Assembly (NCBI GenBank): GCA_023379845.1
Contig: JAMCPG010000034.1
Coordinates: 16,428 to 80,427 of the forward strand
From: Thermoplasmatota archaeon
GTDB taxonomy: Archaea > Thermoplasmatota > Thermoplasmata > Thermoplasmatales > Thermoplasmataceae
Length of the DNA: 64,000 nt
Direction of reading: 5' to 3'
How positions within the stretch are numbered: position 1 is the first letter of the stretch; each line of letters starts with the position of its first letter. This document shows, one piece after another, positions 1-64,000 of this stretch. A program made the translations under genes and the position numbers. The notes below the pieces were generated by a model. The model was given only the letters and a program-made list of their open reading frames with translations, ran no database searches and was not told the DNA's origin.

Positions 1-1581
1 CTTGACCATGTAAGTGAGATGCTTGCTTTTATCTTCGTGAGGAGTGTACTCTCCCCCATTCATGTAACTCATGATGTTATCTATAATTCTATCCTTGTCG
101 ATACGCTGAATATAGCCAACCTTGTTCCCCACCTGTACCATCCTGATGCCTGATTCGTAGGTTGCCTCAACCATCTCCCGTTTTGACATCCATTTTGTTT
201 CATAGTTAAGGAAATCTTCCCATGAATTTCCCCTGTCCAAAAGATTGTAGTAATCCATTATTTTACTGGCAGTTATCTTGAAGCCGTACCGGTCCGGCAT
301 CTCATAGAACAGGGAACCTGGATCAAGGAATGGGGTGAGGGGGCTTATGAAGCCGAATATGGGCATTTCACTGGATCCATGTGTGGATATAAGGTTTTCA
401 AGGTAGTCGGCGTCGCTTAGCACGTCGCTTTTGCTCTGCATGGGAAGACCGATGGAAAAATATACGTCAAATTTTTTTGAACCGTATTTTCTTGCCAGGT
501 CTATCGATTTTTCAAGTGCTTCGTTGGAATAGTATCTGCCAGTTTCAGACCTGATCTTCTGGTTAGACGAGTCAGGAGAAATTTCACACATGAACTGTGG
601 GACAAATTTTGTCATGGTGCGGTAATAATCCTCCCCTGGGGGAACAAAATATTCTGTCAAAAGTGGCAGATCAATACCTCTGCTGCGGATTTCTTCAAAC
701 AGTTTAACATAGAATTTCTCTCCCATCAGGTTAATATCGCCTGCGATGAAAACCGGCGAGTTTATCGTGTCCTGCACGACTTCTATCTCTTCTGCCACCC
801 TCTCTGGGTCCCTCCTTAACGGTGAATTGAAGTTATAATGATTCTTATAGGCAAAGTTCGAACCACCGCAAAAACCGCAGTTAAGCTGGCATCCATGCTG
901 TACTAGAGTCATCCCGGTTGGGTTCGTAATCCATGAGTAGAAGGGAAGGTGCCCTTTTATGTCATGATATTTAACGGAATTCTTGACAAGAATCTGGTAG
1001 TTGATAAATTCAGTGGCCGTTGGATCCGGATCCTTGAGCGGTGGATTCCTTACAATCTTGCCTTCTCGTCGATATACAAGATTTGGAACACTTTCAATAT
1101 TGCTTCCCTTCTGGACAGCATCGATCAGCGAGTTCATCTGTTTTTCAACAAGGTCACCGGTCATAACGTAGTCAACTGCCTCATTTGACGCCAGTATATC
1201 TTCCGCAAAGTAGCTGGAGGAGAAACCACCGAAAACCACCTTCCTGTCAGGATGTATCCTCTTAATGATCCTTGCAACATTAAACGCACCATGAACATGT
1301 GGTAGCCAGTGAAGGTCGATGCCGTAGATATCTGCGTCAACACCCTTAAGGTATTTTTCAACATCAAATGCATCATCTGACAACATAAGCACTGCTAGAT
1401 TGCAGATCCTTCCAGAAAAACCCTCTTCGAGAGCATGATTCAGCATGCTGACGAAGCCAACCGGATACATTTCAAATAGAGGCGTTGATGGAACGACGTC
1501 TCCAATCGGACCTTCTTTTAGGTGCCTGCGCCTGAAGTCGTAGATGCTTGGAGCATGTATGAAAGCTATATCGGACTTCAT
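1..1581 (-). CDS. B12-binding domain / radical SAM protein (partial, runs off left edge)
   Basis: Reverse-strand translation from ATG at 1581 (MKSDIAFIHAPSIYDFRRRHLKEGPIGDVVPSTPLFEMYPVGF...) stays open to the edge; contains CQLNCGFCG (CxxxCxxC radical SAM motif). Absent from the supplied track because it is edge-truncated. Confidence 0.85.
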   Translation of the reverse strand, partial: MKSDIAFIHAPSIYDFRRRHLKEGPIGDVVPSTPLFEMYPVGFVSMLNHALEEGFSGRICNLAVLMLSDDAFDVEKYLKGVDADIYGIDLHWLPHVHGAFNVARIIKRIHPDRKVVFGGFSSSYFAEDILASNEAVDYVMTGDLVEKQMNSLIDAVQKGSNIESVPNLVYRREGKIVRNPPLKDPDPTATEFINYQILVKNSVKYHDIKGHLPFYSWITNPTGMTLVQHGCQLNCGFCGGSNFAYKNHYNFNSPLRRDPERVAEEIEVVQDTINSPVFIAGDINLMGEKFYVKLFEEIRSRGIDLPLLTEYFVPPGEDYYRTMTKFVPQFMCEISPDSSNQKIRSETGRYYSNEALEKSIDLARKYGSKKFDVYFSIGLPMQSKSDVLSDADYLENLISTHGSSEMPIFGFISPLTPFLDPGSLFYEMPDRYGFKITASKIMDYYNLLDRGNSWEDFLNYETKWMSKREMVEATYESGIRMVQVGNKVGYIQRIDKDRIIDNIMSYMNGGEYTPHEDKSKHLTYMVK

Positions 1582-1695
1582 CTGAATAGATATCTTTCTC
1601 TGTTTATTAACTAATACCTTACCTGTTTATCTTCCTGTCAAAAGGAGGTTTTGGTTGATCTCCTGAAATACAGCTGTTTCAAGGTAATTGGAAAT

Positions 1696-2772
1696 TCATA
1701 TTACCCTCTTAGTCTGTATTATGATGTTCAACTTGCCCTCTGCGTCTTTCTCCAATATTTCATTGCACTTGTCGCATTTCAGTGATCCATCGGGCTCGAG
1801 ATGGAATTTTGATTCACCGCAATTAGGGCATGTGCTCCTGACCCAGAGCTTTGAATAATCTGTTCCATCAATGTATCTCTTGGCAATCTCCTCGCGGTTT
1901 TCCTGCGTTCTGGGTTTCAGAGTGGAAGACATCATTATCGAAGTGATCCATGCAAAGCCAACAAATGCCCAGATGAGGAGAAAAACTGTCAGAAGGACGG
2001 AAAGCAGGAGATTGTCAAGCACAATGAATGACATCACGCTGAACATAGTAGAGATGAAATATGCAAGTAGGGATCGAGTGAAACCGGATCTGAGACATAT
2101 GTAATTAAGGACCATGACAGTAAGCAACATCGAGATGGAGTCGGGACCAACAAAAGGAACTATGTAACCGAGAACCAGGTCTATTGCCGATGCCGTCAGC
2201 ACAATCTCAAGGCTTCTCCATTTTCTCATCTGGGGATTATTCTGAATGATACCTCTTGCCTCTAAATTCCTGAATATATAAGCTACTGGATAAACGGCAA
2301 CCAATTGCATGACCAGAGAGAAAAGAACTGCTGAGAAACCATATACCACGATTGCTGAGCTGTCGGGCATACCGAGGTTTGATGGGGATACGCCAGCAAT
2401 TGCCTCTATCTCGGATAGGAAGAGATCAAGCAGTGCAAACGCAGCAAGGTATGTGGCATAAGATCTGCTCGCGTTCCTGCCTTCGGTGTCGCCTCTTAAA
2501 AGCGACTTTTTGCCATAAATTGTCGAGTATGCCATATATAGAATTGCGGCAAGGATAATTATCCATGACAGATAGACAGTAAACTGTGTCACTACTGAAT
2601 ATAGATATGCTGGCGTGTAACTGTGAATATAGTTATAAGCAGGACCAAGATTATAAGCCCCGAACGCGGCGACTGCGACCGCAGATATGGCGGCAATAAT
2701 GAAAAGAAAAGCTGATGCCCTTGCAGACAGTGGAACTCTTCCCGGTTTTACATGTTCAACTTCTGGGTCCAG
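1696..2772 (-). CDS. Multi-pass membrane protein with C-terminal zinc ribbon; the called ORF (1696..2592) probably extends to a CTG at 2772
   Basis: Hydrophobic segments plus CPNCGESKFHLEPDGSLKCDKC. Open frame upstream of the GTG at 2592 (LDPEVEHVKPGRVPLSARASAFLFIIAAISAVAVAAFGAYN...) adds a TM helix; AGGTGA lies 6 nt before the CTG. Confidence 0.65.
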   Translation of the reverse strand: MDPEVEHVKPGRVPLSARASAFLFIIAAISAVAVAAFGAYNLGPAYNYIHSYTPAYLYSVVTQFTVYLSWIIILAAILYMAYSTIYGKKSLLRGDTEGRNASRSYATYLAAFALLDLFLSEIEAIAGVSPSNLGMPDSSAIVVYGFSAVLFSLVMQLVAVYPVAYIFRNLEARGIIQNNPQMRKWRSLEIVLTASAIDLVLGYIVPFVGPDSISMLLTVMVLNYICLRSGFTRSLLAYFISTMFSVMSFIVLDNLLLSVLLTVFLLIWAFVGFAWITSIMMSSTLKPRTQENREEIAKRYIDGTDYSKLWVRSTCPNCGESKFHLEPDGSLKCDKCNEILEKDAEGKLNIIIQTKRVI

Positions 2773-2784
2773 TCAATTTCACCT

Positions 2785-3507
2785 TCAGGATAGTGTTATG
2801 CTCAGTCTGTTATTGATCTTTCCCTTCACGAGCGTTGTCTTTATGTTTATAACGCCAACTTCTGATGTATTCCTTACCTGCGTACCCATATCTGGGAATT
2901 CCGGATAGTCCTGTATCTTTACAAGTTTAATCTTTTCGAAGTCCGGAACCTTTCCCTTGGTGACTGCCATTAACTCGCTGGATGCCTGGAATTCAGCTTT
3001 CGTGACAAATCTAGTTTTCAACTCGACAGAGGCTTTAACAATGGCCCTAGCTTTCTCCAGTATGGCATTTACTGTATCTTCAGTTATGTTGTCAAGGTAG
3101 ATATCAATCCATGCGGAATCATCATATGTCTGGTTTATTCTGCAGTTGGCTGAATAATCTTTAACAGCTATGCCCTGTAATATGTAAAGTGCGGTTCTGA
3201 AGCGCATGTGCAGGTAACGGATATTCCAGTCGATAACCTGATTTACCTCCTTTCCGATGATATCTGTAGGATAAGTATCGAGAGACATGAGATGGATACC
3301 CTCCCCGTCATACCAGGCGTCCACGATGACATACTTCTTGTCATCGATAATAACATCCCCTCTGTCGTTTGGCTGTCCGTCCCCGGTAGGAACGAAGACA
3401 CTTTTGTCCACCACAAGATCCGTAAATTCAACCTTTACTGCTTTTCCCTTACCCTCTTTTGCATACGGATCTTCGATATAGGATCTTTCTGTTAACATTG
3501 CATCCAT
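2785..3507 (-). CDS. AlaX-like alanyl-tRNA editing domain protein, degenerate metal site
   Basis: Resembles AlaX (FVPTGDGQPNDRGDV, GTQVRNTSEV) but HxxxH is RTALY and GTHV is GTQV. Confidence 0.75.
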   Translation of the reverse strand: MDAMLTERSYIEDPYAKEGKGKAVKVEFTDLVVDKSVFVPTGDGQPNDRGDVIIDDKKYVIVDAWYDGEGIHLMSLDTYPTDIIGKEVNQVIDWNIRYLHMRFRTALYILQGIAVKDYSANCRINQTYDDSAWIDIYLDNITEDTVNAILEKARAIVKASVELKTRFVTKAEFQASSELMAVTKGKVPDFEKIKLVKIQDYPEFPDMGTQVRNTSEVGVINIKTTLVKGKINNRLSITLS

Positions 3508-3562
3508 ATGTCCTGTTTTTTTAAAACGATTTCCATAAACGATACTGCATTAAAGCTTTAAC

Positions 3563-4861
3563 TTGGTAATGATACCGCCCTCGATGGATTTAGAGTTCCT
3601 CTACTCCCTCAAGAGGGAGGGTGTAAAGCTTGATCTGGATATAATGCGTGAGTTTGCGCCGAGGCTCGGTAACCCGCAGGATAAATTCAGGTCTTTTCAT
3701 ATAGCTGGAACAAATGCGAAGGGTTCTGTATCTTCATTTATCTATAACGTACTGAGGCAGAGATTCAGCACCGGCCTGTACACTTCGCCTCATCTCGTGA
3801 AATTCAATGAACGTATTGTCGTTGATAAGGACTTCATAAGCAACAAGTACATGGAATCATTCATGACGAAATATTTGCCTGTTATAGTTGATCTTATGAA
3901 GACAAAGAGAAACCCAACATTTTTCGAAATAACTACGCTGATGGCCTTTGATTATTTTTCAAGTAGAAAGGTCGATTATGGTTCGATAGAGGTTGGACTT
4001 GGTGGAAGACTTGATTCCACTAACATAATAGATCCTGAAGTTTCAGTTATCTGCAACATTGGGTATGATCACTTTGACCGCCTCGGCTGCACGCTCGAAT
4101 CAATAGCTTATGAAAAAGGTGGCATTATAAAGAAAGGCAGGCCCGTTGTCCTTGCTGATGGAAAGGATGAAGTGATCAGGACGATCAGGAGAATATCAGA
4201 CCTAAAGAACTCAAAGCTCATTGAAGTTTCAAAGAATAGTATAGCTGAAAACGTAAAACAGGGCATAGATGGAATCTCGTTCGAAATGAAGGGCATGATT
4301 GATTCATATCATATTGAGTCAAGGATGCTTGGTCTCCACCAGGTAAAGAATATCCAGACAGCAGTTCTTGCAGCAGAGGTTTCTGGAGTTGACAAGATAG
4401 GAAGAAAAGAGATAGAGAAGGGCATAAGAGAGGCTTTGTGGCCTGCCAGAATGGAGATTGTAAGCCGTGAACCGTTCGTTCTTATCGATTGTGCGCACAA
4501 TCCACCGGCCGCTCGCGCTCTCGTGACATCATATCAGAAGATATTCAAGGAAAAGACCGCCGTGCTCCTTGGAATGCTGAATGACAAGGACTGGTATACC
4601 TTTGCACACACAATAAGCGAAATAGCTGAGGAGGTTGTATTCACGCGCCCGGACGAACCAGAGAGGTCGCTTGAACCCGAAGAATTCAGCAAATACTGCG
4701 GCTCTTTCTTCAAGAAGAGCAGAATTATCGCTGATATAGGAGAAGCATACGAGTACATGATCCAGAATTATGACAGGATACTTGTCACTGGATCAATTTA
4801 TCTTGTTGGGAAGATAAAAGAGATCACCGGATCCAGTTTATATCCTTATATCCTTGGGTAA
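3563..4861 (+). CDS. folC: Folylpolyglutamate/dihydrofolate synthase-like Mur ligase family protein
   Basis: FHIAGTNAKGSVSSFIYNVL, GLYTSPHLVKFNERI, EVGLGGRLDSTNII, IDCAHNPPAARAL motifs. TTG start at 3563 or ATG at 3569. Confidence 0.85.
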   Translation: MVMIPPSMDLEFLYSLKREGVKLDLDIMREFAPRLGNPQDKFRSFHIAGTNAKGSVSSFIYNVLRQRFSTGLYTSPHLVKFNERIVVDKDFISNKYMESFMTKYLPVIVDLMKTKRNPTFFEITTLMAFDYFSSRKVDYGSIEVGLGGRLDSTNIIDPEVSVICNIGYDHFDRLGCTLESIAYEKGGIIKKGRPVVLADGKDEVIRTIRRISDLKNSKLIEVSKNSIAENVKQGIDGISFEMKGMIDSYHIESRMLGLHQVKNIQTAVLAAEVSGVDKIGRKEIEKGIREALWPARMEIVSREPFVLIDCAHNPPAARALVTSYQKIFKEKTAVLLGMLNDKDWYTFAHTISEIAEEVVFTRPDEPERSLEPEEFSKYCGSFFKKSRIIADIGEAYEYMIQNYDRILVTGSIYLVGKIKEITGSSLYPYILG

Positions 4862-4930
4862 TTATTCATTTGCCATTTCATAAAAATACTTATTAGTACT
4901 TCAACACTCTAACCAGTTTTACCGGTTTCA

Positions 4931-6232
4931 ATGACAAATCCTTTTTTTAAATACAGATCGAACGAGGTCGATAATGATCTTCGCCTCACAGTACTTTCAA
5001 GCTCTTTCATACCTGACTCCTTTCCACATAGATCCGATCAGATAGACCAGATGGTCAAGATCCTGAGCAGCGTTATGCGGAACAGCCCTCCGTCAAACCT
5101 TCTTCTGTATGGGAAGAGCGGTACCGGAAAAACATCGGTAGCAAAGAAGGTTTCAAACCTACTGAAAGAGGCTTTTCCAGAGAAGGTCAAGGTAATTTAC
5201 ATCAACTGCCAGCTTAACGATTCCACCTATTCAGTTCTGGTCAACGCAGCTAATTCAATCATAGCAAACGAGAATGAAAAAATTCCGTTATCAGGGTGGA
5301 CGGTTGAGCGTATCTATAACGAGCTCCTGAGACAAATTGAAAAGTTTTCCGGTTTTATTGTTCTGGTACTGGACGAAATTGATAAACTGGCCAGGAAAAA
5401 TGATGGTGATTCCCTTTACGTAATACTGAAGCTTGCAGACGATGCAAAATCGTCCAGGGTCTCCTTTATAGGGATTACAAATTATACATCGTTCCTTGAG
5501 ACGCTTGAAGCACGTGTTCGAAGCAGGTTGAACCAGGAAAGTATTGTTTTTCCATCTTATAATGCTTCACAACTACGAGATATATTGCAGGAGAGGGTTA
5601 ATCTGACTGGCATGGCAGGCATGGTAGAAGAATCGGCTGTGAGCCTGTGTGCGGCTATAGGAGCAAGAGAACACGGAGATGCAAGAAAGGCAATAGATCT
5701 TATGCGCATTTCCATCGAGATCGGAATACGCGATTTCATGGAGAAGATAGGAGAAGAGAACGTTTACAAAGCAAGAGACAAATATGAGATGAATATTTTG
5801 AGGGAGAGCATAAACGGCCTTCCGCTTCACTCGAAGATACTCCTTCTTAGTGCGGTTGTAACTCAGGACCAGGACAAGGATAACATGATCACTGGTGAGA
5901 TTTACGAGAACTACAAGAAAATTTGCGACGAGCTCAGTGTTCAGTCGCTTACTTCAAGGAGAATAGGGGACCTGCTTTCAGAACTCGACGACCTTGGTCT
6001 TATCATAACAGTCACAAGAAGCCTTGGAAGATATGGTCGCACCCGAGTAATAACTGTTCCAGATCATGATGAACTGATGAAGAAATATCTCCTTGAGGAT
6101 GAGGTCCTGAACACGTTTAAGGGAATCAAGATTGGAAAGCAGCACAGGCTGAAAATGGATGCCGACGAATCGCAGTCTCGGACTGTAAAAGAGGATGAAA
6201 TGAACGATATTCTATCCTCTAGAAAAGAATAA
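4931..6232 (+). CDS. cdc6: Orc1/Cdc6 family replication initiator
   Basis: AAA+ Walker A YGKSGTGKTSVAKK, Walker B VLVLDEIDKL, GDARKAIDLMR sensor 2 region, C-terminal winged helix. Confidence 0.93.
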   Translation: MTNPFFKYRSNEVDNDLRLTVLSSSFIPDSFPHRSDQIDQMVKILSSVMRNSPPSNLLLYGKSGTGKTSVAKKVSNLLKEAFPEKVKVIYINCQLNDSTYSVLVNAANSIIANENEKIPLSGWTVERIYNELLRQIEKFSGFIVLVLDEIDKLARKNDGDSLYVILKLADDAKSSRVSFIGITNYTSFLETLEARVRSRLNQESIVFPSYNASQLRDILQERVNLTGMAGMVEESAVSLCAAIGAREHGDARKAIDLMRISIEIGIRDFMEKIGEENVYKARDKYEMNILRESINGLPLHSKILLLSAVVTQDQDKDNMITGEIYENYKKICDELSVQSLTSRRIGDLLSELDDLGLIITVTRSLGRYGRTRVITVPDHDELMKKYLLEDEVLNTFKGIKIGKQHRLKMDADESQSRTVKEDEMNDILSSRKE

Positions 6233-6256
6233 CTGCTAACATTCGATAAGCGGCAA

Positions 6257-6892
6257 TCAAGTTTTTCGACAAATTGCGCAGAGGTCATCAACTACATGTG
6301 TGAGGATCATCTTGTTATTTTGGGCGAATTGCCCCGGAGCTTCTGTCCAGTCGTAGTTGTCTATAAGTATCAAGGAACGATCTGAAAGGTACGGCAACAC
6401 AGTATTAAGCTCAAACAGTACATGTTCCTTGGTATGCTCGGAGTCATGTAAGAAAAGATCAACCCGGCCAATCTCTGCGAGACCCTTTCCAAGGGTAAGC
6501 TTGCTGTCGCCGAATGTCAGGTTCCAATTCCTGCGCATATCCTGAGGTACAACGAATCCCACGGGCTCTCCTTTTTCCTCTTCGCCGTACTTCTTTCCCA
6601 GATCGAAGCTGTAAAGCCTTCCACCGAATTTCTCCAGGGCTGAAATGAATGCTAAGCTTGTTGTTCCGGGACCGACACCGGTTTCAACGACAACCTGCGG
6701 TCTGAATGATCTTGTGATAGAATATATAAAAACAAGCTCATCCTCTGAAACCTGCCAGAACTGTCTCGCGCCGATTTTAGAGGATACGTATTTTCGGATT
6801 TCCTGGGATTCATTTTTTGCTGCTTCATACTCGACAGCGTCTATTCCAAGTGCCTTGATGACGGGTTTATAGTTTGTTTCCATTTTTATCAA
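6257..6892 (-). CDS. Class I SAM-dependent methyltransferase-like protein
   Basis: VVVETGVGPGTTSLAFISAL and DLFLHDSEHTKEHVLFELNTVLPYL. Confidence 0.7.
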   Translation of the reverse strand: MIKMETNYKPVIKALGIDAVEYEAAKNESQEIRKYVSSKIGARQFWQVSEDELVFIYSITRSFRPQVVVETGVGPGTTSLAFISALEKFGGRLYSFDLGKKYGEEEKGEPVGFVVPQDMRRNWNLTFGDSKLTLGKGLAEIGRVDLFLHDSEHTKEHVLFELNTVLPYLSDRSLILIDNYDWTEAPGQFAQNNKMILTHVVDDLCAICRKT

Positions 6893-7580
6893 ACTTCATT
6901 GGCTTCTCTATTTCAGCAATAAGTGCATGCTGTCCCTTAAGGTCCTTGAAGCCTTCAACAAATTTGCCCGGATCTTGTCTGATTGCATCGAAGGTGTTGT
7001 AATGCATTGGAACAACATACTTCGAACCAAGCATCTTTGATGCGTAAAGTGCTTCAGGGATGCCCATTGTATAATATCCACCTATCGGCAGTAATGCAAT
7101 ATCAGGCTTGTACAGATCCCGTATAACCTCCATGTCCTTGAAAACACCTGTGTCTCCGGCGTGGTATACCTTAAGACCATCTGTAACTATTATCCCCATG
7201 GGGCTTCCCCCATACTTACCGTTATACCCAGATGAGTGGAAAGCCGGTACAGAGGTGAACTTAATCCCGTCAATAGTGGTTGATCCTGAATAGTTGATTC
7301 CGACTGCATTCAGGTCCTTGTTTTCCTCCTGAAGAATTCCTGCAAGCTCTACCATGGTGATAAGAGGTGCTGAGTTTTTCAGCGCAATTTTGACTGCGTC
7401 GGCAACGTGGTCAAAATGCCCATGAGTAACCGCAACCATGTCAACCTTCACCGAATCAGGTTTAATCTTAGCAACAGGGTTTCCTTCCAGGAATGGGTCT
7501 ATTATTACCTTTTTTGTCATTCCCAAGGTGAAGCATGCGTGTCCATGCCAGTTTACCTCAAATTGTTCTTCCATGTTCAT
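6867..7580 (-). CDS. UPF0173-type metal-dependent hydrolase (metallo-beta-lactamase fold)
   Basis: WHGHACFTL, THGHFDHVADAV, YHAGDTGVFKDM, VVPMHYNTF. Confidence 0.88.
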   Translation of the reverse strand: MNMEEQFEVNWHGHACFTLGMTKKVIIDPFLEGNPVAKIKPDSVKVDMVAVTHGHFDHVADAVKIALKNSAPLITMVELAGILQEENKDLNAVGINYSGSTTIDGIKFTSVPAFHSSGYNGKYGGSPMGIIVTDGLKVYHAGDTGVFKDMEVIRDLYKPDIALLPIGGYYTMGIPEALYASKMLGSKYVVPMHYNTFDAIRQDPGKFVEGFKDLKGQHALIAEIEKPMKFDKNGNKL

Positions 7581-7700
7581 GAATTACTTCAATTATATTT
7601 AGGTATCCTAGATTGCTTTGTTACACATCAAGTTACTTAAAATGAAAATTTTCTGGCTTCCCATGTATTCGAGTCAAGCTTTATACTGTGAAGAATATCA

Positions 7701-8288
7701 ATGGCATTGAATCTCCTATTGGACGGGTTGGTAGGAACTCTTCTTGGAATATCACTAGCGGCACCTCCAGGACCGGTAACTGCGATGATAGTCCGGAAAG
7801 CTGCAACGTCGGTGTGGAAGGCTTTCAGTATAGGCCTTGGAGCTATGACTGCTGATCTTACGTTGATGCTCATTGTCTTTTTCCTGAGGAGCGAAGTAGA
7901 TCTTACTAATTATAATAGATATATCTACATCATAGGCGCGTTTTTCCTGTTTTTTGTCGCCTATGAAATCTTTGAGAATAAGACATCAGAATCAGAAGAA
8001 GCTTCCGGTTCGTATTTAAGAGGGTTATCTGTTGGCCTTGTAAATCCACTTCAGATTGGATGGTGGCTTTCTGTTGGACTGAGCTTCCTAGCTGCCTTCG
8101 GATATTCTGTATTTTATTTTCTTTTCATCGGCATTGCTATCTGGGTTCTGGCTTTATCATTGCTTATCAAGATTGGAGTAAGAGCATATGGAGAGTGGGC
8201 TAAAAAAGCAACGAGGCTTGTAAGTGTTGCTCTTCTGTTGGCGTTTGGAATCTATTTTGCGGTGGTGGCCTATACCAAAATAGTCTGA
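7701..8288 (+). CDS. LysE/RhtB family transporter
   Basis: GTLLGISLAAPPGPVTAMIVRKA N-terminus and about 6 TM segments. Confidence 0.8.
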   Translation: MALNLLLDGLVGTLLGISLAAPPGPVTAMIVRKAATSVWKAFSIGLGAMTADLTLMLIVFFLRSEVDLTNYNRYIYIIGAFFLFFVAYEIFENKTSESEEASGSYLRGLSVGLVNPLQIGWWLSVGLSFLAAFGYSVFYFLFIGIAIWVLALSLLIKIGVRAYGEWAKKATRLVSVALLLAFGIYFAVVAYTKIV

Positions 8289-8772
8289 TAGCAATAATGA
8301 CCAGCTTTTCCTAACAAAAGCTCCATTTTTTGCCTGTCAATGAAATACGCTTATGATATTAATTGCGTTTCGACGTAGTGTCCAGAATTATGTGTAAGAT
8401 TAAGGATACCTCTCCCTGAACATCCCTGTGATCTCATCCTCCAAAAACGACTAGTTTTTCTTTGAATCCAGAGAATTCTTCATACTTGTATTACCAAAAG
8501 CATGTCATTTAGGCTCAACTTATTACCAGAATGCTGATTCTTTTCGTCTAATCTCACTTTTGTTAGCCTTACTCCTCTTTATGAATGAGATAATAGAACG
8601 TTTAGATTAGAGTAATCCGCTCCATTTGACTTAATTTATCATGTTTTCCCAACGTTTGATTACGCAATGCTCACTCTTTCTGAATTGATAATTTAATATA
8701 AATGAACGGGAGGGCATAATTTTCCGCCCCTCCCCAATATTTGCTTATTTCGTTTAATCCCTGACCAGGACT

Positions 8773-9696
8773 TTACTGCAATATCTTGTCTGCAAAGCTG
8801 TTTGCAGGATCGACCAGTGATTTTCCATTCTTTTGAACAGCCTGCAGCGCAGGGGGTGAGCTAAGGTAATCCTTCACATGTTCGTTGAGCCTCCTCGGGA
8901 AGCTTGGAATAGTATTGTTCTCGTAGAAAACTCCAGTCGGGATCCTCTTGTCCATTTCAAGCGCTTTAACGAATGCACGCTGGTAAATATCCTCATAATG
9001 ATCGACGTTGCTCTCATTCACTGTTGGGTTCCATGACTTGTCGTCCTCAAGCTTGTATACCTTCTGCCTGTAAACTTCCATTGTGTTTATGTTATTGTAA
9101 GTTGGGCATGGTTGAAGCACGTCAATGAGAGAAGATCCATCATGCATTATTGACCTCTTTACAATCTCTTTCAGCTGCTTTGTATCAAAGGAAAAGCCCC
9201 TGGCAACAAACGTATAACCGGACGCAAGTGCCAGCGCAACTGGATTGACCTGCCCAAACACGTTAGGCCTAGTCAGCGACTTTGTCTGCATTCCAAGCGC
9301 CATCGTGGGAGCAGCCTGCCCCTTTGTGAGACCATACACCTGGTTATCAAAGAGTACTACAGTTATGCCGGTGTTCCTTCTGCCTTCGGCTACAAAATGC
9401 CCTGCACCGATCGAAAGAAGATCGCCGTCTCCCCCTGTGAGCACTACTTTCAGGTTTGGGTTTGCCAGCTTCAAGCCCGTCGCGAAAGGTATACCCCTTC
9501 CGTGAAGTGTGTGCATCCCCGCAGCATTGATGTAGTGCGGGGTCTTCCCTGAACAGCCAATTCCAGAAACCATTGCTAGGTTCTTAGGATCCAGGTTGAG
9601 TTCTGTAAATGCCTGCGTAAGTGCCGTCAGAATGCCAAAATCACCGCATCCTGGACACCAGTCAATTGCTACGTCAGTTCTAAAATTATGCGCCAT
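8773..9696 (-). CDS. korB: 2-oxoacid:ferredoxin oxidoreductase, beta subunit
   Basis: WCPGCGDFGILTAL, GIGCSGKTPHY, GGDGDLLSIGAGHF TPP motif. Confidence 0.93.
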   Translation of the reverse strand: MAHNFRTDVAIDWCPGCGDFGILTALTQAFTELNLDPKNLAMVSGIGCSGKTPHYINAAGMHTLHGRGIPFATGLKLANPNLKVVLTGGDGDLLSIGAGHFVAEGRRNTGITVVLFDNQVYGLTKGQAAPTMALGMQTKSLTRPNVFGQVNPVALALASGYTFVARGFSFDTKQLKEIVKRSIMHDGSSLIDVLQPCPTYNNINTMEVYRQKVYKLEDDKSWNPTVNESNVDHYEDIYQRAFVKALEMDKRIPTGVFYENNTIPSFPRRLNEHVKDYLSSPPALQAVQKNGKSLVDPANSFADKILQ

Positions 9697-11584
9697 TTTT
9701 CAACACCACCACTTTTTCTTTCTTTTCTATTATCCTTAGCGAGGCATCCATAACCTCATCCTCAGTTACATGCCGACCATTGTATTTCAGGATGAGATTT
9801 TCTATGCCTATGCCTGTATTCATCTTTATGACTTTGCACGCCTGAGCTGTCATGTTGCTCTCGACTCCAATTACCTTCTTTGCCTTCTTCAACACTTCCG
9901 AGACAAACTCTGAAGGGAAGGGCTCGAACATCTTGAGATAGAGAAGATTTGCCTTTATGCCTTTCTTTCCAAGAGCATCAATAACATCAAGGACAAGCCC
10001 TTTCTGGCTTCCCCATGTCATGAAAGTTACATCAGCGCTGGATGGCCCGATAACAACTGCCCTTTCAGACATTGGTACCTCTTTTTCGCATGTTTCTATC
10101 TTAAGGAACCTCTTCTCCATCTGCCTGTCCCTCATCCAAGTATCTTCAGTAACATGGCCTTTCTCGTCGTGCTCATCGCCAGTTAGCCAGAATATATCCC
10201 TGCCAAAAAACCCAATTGGAGAAATACCATTCTTTGTGTCCAGGGTGAACCGGGAAAATGAGTCCTTGCCATCTGATTTGTCCGGTTCCTGTACCTTCAG
10301 GGAAGACGCATCGGGAATATCAACAAGCTCAGTCGTATTGGCAAGGTTCTTGTCAATGAGGTGTATAACCGGGAGCTGATACCTCTGAGCATAATTCAGG
10401 GCACGAACAGAGTCTTCTATGCATTCCTTCACATCACCGGAAGAGATGACAATTCTTGGAAATTCCCCATGTCCCGTGTGAAGCGCAAAGAGGAGATCAG
10501 ACTGCCCATTTCTGGTTGGCAGACCGGTGCTGGGTCCTCCCCTCTGGTATAGTGTGACAACTAGTGGTATCTCATCCATTCCAGCAAAAGATATGGCCTC
10601 GGCCATAAGTGAAAAACCAGGTCCGCTCGTCGCAGTGGCACTTCTGGTTCCAGTCATGGCAGCACCTGATGCCATGTTTATTGCAGATATTTCATCCTCT
10701 GCCTGCACAACTGTTACACCGCCTGTTATAAGGTTGGTATTCTCTCCTTCCATCCACTTAAGTTCTTCGTGCTCTTCCAGAATAGTACTTTCGTCGCTGG
10801 CAGGAGTTATAGGATAATAGGTCTGGAATCTCAACCCGCCAATAACCTTCCCAATCGCAGAACCATCATTACCTGTAAGAAGCATTTTTTTACCCATTTC
10901 CAGGTCAGGCAGATTTTTTATCCTTAGCTTGTTCTTGGAGCAGTAATCATATGCTGCATCAACAACCTTGATATTTGGCCCAATGACCTTTTCCTTGTTT
11001 CCAAAAACGCTTCTGATCACTTTTTCAACATAATTCTTATCTATGCCTAGAACTGCAAGAGTGGCCGCTGCTCCGAATGTGTTGAAGTACCTCGTAGGAG
11101 TACCGTCAGACACAGCCTCAGATACGACATTACCGAATGAAACTGGAATAGGGACAGCGCCTTTTGACTTCATATATTCAAGGACGCCCTTGACGTTTAG
11201 CGTATGACCTGTACTCTCAAGCATTTCCTTGATTCTTCTCGATGTGTCCCTCATAATCATTCTTGCCTGAGAAAGCTCGGATGTCTCGAAGTCTGCGTCA
11301 TAAAGGATCCTTGTTCCTTTTGATATATCTTCATGGTGCTCAAATATTGTATCCGGATCGAGGGCAACCAGGATGTCAACAGGATACCTTACTGAACGAA
11401 CCGGGGAATTCTTCACACGGAGATGTATATAGCTGTGCCTGCCCTTTATATTTGAATGAAATTCCCGCACAGAAATTACCTGATACCCGGAGTAGGTAAA
11501 TGCCTTGCTGATCATGCTAGAAGCTGTGTCGATACCGCCTCCCTGCGGCCCACCGATCACGATACTGAGATCTACATTTTCCAT
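9686..11584 (-). CDS. korA: 2-oxoacid:ferredoxin oxidoreductase, fused gamma-alpha subunit
   Basis: N-terminal gamma domain (VIGGPQGGGIDTASSMISKA), then alpha domain (YPITPASDESTILEE, ATSGPGFSLMAEAISFA). Confidence 0.93.
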   Translation of the reverse strand: MENVDLSIVIGGPQGGGIDTASSMISKAFTYSGYQVISVREFHSNIKGRHSYIHLRVKNSPVRSVRYPVDILVALDPDTIFEHHEDISKGTRILYDADFETSELSQARMIMRDTSRRIKEMLESTGHTLNVKGVLEYMKSKGAVPIPVSFGNVVSEAVSDGTPTRYFNTFGAAATLAVLGIDKNYVEKVIRSVFGNKEKVIGPNIKVVDAAYDYCSKNKLRIKNLPDLEMGKKMLLTGNDGSAIGKVIGGLRFQTYYPITPASDESTILEEHEELKWMEGENTNLITGGVTVVQAEDEISAINMASGAAMTGTRSATATSGPGFSLMAEAISFAGMDEIPLVVTLYQRGGPSTGLPTRNGQSDLLFALHTGHGEFPRIVISSGDVKECIEDSVRALNYAQRYQLPVIHLIDKNLANTTELVDIPDASSLKVQEPDKSDGKDSFSRFTLDTKNGISPIGFFGRDIFWLTGDEHDEKGHVTEDTWMRDRQMEKRFLKIETCEKEVPMSERAVVIGPSSADVTFMTWGSQKGLVLDVIDALGKKGIKANLLYLKMFEPFPSEFVSEVLKKAKKVIGVESNMTAQACKVIKMNTGIGIENLILKYNGRHVTEDEVMDASLRIIEKKEKVVVLKNGA

Positions 11585-11708
11585 AACGCCAAGAATAGCA
11601 AATCAATTAATATACTTTTTATGAGCGGTTCTGCAAATTTGCAGCTAATCTTTCTCTAACGTGATTCATGCTCAAAGAATTTATTATGTATAGACCCATG
11701 CGGTAGAC

Positions 11709-12002
11709 GTGTTTGCCATCTACTTTCTAAAGCCAGAAAACAGGTCGACTTTGGATGCCCTGAAGAACGATGACCTTATAGGACGCCAGTCAATCGTAAC
11801 AAAAGATGCCGCCTCCCTTGACTTTAAGGAACCCGGACTCATCGTTATGGTTGAAGGATCCCGTGAGGCGATAGATGCTGTAGATGCAAAATTCGGTTCC
11901 TTGATGGAAAAGCTGAAAAAAGATAGATCAGATCACCTGTATGCTATTTTAAAGGACGAAGAGAAGAAAGCAGACGAGGGAATGGGGTTCCTTTTTGGCT
12001 AA
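11709..12002 (+). CDS. Conserved small protein of unknown function, coupled to the downstream kinase-like gene
   Basis: 97-aa ORF with GTG start, 8-nt overlap with the next CDS in the same direction. Confidence 0.6.
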   Translation: MFAIYFLKPENRSTLDALKNDDLIGRQSIVTKDAASLDFKEPGLIVMVEGSREAIDAVDAKFGSLMEKLKKDRSDHLYAILKDEEKKADEGMGFLFG

Positions 12003-12543
12003 GAAAGTACTCGTAGTAACTGGAATGCCGGGCGCAGGCAAGGATGAATTTATTTCAGTGGCACGTGAAATGGGATTCGCCGACTTTCACATGGGAAATA
12101 CCGTGAGAAAGTACGCTGCTGTTGAAGGGATACCGTCTACGGATTCAGATATCGGAGACTTTGCCTCAAGAGAGAGACTTCTCAAAGGGAAGGATATATG
12201 GGCAAGAAGGACAATAGAGACAATCAGCGATTCTGACAGCATTATAATTGACGGGCTTCGCAATAATGAGGAACTTGATTACTTCAAGAGCGTAGAGGGA
12301 CATGTCTTCGTGGTCGCGATATTTGCAAACAGGGCCACACGGCTTTCCCGCATATTGAAGAGAAACAGGCCGGATGACGTAAAAAACCTCGAGGAACTAA
12401 TAGAAAGAGACAACAGGGAACTCTCCTGGGGCATAGCGAGGGCAATAGTTCTTTCCGATTATCTTGTAGTCAATGATACATCCCTGGTTCATTTCAGGGA
12501 AGAGTCCCGTAAACTTCTTCACGAAGTCTCGGAGATTTCATAA
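11995..12543 (+). CDS. UPF0200 / dephospho-CoA kinase-like P-loop protein
   Basis: KKVLVVTGMPGAGKDEFISVA P-loop, HMGNTVRKYA, SIIIDGLRNNEELDYF. Confidence 0.85.
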   Translation: MAKKVLVVTGMPGAGKDEFISVAREMGFADFHMGNTVRKYAAVEGIPSTDSDIGDFASRERLLKGKDIWARRTIETISDSDSIIIDGLRNNEELDYFKSVEGHVFVVAIFANRATRLSRILKRNRPDDVKNLEELIERDNRELSWGIARAIVLSDYLVVNDTSLVHFREESRKLLHEVSEIS

Positions 12544-13320
12544 AGATTTCGAGTAAGCGACGATTGCGTCAAAAAATTGCTTTCCCGCCGCTGGTTCCAG
12601 TTTTTCAGCAGCCTGGTATGCGTAATATATCCTCTCAGGGTGTGGCATAAGGCCGATTGAATTGCCATAAGAATTTGAAAGAGCTGCGATGTTGCCGTAT
12701 GATCCATTTGGGTTCCATGGATAACCAGCCGGATTTCCTTCAGGGTCAACATACTGGAAAAGAATGTTTCCACCATCACTAAGATAGTTGAATGTGCTCT
12801 CTGGATAATCAAGGACAATTCGACCCTCAGAATGGGCCACTGGAATCTCCCAGGCGTTCCTGCCGACATAAGCTGATCCAATCATTCTGTTCCTGGTCGC
12901 TATCCGGACAAAAACTTTCCTGCACTCAAACCTGCCGGAAGAATTGAACGTCAGGGTGACCCTCTTTTCAAGGCGAGATTCTCCAGGAAGTAGCCCGAGT
13001 TCAACCATCACCTGGAAACCGTTGCATACACCTATAATCGGCCTGTGTGAATCATTAAATTCAGAAATATCCCTTCCGGAGGCAGCTTTCACTCGCGCAG
13101 CGAAAATAGCCCCCGCCCTTACGTAATCGCCTGCAGAGAATCCGCCTGGAAAAAATATGATGTCAAAGTCTGTCAGTTTCTTTCTACGGTCTTCAAGCTG
13201 CTTTATGTGAACATATTCCGGTTTTGCGCCGGATCGCCTGAAGGACTCAAAAGCCTCGTACTCGCAGTTAGTTCCTTCCATCCTGACTATAGCAGCGGAG
13301 GGCGAGCCGGAAGAATCCGT
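12538..13320 (-). CDS. purQ: Phosphoribosylformylglycinamidine synthase subunit PurQ; conserved N-terminus extends upstream of the ATG at 13281
   Basis: GGFSAGDYVRAGAIFAAR, GVCNGFQVMVELGLLPG, HSEGRI, MPHPER. In-frame upstream residues TDSSGSPSAAIVR precede MEGTNCE; the first residue after the rpl40e TAA is taken as the left limit. Confidence 0.88.
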   Translation of the reverse strand, partial: TDSSGSPSAAIVRMEGTNCEYEAFESFRRSGAKPEYVHIKQLEDRRKKLTDFDIIFFPGGFSAGDYVRAGAIFAARVKAASGRDISEFNDSHRPIIGVCNGFQVMVELGLLPGESRLEKRVTLTFNSSGRFECRKVFVRIATRNRMIGSAYVGRNAWEIPVAHSEGRIVLDYPESTFNYLSDGGNILFQYVDPEGNPAGYPWNPNGSYGNIAALSNSYGNSIGLMPHPERIYYAYQAAEKLEPAAGKQFFDAIVAYSKSL

Positions 13321-13470
13321 TTACTGACCGCCTCTTCTCTCCTTTGCCTTCATTCTAAGATCGGGAGAACCGCATTTCCTGCACCTCTTTGCTGTTGGTG
13401 CATTCCTTGCATTGCATTTCATGCAGATTTTTTTATTTAACCTTCTTTCGACTGCTTCTGGAAACGGCAT
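13321..13470 (-). CDS. rpl40e: 50S ribosomal protein L40e
   Basis: [49 protein letters not shown]; the internal ATG at 13470 is the likely start (the called ORF starts at 13554). Confidence 0.93.
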
Positions 13471-13608
13471 ATATGTACACTTCCCTATACTATCGTTACG
13501 CTGACCTGATTGTTTACTCCCTAATAATTCTTGTAGTGCTCGGCACTTCTTCAAGATTGAGGGCCAACTAACCCCGTCTCTGGTATTGGTGCCAATTCAC
13601 TGTAATTC

Positions 13609-15168
13609 TTAAATTATTCTGGGTATTAGAAGTTCCCAGAATATAAGGAATATAATAAACAGCCCGAGGTAGTTAGCGATGGCGCCAGCTGTTTTCTCGT
13701 TTGATAGCGCCTTTATTTTTCTCTTCGTTCCGAATATGTAAAGGGTGTCTTTCAGGAACTGCCCACCATCAGTAATAAGGATGGGCAAAGCGTTTGTCAG
13801 GCCAAGAAGGAAGCTTAACCAGAAAACCCAGAATAACATGTTGGTTGCAAACCAGAATAGTGGTGTGTAGAATGGAGTAGCAAAGAGGGAAGCTAGCGCC
13901 GAGGGCACAGGTGATAACCCCTGGAAAGGTAGAGAAAGAGTCGTGAAAAATCCTTCGGTTCCGCCATAGATTGCGTCTGAACCGAAGACAGTTGCCTTCA
14001 TGAAGCTCATGGAATATCCGTCTATTCCAAGGCAGGAAGCAGTCACTCCAAGGAAGCTCTCACTCTTGAATGAGGGTGAGTTGAGTCCGGGTGCATACTG
14101 CGAATAGTAGCTGTATTTTGAAGCAGTTGTAAGGTTTATGGTCGTATAAGTGACGGCAGAGGAAGTCGTATTTTCGTATATCATGGTTATGTTGATCGAA
14201 GTTCCAGGAGCAATAGAGTCCAGGGAGTTGGTGAGAGAACTATCGTTGTAAATAGGAGTTGAACCTATGTCTGCGATTATTCCTCCAGGGAAAATTGTGT
14301 TGTAGGCGGGATAACCTTTCAACGTTCCGGTTATAACAAGTCCGGCGGGCATTTCTGCTTGCTTGAAAGTTCCTCCGGAAAGTATTCCGACTGACGTCAT
14401 AGTTCCTGGTGGAATGGTGGAATTCTGAAGCTCGTTCAGTATATTGTTACCGCTGTAGTTCCCAAAACTGACCAGTTCAGATCCCGGAAGTATCAGGTTT
14501 GATGCGGGAGAATCTGAGGTAACCTGTTGCACATAAGCTCCGGGCTGATATGCATGAACAGATGGCATAAGGAGGAAGACAAGAATGAGGAATGATATCA
14601 GTGCAATAACTATATTAATTGAAGGTCCCGCTGCGAATATTCTCCGCCTAACGACAGGATCCGCGGCCATCATTGCCTCCTGTTCCGGCTCCACAAATGC
14701 ACCAACCGGTATTATAAAAAAGAGAGCCCCTACCGAAGAAACAGGGAGCCCGTGTTTCCTGGCTGTGATACCATGCATTAGCTCATGAACCACCACAGAG
14801 AAGATGAGGGCAACTGACCCATAAACCAGAGGAATATCCCTGTTTATGCCGGGAAGCACAAGATATTCCGTAAGAGGCACTGACACAACCTCCTTTATCT
14901 GAGTGGCAAGGTAGCTTTCGTATAGAAGAAGGATTATACCGCCCACCAGGAAAACTAAAACTATTACCACTGATAATCGTGAAAATATTTTGGACCCATT
15001 GACTCTGGCAACACGGTCCAGAACACCCCTGTTCTTAACAGCCTTAAACATAAGGAAAGGGCCATAAACCTGAAAATTCTTGGTTTTAGCAATTCTACCG
15101 GAAAGAGCGGTCAGGATAACTATCCATGCTATAATCACCAGGATTGCTATTTCCAGACCACTGATCAT
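13609..15168 (-). CDS. Site-2 protease family (M50) membrane metalloprotease with PDZ-like insert
   Basis: VVHELMHGITARKHGLPV (HExxH), NALPILITDGGQFLKD second metal motif, multiple TM segments. Confidence 0.88.
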   Translation of the reverse strand: MISGLEIAILVIIAWIVILTALSGRIAKTKNFQVYGPFLMFKAVKNRGVLDRVARVNGSKIFSRLSVVIVLVFLVGGIILLLYESYLATQIKEVVSVPLTEYLVLPGINRDIPLVYGSVALIFSVVVHELMHGITARKHGLPVSSVGALFFIIPVGAFVEPEQEAMMAADPVVRRRIFAAGPSINIVIALISFLILVFLLMPSVHAYQPGAYVQQVTSDSPASNLILPGSELVSFGNYSGNNILNELQNSTIPPGTMTSVGILSGGTFKQAEMPAGLVITGTLKGYPAYNTIFPGGIIADIGSTPIYNDSSLTNSLDSIAPGTSINITMIYENTTSSAVTYTTINLTTASKYSYYSQYAPGLNSPSFKSESFLGVTASCLGIDGYSMSFMKATVFGSDAIYGGTEGFFTTLSLPFQGLSPVPSALASLFATPFYTPLFWFATNMLFWVFWLSFLLGLTNALPILITDGGQFLKDTLYIFGTKRKIKALSNEKTAGAIANYLGLFIIFLIFWELLIPRII

Positions 15169-15324
15169 TACCGCCTAATTTCTAACAGATATTACTCTTT
15201 TTCCTTGTGGATAAGGAAAATAGTCTCCTAATTTTAGTCACAGTCAGGTAAAATCGAGCCGTTTTAACATTTTTAAAGCTTAAGAAAGTTATCTTAAAGC
15301 ATCATGTCTGAGAGGAAAACGGAA

Positions 15325-16515
15325 TCAAACAACAATTAGATCGTCTATATCGCGCGGGTAATAGGTTATTACCTCTGGTCCATCCTTATGCATGATAATC
15401 GTATCTGAATGCCTGAATCCACCAAGTTTGGGAATGTATAGCCCCGGTTCAACCGTAAAGACCATGTTCTCTCGAATGACGGAGTCGTCCCCAACATCGA
15501 AGAACGGTGATTCGTGTCCTTCGAGCCCAATACAGTGCCCACTGTGATGCAGCAAAAGTTGGGATACATCGTTCAACTTTGCGAAGGAGTTCACAACACG
15601 ATCTATGTCGCTGAACTTGGATCCTACGTTTAACGCGGAAATAGCCGCCTGTTGCATTTCAACCATGATTCCATGGTATCTCCGCATCTGGGTTGTAACC
15701 TTTCCTACGAATATATTTCTCTCTATCTCTACATGATATCCGTCGATGTTTCCATCTGCACCTGTTCCCAGCAGATCATCTTTCTTGATTGGCCTGTTTA
15801 TCGAAAGCGCGTGCGGGTAGTAAGAGTGGGTGCCAACCTGGCCTCGAAATCCAGCCACAACATCCATCGGATATCTTATTGGGGGCTGGGCATCTCTTCC
15901 AAATGCATTCATTGCTGCGAGCGTGGCATCAGAGCTGGCTTTATGTGCTATCTGGAAGTCAAATAGGCCGGGCCTCGTGTACTCTTGGAGAAGCCTGTGA
16001 GCATAATTTGCCCATTTCGCACTCTCCCGGATGACTTGCTGCTCAATTTCGCTCTTTGTTCTCCTCAGATCATAGAGAGATGAGCCAATGTCCAGGATAT
16101 TCTCCTCATACATTATTTCAGATACTGGTATTCCCTTGAAACCGTATATGGATGGATAAATGTAAGGATTGTCTAAACCCAGAACCTTATTACCGATCAA
16201 CTCACGTATCCATTTGACAAACTGCTTGAAGGGATGCACTTTCCCGGGATAGTCGAAATATGAGTATGAATTGCTTATTACACTGGAAAGTAGCATGGAA
16301 TGTTCCTCTTCAAGCCTCGGGCCCATGAAATAGACTTCCGCATTTCTCGTAACAAAAAGTCCCGCAGGTCGTTCTGTCTGGATATAAACCATGCCTGAGA
16401 AATACTTTATATTGGTAGGGTTTGAAAGAAAAACACCACCAAGATTTCTCTTCTCCATTATCGAGGCAAGAACTGAAAGCCTCTTTAGATACTCTGACTC
16501 AGGAATTGAATGCAT
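15325..16515 (-). CDS. M24 family metallopeptidase (Xaa-Pro aminopeptidase/prolidase-like)
   Basis: LHHSGHCIGLEGHESP, ENMVFTVEPGLYIPKLGGFRHSDTI. Confidence 0.88.
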   Translation of the reverse strand: MHSIPESEYLKRLSVLASIMEKRNLGGVFLSNPTNIKYFSGMVYIQTERPAGLFVTRNAEVYFMGPRLEEEHSMLLSSVISNSYSYFDYPGKVHPFKQFVKWIRELIGNKVLGLDNPYIYPSIYGFKGIPVSEIMYEENILDIGSSLYDLRRTKSEIEQQVIRESAKWANYAHRLLQEYTRPGLFDFQIAHKASSDATLAAMNAFGRDAQPPIRYPMDVVAGFRGQVGTHSYYPHALSINRPIKKDDLLGTGADGNIDGYHVEIERNIFVGKVTTQMRRYHGIMVEMQQAAISALNVGSKFSDIDRVVNSFAKLNDVSQLLLHHSGHCIGLEGHESPFFDVGDDSVIRENMVFTVEPGLYIPKLGGFRHSDTIIMHKDGPEVITYYPRDIDDLIVV

Positions 16516-16610
16516 TGCAGTTTAAGGTGTAGCATGCATTTATAACTTACCCAGGGTAAGCTGTGCTGTAATGAAAGCATAGAGAAGCAAATATATTTTA
16601 TTCGGCTCCA

Positions 16611-17756
16611 TTATGTTTTTCTGGATAGTTGAGAGATTTTTTCTACAGCTGTGTCAATTTCATCGACCGTGTTGTAAAAGTGAGGGGCGAGCCTGATGCC
16701 AACATCCCTGCTCGACGTGAATATCCCGTTGACCCTCAGCCTGGCTTCCATATCATGTGCATTCGAAACTATGAAAGAAACAATCGCCCCCCTTTCCTTC
16801 TCGTTTTTGGGCGTTATTGTCTCAAGACCATGTTCTTCTCCTGCTTTAATAGCCCTTGAAGTTAATTTTTCCACTCTTGACCTTATTACATCTACACCGA
16901 TCGAAAGAATCGTCTTCATGCCCATAATACCAGCATATATTGAGGGAACTGCCCATGTTCCAGACTGGAATCGTTCTGCACCCTGTGCGAAACGAAGCTC
17001 CTCGGGTCCAAATCTAAACGGGAATTCCTGTGAGAACCAACCTATGAATGAAGGTTCCAGGCTTTCTATTAGATCATACCGGACATAGAGAAAAGCAAGC
17101 CCTGGCAGTCCTAACAGATACTTCAAAGTACCGGAACTGAGGTAGTCGACATCATCTTTTTTAACATCTATCGGCGTATTTCCTGCCGACTGATATGCGT
17201 CAACATATATTTCACTACCAGAATTTCTTGCTATTTCTGCCAGCTCACGCAGGTTCTGCCTGAAGCCATTTAGAGAGCTTACATGTATGGAAGTTATAAG
17301 CCTTGTTTTTTTGTTTGCTGACAGCCTGTACTGTTCACTTGTAAGGCGATAATCCTTGTGCTTCAGGAGTATTTGCTCAGCTCCAAATTTCTTTTGTGCA
17401 AGGATAAGGTGATTAGTGGTTGGATATTCGAGATCTGATGTCAATACCTGATTTCTTTCGTTGAATTTAAAAGAGCTGAGAAGAGAACCAAATGCAGATG
17501 ATACAGAGAAATGCGGAGCAATCTCATCCTTATGGGCATTTATTATTTGTGAAAAGAGTTTCTTCGATTCATTAACCTTTTCAGTCCACAATTCCCATGG
17601 ATTTCCGTATTCTATGAGATCAGCCTCGTACTGGGCAAGAGAGGCCTTCATTTCCCTATAGAAGGGGGAGTGCGAACATGCCGCGAGATAGATACCCTTG
17701 TTCTCGATCTGAAAATCCGTCAACATATCTGTCCTGTGATAAGCTTTCGGGGTCAT
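16611..17756 (-). CDS. Aminotransferase class V family protein
   Basis: SEIYVDAYQSAGNTPIDV and SSGTLKYLLGLPGLAFLYV (PLP-lysine region), FQSGTWAVPSI. Confidence 0.8.
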   Translation of the reverse strand: MTPKAYHRTDMLTDFQIENKGIYLAACSHSPFYREMKASLAQYEADLIEYGNPWELWTEKVNESKKLFSQIINAHKDEIAPHFSVSSAFGSLLSSFKFNERNQVLTSDLEYPTTNHLILAQKKFGAEQILLKHKDYRLTSEQYRLSANKKTRLITSIHVSSLNGFRQNLRELAEIARNSGSEIYVDAYQSAGNTPIDVKKDDVDYLSSGTLKYLLGLPGLAFLYVRYDLIESLEPSFIGWFSQEFPFRFGPEELRFAQGAERFQSGTWAVPSIYAGIMGMKTILSIGVDVIRSRVEKLTSRAIKAGEEHGLETITPKNEKERGAIVSFIVSNAHDMEARLRVNGIFTSSRDVGIRLAPHFYNTVDEIDTAVEKISQLSRKT

Positions 17757-17888
17757 AACTTATTTTTGATCGACCCTAAAGACAATAAATGAGAAATCAT
17801 GAACTGGATAGAGGTTCTTTGCGCGTTAAGCAGCAACTACGTCGATAGTAAGGGAAAGATTATAAGGGTAGAGTTATATATATGACAT

Positions 17889-19049
17889 ATGACAAAAGTT
17901 ACAATTTCACACATAAAAGCTGACATAGGTAGCCTGCCTGGACACACAACTGTATATGAACCGGTTGTTGCGGAGGTTAGAAGATATGTGAAGGAACATT
18001 CGTCTTCCGTCCTGAGCGACTTTTATGTCTCGTATATCGGGGACGATATCCAGATTACCATGATACATGACCGTGGAATCGACAATGAGGAGGTCCATAA
18101 GATTGCCTGGGATGCCTTTAAGGCCGGTACTGCTGTCGCGAAGTCGGTTGGATTATATGGTGCAGGACAGGACCTTCTAAAAGACGCGTTTTCCGGCAAT
18201 ATCAAGGGCATGGGTCCCGGAGTTGCGGAAATGGAGATCACGCCGAGGAAGAGCGAGCCTTTTCTCGTTTATATGATGGATAAAACCGAACCAGGATCTT
18301 TCAATTATCCTATTTACAAGATGTTTGCCGATCCTTTCAATACGCCTGGACTGGTAATAGATCCGAACATGCACGAAGGATTCACCTTCGAGATTTGGGA
18401 CATTATTGCAGGTAAAAAAATAGAGCTTTCAACGCCTGAAAGCCTGTATGATATACTGGCAATGATAGGCTCGAAGAGCAAGTATGTGATAAAGCGCGTC
18501 TTCACCAAGAGCAGCCATGAAAAGTTACCTGATGAAAATGTCGCCGTCATTACAACAGACAAACTCTCATTCATTGCCGGGGAATATGTTGGTAAAGATG
18601 ATCCTGCTGCTGTTGTAAGAATACAATCGGGCCTTCCTGCTTCAGGAGAGGCTATGGAGGCATTCAGTTATCCTTTCCTTGTTTCAGGATGGATGCGTGG
18701 ATCGTTTAACGGTCCGTTAATGCCTGTGGGCATGAAGGACTCCAAGATGACGAGGTTTGATGGCCCGCCAAGAGTGGTTTGCCTAGGTTTTGTCCTGAAG
18801 GATGGCAAGCTGTCTGGCCCCATAGACATGTTTGATGATCCTGCTTTTGATGGAGCAAGGATGAAAGCAGGCGAAATAGCTGACTATGTGAGGAGAATGG
18901 GACCATTCGAACCTCACAGGCTCCCGGATGAGGATATGGAATATACTACTCTGCCCAAGGTGCTCGATAAGCTCAAGGACCGTTTCGAAACCGTTGAATC
19001 ATCGATAAAGAAGAAAAAGAATCTTATCTCTACAAAAGACACAGACTGA
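17889..19049 (+). CDS. fbp: Archaeal fructose-1,6-bisphosphate aldolase/phosphatase
   Basis: MTKVTISHIKADIGSLPGHT N-terminus, KDAFSGNIKGMGPGVAEME, FDGPPRVVCLGF. Confidence 0.95.
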   Translation: MTKVTISHIKADIGSLPGHTTVYEPVVAEVRRYVKEHSSSVLSDFYVSYIGDDIQITMIHDRGIDNEEVHKIAWDAFKAGTAVAKSVGLYGAGQDLLKDAFSGNIKGMGPGVAEMEITPRKSEPFLVYMMDKTEPGSFNYPIYKMFADPFNTPGLVIDPNMHEGFTFEIWDIIAGKKIELSTPESLYDILAMIGSKSKYVIKRVFTKSSHEKLPDENVAVITTDKLSFIAGEYVGKDDPAAVVRIQSGLPASGEAMEAFSYPFLVSGWMRGSFNGPLMPVGMKDSKMTRFDGPPRVVCLGFVLKDGKLSGPIDMFDDPAFDGARMKAGEIADYVRRMGPFEPHRLPDEDMEYTTLPKVLDKLKDRFETVESSIKKKKNLISTKDTD

Positions 19050-19085
19050 GCATGTTACCCTGCTTGGTCCTTTGTCCCATTTAGT

Positions 19086-20267
19086 TCAGTGCCGAACGAT
19101 ACGAGGCTTTAAACCTCTGAAACCGCTCTTATTGCTGAACGGAGAATCTGGTACAGAGCATGATTCCTCTGGCTTGTTGAAGAGAAAGCGCGCCTGTCCG
19201 GCCAGTCCCCATAATTGCCGTGGGAACAAACCATATGTATATGAATAACCACGGACACAGGTCCTGACGCATTTATTGCATGATTCCGACGATTTCACAT
19301 ATGACCAGAAACCATCGCTCTTGAAGTACTGCTCGAAGGAACCTTTCTTTAGATCATAGGCATAGGTATAGTCGCAATTGTATACCTGCTTATTTGGTGT
19401 TACGTATAGAAACATCTTAGAAAATTCACATTTCCACGGTTTGTTGTTAACAAAGTCCTCGAGAACCTCCTCTGTCTCAAGCAGAGGAAATCCCTCCCTC
19501 TTAAGTTCTAGAAGAGTTCTGTAGAATTCCTTCAGTTTCTCTGAATCAAGACCCACGTCAAAGTTAGGTGTGGTTTCAGTTGTTGTCTGGCCAAAGTCCA
19601 TTGATTGCTCAACTGAATTGAATGATATCCCCACTCCCATGTCTGAAGCAAGTTCCGCCATTCTTCTCATGGAGTTCCAGTTCAGGCTGCTTATTGTAGT
19701 TACAAGTGCAACTTTGGTCCGGCCAATCTTTTTCAACTCATAGATTCCACGGATCACTTCACCAAATGTGTTGGGCCTGCCTCGTATTACATCGTCATAA
19801 TCGTTGTAATAGTCAAGCGAAACGAATGCAAAATCCAGATTTTTCAATTCCGCAGCCTTCTGCTCAAGAAGCGATCCGTTAGTATTCATCACGGTAATGA
19901 ACCCCTTGTTCTTGGCGTAATCCGTTATCTTTGCTATATCCTGCCTTATCAGTGGTTCGCCACCAAACATATAGTATCCGCGCATGCCTGCATCATAAGC
20001 CTCGTCCAGCATCTGGAAAACTTCCTCAGTCTTCATGTCCTCTTTCATTCTGGATATATTTTTCCAATACGTGCAGGTTTTGCATCTAGAGTTGCAACCA
20101 AAAGTCATGGCGTGAGCAAGGAAGAATGGGCGATGAGTGAAAAGCCTGGACTTGAGCATTGAGTTCAATGCTGCAAGATACCTCTTCCAGTCGGCAGATT
20201 TGTCTTCTTGATCGAGAATTGCAACATCTTGTTTTTGGGGAGAAGAATATACTACCATAATTGACAA
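19086..20267 (-). CDS. Radical SAM protein with C-terminal Cys cluster (SPASM-like)
   Basis: CNSRCKTCTYW (CxxxCxxC), GGEPLIRQDIAKI, C-terminal CNKCVRTCVRGYSYTYG. TTG at 20267; ATG at 20258 is an alternative start. Confidence 0.85.
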   Translation of the reverse strand: MSIMVVYSSPQKQDVAILDQEDKSADWKRYLAALNSMLKSRLFTHRPFFLAHAMTFGCNSRCKTCTYWKNISRMKEDMKTEEVFQMLDEAYDAGMRGYYMFGGEPLIRQDIAKITDYAKNKGFITVMNTNGSLLEQKAAELKNLDFAFVSLDYYNDYDDVIRGRPNTFGEVIRGIYELKKIGRTKVALVTTISSLNWNSMRRMAELASDMGVGISFNSVEQSMDFGQTTTETTPNFDVGLDSEKLKEFYRTLLELKREGFPLLETEEVLEDFVNNKPWKCEFSKMFLYVTPNKQVYNCDYTYAYDLKKGSFEQYFKSDGFWSYVKSSESCNKCVRTCVRGYSYTYGLFPRQLWGLAGQARFLFNKPEESCSVPDSPFSNKSGFRGLKPRIVRH

Positions 20268-20386
20268 AATATCTGGTTAAATATTAACAGATAAGCTTAC
20301 ATATATGTTTTGACGCGTGTAAATAGATGGACGCATTCTCTTGATGTGTTTTTCTTTGAAATAATTGTTTTCCCAAAAATCAGGAA

Positions 20387-20830
20387 TTATACGATATATC
20401 TGTTGTAAATTAACGGAAAATGTTGAGCCAGAATTAAATTCAAGTCTAGCACGTTCACATATGTAGAGCCGAAGAAAAACAGTGTATATTTTGTATTCTC
20501 CTTTATTATGCCTTCCAGATATGCCATGGGTATCCCCGTCACATTGTGGATCCGAGCGGCCTGGACGGTGGCATTCTGGACAGTAATATCGGGATCCAGT
20601 CCAGATGCGGAATCATTTCTCGGTTGGAAGAAACCGCTGTAGTTGAAATCCTGCGCGATAAGCGATGATCCGATGGTTGTATTGTGGAAACTTATAAGCG
20701 ATCCGTTTGCCTGAACAGGCATTGCAAGTTGTGCTATTCCTGTAACAACTCCAGGAAACAGCAGGCCACACACAACAAGCGATATTACGGCTATTCTAAG
20801 AGGAACGGTTAATGAATTTGATTTTTTCAT
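20387..20830 (-). CDS. kdpC: Potassium-transporting ATPase subunit KdpC (compact)
   Basis: VTGIAQLAMPVQANGSLI, GSSLIAQDF, SASGLDPDIT, VNVLDLNLIL; adjacent to kdpB. Confidence 0.9.
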   Translation of the reverse strand: MKKSNSLTVPLRIAVISLVVCGLLFPGVVTGIAQLAMPVQANGSLISFHNTTIGSSLIAQDFNYSGFFQPRNDSASGLDPDITVQNATVQAARIHNVTGIPMAYLEGIIKENTKYTLFFFGSTYVNVLDLNLILAQHFPLIYNRYIV

Positions 20831-20832
20831 GT

Positions 20833-22980
20833 CTAAATCACCCCGAAGTGAACGATTACGAATGCAATCGCCGCAATGCCGGCAAATGGCAATATTACAC
20901 CACCCAGCCCATAGACAAAGACGTTTTTAAGGAATATCCTCATTGCGCTCTGCGGCTTGAATTCGGCTCCACGCAGTGCCAAGGGTATGAGGAACGGAAT
21001 AATAAGTGCGTTGAAAATAAGCGCTGAAAGCACAGCAACATGCGGGGTAAGATGCAGCAGGTTTAACTTGCTGAGACTTGACAGGGCAACGGCAGTGAAC
21101 ATAACTGGAACAATGACAAAATATTTTGCAACGTCGTTTGCGATGCTGAAGGTCGTCACCGCTCCACGGGTCATCAGGATCTGCTTTCCCATCATTACAA
21201 CGTCAATGATCTTCGCTGGATTCGATTCCAGATCTACCATGTTGGCTGCCTCCTTGGCCGGTTCTGTACCAGAGGCCATAGCAATTCCAACGTCTGATGC
21301 AGCTAGGGCAGGGGCGTCGTTTGTCCCGTCGCCTATCATAGCTACTATCCTTCCCCTTGCCTGCTCTTTTTTCACAAGATCGTACTTGGTTTCAGGTTTA
21401 GCCCTTGAAACATAATCATCAATGCCTACTTCGCGGGAAATGCTTGACGCGGTTGCCTCAATATCGCCGGTGATCATGACCGGCTTTATCCCCATGTTCT
21501 TGATTGCCGCGATCCTGCTTTTTATTCCAGGTTTAACTTCATCCCTGAGCCTGATCAGGCCGATTATCTCCCCACCTTCGGCAATCGCCATAATGGTGTC
21601 ACCAGTTTTTGCAGCTTCATCTACGATATTGTCGTAGTTAAGCGGCACCGTCTTTGTCGCGAGTTTAATTGCGTCTGGTGCACCCTTGATTATGTCAATT
21701 TCATCCTCTTTGCTGTCGGGATCGTATTTCCTCCTGATTCGCTTATGCTGAAGAAGCCCTTTCCCGCCTTTCGGCAGAAAGAAATCAGAAGGTTCCTGGA
21801 GATTTGCTCCGCTCTTCCTCGTGGAAGCACTGAATTCCTCAAACTTGACCCGTTCTATTACTGCGAACTCATGAGGAACAAAACCCTCCTGGTAGGCGAG
21901 TTCAACCATGCTCTTTCCCTCCGGAGTGTCGTCATCCCATGAGGACATGAACGCAGCTTCACCGACATCTCGCATCGTATGCTTGCCAAGAGGGATAAAT
22001 TCAGTTGCAGTTCTAGTTCCCCGCGTGATTGTCCCGGTTTTATCCAGAAGCAATGAATCTGTGTCTCCCGCCGCTTCAATTGCCTTTCCGGACTTTATTA
22101 TTATCCTCTTCTCAGACATCCTGTTGATACCGGAAATCCCTATCGCCGGTAGGAGAGCACCGATGGTTGTTGGCAGAAGTGACACATAGAGAGCAATTAA
22201 AACTGAAAGGTCGAGGCCGAGCTTAAGAATGACACCGAGGGCAAGAATTGATATGATTATTATTGAAAAAATAGCAGTAAAGCCTGCAAGCAGTATGGAG
22301 ACCGCACGCTCATTCGGCGTCTTGGGCCTGGATGATGATTCAACAAGCTTTATCAGGCGGTTCAGGAAGGTCTCGCTTGGGTTGACACTTACCCTTGCAA
22401 TTATGCTGTCGGATGTGATCAGGGATCCACCAAGAACTGTAGTTCCGACAGACTTCCTGACATTCACGGACTCACCCGTGAGAAGGGATTCGTCGACCAT
22501 GGCTATTCCCTCTAGAACTTCGCAATCTATTGGTACAATCTCGCCTTTCTTTATAAGAAGGAGGTCCCCTTTTTTTAGCTGCTTGGATGTCACTTCTGCT
22601 ATTTCACGGCGGTCCTGGGAAACTATCTTTCTCGCAGGCACTTCCTTCTCAATCTTCCTGAGCGTCGATGCCGTGTTCTTGATCTGGGCCTCGGCTATTG
22701 AGTCAGACAGAGTACTGAACCACACTGTCAGGAGAAGTATGACGGCAACCTCAATATAGAAAGAAACGTCAGTACTGCTGGAAACTTCAGGTATAAGCGA
22801 TGGATCGATCGCCATGACCGCAACTATGACAAAACAGATCTCTACTATGAACATGACCACGTTTTTATAAAGAACAGTGGGGCTGAGTCTCCTTACCGAG
22901 TCTTTGAGTATCGCTAATTTGTATAGTTTTGGCTTGCTGGTCTTGAATTTAGTAACCGCGAAATGAGCTTCAGAATCCAT
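20833..22980 (-). CDS. kdpB: Potassium-transporting ATPase ATP-binding subunit KdpB
   Basis: LLLDKTGTITRGTR phosphorylation motif, DESLLTGESVNVRKSV, MIGDGTNDAPALAASDVGIAM. Confidence 0.96.
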   Translation of the reverse strand: MDSEAHFAVTKFKTSKPKLYKLAILKDSVRRLSPTVLYKNVVMFIVEICFVIVAVMAIDPSLIPEVSSSTDVSFYIEVAVILLLTVWFSTLSDSIAEAQIKNTASTLRKIEKEVPARKIVSQDRREIAEVTSKQLKKGDLLLIKKGEIVPIDCEVLEGIAMVDESLLTGESVNVRKSVGTTVLGGSLITSDSIIARVSVNPSETFLNRLIKLVESSSRPKTPNERAVSILLAGFTAIFSIIIISILALGVILKLGLDLSVLIALYVSLLPTTIGALLPAIGISGINRMSEKRIIIKSGKAIEAAGDTDSLLLDKTGTITRGTRTATEFIPLGKHTMRDVGEAAFMSSWDDDTPEGKSMVELAYQEGFVPHEFAVIERVKFEEFSASTRKSGANLQEPSDFFLPKGGKGLLQHKRIRRKYDPDSKEDEIDIIKGAPDAIKLATKTVPLNYDNIVDEAAKTGDTIMAIAEGGEIIGLIRLRDEVKPGIKSRIAAIKNMGIKPVMITGDIEATASSISREVGIDDYVSRAKPETKYDLVKKEQARGRIVAMIGDGTNDAPALAASDVGIAMASGTEPAKEAANMVDLESNPAKIIDVVMMGKQILMTRGAVTTFSIANDVAKYFVIVPVMFTAVALSSLSKLNLLHLTPHVAVLSALIFNALIIPFLIPLALRGAEFKPQSAMRIFLKNVFVYGLGGVILPFAGIAAIAFVIVHFGVI

Positions 22981-24625
22981 TCTTGAACCCCTCCAGGTAT
23001 GACAGGATCGGACCTATGGCAAGGAATGGAAAGAACGTCAGAACAGCGAGTATGAAGATGGCAACAACCAGAACGGCTGTGAAAGTCAGTGTATCGGTGC
23101 GAAGGGCTTCAGAGGCATATCTCTTTCTCTGTACCATGCTACCTGCAATTGCAAGCATGACTGCAATTGGGATAAATCTCCCAAGCCACATGACAATCCC
23201 TGTGCTTACGTTGAAATATACGGTGTTGCCGGCTGATCCGAGAAAGTCTGATCCATTATTTGCGGCGGCTGAAGTGTATTCATACAGAATCTGGGTAAAG
23301 CTTATGGAGTTTGTTCCAAGGCCAACTGCAGCCTGAGCACCGATCGCGAATGTTATAACAGTTGGAACGAGGATAATTACAGGATGACTGAGAAATGCAA
23401 CTATAGCGAGCTTTACATCACCTGCATTGATCTTGGTACCGAGATATTCAGGAGTCCTGCCAGCCATGAGACCGACTATGAAAACTGTCATGATGATATA
23501 CATTAGCATGTACATTGCGCCAACGCCAATCCCGCCTGGAGTGGCCTGGATAATCATCCCAAACAACGCAGCAAGGATAATTAGCGGATTGAAGGCTGAC
23601 AGACTGGCGTTTACAGAACCGGTTGTAAAAGCAGTCGTTGTTACGGTCCAGAAAACAGAGGAGGCTGCTCCGAACCTTACCTCCATTCCTTCTCCAATTT
23701 GAGTTATTGGTATGAAGGCAATAAAAATATCAATGATATACAGGGCGTACGAGGCAACAATAAGTGTTCTGCCCTCCTTCATCCTTCCGAGCATTCTGCC
23801 AAACAGGAATGGAAGGGATGTAGGAATAAGCATCATGAGGGCCAGTTCAAAGAGGTTTGTTATCTGGCTGGGGTTCGTCAAGGGATTCGCTGCATTCGCG
23901 CCAAAGTATCCGCCACCGTTTGTTCCAAGCTGCATTATTGATACGAGAGAAGCGATTGGACCAGACTTGACAACTTCGGAACCTCCGAGCTCAAGCGTCT
24001 TGAAGACAGAATAACCACTGAGTGACTGAGGCACTCCAAGGAATATTAGTATTAGTGCAGCAACTCCAGACAGCGGTACCAAAACCCTTACAATAGTCCT
24101 TGTATAGTCAACATAAAAGTTTCCCAGACCCTTAGTTTTGCCAGTGAGACCTCTGAATATTGCGATTGCAACGCACAAACCAGTGGCTGCCGAGGTGAAT
24201 TGAAGGAATTGAATAACTGCCATCTGGGACAGGTAAGATAGCGCAGTTCCACCATTGTAGTGCTGCAGGTCCGTGTTAGATGAGAATGACAATGCTGTGT
24301 TAAGTGAAAGTGACCAGGACATATCTGGCGCATGCATTGGATTAAGTGGCAGGCTGCCCTGGATCAGGAGTATGACGAAACCTATTGCTGCCTCAACCAC
24401 ATTTAATGCCAGTATGGCCCTGAGATAGGCTTTCCATCCCATCTCCTCGTATGGATTCACGCCGCCCAGATAGTAAATTGATCTTTCTATCGGGCCAAAG
24501 ATCCTGTCGAGTCGCGTTTTCCTAGTGGAGTAAACTGAAAGCAGGTAAGATGACAGGAACCATCCGCCGACAACCACAGAGCCTAGTTCCAGTACAATTA
24601 TGAATGCTGCACTGGCGGTAATCAT
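22970..24625 (-). CDS. kdpA: Potassium-transporting ATPase subunit KdpA
   Basis: ALSFSSNTDLQHYNGG, QLGTNGGGYFGANAANPLTNP, EYTSAAANNGSDF. Confidence 0.96.
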   Translation of the reverse strand: MITASAAFIIVLELGSVVVGGWFLSSYLLSVYSTRKTRLDRIFGPIERSIYYLGGVNPYEEMGWKAYLRAILALNVVEAAIGFVILLIQGSLPLNPMHAPDMSWSLSLNTALSFSSNTDLQHYNGGTALSYLSQMAVIQFLQFTSAATGLCVAIAIFRGLTGKTKGLGNFYVDYTRTIVRVLVPLSGVAALILIFLGVPQSLSGYSVFKTLELGGSEVVKSGPIASLVSIMQLGTNGGGYFGANAANPLTNPSQITNLFELALMMLIPTSLPFLFGRMLGRMKEGRTLIVASYALYIIDIFIAFIPITQIGEGMEVRFGAASSVFWTVTTTAFTTGSVNASLSAFNPLIILAALFGMIIQATPGGIGVGAMYMLMYIIMTVFIVGLMAGRTPEYLGTKINAGDVKLAIVAFLSHPVIILVPTVITFAIGAQAAVGLGTNSISFTQILYEYTSAAANNGSDFLGSAGNTVYFNVSTGIVMWLGRFIPIAVMLAIAGSMVQRKRYASEALRTDTLTFTAVLVVAIFILAVLTFFPFLAIGPILSYLEGFKNGF

Positions 24626-24754
24626 CTGCCAATCTCCTGATCTATAATTGAAATATCACAAGCGATTATTTTTCCTGCTAAACAAAGGCAATAGCAATTA
24701 TCTTCATAGAATAATATATTAAAAGTTGACATGGATCAACTCCGCTGACCGGAT

Positions 24755-25027
24755 CTATTGTACTCTTACTGGTTCTGCGGTTCTGTGCGATTTCAGGACT
24801 ATAGAACTGACGGTGCTCTTTATTCCCTGTATCTTCATTATCTTATTCTTTAGAAGGTCCCGCAGCTCTTCAATATCTCTTGCCTTGACGAGGATGACGA
24901 TGTCAAATTCACCCGTTACCTCGTAGATTTCACTTATATTCTTGAACTCCTTAAGAGCGCTCACCACGTCATCTACGTGTGGTGAGTCCACAAAAAGATC
25001 AATGAATACCAGCATACCATCGTCCAT
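24755..25027 (-). CDS. Stand-alone Lrp/AsnC ligand-binding (RAM) domain protein
   Basis: VDDVVSALKEFKNISEIYEVTGEFDIVILVKARDIEELRDLL...IQGIKSTVSSIVL; no HTH domain present. Confidence 0.8.
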   Translation of the reverse strand: MDDGMLVFIDLFVDSPHVDDVVSALKEFKNISEIYEVTGEFDIVILVKARDIEELRDLLKNKIMKIQGIKSTVSSIVLKSHRTAEPVRVQ

Positions 25028-25236
25028 TCTTGACTCTCCTTAGTTTTCAGAGAGGATAATTCTAACGTTGTATAAATAAGTGGTCGGTAAAAGAGGAAAT
25101 AAAGGCTTGTTGCGTTTGCTAATAAAATAACTGGGTTTAGCTACAAGGCAACGACCAGCTTAAGATGGGTCTTGCAGACTTTGGTAAGATAGATTTTACA
25201 TTAATGATTGAAGCGCAGTCAATTTTAGGCTTGTAC

Positions 25237-26892
25237 TTACTTTTCCATCAGAGACTCCCTGAGGATGGATGTTACGTATCCCTTCACCTGCGAAAAGCTA
25301 AGTTTGGGCGGCATTGGCTTTTCATCCGGGTTCACAAGCACTTCCAGGACGCCCGCTGATTTAGCCGCGAGAAATTCGTCAATCGCTGCGTCAAGATCCG
25401 ACAGTTTCTCGACCCTCCTTCCGTATATTCCTATAGACTGGGCAAGTTTTGAAAAATCCGGGTTGAGGAGATCCACTCCCCACTCCGGATAGCCCATTAC
25501 CTCCTGCTCGAATTTTATCATCCCGAGTTTTGAGTTGTTAAATACAACCACCTTGATTCTGCGATCATACTTTCTTGCCGTGATGAGCTCCATCATCGTC
25601 ATTGCGAAGCTTCCGTCACCTACAAGTGCCACGACCTGGCGATCGGTGGCAAATGAAGCGCCAACCGATGCCGGTATCCCTACGCCCATGCTTCCAAGCC
25701 AAGGTGAGAAGAGAAATGTCTTTCCTTCCTCTGTTCTGAAATTTCGCATCCCCCAAACCGTTACGTTGCCGGTGTCAACAACAACGACTGCATTCTTGTC
25801 AACTTTCCGGGATAACCTTGCTGCCACTATTTCGGGCTTCATTGGCTCCGATGTGTCGTTCTCGGCTTTCTCGAGCTCCTTGATCCAGGACTCTTTTGCC
25901 CCCTGAAGTTTTGTGTAAAACTTGTATTCCTTTGTATCTGGATTGACATGTTTCAGGAAGTCCGACACGGTACAGAGGCATTCTATACTTGAGTTAAACC
26001 TCTTGTGAAGATTCGAAGGATTTGATTCTACCTGTATTATTTTGATATCTTCGCGAATGAATGCACTGTACGGGAAACTGGTTCCAAGAAGCACCAGCAA
26101 ATCAGCATCTTTCATTGCATCGATTGACGCCTTGGATCCCAGCAGGCCAAGTCCACCAAGTACTTTCTTGTCAAAGTCGCTGACTATACCCTTAGCATTC
26201 AGGGCATAAATGATTGGTGCACCTATCTTTTCCGCAAAATCATTGATCAAGGCTGACTGCCCGATGGAACCCCTTCCGATAAACAGGAGTGGTTTTTTAC
26301 TCTGGTTTATAGCATCAACCGCCTCTTTCGGATCGAAATTGTATGATATCGCTGGATATTTCGCAATCCCATGTAGCTGCTTTGACACCGAACTTGATCT
26401 TAGCATGTCAACCGGAAGCGTGATGTGAGCAACTCCTCCCTTGACCTTCGCTTCGTGGCATGCCCTCATTGTTATGTATTGAGCGCTTTCTGGATTTACG
26501 ATCTGCCGATTGAATATGGAGACATCATCGAAAAGCCTGTTAATATCTACCTCCTGAAAATAATCATGACCTATGAGGTCTGTTTCGACCTGGCCAGTCA
26601 GCGCTATGACCGGAACATGATCCATCTTTGCTTCATAGAGCCCATTCAAAAGGTGTATCGAGCCCGGGCCGGATGTTCCCATGCAGGCAACAGGCATTCC
26701 CGTCATCTTCGCCTCAAATGCTGCCTCAAGCGCCGATCCTTCCTCATGCCTGCCCTGGACATATTGTATATCCTTGTTCCTTCTTATTGCGTCTATTAGG
26801 GGATCAATGGAGTCGCCCGGTATACCATAAATTCTCTTCACTCCGCTGGAGACAAGGGTCTCCACTATAACATCAGCAACGGTTGTGCCCAT
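25237..26892 (-). CDS. Thiamine pyrophosphate-dependent enzyme, PoxB/acetolactate synthase-like
   Basis: GIPGDSIDPLIDAIRR, GRHEEGSALEAAFEAKMTG, VALVGDGSFAMTMMELITARKY. MGTTVAD start preferred over the called 26946. Confidence 0.87.
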   Translation of the reverse strand: MGTTVADVIVETLVSSGVKRIYGIPGDSIDPLIDAIRRNKDIQYVQGRHEEGSALEAAFEAKMTGMPVACMGTSGPGSIHLLNGLYEAKMDHVPVIALTGQVETDLIGHDYFQEVDINRLFDDVSIFNRQIVNPESAQYITMRACHEAKVKGGVAHITLPVDMLRSSSVSKQLHGIAKYPAISYNFDPKEAVDAINQSKKPLLFIGRGSIGQSALINDFAEKIGAPIIYALNAKGIVSDFDKKVLGGLGLLGSKASIDAMKDADLLVLLGTSFPYSAFIREDIKIIQVESNPSNLHKRFNSSIECLCTVSDFLKHVNPDTKEYKFYTKLQGAKESWIKELEKAENDTSEPMKPEIVAARLSRKVDKNAVVVVDTGNVTVWGMRNFRTEEGKTFLFSPWLGSMGVGIPASVGASFATDRQVVALVGDGSFAMTMMELITARKYDRRIKVVVFNNSKLGMIKFEQEVMGYPEWGVDLLNPDFSKLAQSIGIYGRRVEKLSDLDAAIDEFLAAKSAGVLEVLVNPDEKPMPPKLSFSQVKGYVTSILRESLMEK

Positions 26893-27021
26893 AATCATGA
26901 GTATGCCATAATTGAAAATCTTTTGCCGAAAAGCTGAACCTTTCATGCATCCCAGGGATGTGCAGAAATTTCAGGGAGCATATTGGACAATATTTATGTT
27001 GATATAATGCTCAGGTAGCTT

Positions 27022-29031
27022 ATGGTCCACACACCTGTTAACTACAAAATTGCGTTAGTTGGGGAGAACGAGAAACCAGAAGATCCAAAGTTTTCTGCCA
27101 AGTACATGGATATGAGTGTAAATCCTTTTGATGATTTCTACTCCTTTTGCAATGGAACATGGGCCAGGGAGCATCCTATTCCGGAGGACAAGGCGTTCTG
27201 GAGTGGTTCTGCTGAACTTTTTGAAAGGAACAGGTACATCCTTGTGAAAATACTCGAGAAGTGCGCGACCATGCCTCATGAGAACCAGGATCCTGTTCAG
27301 AAGATGCTGGGCGATTTTTATTATTCAGGTATAAATGAGGAGAATATTGAAAGCCTGAAGTTCAAGCCCATTGATGAATATATGAAAAAAGTTGACAGTG
27401 CGAACAACAGGGAAGATTTGCTGAAGGTTGCCATGGATCTTCATTCGATAGGCATTCCATGCCTGTTTTCATGGGATTCGAGCACCGATGCCAAGAACAG
27501 TGAAGTTTACGCTATGTACCTGAAGCAGGGAGGAATTTCACTTCCAAATCGCGATTACTATTTCGATGATTCGTTCGATAAGCTGAGGAAAGATTACGTA
27601 AAGCACATTGCAAACATGTTCACTCTTTATGGTTTTTCCCATGACGCCGCGACTAAAGCGGCAGATGCGGTATTCAAGCTCGAAACCAGGATGGCCGGGG
27701 TGAGCAGGCGCCCTGAGGAATTGAGGGATCCGGAGAAGAATTACAACAGGATATCGATGAACGAGATTGGAAAGAGGTTCCCAACCATTGATTTCAGGTC
27801 GTATTTTCAGCAGATCTCCCTGCCGAAGGTTGATTATGTAGTCGTTTCCCAACCCGAGTTCATGGACGGTCTTGGAAAGCTTCTGCATGAAAGTGGCGTT
27901 GATGAGTGGAAGACATACATGAAATGGAAAATCCTTCATTTTGCAGCACCATATCTGCATACTGCAGCACAGGATGAGGATTTTGACTTTTTCGCCAGGA
28001 AGCTCTTTGGAAGAAAACAGAAGGAGAAGAGGTGGAAGAGAATGGTCTCAATTACAGATTCACATCTCGGAGAAGCCCTTGGGAAATTATACGTTGAACA
28101 GGAGTTTGGCGAAGAAGCAAAGAGAAGAATGAGCGACATGATTGAGGACCTGAGGGAAGTCTTTACAGAGAGGCTCAAAGGACTCGACTGGTTGAGCCCT
28201 GCCACTAAGGAAAAAGCCCTGGAGAAGTTTTCAAGGTTCAGGGCGAAGATTGGCTATCCTTCGAAGTTTATCGATTATTCATCTATCAGGATAACAAGGG
28301 AAAACTTCTTTGAAAACATTACTGCGACCAATAATTTCGATTTCCGGAGGTACATTAAGAGGGTAAATTCTCCGGTGGACAGGGAGCTATGGGAGATGAC
28401 GCCTCCGACCGTGAATGCCTATTTCTCGCCAACAGAAAACGAGATTGTGTTTCCAGCTGGGATCCTGCAGCCGCCGTTCTTTGACCCGATGCTGGATGAT
28501 GCTGTAAATTATGGCGCTACGGGTGGAACAATTGCGCATGAAATTACACATGGCTTTGATGACGAAGGCAGGAAGTTCGATGCTGATGGAAACATCAGGG
28601 ATTGGTGGACACAGGAAGATGAGAAGGCTTTTCTTGAAAGAGCAAGAGAGGTGTCTAAACTTTACGGATCACTGGAAGCTCTTCCTGGCCTCAAGGTAAA
28701 TGGTGACTTAACGCTTGGGGAGAATATTGCGGATATTGGAGGCGTGAGCATTGCATTCGAGGCGCTTGAACGAAGGCTGAAGCGTAACCCGGAAATGAGA
28801 AAGGAAATTGATGGGTTTACTCCAGAACAGCGCTTCTTCATAGGATGGGGACAGAGCTGGAGAATGAATGTAAGGGATGAGGCATTGAGGTGGCAGGTTT
28901 CCAATGATCCGCATTCTCCAGACAATTTCAGGGCAGAAGTGCCTGCCTGGGTCCACGAAAAGTTCGATTCGACCTTCGCGAGAATGAAGGGAAACCACTT
29001 GAAGCCCGTGCAGACCATAAAGATCTGGTAA
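27022..29031 (+). CDS. M13 family metallopeptidase (neprilysin/PepO-like)
   Basis: TGGTIAHEITHGFDDEGRKFDADGNIRDWW, GENIADIGGVSIAFEAL, NAYFSPTENEIVFPAGILQPPFF. Confidence 0.94.
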   Translation: MVHTPVNYKIALVGENEKPEDPKFSAKYMDMSVNPFDDFYSFCNGTWAREHPIPEDKAFWSGSAELFERNRYILVKILEKCATMPHENQDPVQKMLGDFYYSGINEENIESLKFKPIDEYMKKVDSANNREDLLKVAMDLHSIGIPCLFSWDSSTDAKNSEVYAMYLKQGGISLPNRDYYFDDSFDKLRKDYVKHIANMFTLYGFSHDAATKAADAVFKLETRMAGVSRRPEELRDPEKNYNRISMNEIGKRFPTIDFRSYFQQISLPKVDYVVVSQPEFMDGLGKLLHESGVDEWKTYMKWKILHFAAPYLHTAAQDEDFDFFARKLFGRKQKEKRWKRMVSITDSHLGEALGKLYVEQEFGEEAKRRMSDMIEDLREVFTERLKGLDWLSPATKEKALEKFSRFRAKIGYPSKFIDYSSIRITRENFFENITATNNFDFRRYIKRVNSPVDRELWEMTPPTVNAYFSPTENEIVFPAGILQPPFFDPMLDDAVNYGATGGTIAHEITHGFDDEGRKFDADGNIRDWWTQEDEKAFLERAREVSKLYGSLEALPGLKVNGDLTLGENIADIGGVSIAFEALERRLKRNPEMRKEIDGFTPEQRFFIGWGQSWRMNVRDEALRWQVSNDPHSPDNFRAEVPAWVHEKFDSTFARMKGNHLKPVQTIKIW

Positions 29032-29049
29032 CTCTTCGAAATAACGTTA

Positions 29050-29988
29050 TCAGTGAATTGTGATCAGTTCAAGCCGGGTGGGTTCAGCTGTCCGGATGAC
29101 AACGTCTCCTCTCGGCTCTATTATTGATCCTTCCCTGAACCTCCTGTTTTCCGGAAGTATCATGCCAGATCCAGAGTTAAACCTGACCACGGATTGCCCG
29201 GGTATATGGATGGTTGGCTCTTCCTCTGCGCGGATGAAGTAGTCTGTTATTGTACTCTTCTTGTCGGTCATAACAGTCTTATAGTAACCCCAGGGAGAAT
29301 CTTCCCTGTTCGAGTATTCCTCCCTTATTGCCTCAAGATCCTTTTCGCTGTCTATTCCCATCCAGAATGCGTCCTCCATATAGGCGCCTATGTTTTTAGT
29401 TGAAGCAAGCCGGGGAAAAACGGTTGTCTCAAGTTCCTTTTCGGGATAACTCTCGAAGAAGTAGTCGAAAATTTCCTTCTTGAAGATATAAATTCCTGCG
29501 TTCATGTATGCGTTGATGAATGGTTTTTCCTTGAACCTGGTTACTGTATCACCAAATATTTCCAGGATGCCATAAGGGCTTCTCATCTTAACTGCAAAAA
29601 TAACGGCTCCGTATGAGGAGTTTGCCGCAAATTTGACCATCGCCTTGAAGTTCATATCGGTTACCGTATCGCCGTTCCTGAGCATGATGTCCTGGTCTTT
29701 TCTGTGCTCAAGGAGGTTTCTCATAGAATACAAGGTGCCCAGAGGCTTCTCCTCCCTGAAATATGTAATCTTCAAGTCTTTATATTTTGGAGTTAGATAC
29801 TCCTCGATCTTCTCTCCCAGGTGACCGGAGAGAATGTAAAGTTCAGTTATTCCAATAGATCTGAAATCGCTGATCTGCCTGTCAAGTATAGTGAAGTTTT
29901 CCTTGATCTGGATCATGGACTTTGGTATGTCGTTTGTTATTGGCTTTAAACGTTTACCGTAACCACCTGCAAGAATTGCACCTATCAT
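29050..29988 (-). CDS. Sugar-phosphate nucleotidyltransferase
   Basis: MIGAILAGGYGKRLKPITNDIPKSMI signature; MRNGDTVTDM. Confidence 0.88.
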   Translation of the reverse strand: MIGAILAGGYGKRLKPITNDIPKSMIQIKENFTILDRQISDFRSIGITELYILSGHLGEKIEEYLTPKYKDLKITYFREEKPLGTLYSMRNLLEHRKDQDIMLRNGDTVTDMNFKAMVKFAANSSYGAVIFAVKMRSPYGILEIFGDTVTRFKEKPFINAYMNAGIYIFKKEIFDYFFESYPEKELETTVFPRLASTKNIGAYMEDAFWMGIDSEKDLEAIREEYSNREDSPWGYYKTVMTDKKSTITDYFIRAEEEPTIHIPGQSVVRFNSGSGMILPENRRFREGSIIEPRGDVVIRTAEPTRLELITIH

Positions 29989-30042
29989 ATCTGGTAATAG
30001 TGAGTTGGTTTAAATTTTTAACAGCATCTTTGTTGAGTGGGT

Positions 30043-31488
30043 TCAGATTCTTCGATTGCCGTTGGCAAGGTATGCAAGAAGAACTGGAAACACGGCCCAG
30101 ACTAATCCAATAAGTATCACAAATGACAATGGGAAATACAGGTCAGATGGAATGTAGTTTGGCTGAAAGTATGATGTTATTCCAGGTGAGATAGAGTTCG
30201 CAAACAGGTCAAGAAAGTTAGTGGGGCTCAATAGATAAATGAACTGAATGTAAGCGGGCAGGCTCGATGGAGTGTTTCCATAGGCTGAAAGTATCTCGCT
30301 TCCGCCGAACAGAGAGCCAAATGCAAATAGTACAAACAGGGAAATTGTGAAATAGAAACCGTATCTGCGGAAACGAGAAAATAAAACCGAAAAGCCCATA
30401 ATTGACATCATGGCGATAAGCACCCCAAAGATCACTGATTCTATCAATACGACCGGGAGGCCTCGACCTGCCAATAAATAGAAGCTTATGTCATCAAATG
30501 CCACGATTCCCAGCAACGTCAGCACCATGACAATTGCACTGCTGGTGAACCTGTCAAGCATCAACTTTCTCTTTGAGATAGGCTGTGAAAGAACAAGGTC
30601 CAGGGTTCCGTTTGCCAGCTCCCGGGAATACATCATTTCGATAACAATAATGGCAGTCACGGTAATTAGAAAACCCGTAACTGCCCAGATTTCGCCCATA
30701 AAACTGATTGTGTTCGCCAGATCGGGCGGTGGCGCATAAACCGATCCGCTAAATGTATAATATGTTGAGTTATTTGAATTGCCGCCAATATACAAAAAGA
30801 ACAATTTATCGGGATCTGAAGGTCCGCCATAGACTCCGTTGACAGTGAGAAGATGAAAATGGGAGTACGTTCCCACAAGAGTCAGGTTTACCGGTTCGGG
30901 TGAAAATGAGCTTGGTGTTATGTTTTTGCTGTACAATGTGACAGGAGGTGCAGACGTGCCGTTTGGGCCAAAATATGCAATGAATGGTATTGAATGATAT
31001 GGATTCGATGCATTTATAACAAGCTGTGGAACAATTGAATAGCTGTTGTTTCTGACTGCGATGTTTCTTAGATTGCCCTGACCGGTGAAAGAGAAGTCCT
31101 TTGACAGTACCTGAATATTTAAGATCACGCCACTTAATTGTGAGTAATTTCCAAGAGTAAGATTCGCGTATCCTTCATCATTGCTGACAAGATCTGGAAA
31201 AGTCATGTTCTGCGGAACGGTGGGCGACCCAATCTTGCCGAATACCGTTATGTTTATTTCAATACCCCTAAGAGGCTGTCCCATGCAGTTCATTGAATAG
31301 GTTGATAAATTTACGGTACCATTGTCGTCATAAATCCCGGACAGGACGTAATTCTGCTCGTTTAGTGGCACTCGAGCGGATGTGTAAATAACCAGAAATG
31401 AAGTTATCAGGATGAATGCAACCAGGAATATGAAGGTGGGTTGCTTGACTATCCTCTTAAGATAATAAGAGAGCCCCTTTATTATCAT
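30043..31488 (-). CDS. ABC-2 type transporter permease with large extracytoplasmic domain
   Basis: Multiple TM segments, ELANGTLDLVLSQPISKRKLMLDR motif; 4-nt overlap with ABC ATPase. Confidence 0.8.
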   Translation of the reverse strand: MIIKGLSYYLKRIVKQPTFIFLVAFILITSFLVIYTSARVPLNEQNYVLSGIYDDNGTVNLSTYSMNCMGQPLRGIEINITVFGKIGSPTVPQNMTFPDLVSNDEGYANLTLGNYSQLSGVILNIQVLSKDFSFTGQGNLRNIAVRNNSYSIVPQLVINASNPYHSIPFIAYFGPNGTSAPPVTLYSKNITPSSFSPEPVNLTLVGTYSHFHLLTVNGVYGGPSDPDKLFFLYIGGNSNNSTYYTFSGSVYAPPPDLANTISFMGEIWAVTGFLITVTAIIVIEMMYSRELANGTLDLVLSQPISKRKLMLDRFTSSAIVMVLTLLGIVAFDDISFYLLAGRGLPVVLIESVIFGVLIAMMSIMGFSVLFSRFRRYGFYFTISLFVLFAFGSLFGGSEILSAYGNTPSSLPAYIQFIYLLSPTNFLDLFANSISPGITSYFQPNYIPSDLYFPLSFVILIGLVWAVFPVLLAYLANGNRRI

Positions 31489-32390
31489 TCGTGAGCACCA
31501 GTCTTCTGTGCAAAGTATTCCCCAAGGATATTATCTGTCGAAACAAACTCTGCAACCAGGTATCCCGCCCTGACCAATTCTGCGTTTATCGTTGAGGGAT
31601 CCAGCTTGACGCCTGAAACGGTTATCTGATCCTGTCCTATTGAGACTGTTCCATATGCCTTGAGACGCTCCAGTAGTTTTTCATCCGGGTTTGATACCCT
31701 CAACCTGATAGTGGATTGACCCTGGGAGAGCAAGTCCGCTAAAGTAACCGGTTCAGTCGTCTCTCCGTTGATGATAAGAATGACCCGATTTGCTATTGAC
31801 TGGAGCTCGCTTAGCACATGAGAACTAAGAAGGATCCCATGCCCGGATGATCTCAGCTCGGATATCTTGTCCTTCATGAATTTTATACCTTCTGGATCAA
31901 GGCCGTTGAACATTTCGTCGAAGAGGTAATACTTGGGATTCCCAAGCATTGCAACCGCAATTGACAGGCGTTTTCTCATGCCCATGGATAATCTTGTTAC
32001 CTTCAACCTCTCCGCTCCAGAAAGGCCGACCGTCAGGAGAACGTAATGAGCGGTCCTTTCAATATCAACTCGATCTATTCCCCGGAGTGAGGCGAAGTAC
32101 TTGACCAGCTCAAAGATTGAGCTTTCTGTTTCGAAGAGCGGGTTTTCCTGAACCCATGCTATCTTTTCTGAAACAAATTCTTTGGCGCTTGCAGGGTCGA
32201 TTCCATCCACAAGAATCTTTCCAGAATGGGGTGACATAATGCCTGCCAGTGTTTTGATGGTCGTGGTTTTTCCCGAACCATTCAGGCCGGCGAGGCCGAG
32301 AACTTCACCTTCCTTAATGCTAAGAGTAAGATCTCTAAGAACCAGCTTTTTGCCGTATCCAACAGAAACATGAAGAGCTTCTAGGCTAAT
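31485..32390 (-). CDS. ABC transporter ATP-binding protein; true start probably ATT at 32390
   Basis: Called ORF (to 32237) lacks Walker A. Upstream in-frame sequence ISLEALHVSVGYGKKLVLRDLTLSIKEGEVLGLAGLNGSGKTTTIKTLAG restores it; AAGGTG precedes the ATT. LSMGMRKRLSIAVAMLGNPKYYLFDEMFNGLD signature/Walker B. Confidence 0.85.
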   Translation of the reverse strand: MSLEALHVSVGYGKKLVLRDLTLSIKEGEVLGLAGLNGSGKTTTIKTLAGIMSPHSGKILVDGIDPASAKEFVSEKIAWVQENPLFETESSIFELVKYFASLRGIDRVDIERTAHYVLLTVGLSGAERLKVTRLSMGMRKRLSIAVAMLGNPKYYLFDEMFNGLDPEGIKFMKDKISELRSSGHGILLSSHVLSELQSIANRVILIINGETTEPVTLADLLSQGQSTIRLRVSNPDEKLLERLKAYGTVSIGQDQITVSGVKLDPSTINAELVRAGYLVAEFVSTDNILGEYFAQKTGAHE

Positions 32391-32413
32391 ATATTGACAC
32401 CTTCAGAAAAAGA

Positions 32414-34402
32414 TTACCTGCCCTTGAATTCAGGCTCCCTTTTCTGCATGAAAGATGAAATTCCCTCTTTTAAGTCTTCGGTTCCATAGACAAGTCCCAT
32501 TGAAATTGCTTCCATTGTTAAACCGTCGTCGAGAGATGTTTCAGACCCTTTGTTGACCAGAAGTTTCGCAAGATAGGCTGCCCCCGGGGCGACTTTCCTG
32601 GAAAGATCATGGGCAAATTTCTGCACGTCCTCATCTATTGTCTCTGCCCCAAATGTCCGGGTCACAATTCCCATGTCAAAGGCCTCCTTGCCGGTTATCC
32701 TTTCAGCCGTAAGGATGAGATAGGATGCTCGTGAAGAACCAATGAGTTTTGCAAGACGCTGGGTTCCTCCCCATCCCGGCACTAGACCTCTCTGTAACTC
32801 AGGGAACCCTATCTTTGCTTCCTGTGACGAGACACGAATGTCGCATGCAAGTGAAAGCTCGAACCCGCCTCCAAGCGCATACCCCTTTATTTCTGCTATC
32901 GTTATTTTATTCATTTCTGACAATAGGCGGAAAATGGATTGCCCACGCCTTGACGCCTGCATGAAATCTATGCCGCCTGAGAAAAACTGAGAAAGTTCGG
33001 CTCCCGCTGAAAATACTGTACCCTTTCCTGTTACAACGACAACGTTGACTTCCTTGTCTTCCCTTACCTCGAGAAGTCTTTTCTCCAGTCCATCCAATAC
33101 AGCCGAGTTCAGGAGATTTAACCTGCCATTGTTAAGATAAACTGTTGCGACCCTGTCCTTCTTAACCATTAACACAGGTTCGTCGATCTGCGCCTCTGCC
33201 GTGGTAGATGGGGGCTTCTCTTCTTTCCTGATGCCTGTATTTCCTGAAATTACCTCTTTCAGTTTTCCTTCGGCAATTGATCTGGCCGGTGCAAAAACGG
33301 AAGACTCAAACTTGGAGCCAAGGTCTTCAAGCTTCTTCTTTATTTCTGCGTTGGTCAATCCCTGTGCAACAGATATAGGGCCAAAAGGCCTGTTCATACC
33401 CAGGCGCACTCCAGTCTCTATGTCATCAGGTGAAGCAACGCCCTCTTCAATAAGCTTTACTGCCTCGTTGAGTTCGATCGCGAGAACGTCCATGAGCTCG
33501 ACCTTGCTTGACGGCTCCCCAGAAGGGATCTGGGCCTTTCCGTTTTCCCAGGTATAGAAGCCATGACCAGTCTTCTTTCCGAGCTTGTTCTGTTCCATCA
33601 TCTGCTTGAAAACCGAGCATTTTCCGTATTCTGGAGATAGTTCCTTTGCATAGTACTCAAGAGAGTGAACGACCGTGTCTATACCGACATAATCCATTAA
33701 CTCGTATGGGCCCATCGGCAGACCCTGCGATTTGGCAAAAAGGTCGATGGAGGCTGGCGTATCTATCTTCCGATCCAGCAGAAGGCAGAAGAAGAGGCTT
33801 TCCGGCGCATTGATCCTGTTCACCACGAAGCCGGGAGAATCTTTAACCACACGGATAGGGGTCTTTCCTATCTTGCGGGATAGATCATAGACTGCCTCGA
33901 AGGTCCGGTCATCGGTTTTTTCACCCTTCACAACCTCGACAAGCTTGAGCACGACAGGCGGATTGAAGAAGTGCATCCCAACGATTCTTTGAGGCCTTAG
34001 GCTCCCATTCTGCAGTTCAGTTATCCTGAAGTTGGATGTGTTTGATGCTATAATTGCCTCTGGTGAGCATGATGATTCGACCTCCATAATCACGTTTCGC
34101 TTTATATCAAGCACCTCGGGAACCGCTTCAACTATAAGGTCGGCCTTGGTAACTGAGTTCTTTATATCTGTCGAAAATGAAAGTCTTGCAAGTGTATCGT
34201 TCATAGCCGACTCGTTTATCTTTCCGCTATCCTTCATTTTTGAAAGGCTCGCTTGAACGTTCTGCCTTGCCCGATCAAGGAAGTCCTGGGAAACGTCGTT
34301 GACCACGACGTTCAGGCCTGAGAGCGCAAGAACCTCAGCTATGCCGTGACCCATTATTCCTGCACCTATTACGGTGGCATTTTTGATTTCCAGGAATATC
34401 AC
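32414..34402 (-). CDS. Fused 3-hydroxyacyl-CoA dehydrogenase / enoyl-CoA hydratase
   Basis: VIGAGIMGHGIAEVLALSG (NAD binding), VGMHFFNPPVVLKLVEVV; C-terminal crotonase domain AEIKGYALGGGFELSLACD, GFPELQRGLVPGWGGTQRL. Confidence 0.94.
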   Translation of the reverse strand: MIFLEIKNATVIGAGIMGHGIAEVLALSGLNVVVNDVSQDFLDRARQNVQASLSKMKDSGKINESAMNDTLARLSFSTDIKNSVTKADLIVEAVPEVLDIKRNVIMEVESSCSPEAIIASNTSNFRITELQNGSLRPQRIVGMHFFNPPVVLKLVEVVKGEKTDDRTFEAVYDLSRKIGKTPIRVVKDSPGFVVNRINAPESLFFCLLLDRKIDTPASIDLFAKSQGLPMGPYELMDYVGIDTVVHSLEYYAKELSPEYGKCSVFKQMMEQNKLGKKTGHGFYTWENGKAQIPSGEPSSKVELMDVLAIELNEAVKLIEEGVASPDDIETGVRLGMNRPFGPISVAQGLTNAEIKKKLEDLGSKFESSVFAPARSIAEGKLKEVISGNTGIRKEEKPPSTTAEAQIDEPVLMVKKDRVATVYLNNGRLNLLNSAVLDGLEKRLLEVREDKEVNVVVVTGKGTVFSAGAELSQFFSGGIDFMQASRRGQSIFRLLSEMNKITIAEIKGYALGGGFELSLACDIRVSSQEAKIGFPELQRGLVPGWGGTQRLAKLIGSSRASYLILTAERITGKEAFDMGIVTRTFGAETIDEDVQKFAHDLSRKVAPGAAYLAKLLVNKGSETSLDDGLTMEAISMGLVYGTEDLKEGISSFMQKREPEFKGR

Positions 34403-34734
34403 TTCCCGGCTTTCTTCATGAGGTCCGTTAGCTTCTGGGCACCGAATATATCACCTGATACCTTCAGCTTACCTGACATGAATGACTGAATGGGATCAAC
34501 CTTGCCGAGGAAAAGGTCGGACAGCAGGGCGTCCGTTGCCGATATTGTAGCCGCTGCTGACTTGGAATCACCATCTATTACCCTTAAAGCGCCATTGCCT
34601 ACGCTGACGTAATAATGCGTTGAATCGGTTGGGTTGATCTGGTACTGTTTTTCACTCCCGGTTATGTTCTTCATTATCTCTGGGATCGCAGAAGCTTTTC
34701 CGGCAAGTTCCTTAAGTATATCCTTTGACGACAT
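34399..34734 (-). CDS. SCP-2 sterol-transfer domain protein
   Basis: 111 aa; ATISATDALLSDLFLGKVDPIQSFMSGKLKVSGDIFGAQKLTDLM; ATGA overlap with the downstream dehydrogenase/hydratase. Confidence 0.85.
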   Translation of the reverse strand: MSSKDILKELAGKASAIPEIMKNITGSEKQYQINPTDSTHYYVSVGNGALRVIDGDSKSAAATISATDALLSDLFLGKVDPIQSFMSGKLKVSGDIFGAQKLTDLMKKAGK

Positions 34735-34789
34735 GATTGAACATCGCCTAAAGGATAATATTAGTTTCGCCGGATATTATAGGGATACC

Positions 34790-35563
34790 TTAAGCCTGTT
34801 CCGAATGATTGTATGCTTCCAGAACAAACTGGGCGAACTCTTCGTCTGATCTGGCACCGACAAACTGAACGTCACCGTTAATCACGATGTGCGGAACAGA
34901 TGATACACCAAACTCGCTTGCATCGGATGAAAACTCCCCTGCCTCAATCATTTCACCAGATATGTTGCTGTTGGCAAGAGCAAACTTATGGGCCGTTCCA
35001 ACTGCTCTGGGGCAATATGGGCAGCTTGTGGTGACGAATACTTTGATGCTAACAGGCTTGTCGATCTTTGATATTATATCCATTGCCTTGGCTGAAATCT
35101 TCGCTTCGTTGGTGGATACCATCTTTATGTCTTCTATAACTGAGCCGAATTCGTATCCCGATGGTATGCCATAGTACTTAATGCGGCCATTTGTCTCTCC
35201 ATGCTTTGTTACCACGACAGCAGGGTACTTTGAAACCCCATATTTCTTAGACTCCTCAGGTTCTTTCTCAAAGATGAATTTTTTGACATTTATCTTATCG
35301 GATGTCTCGGAGAGTTCATCGCATATCTGAACTACCTCTTTGCAGTACCTGCAGTCCTCGTTTTCCGACGAGAATACAACAAGATCAACATCGTCGTGCA
35401 AATATTTCTTGAATTCCGTTTGGAGGAACTGTTTATCTTCTTCTTTTATCAATGGCATGAATATCGATGCAATATTTATCGATGGCATAATAATTTTGCT
35501 CATCAGATCTGTACATGCATAATCGCCAAGAACAAGAAGCGATGGCTTATTATTATTGGCCAT
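34790..35563 (-). CDS. Protein disulfide oxidoreductase / glutaredoxin-like protein
   Basis: Tandem thioredoxin-fold domains with DCRYCKEV and CPYCPRAV; VPHIVINGDVQFVG. Confidence 0.85.
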   Translation of the reverse strand: MANNNKPSLLVLGDYACTDLMSKIIMPSINIASIFMPLIKEEDKQFLQTEFKKYLHDDVDLVVFSSENEDCRYCKEVVQICDELSETSDKINVKKFIFEKEPEESKKYGVSKYPAVVVTKHGETNGRIKYYGIPSGYEFGSVIEDIKMVSTNEAKISAKAMDIISKIDKPVSIKVFVTTSCPYCPRAVGTAHKFALANSNISGEMIEAGEFSSDASEFGVSSVPHIVINGDVQFVGARSDEEFAQFVLEAYNHSEQA

Positions 35564-35584
35564 AATGTCGTTTTCTGATACACA

Positions 35585-36307
35585 ATGACCGAAAAACTTT
35601 ATCTTCAGAATTCATACATCAAAGAGACCAGGTCTAAGCTTGTTTCCAGCACTGGCAACTACCTGGAATTCGACAAAACAATATTTTATCCAACCGGGGG
35701 AGGCCAACCATGTGACACCGGAATCATAAGAGCAAACGGTGGGACGTTCAAGGTTGTTGAGGTAACCAAGCAGGGTGATTCAGTCCTTCATAAGATTGAG
35801 GGTGAACTTACCAGATCTGCTACTGATATTATCCAGGAGATAGACTGGAACAGGCGATATTCTCATATGCGCTATCATACCGCCATACACATTATCGATG
35901 CCGTGGTTCATCACTCTTCAGGAAAATACGGAATGATTACCGGTTCCCAGATCTATCAGGACCGTGCAAGGGTAGATTTCGATTTTCCGGATTTTTCAAA
36001 GGAACTTGCGGAGCGGATCATCGGGGAATCGAATAGGATAATTGCCGAGAAACACCCGATCCAGATTAAGGAGTTGACAAGCGAGGAGGCACTTTCGATA
36101 CCAGATCTTGCAAGGACGGAACCAGGAAGGGAGCTCATAAAGAAGTTGGGAGTCGTAAGGGTGATAGAGATAAAAGGGGTGGATGCGCAAGCAGATGGCG
36201 GAACTCATGTCAACAATACGGCGGAGGTTCGGAATATCCAGCTTTCCAGTATTGAAAGCAAGGGCAGGAGAAATAAAAGGATGAATATTGTGCTTGCTGA
36301 ACAGTAG
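35585..36307 (+). CDS. alaX: AlaX-type alanyl-tRNA editing protein
   Basis: FYPTGGGQPCDTG, MRYHTAIHII (HxxxH), ADGGTHVNNTAEV. Confidence 0.88.
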   Translation: MTEKLYLQNSYIKETRSKLVSSTGNYLEFDKTIFYPTGGGQPCDTGIIRANGGTFKVVEVTKQGDSVLHKIEGELTRSATDIIQEIDWNRRYSHMRYHTAIHIIDAVVHHSSGKYGMITGSQIYQDRARVDFDFPDFSKELAERIIGESNRIIAEKHPIQIKELTSEEALSIPDLARTEPGRELIKKLGVVRVIEIKGVDAQADGGTHVNNTAEVRNIQLSSIESKGRRNKRMNIVLAEQ

Positions 36308-36381
36308 GCAAAGCTCTCGCTTTCTTGTTACAGAAAGGAACCATACAAAACAATATTAGATTCATTTAACTCATAGAAATT

Positions 36382-36918
36382 ATGTTTACTCGGAAAGGTG
36401 ATCGCGGAGATACCGACTCAGGAAAAAAAGATCGCATAAGCAAGGGTTCTCTTGCGGTTGAAGTTGAGGGTCTGGTGGATGAGTCCTCGGCGATAATCGG
36501 ATTTGCGCTTGTCAAGTGTCACTGGGATGATTTAATAAAAGACCTGCAGAGATGCCAGGACCTGGTTTTCAACATGGGCGAACACATCTTGACTGATGGG
36601 AAAGGTAGAGTTGTAACACCGGAAGATGTGAAGTGGGTGGAAGAGAGGACGACAAATTACAGGGATGAAGTGGGCAAGATAGTCCTGTTTGTTGAACCAG
36701 GCGGCTCTGAAGAATCTTCGGTGCTACACCTTGCCAGGGTGACGGTGAGGAGGATGGAAAGACATATTGTGGCCTTATCGGAGGAGAAACAAATAAACCC
36801 GGTGATATTGCAGTTCGCAAACAGGCTCTCATCTCTCCTGTTCATGATGGCACTTGCCGCTAATAAGCGCATGGGGAAGAAAGAAAGAATCTGGGAACTC
36901 AGGAAGGCATCATCATAA
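36382..36918 (+). CDS. Cob(I)alamin adenosyltransferase (PduO type)
   Basis: MFTRKGDRGDTDSG N-terminus, VDESSAIIGFA, FVEPGGSEESSVLHLARVTVRRMER. Confidence 0.9.
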   Translation: MFTRKGDRGDTDSGKKDRISKGSLAVEVEGLVDESSAIIGFALVKCHWDDLIKDLQRCQDLVFNMGEHILTDGKGRVVTPEDVKWVEERTTNYRDEVGKIVLFVEPGGSEESSVLHLARVTVRRMERHIVALSEEKQINPVILQFANRLSSLLFMMALAANKRMGKKERIWELRKASS

Positions 36919-37587
36919 ATCAGGCACTATTATTTCTTTTTCGAGCGATACAAACGGGCCGAACTCTGAGATGAACGCATTGTGAAGCTCGTGAAGGATG
37001 GCTGACCTGGATGTATCGATATGCCCCATGCTTCCGGGATCAAGACCGCATGGTCTGATCTTCATGAAGCCTTCAAGGACCTTTGGTGAATAGTTGAACG
37101 CAATACCATGGTACGATACGAACCCATCTATCGCCATGCCGATAGATGCGACCTTCTTTTGGCCTACCCATATGCCTGGCTCCTCTCCAATGTAAGCGTT
37201 ATGGCCGAGATTATTGATCGCGTTTATTGCGACAGACTCGATCCTGTGGACAAATCTCCTGACATCAAGTTTCCCCGATGACCTGATGTCAAAAATTGGA
37301 TATACGACAAGCTGCCCCTTTCCATGGTAAGTTATATCACCACCCCGTTCAATCTTTATCGGATCAAGTCCAGGGAAATTTGCCGGATCTGCCTTCCTGC
37401 CTATGGTATAGACGCCAGGAGAATGTTCCAGAAATAAGAGAATGTCAGGGATGGTCCCTGCCTTTCTCCTGCTGACGAGAAGGCGCTGCAGATCCAGACA
37501 TCTGCCATATTCGATCGTGCCAAGATCAACCGACAGTCTTGTAGTGGAGCTGCTTACGATATCCACCTTCTGCAGACTCATGAACAC
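36913..37587 (-). CDS. lipB: Octanoyltransferase LipB
   Basis: ERGGDITYHGKGQLVVYPI, KKVASIGMAIDGFVSYHGIAFN, RPCGLDPG. Confidence 0.93.
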   Translation of the reverse strand: MFMSLQKVDIVSSSTTRLSVDLGTIEYGRCLDLQRLLVSRRKAGTIPDILLFLEHSPGVYTIGRKADPANFPGLDPIKIERGGDITYHGKGQLVVYPIFDIRSSGKLDVRRFVHRIESVAINAINNLGHNAYIGEEPGIWVGQKKVASIGMAIDGFVSYHGIAFNYSPKVLEGFMKIRPCGLDPGSMGHIDTSRSAILHELHNAFISEFGPFVSLEKEIIVPDL

Positions 37588-38845
37588 CTTCCGATAGTGT
37601 GGGATGCGGATGAATTGTCATTCCTATATCCATCAGGGATAAGCCAGACTCGACCGCAAGGCTGATCTCACTAATAAGTTCCGATGCATGTGGACCCACG
37701 ATACCTCCACCCGTTATGACACCGCCCTCCTTGTAGTATATCCAGTAACTACCAGCGGTTGCATCCATTCCAAGCGCACGGCCATTAGCTGCCACCGGAA
37801 AGAACGTTTCCTTGTCACCCTTCTTGCCAGTGTATGCAATTTCCGGGTCAGAATATACGACAACAGGCATTGCCCTGTAATCGGATTCCCGTTCCTCGCC
37901 AGCGATATTATCTGCTGCAATGTCAGCTTCATAATATGCTTTATGGGCTAGCATGGGCTGGCCTGCGACATCGCCTATAGCATAAACGTTTGGTATGCTC
38001 GTCCGCATGTGCTTGTCGACCTTGATAAACCTGCCATCCATTTCAGGCAATATGTTTTCGAGACCGAAACCTTCAGTGTTTGGTTTGCGTCCCACTGTCA
38101 TTAAGACCAGATCAGCCTCTATAAGATCACCATTTTCCATCAGGACGGTGAAAACTTTTCCCTTGTCGACTTTCTTGACTTTTCGGGAAAGCATAAGTTT
38201 TATTCCGAATCCCTGAAGCTTCTTCTGCACAACGGATGAAAGCTCAAGCGATATGCCTGGAAGAATGAAATCCATCATTTCTATTATGGTAACAGAGGTA
38301 CCGAGCTTGGCAAAGGCTGTCCCGAGTTCTATGCCTATGTACCCGCCCCCTATTATAACCAGTCTATCAGGTATCTTCTCAATGTCAAGTATCTCCCTGT
38401 TAAAAATGACACCGTCAAAACCGTCAAAGCTCACCGGCACGGATCCAGTAGCTATGACAAGGTTTTCCGCCTCATAGACCTGTTCGCCGACCGATACGTG
38501 CTTTGCGTCAACTATTCTTGCTTCGCCTTGAATCAGCTCTGCGTTGTTTGCTTTGAGCAGTGTCCTGACTCCACCCGTAAGCCGGCCTATCATTTTCCAC
38601 TTCCAGTCCTGCCAGTCTCTCATGTCTATCTTTGGAATTGACTTGAGCACTTTCATGTCCTGCAGGTAGTTTACTGAATTAGCAAGCTCAATTAGCGCCT
38701 TAGAAGGAATGCAACCATAGTTGAGGCATTCCCCTCCAACCTTGTCCTTTTCCACGACAGCTACTTTCTTCTCTTTCTGTGCAAGCCGGATGGCACAGGC
38801 ATACCCTGCTGGACCTCCTCCAATAATAATTGCGTCGTAAGCCAT
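37526..38845 (-). CDS. lpdA: Dihydrolipoyl dehydrogenase (E3)
   Basis: GGGPAGYACAIRLAQ, GGECLNYGCIPSKAL, AIGDVAGQPMLAHKAYYE, HPHPTLSEGVHE. Confidence 0.95.
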   Translation of the reverse strand: MAYDAIIIGGGPAGYACAIRLAQKEKKVAVVEKDKVGGECLNYGCIPSKALIELANSVNYLQDMKVLKSIPKIDMRDWQDWKWKMIGRLTGGVRTLLKANNAELIQGEARIVDAKHVSVGEQVYEAENLVIATGSVPVSFDGFDGVIFNREILDIEKIPDRLVIIGGGYIGIELGTAFAKLGTSVTIIEMMDFILPGISLELSSVVQKKLQGFGIKLMLSRKVKKVDKGKVFTVLMENGDLIEADLVLMTVGRKPNTEGFGLENILPEMDGRFIKVDKHMRTSIPNVYAIGDVAGQPMLAHKAYYEADIAADNIAGEERESDYRAMPVVVYSDPEIAYTGKKGDKETFFPVAANGRALGMDATAGSYWIYYKEGGVITGGGIVGPHASELISEISLAVESGLSLMDIGMTIHPHPTLSEGVHESAEGGYRKQLHYKTVG

Positions 38846-38853
38846 ATGATCAC

Positions 38854-40125
38854 CTAAGCAACCAGCAAAGCCGGTTTTTCAATATACTCCCTAATCTTTG
38901 CAATGAATCTCGCAGCGTCTGCACCATCAATCAGGCGGTGATCGCATGACATGGATAAAAGCATCCTGTCGTACAGCTTGCCGTCCGCGCCAATCGCCTT
39001 TTCCATCCTGTGCACCCCGAGTATTGCAACTTCCGGATAGTTGATGATAGGTGTGGAGGCTATTCCTGCGATTGAACCCACATTGGAGACCGTGAATGTA
39101 GACCCCTGCACTTCGGCGAGGGATAGCTTGTTCTGTCTAGCCTTATCCGCAAGTGAAGCTATCTCTGTTGATATTGAGGTAAGGTCTTTCTTGTCTGCAT
39201 CCTTGATAACGACAACGTTCAGGCCGTCCGGCGTGTCAACCGCCACGCCAATATTGTAGGAATGCTTCTGCGCGTAGTTCTTCGCGGCTTCGTTGTATAG
39301 TGAGTTGAATTTGGGAAATTCTTTGAGGGCCAATACAGATGCCTTGACAAAGAATGGCGTATAGCCCATGGTTATTCCCTTTCCTTTAAGGTCTTCCCTC
39401 GTGCTGATTATATTTGTCATATCAACACTCTCAATAATCGTAAAATGCGGCATTATCTGCTTTGCCTTGGTCATTTTCTCAAAAATCAGTCGTCTCAGAC
39501 CTCTGGGCTCAATCACGTCACCAGCCTGGGACTGGCTCGACGCAAGAGGTATTTCCTGCTTTGGAGTTATAACAGGCGGAGGCGGCGGCATAACATTTTC
39601 CTGCACAGCCTGGCTCTGAGCAGAAGTTTTCCTCTGTGCAGCATAGCGATTGACATCATCTTCCAGCACCCTTCCATTTGGTCCAGTTCCCCGGACAAAG
39701 GAAAGATCCACGCCAAGGTCCCTAGCCAGCTTCCTTATAGCAGGCGACGCAAGGACCTTTGAGATGCTCCTTCGATCCTCGTCCTTTATCGCTATGACAG
39801 CTTCCTGCCTCTTGGGCTGAGGAGGTGTCTGGGTCTCAACGTGTGTTGTCACATGCTGGACTGACTGGAAGTTGGAAGAAGCTTCAGGTTTTCCATCGTC
39901 GATTACAATCATGGCATCTCCGACTTTTACAACCTTTCCTTCATCAAACTTGATTTCCAGGATCTTTCCATCCACAGGCGATGGTATCTTGACAGTCACC
40001 TTGTCCGTCATTACTTCTACCATATCCTGATCCTTGTGGATAGATTCCCCAGATTTAACCAGCCACTTAACTATCTCTCCTTCGGTCACACCTTCGCCAA
40101 TATCAGGTAGCTTGAATTCAAACAT
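38854..40125 (-). CDS. 2-oxoacid dehydrogenase E2 (lipoyl acyltransferase)
   Basis: Lipoyl domain EVMTDKVTVKIPSPVDG, peripheral subunit-binding domain, MSCDHRLIDGADAARFI catalytic motif. Confidence 0.95.
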   Translation of the reverse strand: MFEFKLPDIGEGVTEGEIVKWLVKSGESIHKDQDMVEVMTDKVTVKIPSPVDGKILEIKFDEGKVVKVGDAMIVIDDGKPEASSNFQSVQHVTTHVETQTPPQPKRQEAVIAIKDEDRRSISKVLASPAIRKLARDLGVDLSFVRGTGPNGRVLEDDVNRYAAQRKTSAQSQAVQENVMPPPPPVITPKQEIPLASSQSQAGDVIEPRGLRRLIFEKMTKAKQIMPHFTIIESVDMTNIISTREDLKGKGITMGYTPFFVKASVLALKEFPKFNSLYNEAAKNYAQKHSYNIGVAVDTPDGLNVVVIKDADKKDLTSISTEIASLADKARQNKLSLAEVQGSTFTVSNVGSIAGIASTPIINYPEVAILGVHRMEKAIGADGKLYDRMLLSMSCDHRLIDGADAARFIAKIREYIEKPALLVA

Positions 40126-41100
40126 TTATGCACTCTCCATAACTTTATTCACTGCATTCAAAATTCTCTTCTCGTTTGGAACATAATATTCCTCCATTCT
40201 GTATGGAACCGGTGAATCTGGTCCAGTTACCCTTAAGATGGGAGCATATAGGAAATCTATCCCGCGCTCCGTAATCATTGCGGAAATCTCTCCACCAAAC
40301 CCTCCTGTCCTGGGCGCTTCATGAACTATGACAACTCTTCCTGTTTTCTGCACTGAGTGCATAATAGCGTCTCTGTCAACCGGAACCAGGGTCCTGAGGT
40401 CCAGGACTTCGGCATTAATTTGATTCTTCTTGACGGTTTCCATTACTGTCGGCACCATGGAGCCGTATGTTATTATCGTTAGATCATCACCAGACTGGAC
40501 AACTTCCGCCTTTCCTATGGGTATCTTGTAAATATCCTCTGGGACTTCCTGTTTCAGTGCCCTGTAAAGCCGCTTGGGCTCAAGGAAGATCACTGGATCG
40601 TCTCCCTGTGATGATGATACTAGAAGGCCTTTCGCATCGTATGGATTCGATGGCGTAACAACAGTCAGACCTGCCGTGTGTGCAAAGTAGCTCTCACCAC
40701 TCTGAGAGTGATATAAGCCGCCCTTTACACCTGCTCCATATGGTGTCCTCAAGACCATTGGGCAGTCGTATTCTCCTCCTGACCTGAACCGGATCTTTGC
40801 CATCTGGTTGATGATCTGATCCATGGCGGTATATATGAAATCCTGAAACTGTATCTCTGGAATAGGCCGAAGCCCCTGAACTGCCATACCTATGGCCATA
40901 CCCACGATACCGACCTCGACGAGCGGTGTATCAAGAACTCTTTCAGGTCCATACTTCGCAAGAAGCCCTTCTGTCACCCTGAAAACTCCGCCATCGGTAC
41001 CAATATCCTCTCCAAGGAGGATGACTCGATCGTCGGATGCCATCAGATTGTCCAGGGCAGAATTGAGTGCCTGAACCATGTTCATTGTTTTCGACGTCAT
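40126..41100 (-). CDS. 2-oxoacid dehydrogenase E1 beta
   Basis: ILLGEDIGTDGGVFRVTEGL, PYGAGVKGGLYHSQSGESYFAHTAGL, VIVHEAPRTGGFGGEI. Confidence 0.95.
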   Translation of the reverse strand: MTSKTMNMVQALNSALDNLMASDDRVILLGEDIGTDGGVFRVTEGLLAKYGPERVLDTPLVEVGIVGMAIGMAVQGLRPIPEIQFQDFIYTAMDQIINQMAKIRFRSGGEYDCPMVLRTPYGAGVKGGLYHSQSGESYFAHTAGLTVVTPSNPYDAKGLLVSSSQGDDPVIFLEPKRLYRALKQEVPEDIYKIPIGKAEVVQSGDDLTIITYGSMVPTVMETVKKNQINAEVLDLRTLVPVDRDAIMHSVQKTGRVVIVHEAPRTGGFGGEISAMITERGIDFLYAPILRVTGPDSPVPYRMEEYYVPNEKRILNAVNKVMESA

Positions 41101-42119
41101 AGTATGTTCTTGACCTCCTCTTCAAGCATCCAGGTCATGTTCTTGTAAACGTCCTGGAATGCAGTTAATGGGTCAGGTGGTGGTATTTTTTCACATGCAT
41201 CGAATTTTTCATCCACCGTTTTGATCGCCTCGTTCCTGATTTTTTCAAGCAGCTTATCGTCTGCAAAATCCATCGAAGTCAGCAACTTCTCACCAATAAC
41301 AAGTGGATCCTTTTCACTGCCTTCGGTCACTTCGTCCTTCCTGTATTTTGAAGGATCGTCTGAAGTGGAATGAGGGCCCATCCTGTAACTCAAAGCATCG
41401 ATTAACGTCGGCCCTTTTCCGGCCCTGGCGTCCTGAATGGCAGTTCGGGCGGCCTTATACATCTCAATAAAATTCATTCCATCTGCCTTAATACCTGGCA
41501 TTCCATAAGCAGAGGCTTTCTGCGATATCTCTACCATAGTCTGCCTCTCAACGGGAAGCGATATGGCCCATCCATTGTTCTCGCAAACAAATACAACCGG
41601 AAGCTTGAAAACAGCTGCAAGATTCATTCCTGCATGAAAATCAGGAGTGGAAGTTGCTCCGTCACCAAATGTTGTTATTACAACATTCTTCTTTTTCCTG
41701 TATTTTAGGGCATATGCAGCCCCAGCAGCCAATGGAAGATTGGACGCAACCGGGCTCTGCACAGACATGAAGTGAAAAGCCTTGCTTGTATAGTGGCTGG
41801 GCATCTGTCTTCCCTTGGCTGTGTCGGCTGAGTTCCCCATTATCTGGTTGATGATGGTCTCAATCGGCACACCCCTGTGAAGCATCATCGGGACATCCCT
41901 GTAATAGCCATACACAAGGTCTTCTTTCTCAAGAGCCATGGAAACCCCCACCTGCAATGCCTCTTGACCCATAGTTGGGGTGTAGAAACCGACTCTCCCC
42001 TGCCTCTGCGCACTTACTATCTTCTTATCCAGTGTTCTGGAGAGTACCATAGCGGCATATGCCCTAATGTACTGCGGTTTCTCTGATTGCTTGCTTTCCT
42101 TCTTCTGCTGCTGCTCCAT
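41097..42119 (-). CDS. 2-oxoacid dehydrogenase E1 alpha
   Basis: FGDGATSTPDFHAGMNLAAVFKLPVVFVCENNGWAIS. AAAGGAGGT lies just upstream of the ATG at 42119. Confidence 0.95.
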   Translation of the reverse strand: MEQQQKKESKQSEKPQYIRAYAAMVLSRTLDKKIVSAQRQGRVGFYTPTMGQEALQVGVSMALEKEDLVYGYYRDVPMMLHRGVPIETIINQIMGNSADTAKGRQMPSHYTSKAFHFMSVQSPVASNLPLAAGAAYALKYRKKKNVVITTFGDGATSTPDFHAGMNLAAVFKLPVVFVCENNGWAISLPVERQTMVEISQKASAYGMPGIKADGMNFIEMYKAARTAIQDARAGKGPTLIDALSYRMGPHSTSDDPSKYRKDEVTEGSEKDPLVIGEKLLTSMDFADDKLLEKIRNEAIKTVDEKFDACEKIPPPDPLTAFQDVYKNMTWMLEEEVKNIL

Positions 42120-42969
42120 TTTCAAACCTCCTTTTAATCCAAGCTTCTGCTGCCCTGTATGAAGATCTCACAAGGGGACCGGATGCCACAAACTGGAACC
42201 CCATCTCGTACCCCATACTTTCAAACATCTTAAATCTCGACATGGGAGAATATTCAACTACTTCCAGCTGCATTCTGGAGGGCCTTAGATACTGCCCGAG
42301 CGTAACTATATCGACGCCCGCCTTTCGCAGATCCATGAATGTTTCAGCGACCTCTTCATCTGTTTCCCCCAGACCCAGCATTATAGAGGATTTTGTAATC
42401 TGTCCCGGGTTTGCGTTCTTGACATATCTCAATACATGAAGGGATTGATCATAACCGGCCCTTGGGTCTCTTACCTTCGGTGTTAGCCGCTTTACAGTTT
42501 CAATATTATGTGCGATTACAGCCGGTTCCGTAACAACTATTCTGTCGATGAGATCTTCCCTGCCCTGGAAGTCTGGGATAAGAGATTCGACAAGTACTCC
42601 CTTGCTCTTTACTGATTCAATTACTGAAGCGAAGTGTGAAGAACCTTGATCTTCAAGGTCGTCCCTATCCACCGATGTTATGACCGTATATTTTAGTCCC
42701 ATGCTACTTACTGCCTCTGAGACCTTGCGGGGTTCATCCGGATCAAGGGGGAGCATCCTACCATGTGTTACGGAGCAGAAACGGCAACCGCGGGAGCAGT
42801 TGCTGCCAAGGATCATGAAGGTGGCGGTGCCTGAATCCCAGCATTCAGAAACGTTAGGACATCTTGCTTCTTCACATACCGTGAAGAGGGTTCTGGACCT
42901 TAGTGTCTCCTTTATCCTGTTGTAAGTAGGACCGCCTGGAATTCTAACCTTAACATAGTCCGGCTTCAC
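42064..42969 (-). CDS. lipA: Lipoyl synthase LipA
   Basis: CEEARCPNVSECW, NCSRGCRFCSV (both Fe-S Cys motifs), LGLGETDEEV, GQYLRPS; GTG start. Confidence 0.95.
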   Translation of the reverse strand: MKPDYVKVRIPGGPTYNRIKETLRSRTLFTVCEEARCPNVSECWDSGTATFMILGSNCSRGCRFCSVTHGRMLPLDPDEPRKVSEAVSSMGLKYTVITSVDRDDLEDQGSSHFASVIESVKSKGVLVESLIPDFQGREDLIDRIVVTEPAVIAHNIETVKRLTPKVRDPRAGYDQSLHVLRYVKNANPGQITKSSIMLGLGETDEEVAETFMDLRKAGVDIVTLGQYLRPSRMQLEVVEYSPMSRFKMFESMGYEMGFQFVASGPLVRSSYRAAEAWIKRRFENGAAAEEGKQAIRETAVH

Positions 42970-43115
42970 GGACGTATATGCATCGATCGTTCATAAATCT
43001 CCTTCTTTGATCTTTTCGAGTATTCAAGTTTGCTGCCTTCGAAGTTCGTAGATGTATTCATCAAATTTTTCAGGTTGCCTCTTATTTCCCGCCATACAGG
43101 TGTATCAGGAGTCAT
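42966..43115 (-). CDS. Small ORF of 49 aa between esterase and lipA
   Basis: MTPDTPVWREIRGNLKNLMNTSTNFEGSKLEYSKRSKKEIYERSMHIRP; ATGA overlap with esterase stop and GTGA overlap with lipA start. Confidence 0.5.
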   Translation of the reverse strand: MTPDTPVWREIRGNLKNLMNTSTNFEGSKLEYSKRSKKEIYERSMHIRP

Positions 43116-44089
43116 TTTACCGTACGAAGATAAGAAATCAGTATGGGCAGAGAATATTCGTACAGGTACTCGATAGAGAAATGGCCGTCATCATATTCTC
43201 TGTATTCATGATCTATGCCTGCTGATTTGAGTGTTTCATGCATTGACTGCATACCGATGTTAATGGAGAATTCATCCCGATTTCCTACCTGCAGAATGAT
43301 CTTCTTGTTTCTCAGAACATCGAGATGTGATTTGACGGTCCTTGCCGGATCAAATTCCAGCCATCTGTTCCATACCTTATAGTCGATTAGCCCTGTATTT
43401 ATGTCAAATGGCAGGTCTAATTTTCCAGTCTCGGTCATGCTTGGAGAATAGAATGCAGCCATAGCCGCTGTACCCATTGCGCGCAGTTCCTGCGGTTTAT
43501 GGGTGGGGCTTTTCCTGAAATTTTCCAGGAAGAGTTCAATACCGTCTTTTCTGAATGCCGCAATAGAATCTGGAAAATCCCTGACGTAGCAGTACTCAAA
43601 TGCAGAGTCACCGGAAACGTCCACAAAGCCTGAAAATAAGCTGGGATTCCTGATTGTCAGGTTGTAGGCGCCAAAACCTCCCGAGGATTTGCCAAAAACG
43701 CCAAGTTTCCTCTTTCCAAATCTGTTTTGTATGTATCCTGCAACATCCTTTACAATGAAATCTTCATAGTTGCCCACGGCTGGCGTATTCAAGTACTGAT
43801 TACCATAAAAGGATGTCATGCTGTCTGGCAGTGCTATCATGAATGATATTTCCGGATCTGCCAGGCATATCTTCTCAAGCGTGCTGATAAAATCCTGTGA
43901 TGAGTAAGACCTGTTCAGGAAACTCACGCCGGAACCGAAAAAACCTGCCAGGCCTATAAGTACAGGACTTTCATCGCCGAAATTATGTGATATTAACGCA
44001 ATATCCCTTGAGGTGGAATCTCCAAGAATGTTTCCTTCCAAGGACTGAGCCTTTATAGATACTTTCTGGATGTGAAGAGATGTTTCCAT
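43112..44089 (-). CDS. Alpha/beta-hydrolase, esterase D-like
   Basis: GVFGKSSGGFGAYNL (GxSxG), DDGHFSIEY. Confidence 0.82.
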   Translation of the reverse strand: METSLHIQKVSIKAQSLEGNILGDSTSRDIALISHNFGDESPVLIGLAGFFGSGVSFLNRSYSSQDFISTLEKICLADPEISFMIALPDSMTSFYGNQYLNTPAVGNYEDFIVKDVAGYIQNRFGKRKLGVFGKSSGGFGAYNLTIRNPSLFSGFVDVSGDSAFEYCYVRDFPDSIAAFRKDGIELFLENFRKSPTHKPQELRAMGTAAMAAFYSPSMTETGKLDLPFDINTGLIDYKVWNRWLEFDPARTVKSHLDVLRNKKIILQVGNRDEFSINIGMQSMHETLKSAGIDHEYREYDDGHFSIEYLYEYSLPILISYLRTVK

Positions 44090-44231
44090 GGAAGGGAATT
44101 AGTGGTTGGCTTATTACGTATTACTGTTGATCCACCTCTTTTCATATAATAATATTTACAAGTCCTATGCAAACAATTTAACATTATCCAGAGATTCAGT
44201 ATAGGTAACCCGAATGGGTGCCAGGAAGTAG

Positions 44232-44984
44232 GTGCTAAATATGGGATACAATATAATTGTCTTGATCAAGGTGATACCCGACCTAGAGCAGATTAAACCT
44301 GACCAGCAGGGAAATGTCAGTACGAAGAACCTGCCACTTAGAATTGAAACGTTGAGCGAAAATTCGATAGAAGCCGCGGTTCAGCTAAGAGAAAAATATG
44401 GAGGAAAAGTGACCGGTATAATATTTGGAACACAAGAATCTGTCCCGATTATGAAGAAAGCTTACGCTATGGGAGTTGACGAGGGCTCAGTTATAACTGG
44501 TTATCAGGGAAACAATCCAAAATATACGGCCGCGGTGCTGTCGGAGAAAATTAAGAAGATTCCTCATGACGTAATTGTAATGGGGAACCAGTCTGCTGAT
44601 TCGTACACAGGATTACTGCCTGGGCTGGTGGCAGGTACGCTGGGATATCCACTCATTGGGAATGCCATATCTATTGTGCCAAATGACCGCAAGATTAAGG
44701 TCAAGAAGTTCCTTGAAAGCAAGAACATCGAGGTGGAGTCATCACTTCCGGCGGTCATATCCGTTGCGCAGGAGATAAATGAGCCTAGGCTGCCGCCCGT
44801 AATGCAGATAATGGCTGCGGGAAGGAAACAGATTCCAGTTGAGGCGGCAAACATACAGAATAGCAGTTCCATAAAAGTTTTGTCGAATACGGCTCCAAAA
44901 AGCGAACGCAGGAAGATCGTTTTTGAGAAGATTGATGAAGGAGTTCCTGCAATAGTTAAGGTCTTAAGGGAGGAATTGAGATGA
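44232..44984 (+). CDS. etfB: Electron transfer flavoprotein beta subunit
   Basis: NIIVLIKVIPDLEQIKPD, LSENSIEAAVQLREKYGGKVTGI, GNQSADSYTGLLPGLVAGTLGYP. Confidence 0.93.
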   Translation: MLNMGYNIIVLIKVIPDLEQIKPDQQGNVSTKNLPLRIETLSENSIEAAVQLREKYGGKVTGIIFGTQESVPIMKKAYAMGVDEGSVITGYQGNNPKYTAAVLSEKIKKIPHDVIVMGNQSADSYTGLLPGLVAGTLGYPLIGNAISIVPNDRKIKVKKFLESKNIEVESSLPAVISVAQEINEPRLPPVMQIMAAGRKQIPVEAANIQNSSSIKVLSNTAPKSERRKIVFEKIDEGVPAIVKVLREELR

Positions 44985-45874
44985 AATCGTTTGTCTTATC
45001 GGATGATCAGAGTCTTGTGCCTTCGATTGCGACATTTGTTCATGGATTGGGGGAATTCGATTTATATGCTCCAGGCCCCGCTTCTCCTGCTTTAATTAGA
45101 TGTGGCGCATCCAAGGTTTTTACGATAAAAGACCCAAACATGACAGATTCAATAGCCGAACTTCTTGCGTCCAAGATGTCCTCTGGTGAATATCAATACG
45201 GCTTCATTGCTTCTACAGTGAATGGAAGAGATGTGGCGGGACTCCTTGCTTACAGAGCAAATGTTGGCTCAGTCGCTGAGATTGGTTCCCTGAGCCTTTC
45301 GGGTTCAACTGCACGCACCAAGAGATATTTCTTTGGTGGGAAATCCATTCTTGAGGAGGAATCAAGTTCCAGATTATTTACTGTGGCACCCGGAATAGCA
45401 GAGGCCAAAGAGATTGCTGCTGAGTCTCCGGTTGAAGAGGCATCTCTGTCGCCGTCGAAGATAACAGTGCTTTCAAGCGAAGAAAAAAAGTCCGGTGGGG
45501 TTGATATAGAGAAAGCCCAGGCAATAGTCAGCGTTGGGCGTGGGCTTGGAAACAAAGATAAATTGAGCTCCATAGAGCCTTTCGCCAATGCGATTAACGC
45601 AGTAATAGCCGGGTCCCGACCGGTATGCCTTGACTATCACTGGCTCAGTGAAGACCGGCAGGTGGGTCTCTCCGGAAAAAAGGTTAGGCCGAAGGTGTAT
45701 GTTGCCCTAGGAATATCCGGACAGATTCAGCACATCGCTGGAATGAGGGGTTCAAAGATAGTAATTGCCATAAACAAGGATAAATCTGCCCCAATTTTTG
45801 AAGAATGCGATTACGGCATAGTTGGAGATATGTTCGAGGTTCTACCGAAGCTCGTGGATCAGCTTAAAAAATAG
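44981..45874 (+). CDS. etfA: Electron transfer flavoprotein alpha subunit
   Basis: VSVGRGLGNKDKLSSIEPFANAI, GLSGKKVRPKVYVALGISGQIQHIAGM (FAD domain). Confidence 0.93.
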   Translation: MKSFVLSDDQSLVPSIATFVHGLGEFDLYAPGPASPALIRCGASKVFTIKDPNMTDSIAELLASKMSSGEYQYGFIASTVNGRDVAGLLAYRANVGSVAEIGSLSLSGSTARTKRYFFGGKSILEEESSSRLFTVAPGIAEAKEIAAESPVEEASLSPSKITVLSSEEKKSGGVDIEKAQAIVSVGRGLGNKDKLSSIEPFANAINAVIAGSRPVCLDYHWLSEDRQVGLSGKKVRPKVYVALGISGQIQHIAGMRGSKIVIAINKDKSAPIFEECDYGIVGDMFEVLPKLVDQLKK

Positions 45875-45986
45875 GTTGCGTCCAGGAGTCAATGTTAAAA
45901 TCATGTTTGGTCCTGCCCGACATGATCTTTCTAAACCAGCGATAGCTAGAATTTGAAAACAACATTCAGGCAACCTGTCTCTGTAT

Positions 45987-46937
45987 CTAAAGCCAGTCCC
46001 AGAGTTCCTTGTTTATCTCCGAATAGTATTCAAGGAGGGGAAAAGCTTGATCGCTTCCGGTAGGCAGGTGCATCATAATTCCCAGGTACTCGTCAGCTTC
46101 CGTGGTCGGAATGAATGTTGTATCCTGGAGTTTATCATTATCAATTGTCATGAAGAAAGCTGTCCTTGGTATCCTTGCCTCGTTACCAAGCCTGCGTGCT
46201 TCAATCAGAGGGTTTTGCAATACAAAAAATTCGTATACTTTTTCTTCCTCGGAGATTACTTCAATCCCGTTGAAATTGGCAGGCTTTGAAGTATAAAGAA
46301 TGACCTTTACGCCTTTTTCTGAAAGAACTCGTCCTTCTATTTCAGCCACTGCATCGGGATGATTCTTCAGCAAGTAAGAGACAATTTCGTTCCCTTGGGG
46401 TAATGTCATGGAAAAGCGCACAGTTGATAAGCTTGTCTGCGCGTTTACTGATTCAAGTTTTTCCCTTAATGAGCGTGACATCGACACTGTCACGACCCTG
46501 AAGTCAGGATTTTTACCTATAACTTTTGAAAGAATGGAATTCACTTCAAGCAGTTTATTGTGATGGAACCTGAATTCAATGAAAAGCTCATTCTTCAGAA
46601 CATAGGCGTTGCTCGTGGTCGTTGACGGCACACTGATTAAATCGTTTATCAGGCTGGTGCAACTCTTATTTTCAATTCTCTCGGTGAGCGAATAGTATGA
46701 GCGTTTTTCAACTATGTCTTGCCTCGAAAGAATTGAGTTTATTGTCGATGTCCTGCCGATGCTTTTCTGGAAGAATAGCTGGAGCTGTGCCTTGCCTGAA
46801 TCAGAAAAAACATAAGCAGGTATTACGTCGTCCAATCGGACCATAAGGTCAAAAATCCCTCCGCGCTGAACGATAGCAATTACGCATCTCCTATCCAGCC
46901 TGCTGTACCCCTCAGATATCTTCAGAATAATCACCAT
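45987..46937 (-). CDS. Orphan protein, wHTH-like N-terminal region; paralogue of 56186..57124
   Basis: Shares LINDLISVPS...FRFHHNKLLEVNSIL and EKVYEFFVLQNPLI with LFQNLLSIPS...FRFHDTDLIKISSLL and EKIYEMTFQNPII in the other ORF. Confidence 0.65.
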   Translation of the reverse strand: MVIILKISEGYSRLDRRCVIAIVQRGGIFDLMVRLDDVIPAYVFSDSGKAQLQLFFQKSIGRTSTINSILSRQDIVEKRSYYSLTERIENKSCTSLINDLISVPSTTTSNAYVLKNELFIEFRFHHNKLLEVNSILSKVIGKNPDFRVVTVSMSRSLREKLESVNAQTSLSTVRFSMTLPQGNEIVSYLLKNHPDAVAEIEGRVLSEKGVKVILYTSKPANFNGIEVISEEEKVYEFFVLQNPLIEARRLGNEARIPRTAFFMTIDNDKLQDTTFIPTTEADEYLGIMMHLPTGSDQAFPLLEYYSEINKELWDWL

Positions 46938-47456
46938 TTTCTATTGAAAGAGAAGGTATCGAAATATATTTTTCTGAAATGATTGGAGTATCATCGAATT
47001 CTAGGCGCTTCAGAAATGCACACACAATAGGCTGAGGTTAGTAAGTTATCTGTCATTTGTGGTGCATTAAAAGCGTAATTCAATTTAAATATATGAGAAG
47101 AACCATTCTTCCTGTTGGTTCCCCGGAATGGTCTCGCCAAACACCGCTTTCAAATACTGGCAAAAGAGTGAAATAGGAGTTTCGCTATAATTTATGTGAT
47201 GGAGATAAGCCGGGAGGCGAGTACAAGTTTGCCGGAGGAAGTCAACAAGCACATAAACTTAGCAAAAGTATCTGACGGCTTTTATTTCCGTATAAAATGC
47301 TCTTTGCATACTAAGGACACACTTACTCATGGCGTTGTACAATCAAACCGCGGTACTGAATGAAGTATTCGTTTGGGTTCTTGAAACATGGTACGTTAAA
47401 AAACCATCTATATCTAAGACATAGTGCTTGCATTAGGTGTTTGGCTATGCATTTAT

Positions 47457-47470
47457 TTAGGCTTACCTAA
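47457..47470. promoter_or_regulatory. Candidate DtxR/MntR-family operator TTAGGCTTACCTAA
   Basis: TTAGG-N4-CCTAA palindrome 26 nt upstream of the likely NRAMP ATG. Confidence 0.55.
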
Positions 47471-47495
47471 TTTACGTTTAAGGAATAGTTACCAG

Positions 47496-48725
47496 ATGAG
47501 AAGAAATTTAAGGAACTACATTAAGTTCTTTGGACCTGCGTGGCTTGTAATGATGGCAGATATGGACGCAAGCAGTACTATAGGAGCAGCAGAAACAGGT
47601 GCAATCTTTAAGTATGGCCTCATCTGGCTCTTGATCCTTCTTATCATACCACTTTACCTGATTCAGGAAACCTCTGGTAGGATTGGTGTTGCCACGGAAA
47701 GGGGTCTTGGGGAGGTGATACGGGATAATTATTCCCACAGGATTGCGATAATAACAACCCTTCCTATGGTGGTAACAGATGTGGTAACTTATATTATCGA
47801 ATATCTTGGAATTGCAATTGGTCTTTCTTTCTTTGGTGTTCCAATTATTTTTTCGTTGCCAATTTTTTATATAATACACCTGACGGTTGTAATTCGCAGG
47901 AAATACGGAGTAACTGAATCAATACTGGTTCTTGTCTCCGCTTCTCTCATAGTTGGTTTTCTCGCAACGCTGATAGTGAGAGGGGTCAAGCCTTACAATC
48001 CCTTGTATTTTGTTCCTTCCCCAGGCTTTCTTTTCATTCTTGCCGTAAACGTTGGAGCAGTGATTATGCCCTTTATGCTTTTCTTCCAGGCTTCCGCAAC
48101 GGCGGAGAAGGTATCTCATATAAGAAAGCAAAGCGCTGACAAGGAGATTTCCGGGGACCCTGACCGTGGAAAGCTGTCCCAATTCAAGAAAGTCGCCATA
48201 AAATCGATGAGAATGGAGACATTGTTTGGGGCTGTCGTCTCAGAGTTGCTGATGGTTATAGTTGAGATGGCAATGAGTGGAATAAATCCTGACCTGAACT
48301 TTGCATCTATCCCAGAATTAGCTAAAGGGCTCTCTGCAATAGCTGGCATATATTCACCTTATTTATTTGGAATAGGCCTCATTGGAGCCGCCTTTCTTGC
48401 ACTTGTTGTGATATCTTTGGGAAGTGCATGGGGGTTCATGGAGGCGCTTGGGATCAAAAGGGAAAAAGCACCTCCTCTTTATGTCCTGGAGAGTTTGCCC
48501 GCAGTAATTATAGCCCTAATCATCCCTGCTGCGTCATTAATAACCACTGTTCTTGATCTGCTTGTAGTATTCGTTTTTGTTTTAATAGGGCCAGGTTTGC
48601 TGATGGGCTTGATAGCGAGGAATAAATCCATAATGCGAAGTTATTCTACGTCGAAAAGAGGAGAAATAGCCTACTGGTCAAGCATGGTATTCGTTATTAT
48701 TTTTGGAATACTTGCCCTTGCTTGA
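47496..48725 (+). CDS. NRAMP family divalent metal transporter
   Basis: GPAWLVMMADMDASSTIGAAETGAIFKYGLIWLL (TM1 DxxS-type region), 11+ TM segments. ATG at 47496 preferred over GTG 47424. Confidence 0.85.
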   Translation: MRRNLRNYIKFFGPAWLVMMADMDASSTIGAAETGAIFKYGLIWLLILLIIPLYLIQETSGRIGVATERGLGEVIRDNYSHRIAIITTLPMVVTDVVTYIIEYLGIAIGLSFFGVPIIFSLPIFYIIHLTVVIRRKYGVTESILVLVSASLIVGFLATLIVRGVKPYNPLYFVPSPGFLFILAVNVGAVIMPFMLFFQASATAEKVSHIRKQSADKEISGDPDRGKLSQFKKVAIKSMRMETLFGAVVSELLMVIVEMAMSGINPDLNFASIPELAKGLSAIAGIYSPYLFGIGLIGAAFLALVVISLGSAWGFMEALGIKREKAPPLYVLESLPAVIIALIIPAASLITTVLDLLVVFVFVLIGPGLLMGLIARNKSIMRSYSTSKRGEIAYWSSMVFVIIFGILALA

Positions 48726-48772
48726 TTTATTATAAAAAGGCTGAGAGCCAAGCTTCAGGGACATAGTATAAA

Positions 48773-48846
48773 TGGGGCCGGTCGGGTTTGAACCGACGGC
48801 CACCTGGTTATGAGCCAGGCGCTCTGCCAGGCTGAGCTACGGCCCC
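48773..48846 (-). tRNA. tRNA with CAU anticodon (elongator Met or Ile2)
   Basis: GGGGCCGTAGCTCAGCCTGGCAGAGCGCCTGGCTCATAACCAGGTGGCCGTCGGTTCAAACCCGACCGGCCCCA; full cloverleaf. Confidence 0.95.
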
Positions 48847-48848
48847 AA

Positions 48849-48919
48849 CGCCGCTGGTCGGGATCGAACCGACGACCGCCCGGTTAACAGCGGGTGCTCT
48901 ACCACTGAGCTACGGCGGC
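48849..48919 (-). tRNA. tRNA-Asn (GUU), structurally irregular
   Basis: GCCGCCGTAGCTCAGTGGTAGAGCACCCGCTGTTAACCGGGCGGTCGTCGGTTCGATCCCGACCAGCGGCG; D and T arms intact, anticodon arm one nt short, C6-A67 mismatch. Confidence 0.85.
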
Positions 48920-48950
48920 ACTAGGATTCTACGTTAGGGCAACTGCATTT

Positions 48951-49511
48951 TTAATCCTTTCTTTTTGGCTTCTTCGTGGTAATGCTGTTGCCGATCCTGT
49001 TCCTGATCTCCTTGCCCCTGGCTTTAGGTATGACCTCCATTTTTCCCTCAAACCGTGCTGAGAGCTCGGTACCGCGGTTATACCTGTCCAGGAATATGGC
49101 GAGTGCTGCAACTTCACTATGTGGCTGGTTCGTCACTGATACGTTGTAATCTACCATTTCATAAATATCGCCAGGAACTTTTTCCGCTCCGACTGCGATC
49201 ACTAAGTTTCCTTTCCTGGCGACATCCTCGCGGATGCTGTCGATGCATCTGTCAACCGGAATGCCATACATTGTGAGGTGTACCTTTACCGCTATGCTCT
49301 CATCCATGTACCTTCTCCAGTTTACACCAGAAGATACCTGAAAATCCCCGCCAAACCTGTCCGCAACAGATCTTACTGTATTTTCCAGTTGGGAATCATG
49401 CAGATCTATTACTATTGAAGATGCACCGAATGCCCTTGCAGTTAGTGCAACGTGGGTCGTGATTCTCTTGTCCCTTGCCGGCCTGTGACCTATTCGGAGA
49501 ACAGTTATCAA
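48951..49511 (-). CDS. trm56: tRNA (cytidine-56-2'-O)-methyltransferase
   Basis: VLRIGHRPARDKRITTHVALTARAFGA, HLTMYGIPV, AVGAEKVPGDIYEMVDYNVSVTNQPHSEVAALAIFLDR. Confidence 0.93.
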   Translation of the reverse strand: MITVLRIGHRPARDKRITTHVALTARAFGASSIVIDLHDSQLENTVRSVADRFGGDFQVSSGVNWRRYMDESIAVKVHLTMYGIPVDRCIDSIREDVARKGNLVIAVGAEKVPGDIYEMVDYNVSVTNQPHSEVAALAIFLDRYNRGTELSARFEGKMEVIPKARGKEIRNRIGNSITTKKPKRKD

Positions 49512-49520
49512 ATAAAATCT

Positions 49521-50027
49521 TCAGGCTTCCTGAACGAGATCTATCTTGTATCCCTTTATCGTCAGGGAGGAGGATCGCCTGATCAGGCCCCTCAGGAGAG
49601 TCTGAGAGAATTGCAGTTTATCAGTCACGTCGCCAAGGAACACACCCTCACCAGGGACTATCATCTTCTTGATCTCTGTTTCGTACTCCTCCAGTTTCTT
49701 CTCGCTCATCGTCGTTGCATAAATTATGTCCGCAAGTTCTTCCATCCCGCCTATGAGGTTGATCTGGACATTTGTATAGTATGTGTGATAGGCTTTTTCC
49801 GGCCCGCCCTCACCGGTAACCCATTGGCTTTCCGTCATCTTGATCTTGTCAAGATAATGCAGAGCTCTCTTCCCTTCTATACCGTATCTTTCCTCGATCT
49901 TGGGTAGTGTAATCCAACCTGTTGAAAGGTCAATCAATAGCTTCCTTTTTACATCCGTGTCGGCAGCGTGAAAAATTGATACCAGTTCGCCTACATCGTT
50001 TACAACCTTGATTCTGCTGACCATCAC
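49521..50027 (-). CDS. ArsR-like winged HTH archaeal regulator
   Basis: DVKRKLLIDLSTGWITLPKIEERYGIEGKRALHYLDKIKMTESQW. Confidence 0.65.
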   Translation of the reverse strand: MMVSRIKVVNDVGELVSIFHAADTDVKRKLLIDLSTGWITLPKIEERYGIEGKRALHYLDKIKMTESQWVTGEGGPEKAYHTYYTNVQINLIGGMEELADIIYATTMSEKKLEEYETEIKKMIVPGEGVFLGDVTDKLQFSQTLLRGLIRRSSSLTIKGYKIDLVQEA

Positions 50028-50066
50028 TACGTGATTGCTGGATAAGATATAATTTATTGGTTATTA

Positions 50067-50453
50067 CTACTTTCTTCTTGCCCTTATATCCTGCAACAGC
50101 ATCTTGTCGTATTCGACATTGAACTTAAGCTTTGAGGCACGCAGTACTTTAACAACCTGATCGGTCATTTCCCTGATAGTTTCAGTAGGTATCCCTCTGT
50201 AAATAATCAGTTCCTTCCTATCCAGCGGAAAAATGAATCTGTACTTTGCGCCATCCTTCATGTACCCCATGGGTTTCCTGTTTTTCCTTATCTCTTCCAT
50301 GTTCAGGAAAAGATTGGCCTGATCGTACTGAACCTCTTCCACGCTCTGCCGTGATTCCTTGGAAAATATCTCCCATATCTCCGGAAAGGCTTTTTCTAGT
50401 TCCTTCCACTGGAAATTATCCTGGAATATGATGTGCCCGCTCCAGTTCTTCAC
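50067..50453 (-). CDS. Hypothetical protein
   Basis: 128-aa ORF co-directional with neighbours; no recognised motif. Confidence 0.6.
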   Translation of the reverse strand: MKNWSGHIIFQDNFQWKELEKAFPEIWEIFSKESRQSVEEVQYDQANLFLNMEEIRKNRKPMGYMKDGAKYRFIFPLDRKELIIYRGIPTETIREMTDQVVKVLRASKLKFNVEYDKMLLQDIRARRK

Positions 50454-50588
50454 AAAGACAATAGAGCTTTGATCCTAAATAATTTAACTACTATATCCAT
50501 GATCTTCCTTGATCTTTATCCTGTTCACCGAGCAATTTATTTCAACCCGGAATGAAATGAAATAGCTGTTTTACCGTGTTACGATAAG

Positions 50589-51230
50589 CTAAGATATTGA
50601 TCTGAGTAGATTAAGGAGATCAGCGGGTCTCCTCAGGACATAATCCGGATGATAAGCATCAAGTACATCCTTTGTACCAGCCCCCCAGACAGCCGCTACT
50701 GCAATAAGTCCCGCTTCATGTCCAGCTATGATGTCATATGGCTGATCTCCTACAAAAATGCAGTTCCTGCTTGAAACCTGAAGCTTTTTCATTGCCAATA
50801 GCACAGGTTCCGGATCTGGCTTGTTCATCATGGTGTCGTCCTGTCCTATCACGAATTCAAAGTAATCCAGGAGTCCGACATTTTTCAGTATCTCGACTGC
50901 CTGATCCCGGTGCGTGGATGTCACTATTGCCATCTTATATCTTGATCTTAGGTTGTCTAGCATCTCCCTGATTCCCGGATAACATGCAATTTCATTGATT
51001 CGTGATCTGTAATACTCCACCCCGGCTTCGTAAATTGAATTACTCTTCTCCGGAAACCATTCTGCCAGAACCTTCTTCACAGGCCTACCTGTCAGGCTCT
51101 TGTTCTCTTCTTCAGTAAGGTGCCTGCCTGTTACGGTGTGAACGCCATAATCTGTGGCTATATTGGATAATCCTTCGCTGTCCAGGAGCGTTCCATCCAT
51201 GTCAAAAAGAACCGCCCTAATCAATGTCAC
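50589..51230 (-). CDS. HAD superfamily phosphatase
   Basis: LIRAVLFDMDGTLLDSEG, VTSTHRD, KPDPEPVLLAMKKL, FVGDQPYDIIAGHEAG; GTG near 51230 preferred. Confidence 0.88.
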   Translation of the reverse strand: MTLIRAVLFDMDGTLLDSEGLSNIATDYGVHTVTGRHLTEEENKSLTGRPVKKVLAEWFPEKSNSIYEAGVEYYRSRINEIACYPGIREMLDNLRSRYKMAIVTSTHRDQAVEILKNVGLLDYFEFVIGQDDTMMNKPDPEPVLLAMKKLQVSSRNCIFVGDQPYDIIAGHEAGLIAVAAVWGAGTKDVLDAYHPDYVLRRPADLLNLLRSIS

Positions 51231-51341
51231 TTCGCAGTGAAATGCATAGCAGGCTTTAACTCTTTTTCTTGAATTTTTCTGCAAAAAATAAATAGATTGC
51301 ATTGGATTCCTGTGCTGCCAGGTTTGACCTGGAAGACTTTA

Positions 51342-51414
51342 AGCCCCGTGGTGTAGTGGCCAAGCATAGCGGGCTCTGGACCCGTTGACGGCAGTTCGAA
51401 TCTGCCCGGGGCTA
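51342..51414 (+). tRNA. tRNA-Gln (CUG)
   Basis: AGCCCCGTGGTGTAGTGGCCAAGCATAGCGGGCTCTGGACCCGTTGACGGCAGTTCGAATCTGCCCGGGGCTA; anticodon CTG. Confidence 0.93.
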
Positions 51415-51453
51415 TGCCTGAAAAGAATATATCAGAAAAGCACATCATGATTT

Positions 51454-51924
51454 ATGCCTGAGGAAGGAAACGTTTCCGAGCAGTACTGTGAACTAGTTGA
51501 TTCGAAGTTACCACTTAATCATCCTTATTTTTCTTTCCTGTCAGAGATAAGATTGGCGGAATCGTTTCTGGGGGTGGCCATTTCAGTCGGTAAGAGATTG
51601 AACGAGACCAGGCTCATACTTGATCTTCTTGATACAATAGTTTCTGGCATTGAGGATCCGAACGTTAGGCTTAGCGACGAACACAGGAAGATGCTCAATC
51701 ATGCAGATGAAGTCTGGCTCGACCTAAAGGAAAAACTTAGTTCGGGCGATGTCAGGGCCGCCTATCTTCTTGCGTCCAGTGCACACATGAGCGAGGCAGT
51801 CGGATATCTTGTGACTTGCAGGAAATTAAGCGAGTTCGGCATGATAACGGATTACACGGTTCAATACCTGAAGAAGCTTAGTGTACACACCTACAGGGAA
51901 GCCATAGGACATGTCATGCTTTAA
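51454..51924 (+). CDS. Conserved archaeal helical protein of unknown function
   Basis: 156-aa ORF, predicted all-alpha; no assignable motif. Confidence 0.6.
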   Translation: MPEEGNVSEQYCELVDSKLPLNHPYFSFLSEIRLAESFLGVAISVGKRLNETRLILDLLDTIVSGIEDPNVRLSDEHRKMLNHADEVWLDLKEKLSSGDVRAAYLLASSAHMSEAVGYLVTCRKLSEFGMITDYTVQYLKKLSVHTYREAIGHVML

Positions 51925-52757
51925 CTATATTTCGCCTCTAAGTATTCTCCATATTTTTGAGGTTCCTTGACCGCCCTGTATAGCGATGTATTCTCACGGT
52001 AAAAGTTCAAAACCAGATCGGCAATCCTCCAAGGCGGTACGTTGACTTTTTCGACCATTTTGCCTATTATTTTCTGGTTCTTCTTCTTGTTGTCGATCGT
52101 CTTTACGGGTGACTTTCCCAATTTTTTCCTGACAATGTTGACTGCCCTGTCGAGCGAAATGTCTTCCTTTGAGCACATGTAAATTGTTCCCTTGTATTGC
52201 GTGAACGACTTAACTGCTGTAACAAGATCATCCACGCTTACAGGCGCAAGAGACCTGCCGAGAGGCATTTTTCTAACTCCAGACTTGGCAATTGCTTCTA
52301 CATCCCTCGTTATCCTGTCGCCATCTCCAAACACGTTGGATAGCTTGATGGTGAGGCTATCTTTAACGAGGGCTACGTTATCTTCCGCAATTCTTCTGAT
52401 CCTGAAAAACTCTGATACACCATAATCAGTGTTAATCGCGGAAAAGAAAACTAATTTCTGGCCTGTGTCCTGTTTTTTAATTGCGTCAACTACTGCTTTG
52501 ACCCCGTTAAGTGTCACCACTTCGTGCTTCTCTTCGTTTTCATCAAATACCCCTGCCAGGTAAAAAATAGTATCATAATCCTTCACCGTTTCCTTAAGCC
52601 TGTCACTCTCCTCAACCGAACCCTGAATATACTCAATGTTCTTAGAGGAAAGTGCATCGTTCTTGTGCCTCGAATAATATGAGATTTTTTCAGCGTCGAG
52701 TGATTCGCAAAGTTTAGATCCTATGAACCCTGACCCACCGATTAGAAGTGCCTTCAT
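51921..52757 (-). CDS. NAD(P)-dependent sugar epimerase/NDUFA9-like SDR
   Basis: MKALLIGGSGFIGSKLCESL Rossmann motif. Confidence 0.85.
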   Translation of the reverse strand: MKALLIGGSGFIGSKLCESLDAEKISYYSRHKNDALSSKNIEYIQGSVEESDRLKETVKDYDTIFYLAGVFDENEEKHEVVTLNGVKAVVDAIKKQDTGQKLVFFSAINTDYGVSEFFRIRRIAEDNVALVKDSLTIKLSNVFGDGDRITRDVEAIAKSGVRKMPLGRSLAPVSVDDLVTAVKSFTQYKGTIYMCSKEDISLDRAVNIVRKKLGKSPVKTIDNKKKNQKIIGKMVEKVNVPPWRIADLVLNFYRENTSLYRAVKEPQKYGEYLEAKYS

Positions 52758-52859
52758 GTCGAAAGGAATGAGTACCGATGTAATACTTTTTTCCTAGGAT
52801 TGAGTATGAGGTAAACGAATTAATATTATTAATGTTGAAAGTATACTAATATGATATAA

Positions 52860-54122
52860 ATGAAGCATAAAGGCAGAAAAGTGTACATGGTTTCTGGAGG
52901 GGTCACGAAGTTTGCCAAGTCCACGCCTGAAATGGATTTCAGGCTCAGGGTTAAGAAAGCATTCGACTATGCTCTGAATGACGTTGGTATGACGCTCAAT
53001 GATATTGATGGATCCGTTGCATCATATTTCTCTGATCACTTTCAGAGACAGTTGATGTCCGGGATCATGGTTCAAGATTACCTTGGCCTGACGCCTAAAC
53101 CAAGCAAAAGGGTCGAGGGTGGAGGGGCCACGGGTGGATTGTCCTTCCAGACTGGGTATGAGGAGATTGCTTCCGGGAGGATGGACACATGCGCAGTCTA
53201 TGGCTTTGAATCAATGTCGCATGTCAACACCTGGAAAGGAAACGAATTCATTGCCCTGGCCAGCGATACAAATTTCGACTATCCGGTAGGCGGCTTCTAT
53301 ACAGGTTACTATGCCATGATGGCTGTCAGGCACATGCATGAATTCGGAACTACAGTGGAACAGCTTGCGAAAGTCTCGATAAAAAACCATGAGAACGCCC
53401 TGAACAACCCGTATGCCCAGAGCCCGATGAAACTTACAGTCGAGGATGTCAGGAATTCCCCGATGGTTTCATATCCCCTGACAAGACTGGATGTTTGCGC
53501 AATGTCTGATGGAGCGGCTGTCGCAATCCTGGCGTCAGAGGAAAAGGCATTCGAAATAACCAAGCATCCTATAGAGATAACTGGGATTGGAACCGGGACA
53601 GATACAATGAGGCTTGCGGACAGGCCATTTGGAAAAGTTCCTCTGCTTCCGAATGAAAAACCATCTGATTACAGGGATCTTAAATATCCTGGAATACACT
53701 CCTTCAGGGCAGGCAGGTCTGCGGCCAAGGAAGCCTATGAAGCGGCAGGAATCACCGATCCGCTCAGAGAACTGGATGCGGTGGAGCTTCATGACGCGTA
53801 TACTTCCTCCGAGATTCAGACTTATGAGGATCTGGGACTATGCAAATATGGAGAAGGAGGGCAGTTTATTGAGGAAGGTAAGTCAAAACTCAATGGAAAG
53901 GTACCAGTGAACTTTTCCGGCGGGCTCCTGGCTTGTGGGCACCCAGTAGGTGCCACGGGCATAATGCAAGGGGTGTTCATGTTCTGGCAGCTTCAGAAAA
54001 CAATAAAGAAACATTTCAAGAGCGACAAACTCCAGCTGAACAATCCGAAGCGTGGACTGATACACAGCCATGCTGGAACCGGTACTTATGTTACTGTTTC
54101 AATAATGGAGGTGCCAAAATGA
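52860..54122 (+). CDS. Thiolase-family protein (acetyl-CoA acetyltransferase/SCPx type)
   Basis: ELDAVELHDAYTSSEIQTYEDLG, NFSGGLLACGHPVGATGI. Confidence 0.9.
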   Translation: MKHKGRKVYMVSGGVTKFAKSTPEMDFRLRVKKAFDYALNDVGMTLNDIDGSVASYFSDHFQRQLMSGIMVQDYLGLTPKPSKRVEGGGATGGLSFQTGYEEIASGRMDTCAVYGFESMSHVNTWKGNEFIALASDTNFDYPVGGFYTGYYAMMAVRHMHEFGTTVEQLAKVSIKNHENALNNPYAQSPMKLTVEDVRNSPMVSYPLTRLDVCAMSDGAAVAILASEEKAFEITKHPIEITGIGTGTDTMRLADRPFGKVPLLPNEKPSDYRDLKYPGIHSFRAGRSAAKEAYEAAGITDPLRELDAVELHDAYTSSEIQTYEDLGLCKYGEGGQFIEEGKSKLNGKVPVNFSGGLLACGHPVGATGIMQGVFMFWQLQKTIKKHFKSDKLQLNNPKRGLIHSHAGTGTYVTVSIMEVPK

Positions 54123-54649
54123 CGATAAACCCGGATGCAAAGATGGATGAGTCTCAAAACGGAACGGAAATTTACAGCACGGATCCGCTTGTTGTCAAAT
54201 CCACTTATTCGATCGATTACATACACAGCTATGCTCAGGATTCAGAGTTTTTCAGGGCCCTGGGAAAGAAGAAGCTAATGGGAAGCCGGTGCAAGAAGTG
54301 TCATTACGGATTCGCCACGCCCAGGTCCCACTGCATGATGTGCGGGGCAGAAACTGAGTGGGTCGAGCTGCCCACAAAAGGAAAGATACACTCTTACACA
54401 ACATGCTACTTCGGAAGCGAGGTATTTCTTCCGCAGACACCTTTCAACCTGGTACTGGTTGAGTTTGACGGGTTTGATTCCCTTTTCATGGCAAGATTGA
54501 TCGGTGCAGAACAGGATGACATGTACGTAGGAATGCCAATCGTTGCTAAATTTAAACGTCTTCAGTCATTCAGCCCTACAGATGTTTACTTTGTCCCTGC
54601 GAAAGGCTCGGAGAAAAGATCCCCTGCCTCGCCAAAGAAGAAAAAGTGA
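54119..54649 (+). CDS. DUF35/OB-fold zinc-ribbon acyl-CoA-associated protein
   Basis: SRCKKCHYGFATPRSHCMMCG rubredoxin-like zinc ribbon, GKIHSYTTCYFG; ATGA overlap with thiolase. Confidence 0.88.
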   Translation: MTINPDAKMDESQNGTEIYSTDPLVVKSTYSIDYIHSYAQDSEFFRALGKKKLMGSRCKKCHYGFATPRSHCMMCGAETEWVELPTKGKIHSYTTCYFGSEVFLPQTPFNLVLVEFDGFDSLFMARLIGAEQDDMYVGMPIVAKFKRLQSFSPTDVYFVPAKGSEKRSPASPKKKK

Positions 54650-54652
54650 TAA

Positions 54653-56194
54653 ATGGAAGACAAGGAAAAAGCCTTCTCTAACAGGGATAAGGATGTCTTT
54701 CTCATATCCCTTGACAGGGGAATCGATAGGGGTGCCCTTATTTCAAGATACAGCAGGGCGGCTGCGCTTGATATAAGGGATGTGTACGACAAGGAGTTCG
54801 CTGAAAACTCCAGTCGCGGAAGCGAGTTTTACAGGAAGGTTTTCAGCGAATACGGGGATGAATCAATAGCTGAACTGATATCTGCTCAGCTTGGAATCCA
54901 GAATGTCTCAAATGTCGTTACTAAGATACTGGAAGAGCAGAGGATTGGGCTTTCGTTCATTGAAAAGTCTTCCAGATACGTTCGCTACGACAAGAAAGTC
55001 GATGATGGATACCTGTACCTTAAGCCAGAGAGGATTGGTATATCCGGTAAGCTCGCCTCCGACTATACAGATCTGTGTGACAGCCTGTTTTCGTTCTACG
55101 CAAAAAACTATGAACCGTTGAAAAAGATCATACAGGAAAAGTACCCATCGGAGGGTTGCATATTTACCTCAAGAAAAAGCGGTTCATCTGCCAATCTTGG
55201 ATCGATGGACTCGGAAGAGAGAAAGCTTGCCTTGAGAGCTTATGACACTGCAGTTCGCGCCAGGGCATTGGATGATCTAAGGTACGTGCTTCCGGCATCT
55301 ACGCTGACAAATCTTGGCATATCTGGAAATGCGAGAGCGTTTACATATCTCCTCGCAAAACTGAGGGCTTCAGGGCTGCAGGAAGCAAAACAACTTGCCC
55401 AGAATATTTTTGACGAGCTTCGTGATGAGTTCGCTGAAATAATCAAGACCTCTGATTCCATATCCCCCGCTGCAGTTTCGCCTGATGCGTATGCAGCAAT
55501 GGATGCTTTTGCCGCCCCGGAGACTCTTGATAATCCCACTGTTAAATTGATCGCCCATAGTCCAGAAAATGAGGAATTAAGAAGAATGGGCTTGGCCATT
55601 TCGGTAGCAAGTGGAAATTATGGCCAGATCGATATAGAAACTGTCAAGTCCTGGATTAAAAATTCGGCAGATACGCGTGCAAGCAGGAGAGACAAACCGG
55701 GTCGGGAATATGAGATTCCATCCTATCATTTTTTGGTCCTCACAAATTATGGTGCTTTCAGAGACCTGCAAAGACACAGGATGATGACAATAATAAGAGG
55801 AAGACTCTCCACAAGTGCAGGTTATGATGTTCCAGAAATAATAGCAAATAATTTGGATATGCTGTCAGAATTCAACGATGTCATGAAACGTTCCGTGTCT
55901 TTATGGGAAAATTTGCGAGCTTCCTATGGATCTGAGGTTGCCCAATATTGTGTTCCATATGCATTCAGATACCCTATATATATGGTCGTAAACATGAGAG
56001 AGCTCGTTCATTTCACAGAACTTCGATCCACCCCCCAGGCACATTATGACCTTCGCAAGATAGCTGTCAAGATGCATGAGGAAGTTAGTAAGGTGCACCC
56101 CAGCATTGCATTGATAGCAAAGTTTGTAGATGCAGGAGAATACCCGTTGGGCAGGATATTTTCAGAGTTCAGGAAGGAGAAAAAACTAGCCTGA
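54653..56194 (+). CDS. Tandem ThyX-like (FAD-dependent thymidylate synthase family) protein
   Basis: N-half SEYGDESIAELISAQLG...EEQRIGLSFIEKSSRYVRYD; C-half YGAFRDLQRHRMMTIIRGRLSTSAGYDVPE. Confidence 0.75.
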   Translation: MEDKEKAFSNRDKDVFLISLDRGIDRGALISRYSRAAALDIRDVYDKEFAENSSRGSEFYRKVFSEYGDESIAELISAQLGIQNVSNVVTKILEEQRIGLSFIEKSSRYVRYDKKVDDGYLYLKPERIGISGKLASDYTDLCDSLFSFYAKNYEPLKKIIQEKYPSEGCIFTSRKSGSSANLGSMDSEERKLALRAYDTAVRARALDDLRYVLPASTLTNLGISGNARAFTYLLAKLRASGLQEAKQLAQNIFDELRDEFAEIIKTSDSISPAAVSPDAYAAMDAFAAPETLDNPTVKLIAHSPENEELRRMGLAISVASGNYGQIDIETVKSWIKNSADTRASRRDKPGREYEIPSYHFLVLTNYGAFRDLQRHRMMTIIRGRLSTSAGYDVPEIIANNLDMLSEFNDVMKRSVSLWENLRASYGSEVAQYCVPYAFRYPIYMVVNMRELVHFTELRSTPQAHYDLRKIAVKMHEEVSKVHPSIALIAKFVDAGEYPLGRIFSEFRKEKKLA

Positions 56195-57124
56195 AATAGC
56201 CTCTTCCAAGCGTGAAACCGATGAAATTATTGGTTTCCATTCGTTGAACCTGACCGCAAGATCTGCAAGTATTTCCTGAAGTTCACTTTCAACGGATTCG
56301 GGTATTATCATACCGATAAGGAAGTTCTTGCCTACCATCCTCTGCTGCATGCCTAGAATCGATATCATCTTCTTCGTTGTTTCTCCAAAGACGTATGTTA
56401 TTATTGGGTTCTGGAATGTCATTTCGTAAATTTTTTCAGAAGGTGAAATATCCTTCAGCTGTCCAGATCTTCCTATCAGGTTGCTCTTTTCGTAATAAAC
56501 TGCGTGAATTTCATCTTCAAGAAGGTATTTCACCTCCCGAAACCAGTTATTACCGAATGTAGCGATAACATAGTCTCCCATGAGGTTCATGGATGATGGC
56601 GGGACTGATGTAATGAGTTCATAATACTTCAGTGCCACCGTTGATGGAATGTGATTTATGAAGTATTTCTTATCCTTGTTCTCTACCAGGAAGTCTATCG
56701 AAAAATTTTTCAGCTTCGAAGGTAAGTTAAGAAGTGAGGATATCTTAATCAAATCAGTGTCATGGAACCTGAATATTATTGTTCGCCTGCCTTTAGAGAT
56801 AAGAACTGTATCTATAACAACAGAAGGAATGGATAGAAGATTCTGGAACAAGGCAAGAGTGGACTCGTCTACGACATCCCACTTGCCCTTGAATGCCGAA
56901 TCAGTCTCAACCAGGCCAAGCTCTGCGAATCCTTTGATTGCAGCCACTGGTATCCCCTGACTCTTTGGTATATTGGTTATTGAGAATCCCGACTTGCCAT
57001 TCATTCTGAATTTTGCTATTCCAGAAAAGCCGTGCTTTGCACTAAGGGCGAGCAATTTATCGCTATCGGTGAACGATATCGCACAGATGCGGTTCAAGAA
57101 GAAGTTTACCTCGCTTATGAACAT
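56186..57124 (-). CDS. Orphan protein, wHTH-like N-terminal region; paralogue of 45987..46937
   Basis: See paralogue; NIPKSQGIPVAAIKGFAELGLVE resembles a helix-turn-helix. Confidence 0.65.
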   Translation of the reverse strand: MFISEVNFFLNRICAISFTDSDKLLALSAKHGFSGIAKFRMNGKSGFSITNIPKSQGIPVAAIKGFAELGLVETDSAFKGKWDVVDESTLALFQNLLSIPSVVIDTVLISKGRRTIIFRFHDTDLIKISSLLNLPSKLKNFSIDFLVENKDKKYFINHIPSTVALKYYELITSVPPSSMNLMGDYVIATFGNNWFREVKYLLEDEIHAVYYEKSNLIGRSGQLKDISPSEKIYEMTFQNPIITYVFGETTKKMISILGMQQRMVGKNFLIGMIIPESVESELQEILADLAVRFNEWKPIISSVSRLEEAISG

Positions 57125-57305
57125 ATACGTGTATCATTACGTTCTATGAATACTTAATTTATTCTCCATTTTTCTGTCATAAGTTTTAAAAATGCCAAAG
57201 CAACAGAATTAAAGGTTTATAAAAACTGCCAGCACGATTCGTCCAGTTTTTAATGTGTCTTTGAATCAGCAATTGCGTAACTGCTCATGGAATTGAGTCA
57301 AAATG

Positions 57306-57346
57306 TTTATATTGAAGAACATATTTATGTGGTAGAAAATGAGGTG
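57306..57346 (+). promoter_or_regulatory. Thermosome promoter/5' UTR: TATA-like TTTATATT and SD GAGGTG
   Basis: TTTATATT at 57306-57313; GAGGTG at 57341-57346, ATG 57355. Confidence 0.55.
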
Positions 57347-57354
57347 CTAAACAA

Positions 57355-58995
57355 ATGCTTTCAGGACAAATGCCTATTCTAATATTGAAAGAGGGAACGC
57401 AGAGAGAACAGGGAAAAAACGCCCAGAAGTCCAACATTGAGGCTGCAAAAGCCATTGCAGACGCTATTCGGACAACGCTTGGACCAAAGGGAATGGATAA
57501 GATGCTGGTTGATTCCATCGGTGACATCGTCATATCAAATGATGGAGCAACTGTTTTAAAGGAAATGGATGTGGATCATCCAACCGCAAAGATGATAGTT
57601 GAGGTAGCAAAGGCCCAGGATGTATCGGTCGGAGATGGAACCACGAGCGCAGTAGTGCTTGCAGGTGAATTTTTGAAGCAGGCCGAGTCTCTTCTCGATC
57701 AGGGGGTACATTCTACTGTAATTACAAATGGTTACAGGCTTGCCATGAATGAGGTCAAGAAGTACCTTGAACAGTTGGCAATCAGTGCGAAAGATGATAA
57801 ATCTCTCATGAAGGTCGCTGAAACCGCACTTTCAGGAAAAAATGCTGACTTCTCTAACGAAATGCTTGCCGAACTTGTTGTCAAGGCGGTTGATCTAGTT
57901 GCTGAAGAGAGGAGCGGAAAATTCACTGTCGATGCTTCAAATATCAAGGTTGACAAGAAAAACGGTGGAAGCACCAGCGACACCCAGCTTATCAATGGAC
58001 TCGTAATTGATAAGGAAAGAGTACATCCGAAGATGCCATCTGTAGTAAAGAACGCGAAGATTGCCCTTGTTGATTCTGCACTAGAAATAAAGAAAACCGA
58101 GATCGAGGCGAAGGTACAGATCACAGATCCATCAAGAATTCATGACTTTTTGGACCAGGAATCAGAAACATTCAAGGAGATGGTGGAAAAGGTGAAGAAA
58201 AGCAAGGCAAATGTATTGATGTCCCAGAAGGGAATTGATGACCTCGCACAGCATTATCTTGCAAAAGAGGGAATATACGCTGTCAGGCGCGTCAAAAAGA
58301 GCGACATGGAAAAACTTGCCAAGGCTACCGGCGCAAAGATAGTAACAAATCTCGATGATCTTACCGAGAAGGCTCTTGGAAAAGCCGATCAGGTTGAAGA
58401 ACGCAAGATAGGCGACGACCGGATGACATTTGTAACAGGATGCGCAAACCCAAAGGCAGTTAGCATATTAATAAGAGGGTCGACTGAGCACGTTGTCTCC
58501 GAGATAGAGAGAAGCCTTAACGATGCCATCAGGGTGGTTGCAATCACCAAGGAGGATTCGAAGGTACTTCCCGGAGGAGGAGCCATAGAAGCCGAGCTTG
58601 CAATGAAAGTCAGGTCGTTCGCAAACAAGGTCGGTGGAAGGGAACAACTGGCAATAGAAGCTTTCGCAAGGGCCCTTGAGGTTATACCGAGGACACTGGC
58701 CGAGAATGCTGGTATGGATCCGATAAACACTCTCATCCAGCTAAAGTCTGAACATGAAAAGGGAAACAAGAACTACGGCATAGATGTGCTTGAGAACAAG
58801 GTCAGCGACTCAATAAAACGCGGTGTTTATGATCCGCTAAGGGTCAAGCAGCACGCATTCGAGGGCGCGCTTGAGGTTGCTACCATGATTCTTAGAATAG
58901 ATGACGTAATCGCCAGCAAAAAGACCAGCGGTGGAGAATCTCCTGGCGGAGCTCCAGGTGGCATGGGCGGCATGGGTGGAATGCCACCGTACTGA
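57355..58995 (+). CDS. Thermosome subunit (group II chaperonin)
   Basis: [66 protein letters not shown]-rich C-terminus. Confidence 0.97.
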
Positions 58996-59013
58996 TCGCC
59001 ACGAAACGTTTTC

Positions 59014-59050
59014 ACCTTTTTTCCAAATTACCCTTTTTTCTATTTTTTTA
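59014..59050 (+). terminator. T-rich archaeal terminator after thermosome
   Basis: Three T tracts (CTTTTTTCC, CTTTTTTCT, ATTTTTTTA) directly downstream of the stop. Confidence 0.65.
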
Positions 59051-59124
59051 AACCTATATTTAGGGTTTCTTTCTAGTTCTGGTAAGATTATTATGCTTTC
59101 CTAGTATATCCGCCCGGTGATTTA

Positions 59125-60231
59125 TTGAATTTATACGAATACCAGGGAAAGCAGCTTTTTAGCCGATACGGCATACCCATACCAGACGGGTACGTTGTTG
59201 ATAACAAGGATAAGTTGAAGAAATTCGAGCATCCGGTCGTAGTCAAGTCGCAGATTCTCCTTGGAGGAAGGGGGAAATCCGGTGGAATAAAATTTGCAAG
59301 GAAAGCAGAGGAATTGGCTCCTGCGGTTAACGAACTCCTTGGGTCTAAGATTCGGGATTACACTGTGAAACAGTTACTGGTTGAACAGATGTTGGACATT
59401 AAAAAGGAATATTACGTGAGTATCGCTCTCAACAGGGCAGACAGGGCTCCAGTTATGATCGCCAGCCCAAGTGGCGGTGTTGAGATAGAAACAGTTCCGG
59501 ACGACAAGATTTTCAGGAAGAATATCGATCCACTCCTTGGTTATTCAACCTTCCTGGGAAAGGAAGCTGGCTCCTTCATGGGATTTGACAAGGACCTTGC
59601 TGCACAGTTCTCCAAGATATTGCAACAGATGTACCGGCTTTTCATAGAATATGACTGCGAACTTGTGGAGATAAACCCTCTTGTGCAGACCGGCGATGGA
59701 AAACTTGTTGCAGCGGACTCAAAGGTTGTCGTGGATAATGATTCACTCTTCAGGCACAAGGATCTCAATAATGAGGACCCAGAGAAAACACCACTTGAAA
59801 GAGAAGCGAACGAGAAGGGATATGCATTTGTAGAACTGGATGGTAAGATAGGCGTGATTGCAAATGGTGCAGGCCTCACAATGGCCACGCTGGATGCGCT
59901 TACGCTTCATAACGGTAAACCCAGGAACTTCCTCGATTTGGGGGGAACTGACTCTACGGAAATCGTTGTTAATGCGTTCGATCTTGTACTGAAGGCAAAG
60001 CCAGAAGCGATACTGGTGAACATCTTTGGTGGCGTTACGAAATGCGACACGGTTGCAGCCGGCATAGTTGAGGCGAAGAAGACATACAACATCAAGCAGC
60101 CAATGGTTGTCAGGCTCAGCGGTGTAAGGGAAGATGAAGGCAGGAAAATACTTACTGATAATGGAATAGATGCCTTTTCAGAAATGATGAAGGCAATTGA
60201 GAAGGTTGTAAGTTACGTGAAGGTGAAATAA
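59125..60231 (+). CDS. sucC: Succinyl-CoA synthetase beta subunit (ADP-forming type)
   Basis: LYEYQGKQLFSRYGIPIPDGYV, VEINPLVQTGDGKLVAADSKVVVD, FLDLGGTDS, NIFGGVTKCDTVAAGI. Confidence 0.95.
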   Translation: MNLYEYQGKQLFSRYGIPIPDGYVVDNKDKLKKFEHPVVVKSQILLGGRGKSGGIKFARKAEELAPAVNELLGSKIRDYTVKQLLVEQMLDIKKEYYVSIALNRADRAPVMIASPSGGVEIETVPDDKIFRKNIDPLLGYSTFLGKEAGSFMGFDKDLAAQFSKILQQMYRLFIEYDCELVEINPLVQTGDGKLVAADSKVVVDNDSLFRHKDLNNEDPEKTPLEREANEKGYAFVELDGKIGVIANGAGLTMATLDALTLHNGKPRNFLDLGGTDSTEIVVNAFDLVLKAKPEAILVNIFGGVTKCDTVAAGIVEAKKTYNIKQPMVVRLSGVREDEGRKILTDNGIDAFSEMMKAIEKVVSYVKVK

Positions 60232-61091
60232 TGGCATATATAATCGACGAAAACACTAAGGTAGTAGTTCAAGGGATTACAGGTCACCAGGGATCATTCC
60301 ATGCAGGTGAAATGATAAAATTCGGCACCAAGGTTGTTGCAGGTGTTTCTCCTGGCAAGAAGGGTACGCAGCATAACGGAATTCCAGTATTCGACAGCGT
60401 GATGGACGCCATGAGCACCGGCGCTAATGCCACAATGATTTCCGTGCCTGCACCTTATGTCAAGGACGCAGCATATGAGGCTATTGATGCGGGGATCAAG
60501 CTCATCTATATTCTGACGGAACATGTGCCATTCCATGATACTCTTGAGATATTCCACCAGACTAGGGTTCGCGGAATCAGGCTTCTTGGGCCAAACGGCC
60601 CCGGAGCTACAAGGCCCGGCGTATGCAAGATCGGCATTATGCCAAACCAGATTTTCAGGAAGGGAGATGTTGCCGTAGCCTCAAGAAGCGGAACGCTCAC
60701 GTACGAGATCGTTAACGCCATAACCCAGAGTGGACTCGGAGAAACAACGGTTGTTGGACTGGGAGGAGATCCAGTAGTTGGGATGACTTTTATAGATGCA
60801 CTGAAGCTTTTCTATGAAGACCCTGCTACAAAGAGAATTGTCCTCGTGGGAGAGATTGGTGGTAACAATGAAGAAAAGGCTGCCAAGTATATAGTCGAGC
60901 ATGGTGACAAGACAAAGAAGGTTGTCGCATACATAACCGGCAGAAGTGCCCCGAAAGGAAAGAGAATGGGACATGCCGGAGCAATAATAGAACGCGGCGT
61001 CGGTACTGCTGAATCCAAGATAAAGGCATTCTCCGAGGCCGGAGTTAAAGTTGCCGGTTATCCCGACGATGTCCCTGGACTCCTTCGGTGA
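60231..61091 (+). CDS. sucD: Succinyl-CoA synthetase alpha subunit
   Basis: VVVQGITGHQGSFHAGEMI, LLGPNGPGATRPGVCKIGIMP, VGEIGGNNEEKAA, MGHAGAII. Confidence 0.95.
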   Translation: MAYIIDENTKVVVQGITGHQGSFHAGEMIKFGTKVVAGVSPGKKGTQHNGIPVFDSVMDAMSTGANATMISVPAPYVKDAAYEAIDAGIKLIYILTEHVPFHDTLEIFHQTRVRGIRLLGPNGPGATRPGVCKIGIMPNQIFRKGDVAVASRSGTLTYEIVNAITQSGLGETTVVGLGGDPVVGMTFIDALKLFYEDPATKRIVLVGEIGGNNEEKAAKYIVEHGDKTKKVVAYITGRSAPKGKRMGHAGAIIERGVGTAESKIKAFSEAGVKVAGYPDDVPGLLR

Positions 61092-62026
61092 AGAACATGA
61101 AAAGAGATTTGCTCTCTGCATTTGACATGAAGGACGATCTTGAACAGATCATTGATCTTTCGATCAACCTCAAGAAGAGGCGGTATGATTATGAACCTGT
61201 TCTCGCAAGGCATATCCTTGGAATGATCTTTGAAAAACAGAGCACAAGGACAAGAGTGTCGCTTGAGACTGCCATTGAACAGCTCGGGGGACATGCAATT
61301 TACCTCAACCCAAACGATATGCAGGTAGGAAGGGGAGAGACGGTAGCGGATACAGCGAGAGTCCTCTCCGGTTTTGTTGACTTCATATCTTACAGGGCAT
61401 ATAGCAGCGAGAACGTGGCTGAGCTTGCGAGGAATGCTTCCGTTCCAGTAATAAATGCACTTGACAATAAGGAACACCCGGTTCAAATCGTTGCGGATTT
61501 TATGACTATGAAGGAAAAGTTCGGAAAGCTGAAAGGCTTGAAACTTGCATATGTTGGCGATGGAAACAATATGGCCAATTCCCTCATAGCCGGTGCTTCA
61601 ATCCTTGGAGTCGATGTCAGCGTAGGAGCCCCTCATGGACATAAGCCTGATTCATCTATTGTGCAGAGGGCAAACGAACTGGCCAAGAAAAATGGATCCA
61701 AGGTAGAGATACTGGACGACCCTATGGAAGCCGCGGAAAACGCGGATGCGGTATATACAGATGTGTGGGTTTCAATGGGTGAGGAAGCCGAAAAGAAGGA
61801 GAAGGAAAGGCAGTTTTCCGGTTTCCAGGTGAATGACTCACTTATGTCAAAGGCAAAGAAATCAGCTATCTTCATGCATTGCCTTCCGGCCCACCGTGGT
61901 CTGGAAGTATCTGCATCCGTGATAGATGGGCCCAGAAGCATCGTTTTCCAGCAGGCAGAGAACCGTCTTCACACAGCTAAAGCAATTCTTTTAACCCTCC
62001 ATAAATCCATGCATACACATTCTTAA
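61088..62026 (+). CDS. argF: Ornithine carbamoyltransferase
   Basis: FEKQSTRTRVSLETAIEQLGGHA, YVGDGNNMANSL, MHCLPAHRGLEV. Confidence 0.95.
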   Translation: MKNMKRDLLSAFDMKDDLEQIIDLSINLKKRRYDYEPVLARHILGMIFEKQSTRTRVSLETAIEQLGGHAIYLNPNDMQVGRGETVADTARVLSGFVDFISYRAYSSENVAELARNASVPVINALDNKEHPVQIVADFMTMKEKFGKLKGLKLAYVGDGNNMANSLIAGASILGVDVSVGAPHGHKPDSSIVQRANELAKKNGSKVEILDDPMEAAENADAVYTDVWVSMGEEAEKKEKERQFSGFQVNDSLMSKAKKSAIFMHCLPAHRGLEVSASVIDGPRSIVFQQAENRLHTAKAILLTLHKSMHTHS

Positions 62027-62135
62027 CTTTTAATTCCTGAAAGACAAGGAATTCTTGTATCTTATGAAATCATTTTTTATAATCAATGCAGAATGCGTGA
62101 AAATCAAAAAGGATTATAAAGTACCATACACTACA

Positions 62136-62456
62136 ATGATAATGACAGACAAGGATCAGAAGGGCAAGAATCTGCAGGAAACCATCAGGGAGAAGAGAGC
62201 TTCTGAATCTCTGAGAGAGTTGCCAAGTGTTCTTATTCCAGTCTGGCAGATAAAGCTGCGAGAGCGCTTTGGCATAAACGTAGACAGAGAAATAGCGGCC
62301 TATGTTGTGATGGCAACACATGAGCACGGTACCTGGAAGAGACAACGTGCAATGCGCAAGATACAGAAGATTTTCATGCAACGTGGGATGGATAGCATTG
62401 AGTCCATGAAGAAGGCAAAGGAAATTGTAGATCTCAGTGTCGAGAATCACCAATAA
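62136..62456 (+). CDS. Conserved archaeal small protein of unknown function
   Basis: MIMTDKDQKGKNLQETIREKRASESLRELPSVLIPVWQIKLRERFGINVDREIAAYVVMATHEHG...; TATA-like TTATAAAG about 20 nt upstream of 62136 favours this internal start. Confidence 0.6.
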   Translation: MIMTDKDQKGKNLQETIREKRASESLRELPSVLIPVWQIKLRERFGINVDREIAAYVVMATHEHGTWKRQRAMRKIQKIFMQRGMDSIESMKKAKEIVDLSVENHQ

Positions 62457-63072
62457 GGAATACCCCGGCAGGAAGAAACTGGAGATACTTTTACAGAAAC
62501 TGGCTTATCCGTCTGAATACAATAATGATCTGGAGCAGTATTTGACAGATCCCCATGTTGCATCAATGCTTGTTTATCAGGCATTTCAGAACGGTGACAT
62601 TGAAGGAAAAACTGTAGCTGACCTCGGATGCGGAAATGGTTTGCTTGCTTTCGGCGCCTCCATTATGGGCGCGAAGCATGTTTATGCCCTGGATTCGGAT
62701 AAAGCAATGACGGATCTCTGTGAAGCAAATTGCAGTGGCCTCCCAGTAACAGTTTACCGATCAGACGTTAGTGCATTCGATACGCATGTTGACACGGTAC
62801 TAATGAATCCACCGTTCGGATCCGTCAGGAGACATGCGGACCTACCGTTTATCAAAACAGCCGCAAGATGTGGTTCAGTTATATATTCAATTCACAACAT
62901 GAAGACAAGGGAATTCGTTGAAAGGCAGTACAGCGATATTGGAGAAATTTTTTTCCAAGCAAGGGTCCTGATCAGCGTACCCAGGATATATGCACATCAT
63001 AAGTATCCATCCCGTGACATGGAAGCATTGATTGTTGGCTCAAAGGTCAAGATCAAGGGCGAAAAAACCTAA
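62437..63072 (+). CDS. METTL5-like RNA N6-adenine methyltransferase
   Basis: TVADLGCGNGLLAFGASIMGA, VLMNPPFGSVRRHADLPFI (NPPF), YSIHNMKTREFVERQ. Confidence 0.88.
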   Translation: MSRITNKEYPGRKKLEILLQKLAYPSEYNNDLEQYLTDPHVASMLVYQAFQNGDIEGKTVADLGCGNGLLAFGASIMGAKHVYALDSDKAMTDLCEANCSGLPVTVYRSDVSAFDTHVDTVLMNPPFGSVRRHADLPFIKTAARCGSVIYSIHNMKTREFVERQYSDIGEIFFQARVLISVPRIYAHHKYPSRDMEALIVGSKVKIKGEKT

Positions 63073-63101
63073 TTAAGCTTGCCAATATTCCGTCTCTGCA
63101 T

Positions 63102-63174
63102 GGCCGGGATGGGGTAGTGGATATCCTTGGGGACTGTGGATCCCCGGACCCGGGTTCAATTCCCGGTCCCGGCC
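63102..63174 (+). tRNA. tRNA-His (GUG), G-1 encoded
   Basis: GGCCGGGATGGGGTAGTGGATATCCTTGGGGACTGTGGATCCCCGGACCCGGGTTCAATTCCCGGTCCCGGCC; anticodon GTG. Confidence 0.93.
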
Positions 63175-63357
63175 CTCTTCTAAAACCTGATGAGAAGGTC
63201 TTAATTGTCAAACTGTTCAGCGTCTGGGATCAATGCAGGGTTCTTTTTATCCTACTGTATCAATTCGCATTGGCAGTTTCGTATTTCTTATTTTCTGTTC
63301 AATCAGAAATTGGCATAAAGAAAAGATTATAACTTGAATTTTTATAGGTAGTGCGAA

Positions 63358-64000
63358 ATGAGTAGGCGAAGTAACAAAAAAGCACAGATCAAGGCTCAAA
63401 AGATAGAGGAAGAAAAGAAGAATGCCCCACCTTACCCAATTGCTATGCTTAAGAAACATCTTAAGGTTGTAGCGGTTGTAATTGTGGTAATAGTGATAAT
63501 AGCTGTCTTTGCCTTCAATCTTGTTCATCTCCCTACTTCAAATGGTGCGTACCAGCTTCCCGCTAATGTCCCTTTTTCTGACTTCGGAACCTATTACAAA
63601 GTGAATTCTTCTGACTACGCTCCGTCAAATAGCGTAAACATTTACTTCGTAACATGGGTAGGCTGCCCTTACGGAGCAGGTGACTCATGGGAACTCTACA
63701 ACTATCTTAACGGCTTCAGTTCAATAAAATCCAGTGTCTCTGGACATTTCTCAGACCCTAATGAAGGAGCGTTGGCCAGCGTTCCTGGACTCTTGTTTAC
63801 TAACAGCCAGATTTCGGTTAAAGGCGTGAATGGTATAAACATAAATCTTGACTCATATTACATGTATAACGAATACATGACACAGGGATACAATGCTCCT
63901 TACGTGAACATTACAAGCGGAACAAGCACAAACGCAATTTCAGTTGCCCTTTCTGAGCTTCAGGCCGATAATCTACCGAGCCAGATATTTAATATTGTCA
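63358..64000 (+). CDS. DUF929 family membrane-anchored protein (partial, runs off right edge)
   Basis: MSRRSNKKAQIKAQKIEEEKK + TM + VNIYFVTWVGCPYGAGDSWELYNYLNGF; open to window end. Confidence 0.72.
   Translation, partial: MSRRSNKKAQIKAQKIEEEKKNAPPYPIAMLKKHLKVVAVVIVVIVIIAVFAFNLVHLPTSNGAYQLPANVPFSDFGTYYKVNSSDYAPSNSVNIYFVTWVGCPYGAGDSWELYNYLNGFSSIKSSVSGHFSDPNEGALASVPGLLFTNSQISVKGVNGININLDSYYMYNEYMTQGYNAPYVNITSGTSTNAISVALSELQADNLPSQIFNIV

Follow-up and report, generated by a model that had tools for sequence, protein, structure and literature searches.

The genes that concern us lie on the minus strand of the window, by which we mean the whole stretch of 64,000 nucleotides that was analysed. They, and the short sequences on which the argument turns, are as follows.

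32414-34402, minus strand: 3-hydroxyacyl-CoA dehydrogenase/enoyl-CoA hydratase fusion gene (named by inspection), upstream and co-directional
32403-32405, minus strand: in-frame stop TGA, closing the frame four codons 5' of the ATT
32398-32403, minus strand: AAGGTG, Shine-Dalgarno-like, with a 7 nt spacer to the ATT
32388-32390, minus strand: ATT, the proposed start codon, whose column is compared among congeners
31485-32390, minus strand: ATPase of an ABC-2 type exporter, 301 codons plus stop when read from the ATT
32265-32288, minus strand: Walker A GLNGSGKT, residues 35-42 (G35-T42), by direct reading
32235-32237, minus strand: earliest ATG in the frame (codon 52), where the mechanical call puts the ORF start; it lies behind Walker A
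30043-31488, minus strand: cognate ABC-2 permease, 481 aa (PF12679, 3e-14)

The fusion gene ends with a TAA (32416-32414) 23 nt before the ATT, and at the other end of the ATPase its stop overlaps the permease start (ATGA). The ATPase frame is open from stop to stop over 305 codons (32402-31485) and reads, after the TGA, AGG TGT CAA TAT ATT AGC CTA GAA GCT. A sequence-only reading of this DNA had pointed out that the ORF called from 32237 starts behind the P-loop, that an ABC N-terminus can be read in frame upstream of it, that a TGA lies only a few codons further up with no ATG, GTG or TTG between, and that AAGGTG sits exactly 7 nt before the ATT; direct reading and the alignments given below bear out all of this, and we find none of the three usual start codons from the TGA to the ATG at 32237. 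Of the span it assigned to the gene, 31485-32413, the lower end is right; the coding sequence proper is 31485-32390, and 32413 is the base adjoining the neighbour's TAA. The 16S 3' end of the congener WH2.bin97 is GGATCACCTCC, complementary to GGAGGTGATCC, and GGTG stands at an equal distance from the start codon in WH2.bin97 and in a second congener, FK5.bin124.

Judged by domain content, the frame encodes a full ABC exporter ATPase. The ATPase matches PF00005 (ABC_tran) at 1e-27 (97.8 bits against a cut-off of 25) and the permease matches PF12679 with 53.4 bits (cut-off 27.2). Counted from the ATT, residues 2-244 align to positions 2-245 of the GldA profile TIGR03522, residues 4-244 to NosF 5-241 and residues 3-223 to 4rvc 4-224, which places the ATT within about one residue of Met1 in solved homologues. 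The protein misses the cut-offs of the named families drrA (143.6 against 312.45 bits), GldA (122.2 against 402.6) and galliderm_ABC (147 against 309.75). It nonetheless shares with drrA/GldA/NosF-like ABC-2 exporter ATPases its Walker A, the signature LSMGMRKRL, the Walker B region YLFDEMFNGLDP, a C-terminal extension and a neighbouring ABC-2 permease, and differs from them in its start codon alone. If methionine is inserted at the ATT, the predicted N-terminus is M-SLEALHVSVGYGK.

To compare the start codon across species we use five congeners of the window's genome (G000, an uncultured Thermoplasmata archaeon with a draft assembly of 61 contigs, 84% complete); the wider comparison set consists of metagenome assemblies of 62-85% completeness, two of them read in part. 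Close orthologues of the ATPase are few: apart from the window's own copy there are two, about 90% identical, in FK5.bin124 (G002, locus L031) and WH2.bin97 (G004, L032), flanked by the same genes. Intact permease orthologues adjoin the ATPase in both (83% and 82% identical, respectively), and the gene order around the ATPase is retained in these two as well as in G005 and G001. Aligning orthologues at the ATT, a check that the sequence-only reading had proposed, gives ATT in the window, ATT in FK5.bin124, ATG in WH2.bin97, TTG in G005 and ATG in G001. FK5.bin124 is an independently assembled congener species with 85.6% DNA identity, an intact protein and a changed context round the ATT. In G001 the equivalent place holds a 47% identical ATPase that starts ATG GCG ATT GAG GCC GTT, and in G005 the first codons are TTG AGC ATA GAG GCA GTT behind GGAGGG. 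The operon in G005 (L087, about 8640-9181, minus strand) is decayed, with frameshifts, stops and missing pieces, from which it follows that the transporter is dispensable. The ATG at codon 52 of the window is ATA in WH2.bin97 and CTT in FK5.bin124.

The pattern of substitution shows where coding constraint begins. In the 51 codons that precede the ATG at 32237, the window and WH2.bin97 differ by 31 substitutions, 28 of them at third and none at second positions, a bias which indicates that the frame does not stand open by chance. Restricted to codons 2-51, differences at positions 1, 2 and 3 number 1, 0 and 20 against FK5.bin124 (one residue in 50) and 3, 0 and 27 against WH2.bin97, with dN/dS (NG86) of 0.011 and 0.016 (overall range 0.011-0.037). 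Immediately upstream, from codon -8 to codon -1, the corresponding counts are 4, 3 and 3 (six of eight residues differ) and 4, 5 and 5 (seven of eight), so that this stretch is unconstrained. Over codons 2-301 dN/dS is 0.05-0.06, and between the two ATT species it is 0.062 over 300 codons at a dS of 0.67. Taken together, this pattern argues that the gene is functional and that its coding part begins at or next to the ATT. A nucleotide tree built from the upstream gene pairs G002 with G004 and puts G000 outside them (0.999); a protein tree gives no resolution on this point. By these comparisons the ATT would either be ancestral to the three species, with reversion to ATG in G004, or have arisen twice, and under either history ATT alleles have persisted.

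We conclude that the transporter gene very probably starts with ATT, and we assign a probability of roughly 0.84 to the reading that an intact, selected ABC-2 exporter ATPase is translated from AUU (32390) by near-cognate initiation. The sequence-only reading had left two options, a rare AUU start or a base error; the former is supported by the comparison, and the latter is very unlikely. A base or assembly error hiding a true ATG would suit a window drawn from the draft assembly of an incomplete genome, but it would have to coincide with the same error in FK5.bin124, a separate assembly of another species with a changed context, and to judge from the alignment this explanation is already close to refuted. 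It is improbable, though less extremely so, that the gene is a young pseudogene which has lost its start: the visible decay of the orthologous operon in G005 shows that the transporter is dispensable, yet that decayed copy has kept an NTG start, and both ATT species have intact ATPase and permease frames and the low dN/dS given above.

The remaining alternatives move the start elsewhere. A conserved out-of-frame GTG (32400-32398) could initiate translation followed by a frame shift, or could open a four-codon leader, GTG TCA ATA TAT TAG, whose stop overlaps the ATT, so that ribosomes finishing the leader would reinitiate at the ATT. The arrangement GTG NNN NNN NNN TAG is conserved in both ATT species, and termination-reinitiation has been reported for archaea (PMC10666635). 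However, the GTG belongs to the Shine-Dalgarno sequence, the TAG arises automatically from ATTAGC, the mini-frame is missing in the ATG species and a slippery sequence is absent; we regard this as highly improbable, and its reinitiation version also takes the ATT as the start. Just as remote as a base error is a start further in, at the CTG of codon 16 or at an internal GTG or ATG. CTG appears to be used elsewhere in the window's genome and codon 16 is CTG, CTG and GTG in the three species, but a protein started there would lack its first strand (strand 1) and, at residue 12, the A-loop tyrosine, which are strongly constrained. FK5.bin124 has an in-frame GTG at codon 30, where the window has GTT, and this counts against the ATT reading; a start at that GTG would delete the first strands and the A-loop, which weakens the alternative. 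A frameshift fusion with the upstream gene was also considered and rejected: a shift before the TAA (32416-32414) meets the TGA at 32405 in the ATPase frame.

How might a ribosome start at AUU? In the scheme we favour, the AAGGUG 7 nt upstream would place the archaeal 30S subunit on the AUU, the operon mRNA, in which the preceding gene stops 23 nt earlier, would deliver ribosomes to it, and an ordinary Met-tRNAi(CAU) would pair with AUU by a third-position mismatch, much as at the AUU of infC in bacteria; the same loosened choice of start would operate in other genes of the genus, mostly as CUG. The start at AUU, the insertion of methionine and the contributions of the Shine-Dalgarno sequence and the operon are what we infer from the arrangement of the locus. 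The tRNA at L173 11401-11327, which we take to be the initiator with a stem of archaeal type, has a CAU anticodon and a GGG/CCC stem, and that of WH2.bin97 is identical over the part compared. Because this tRNA is ordinary, near-cognate initiation helped by the Shine-Dalgarno sequence and operon delivery seems likely. The factor aIF1 favours discrimination against non-canonical starts (PMC6237735). A search for it (PF01253) finds it in five of five congeners and does not find it in the window's incomplete genome; its presence in the congeners makes its loss an unlikely cause.

To see how far other genes of the genus share this feature, we compare about 0.90 Mb of the window's genome (window included) with 0.77 Mb of WH2.bin97, which yields 327 orthologous frames with a coding pattern. 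The scan is limited to frames with a third-position substitution bias, a first automatic scan having been swamped by shadow ORFs. In 296 of the 327 pairs an aligned ATG, GTG or TTG lies near the 5' end (203 ATG/ATG, 39 TTG/TTG, 35 GTG/GTG and 19 mixed), a count that takes the best-scoring pair and does not prove individual starts. A handful of pairs are left without a canonical start before the conserved sequence, several of them with CTG behind a Shine-Dalgarno sequence. A census by Shine-Dalgarno sequence only, in which other codons turn up as background, gives a small excess of CTG that cannot stand alone. The sequence-only reading had not noticed this recurrence of CTG, one case of which lies within the window. 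The genes concerned include the following.

L135 15222-15875, plus strand: ComB-like 2-phosphosulfolactate phosphatase (PF04029), reading GAGGAGGACTCTGAA CTG AAA ATT GAA
L159 7181, plus strand: flippase-like (Polysacc_synt) protein with a CTG start (L268-L272)
1696-2772 of the window, minus strand: membrane protein, the second window gene without a canonical start, CTG at 2772-2770 behind AAGGTGA (2785-2779)
L119 3424-4422 (start 4365), minus strand: Trm5-like tRNA methyltransferase with an apparent CTG start

The best of these is the ComB-like phosphatase. Its start column across 30 family genomes (L238-L267) holds CTG in 7 and ATG, GTG or TTG in 22, with one alignment shifted by a codon; the CTG genomes are all five of genus g1 with the gene plus two of g10, and the predicted N-terminus, if methionine is inserted, is M-KIEILDGR. 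For the flippase-like protein CTG is found in all five g1 genomes having the gene, with an SD-like sequence in most. The membrane protein, with the 5' context TGAAGGTGAAATTGA CTG, has its CTG directly after a TGA and no ATG, GTG or TTG across the first 60 codons; CTG is present in all four g1 species with the gene, preceded directly by an in-frame stop in three. In the two genomes compared, the CTG of the Trm5-like gene forms a CTGA overlap with the apparent stop of the preceding gene, and position 2 of the Trm5_N profile falls on residue 1; WH2.bin97 also has a GTG two codons further in, which offers an alternative start. Several conserved genes of the genus thus appear, from these alignments, to start with CTG.

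AUU starts are known in bacteria, in infC and pcnB of E. coli. The window's ATPase resembles these in that AUU replaces AUG in a start column that is conserved and has a Shine-Dalgarno sequence upstream, and differs in that the ribosome is archaeal and lacks IF3, the gene is an ordinary transporter with no sign of autoregulation, and sister species use ATG or TTG. A survey of start-codon switches found that 61,358 ancestral AUG starts had given rise to 2 CUG and 1 AUU, and 5,080 GUG starts to 1 CUG and 1 AUU (Belinky et al., 2017; PMC5622118). Those switches, like ours, are changes to CUG or AUU in the start column between close relatives. By our count, starts of this kind number at least four to five among the roughly 300 genes compared in one genus, which is high by comparison, although the two counts are not fully comparable, because starts in the survey depend on annotation, and counts made that way come out too low for starts of this kind. 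The start codons named in a review of archaeal initiation are AUG, GUG and UUG (PMC7531240), and a literature search that omitted most subscription journals found no paper on AUU or CUG starts in archaea. AUU and CUG starts as such are already known; it is their recurrence in one archaeal genus that looks unusual. Such genes are missed or truncated by normal gene-calling. We suggest tentatively, at somewhat less than even odds, that in this genus, and perhaps its neighbours, CUG, AUU and possibly ACG or AUA start at least one to two percent of conserved genes, stably over species, and that in Thermoplasmata such genes are systematically shortened or lost by standard callers. This genus-wide pattern is a more interesting lead than the single ATPase: a lineage whose ordinary genes stably keep AUU and CUG starts would supply natural test cases for the strictness of archaeal initiation, and such starts expose a blind spot of gene callers restricted to three start codons.

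Three further genes are recorded here as observations. The agmatinase gene just outside the window (L151 14005-14913, plus strand) adjoins aIF5A and has no canonical start in the window's genome, where the candidates are ATT or CTA(A); at the overlap G002 has TTG, and G004 and G001 have CTG, and conservation is uninformative because the 5' end overlaps aIF5A. In PurQ (12538-13320 of the window, minus strand) the first ATG lies inside the first strand and the frame is closed by the PurS stop; the ACG right after that stop is a candidate start, and in each of the five g1 genomes that carry PurQ the open frame is 260 codons long. Finally, an apparently secreted phosphoesterase with a signal peptide (L149 8533-9148, plus strand) has a strong Shine-Dalgarno sequence, GGGAGGTGA, and its context at 8533, GGGAGGTGAGTACAT ACG ATA AAG, offers only ACG or ATA as a candidate start.
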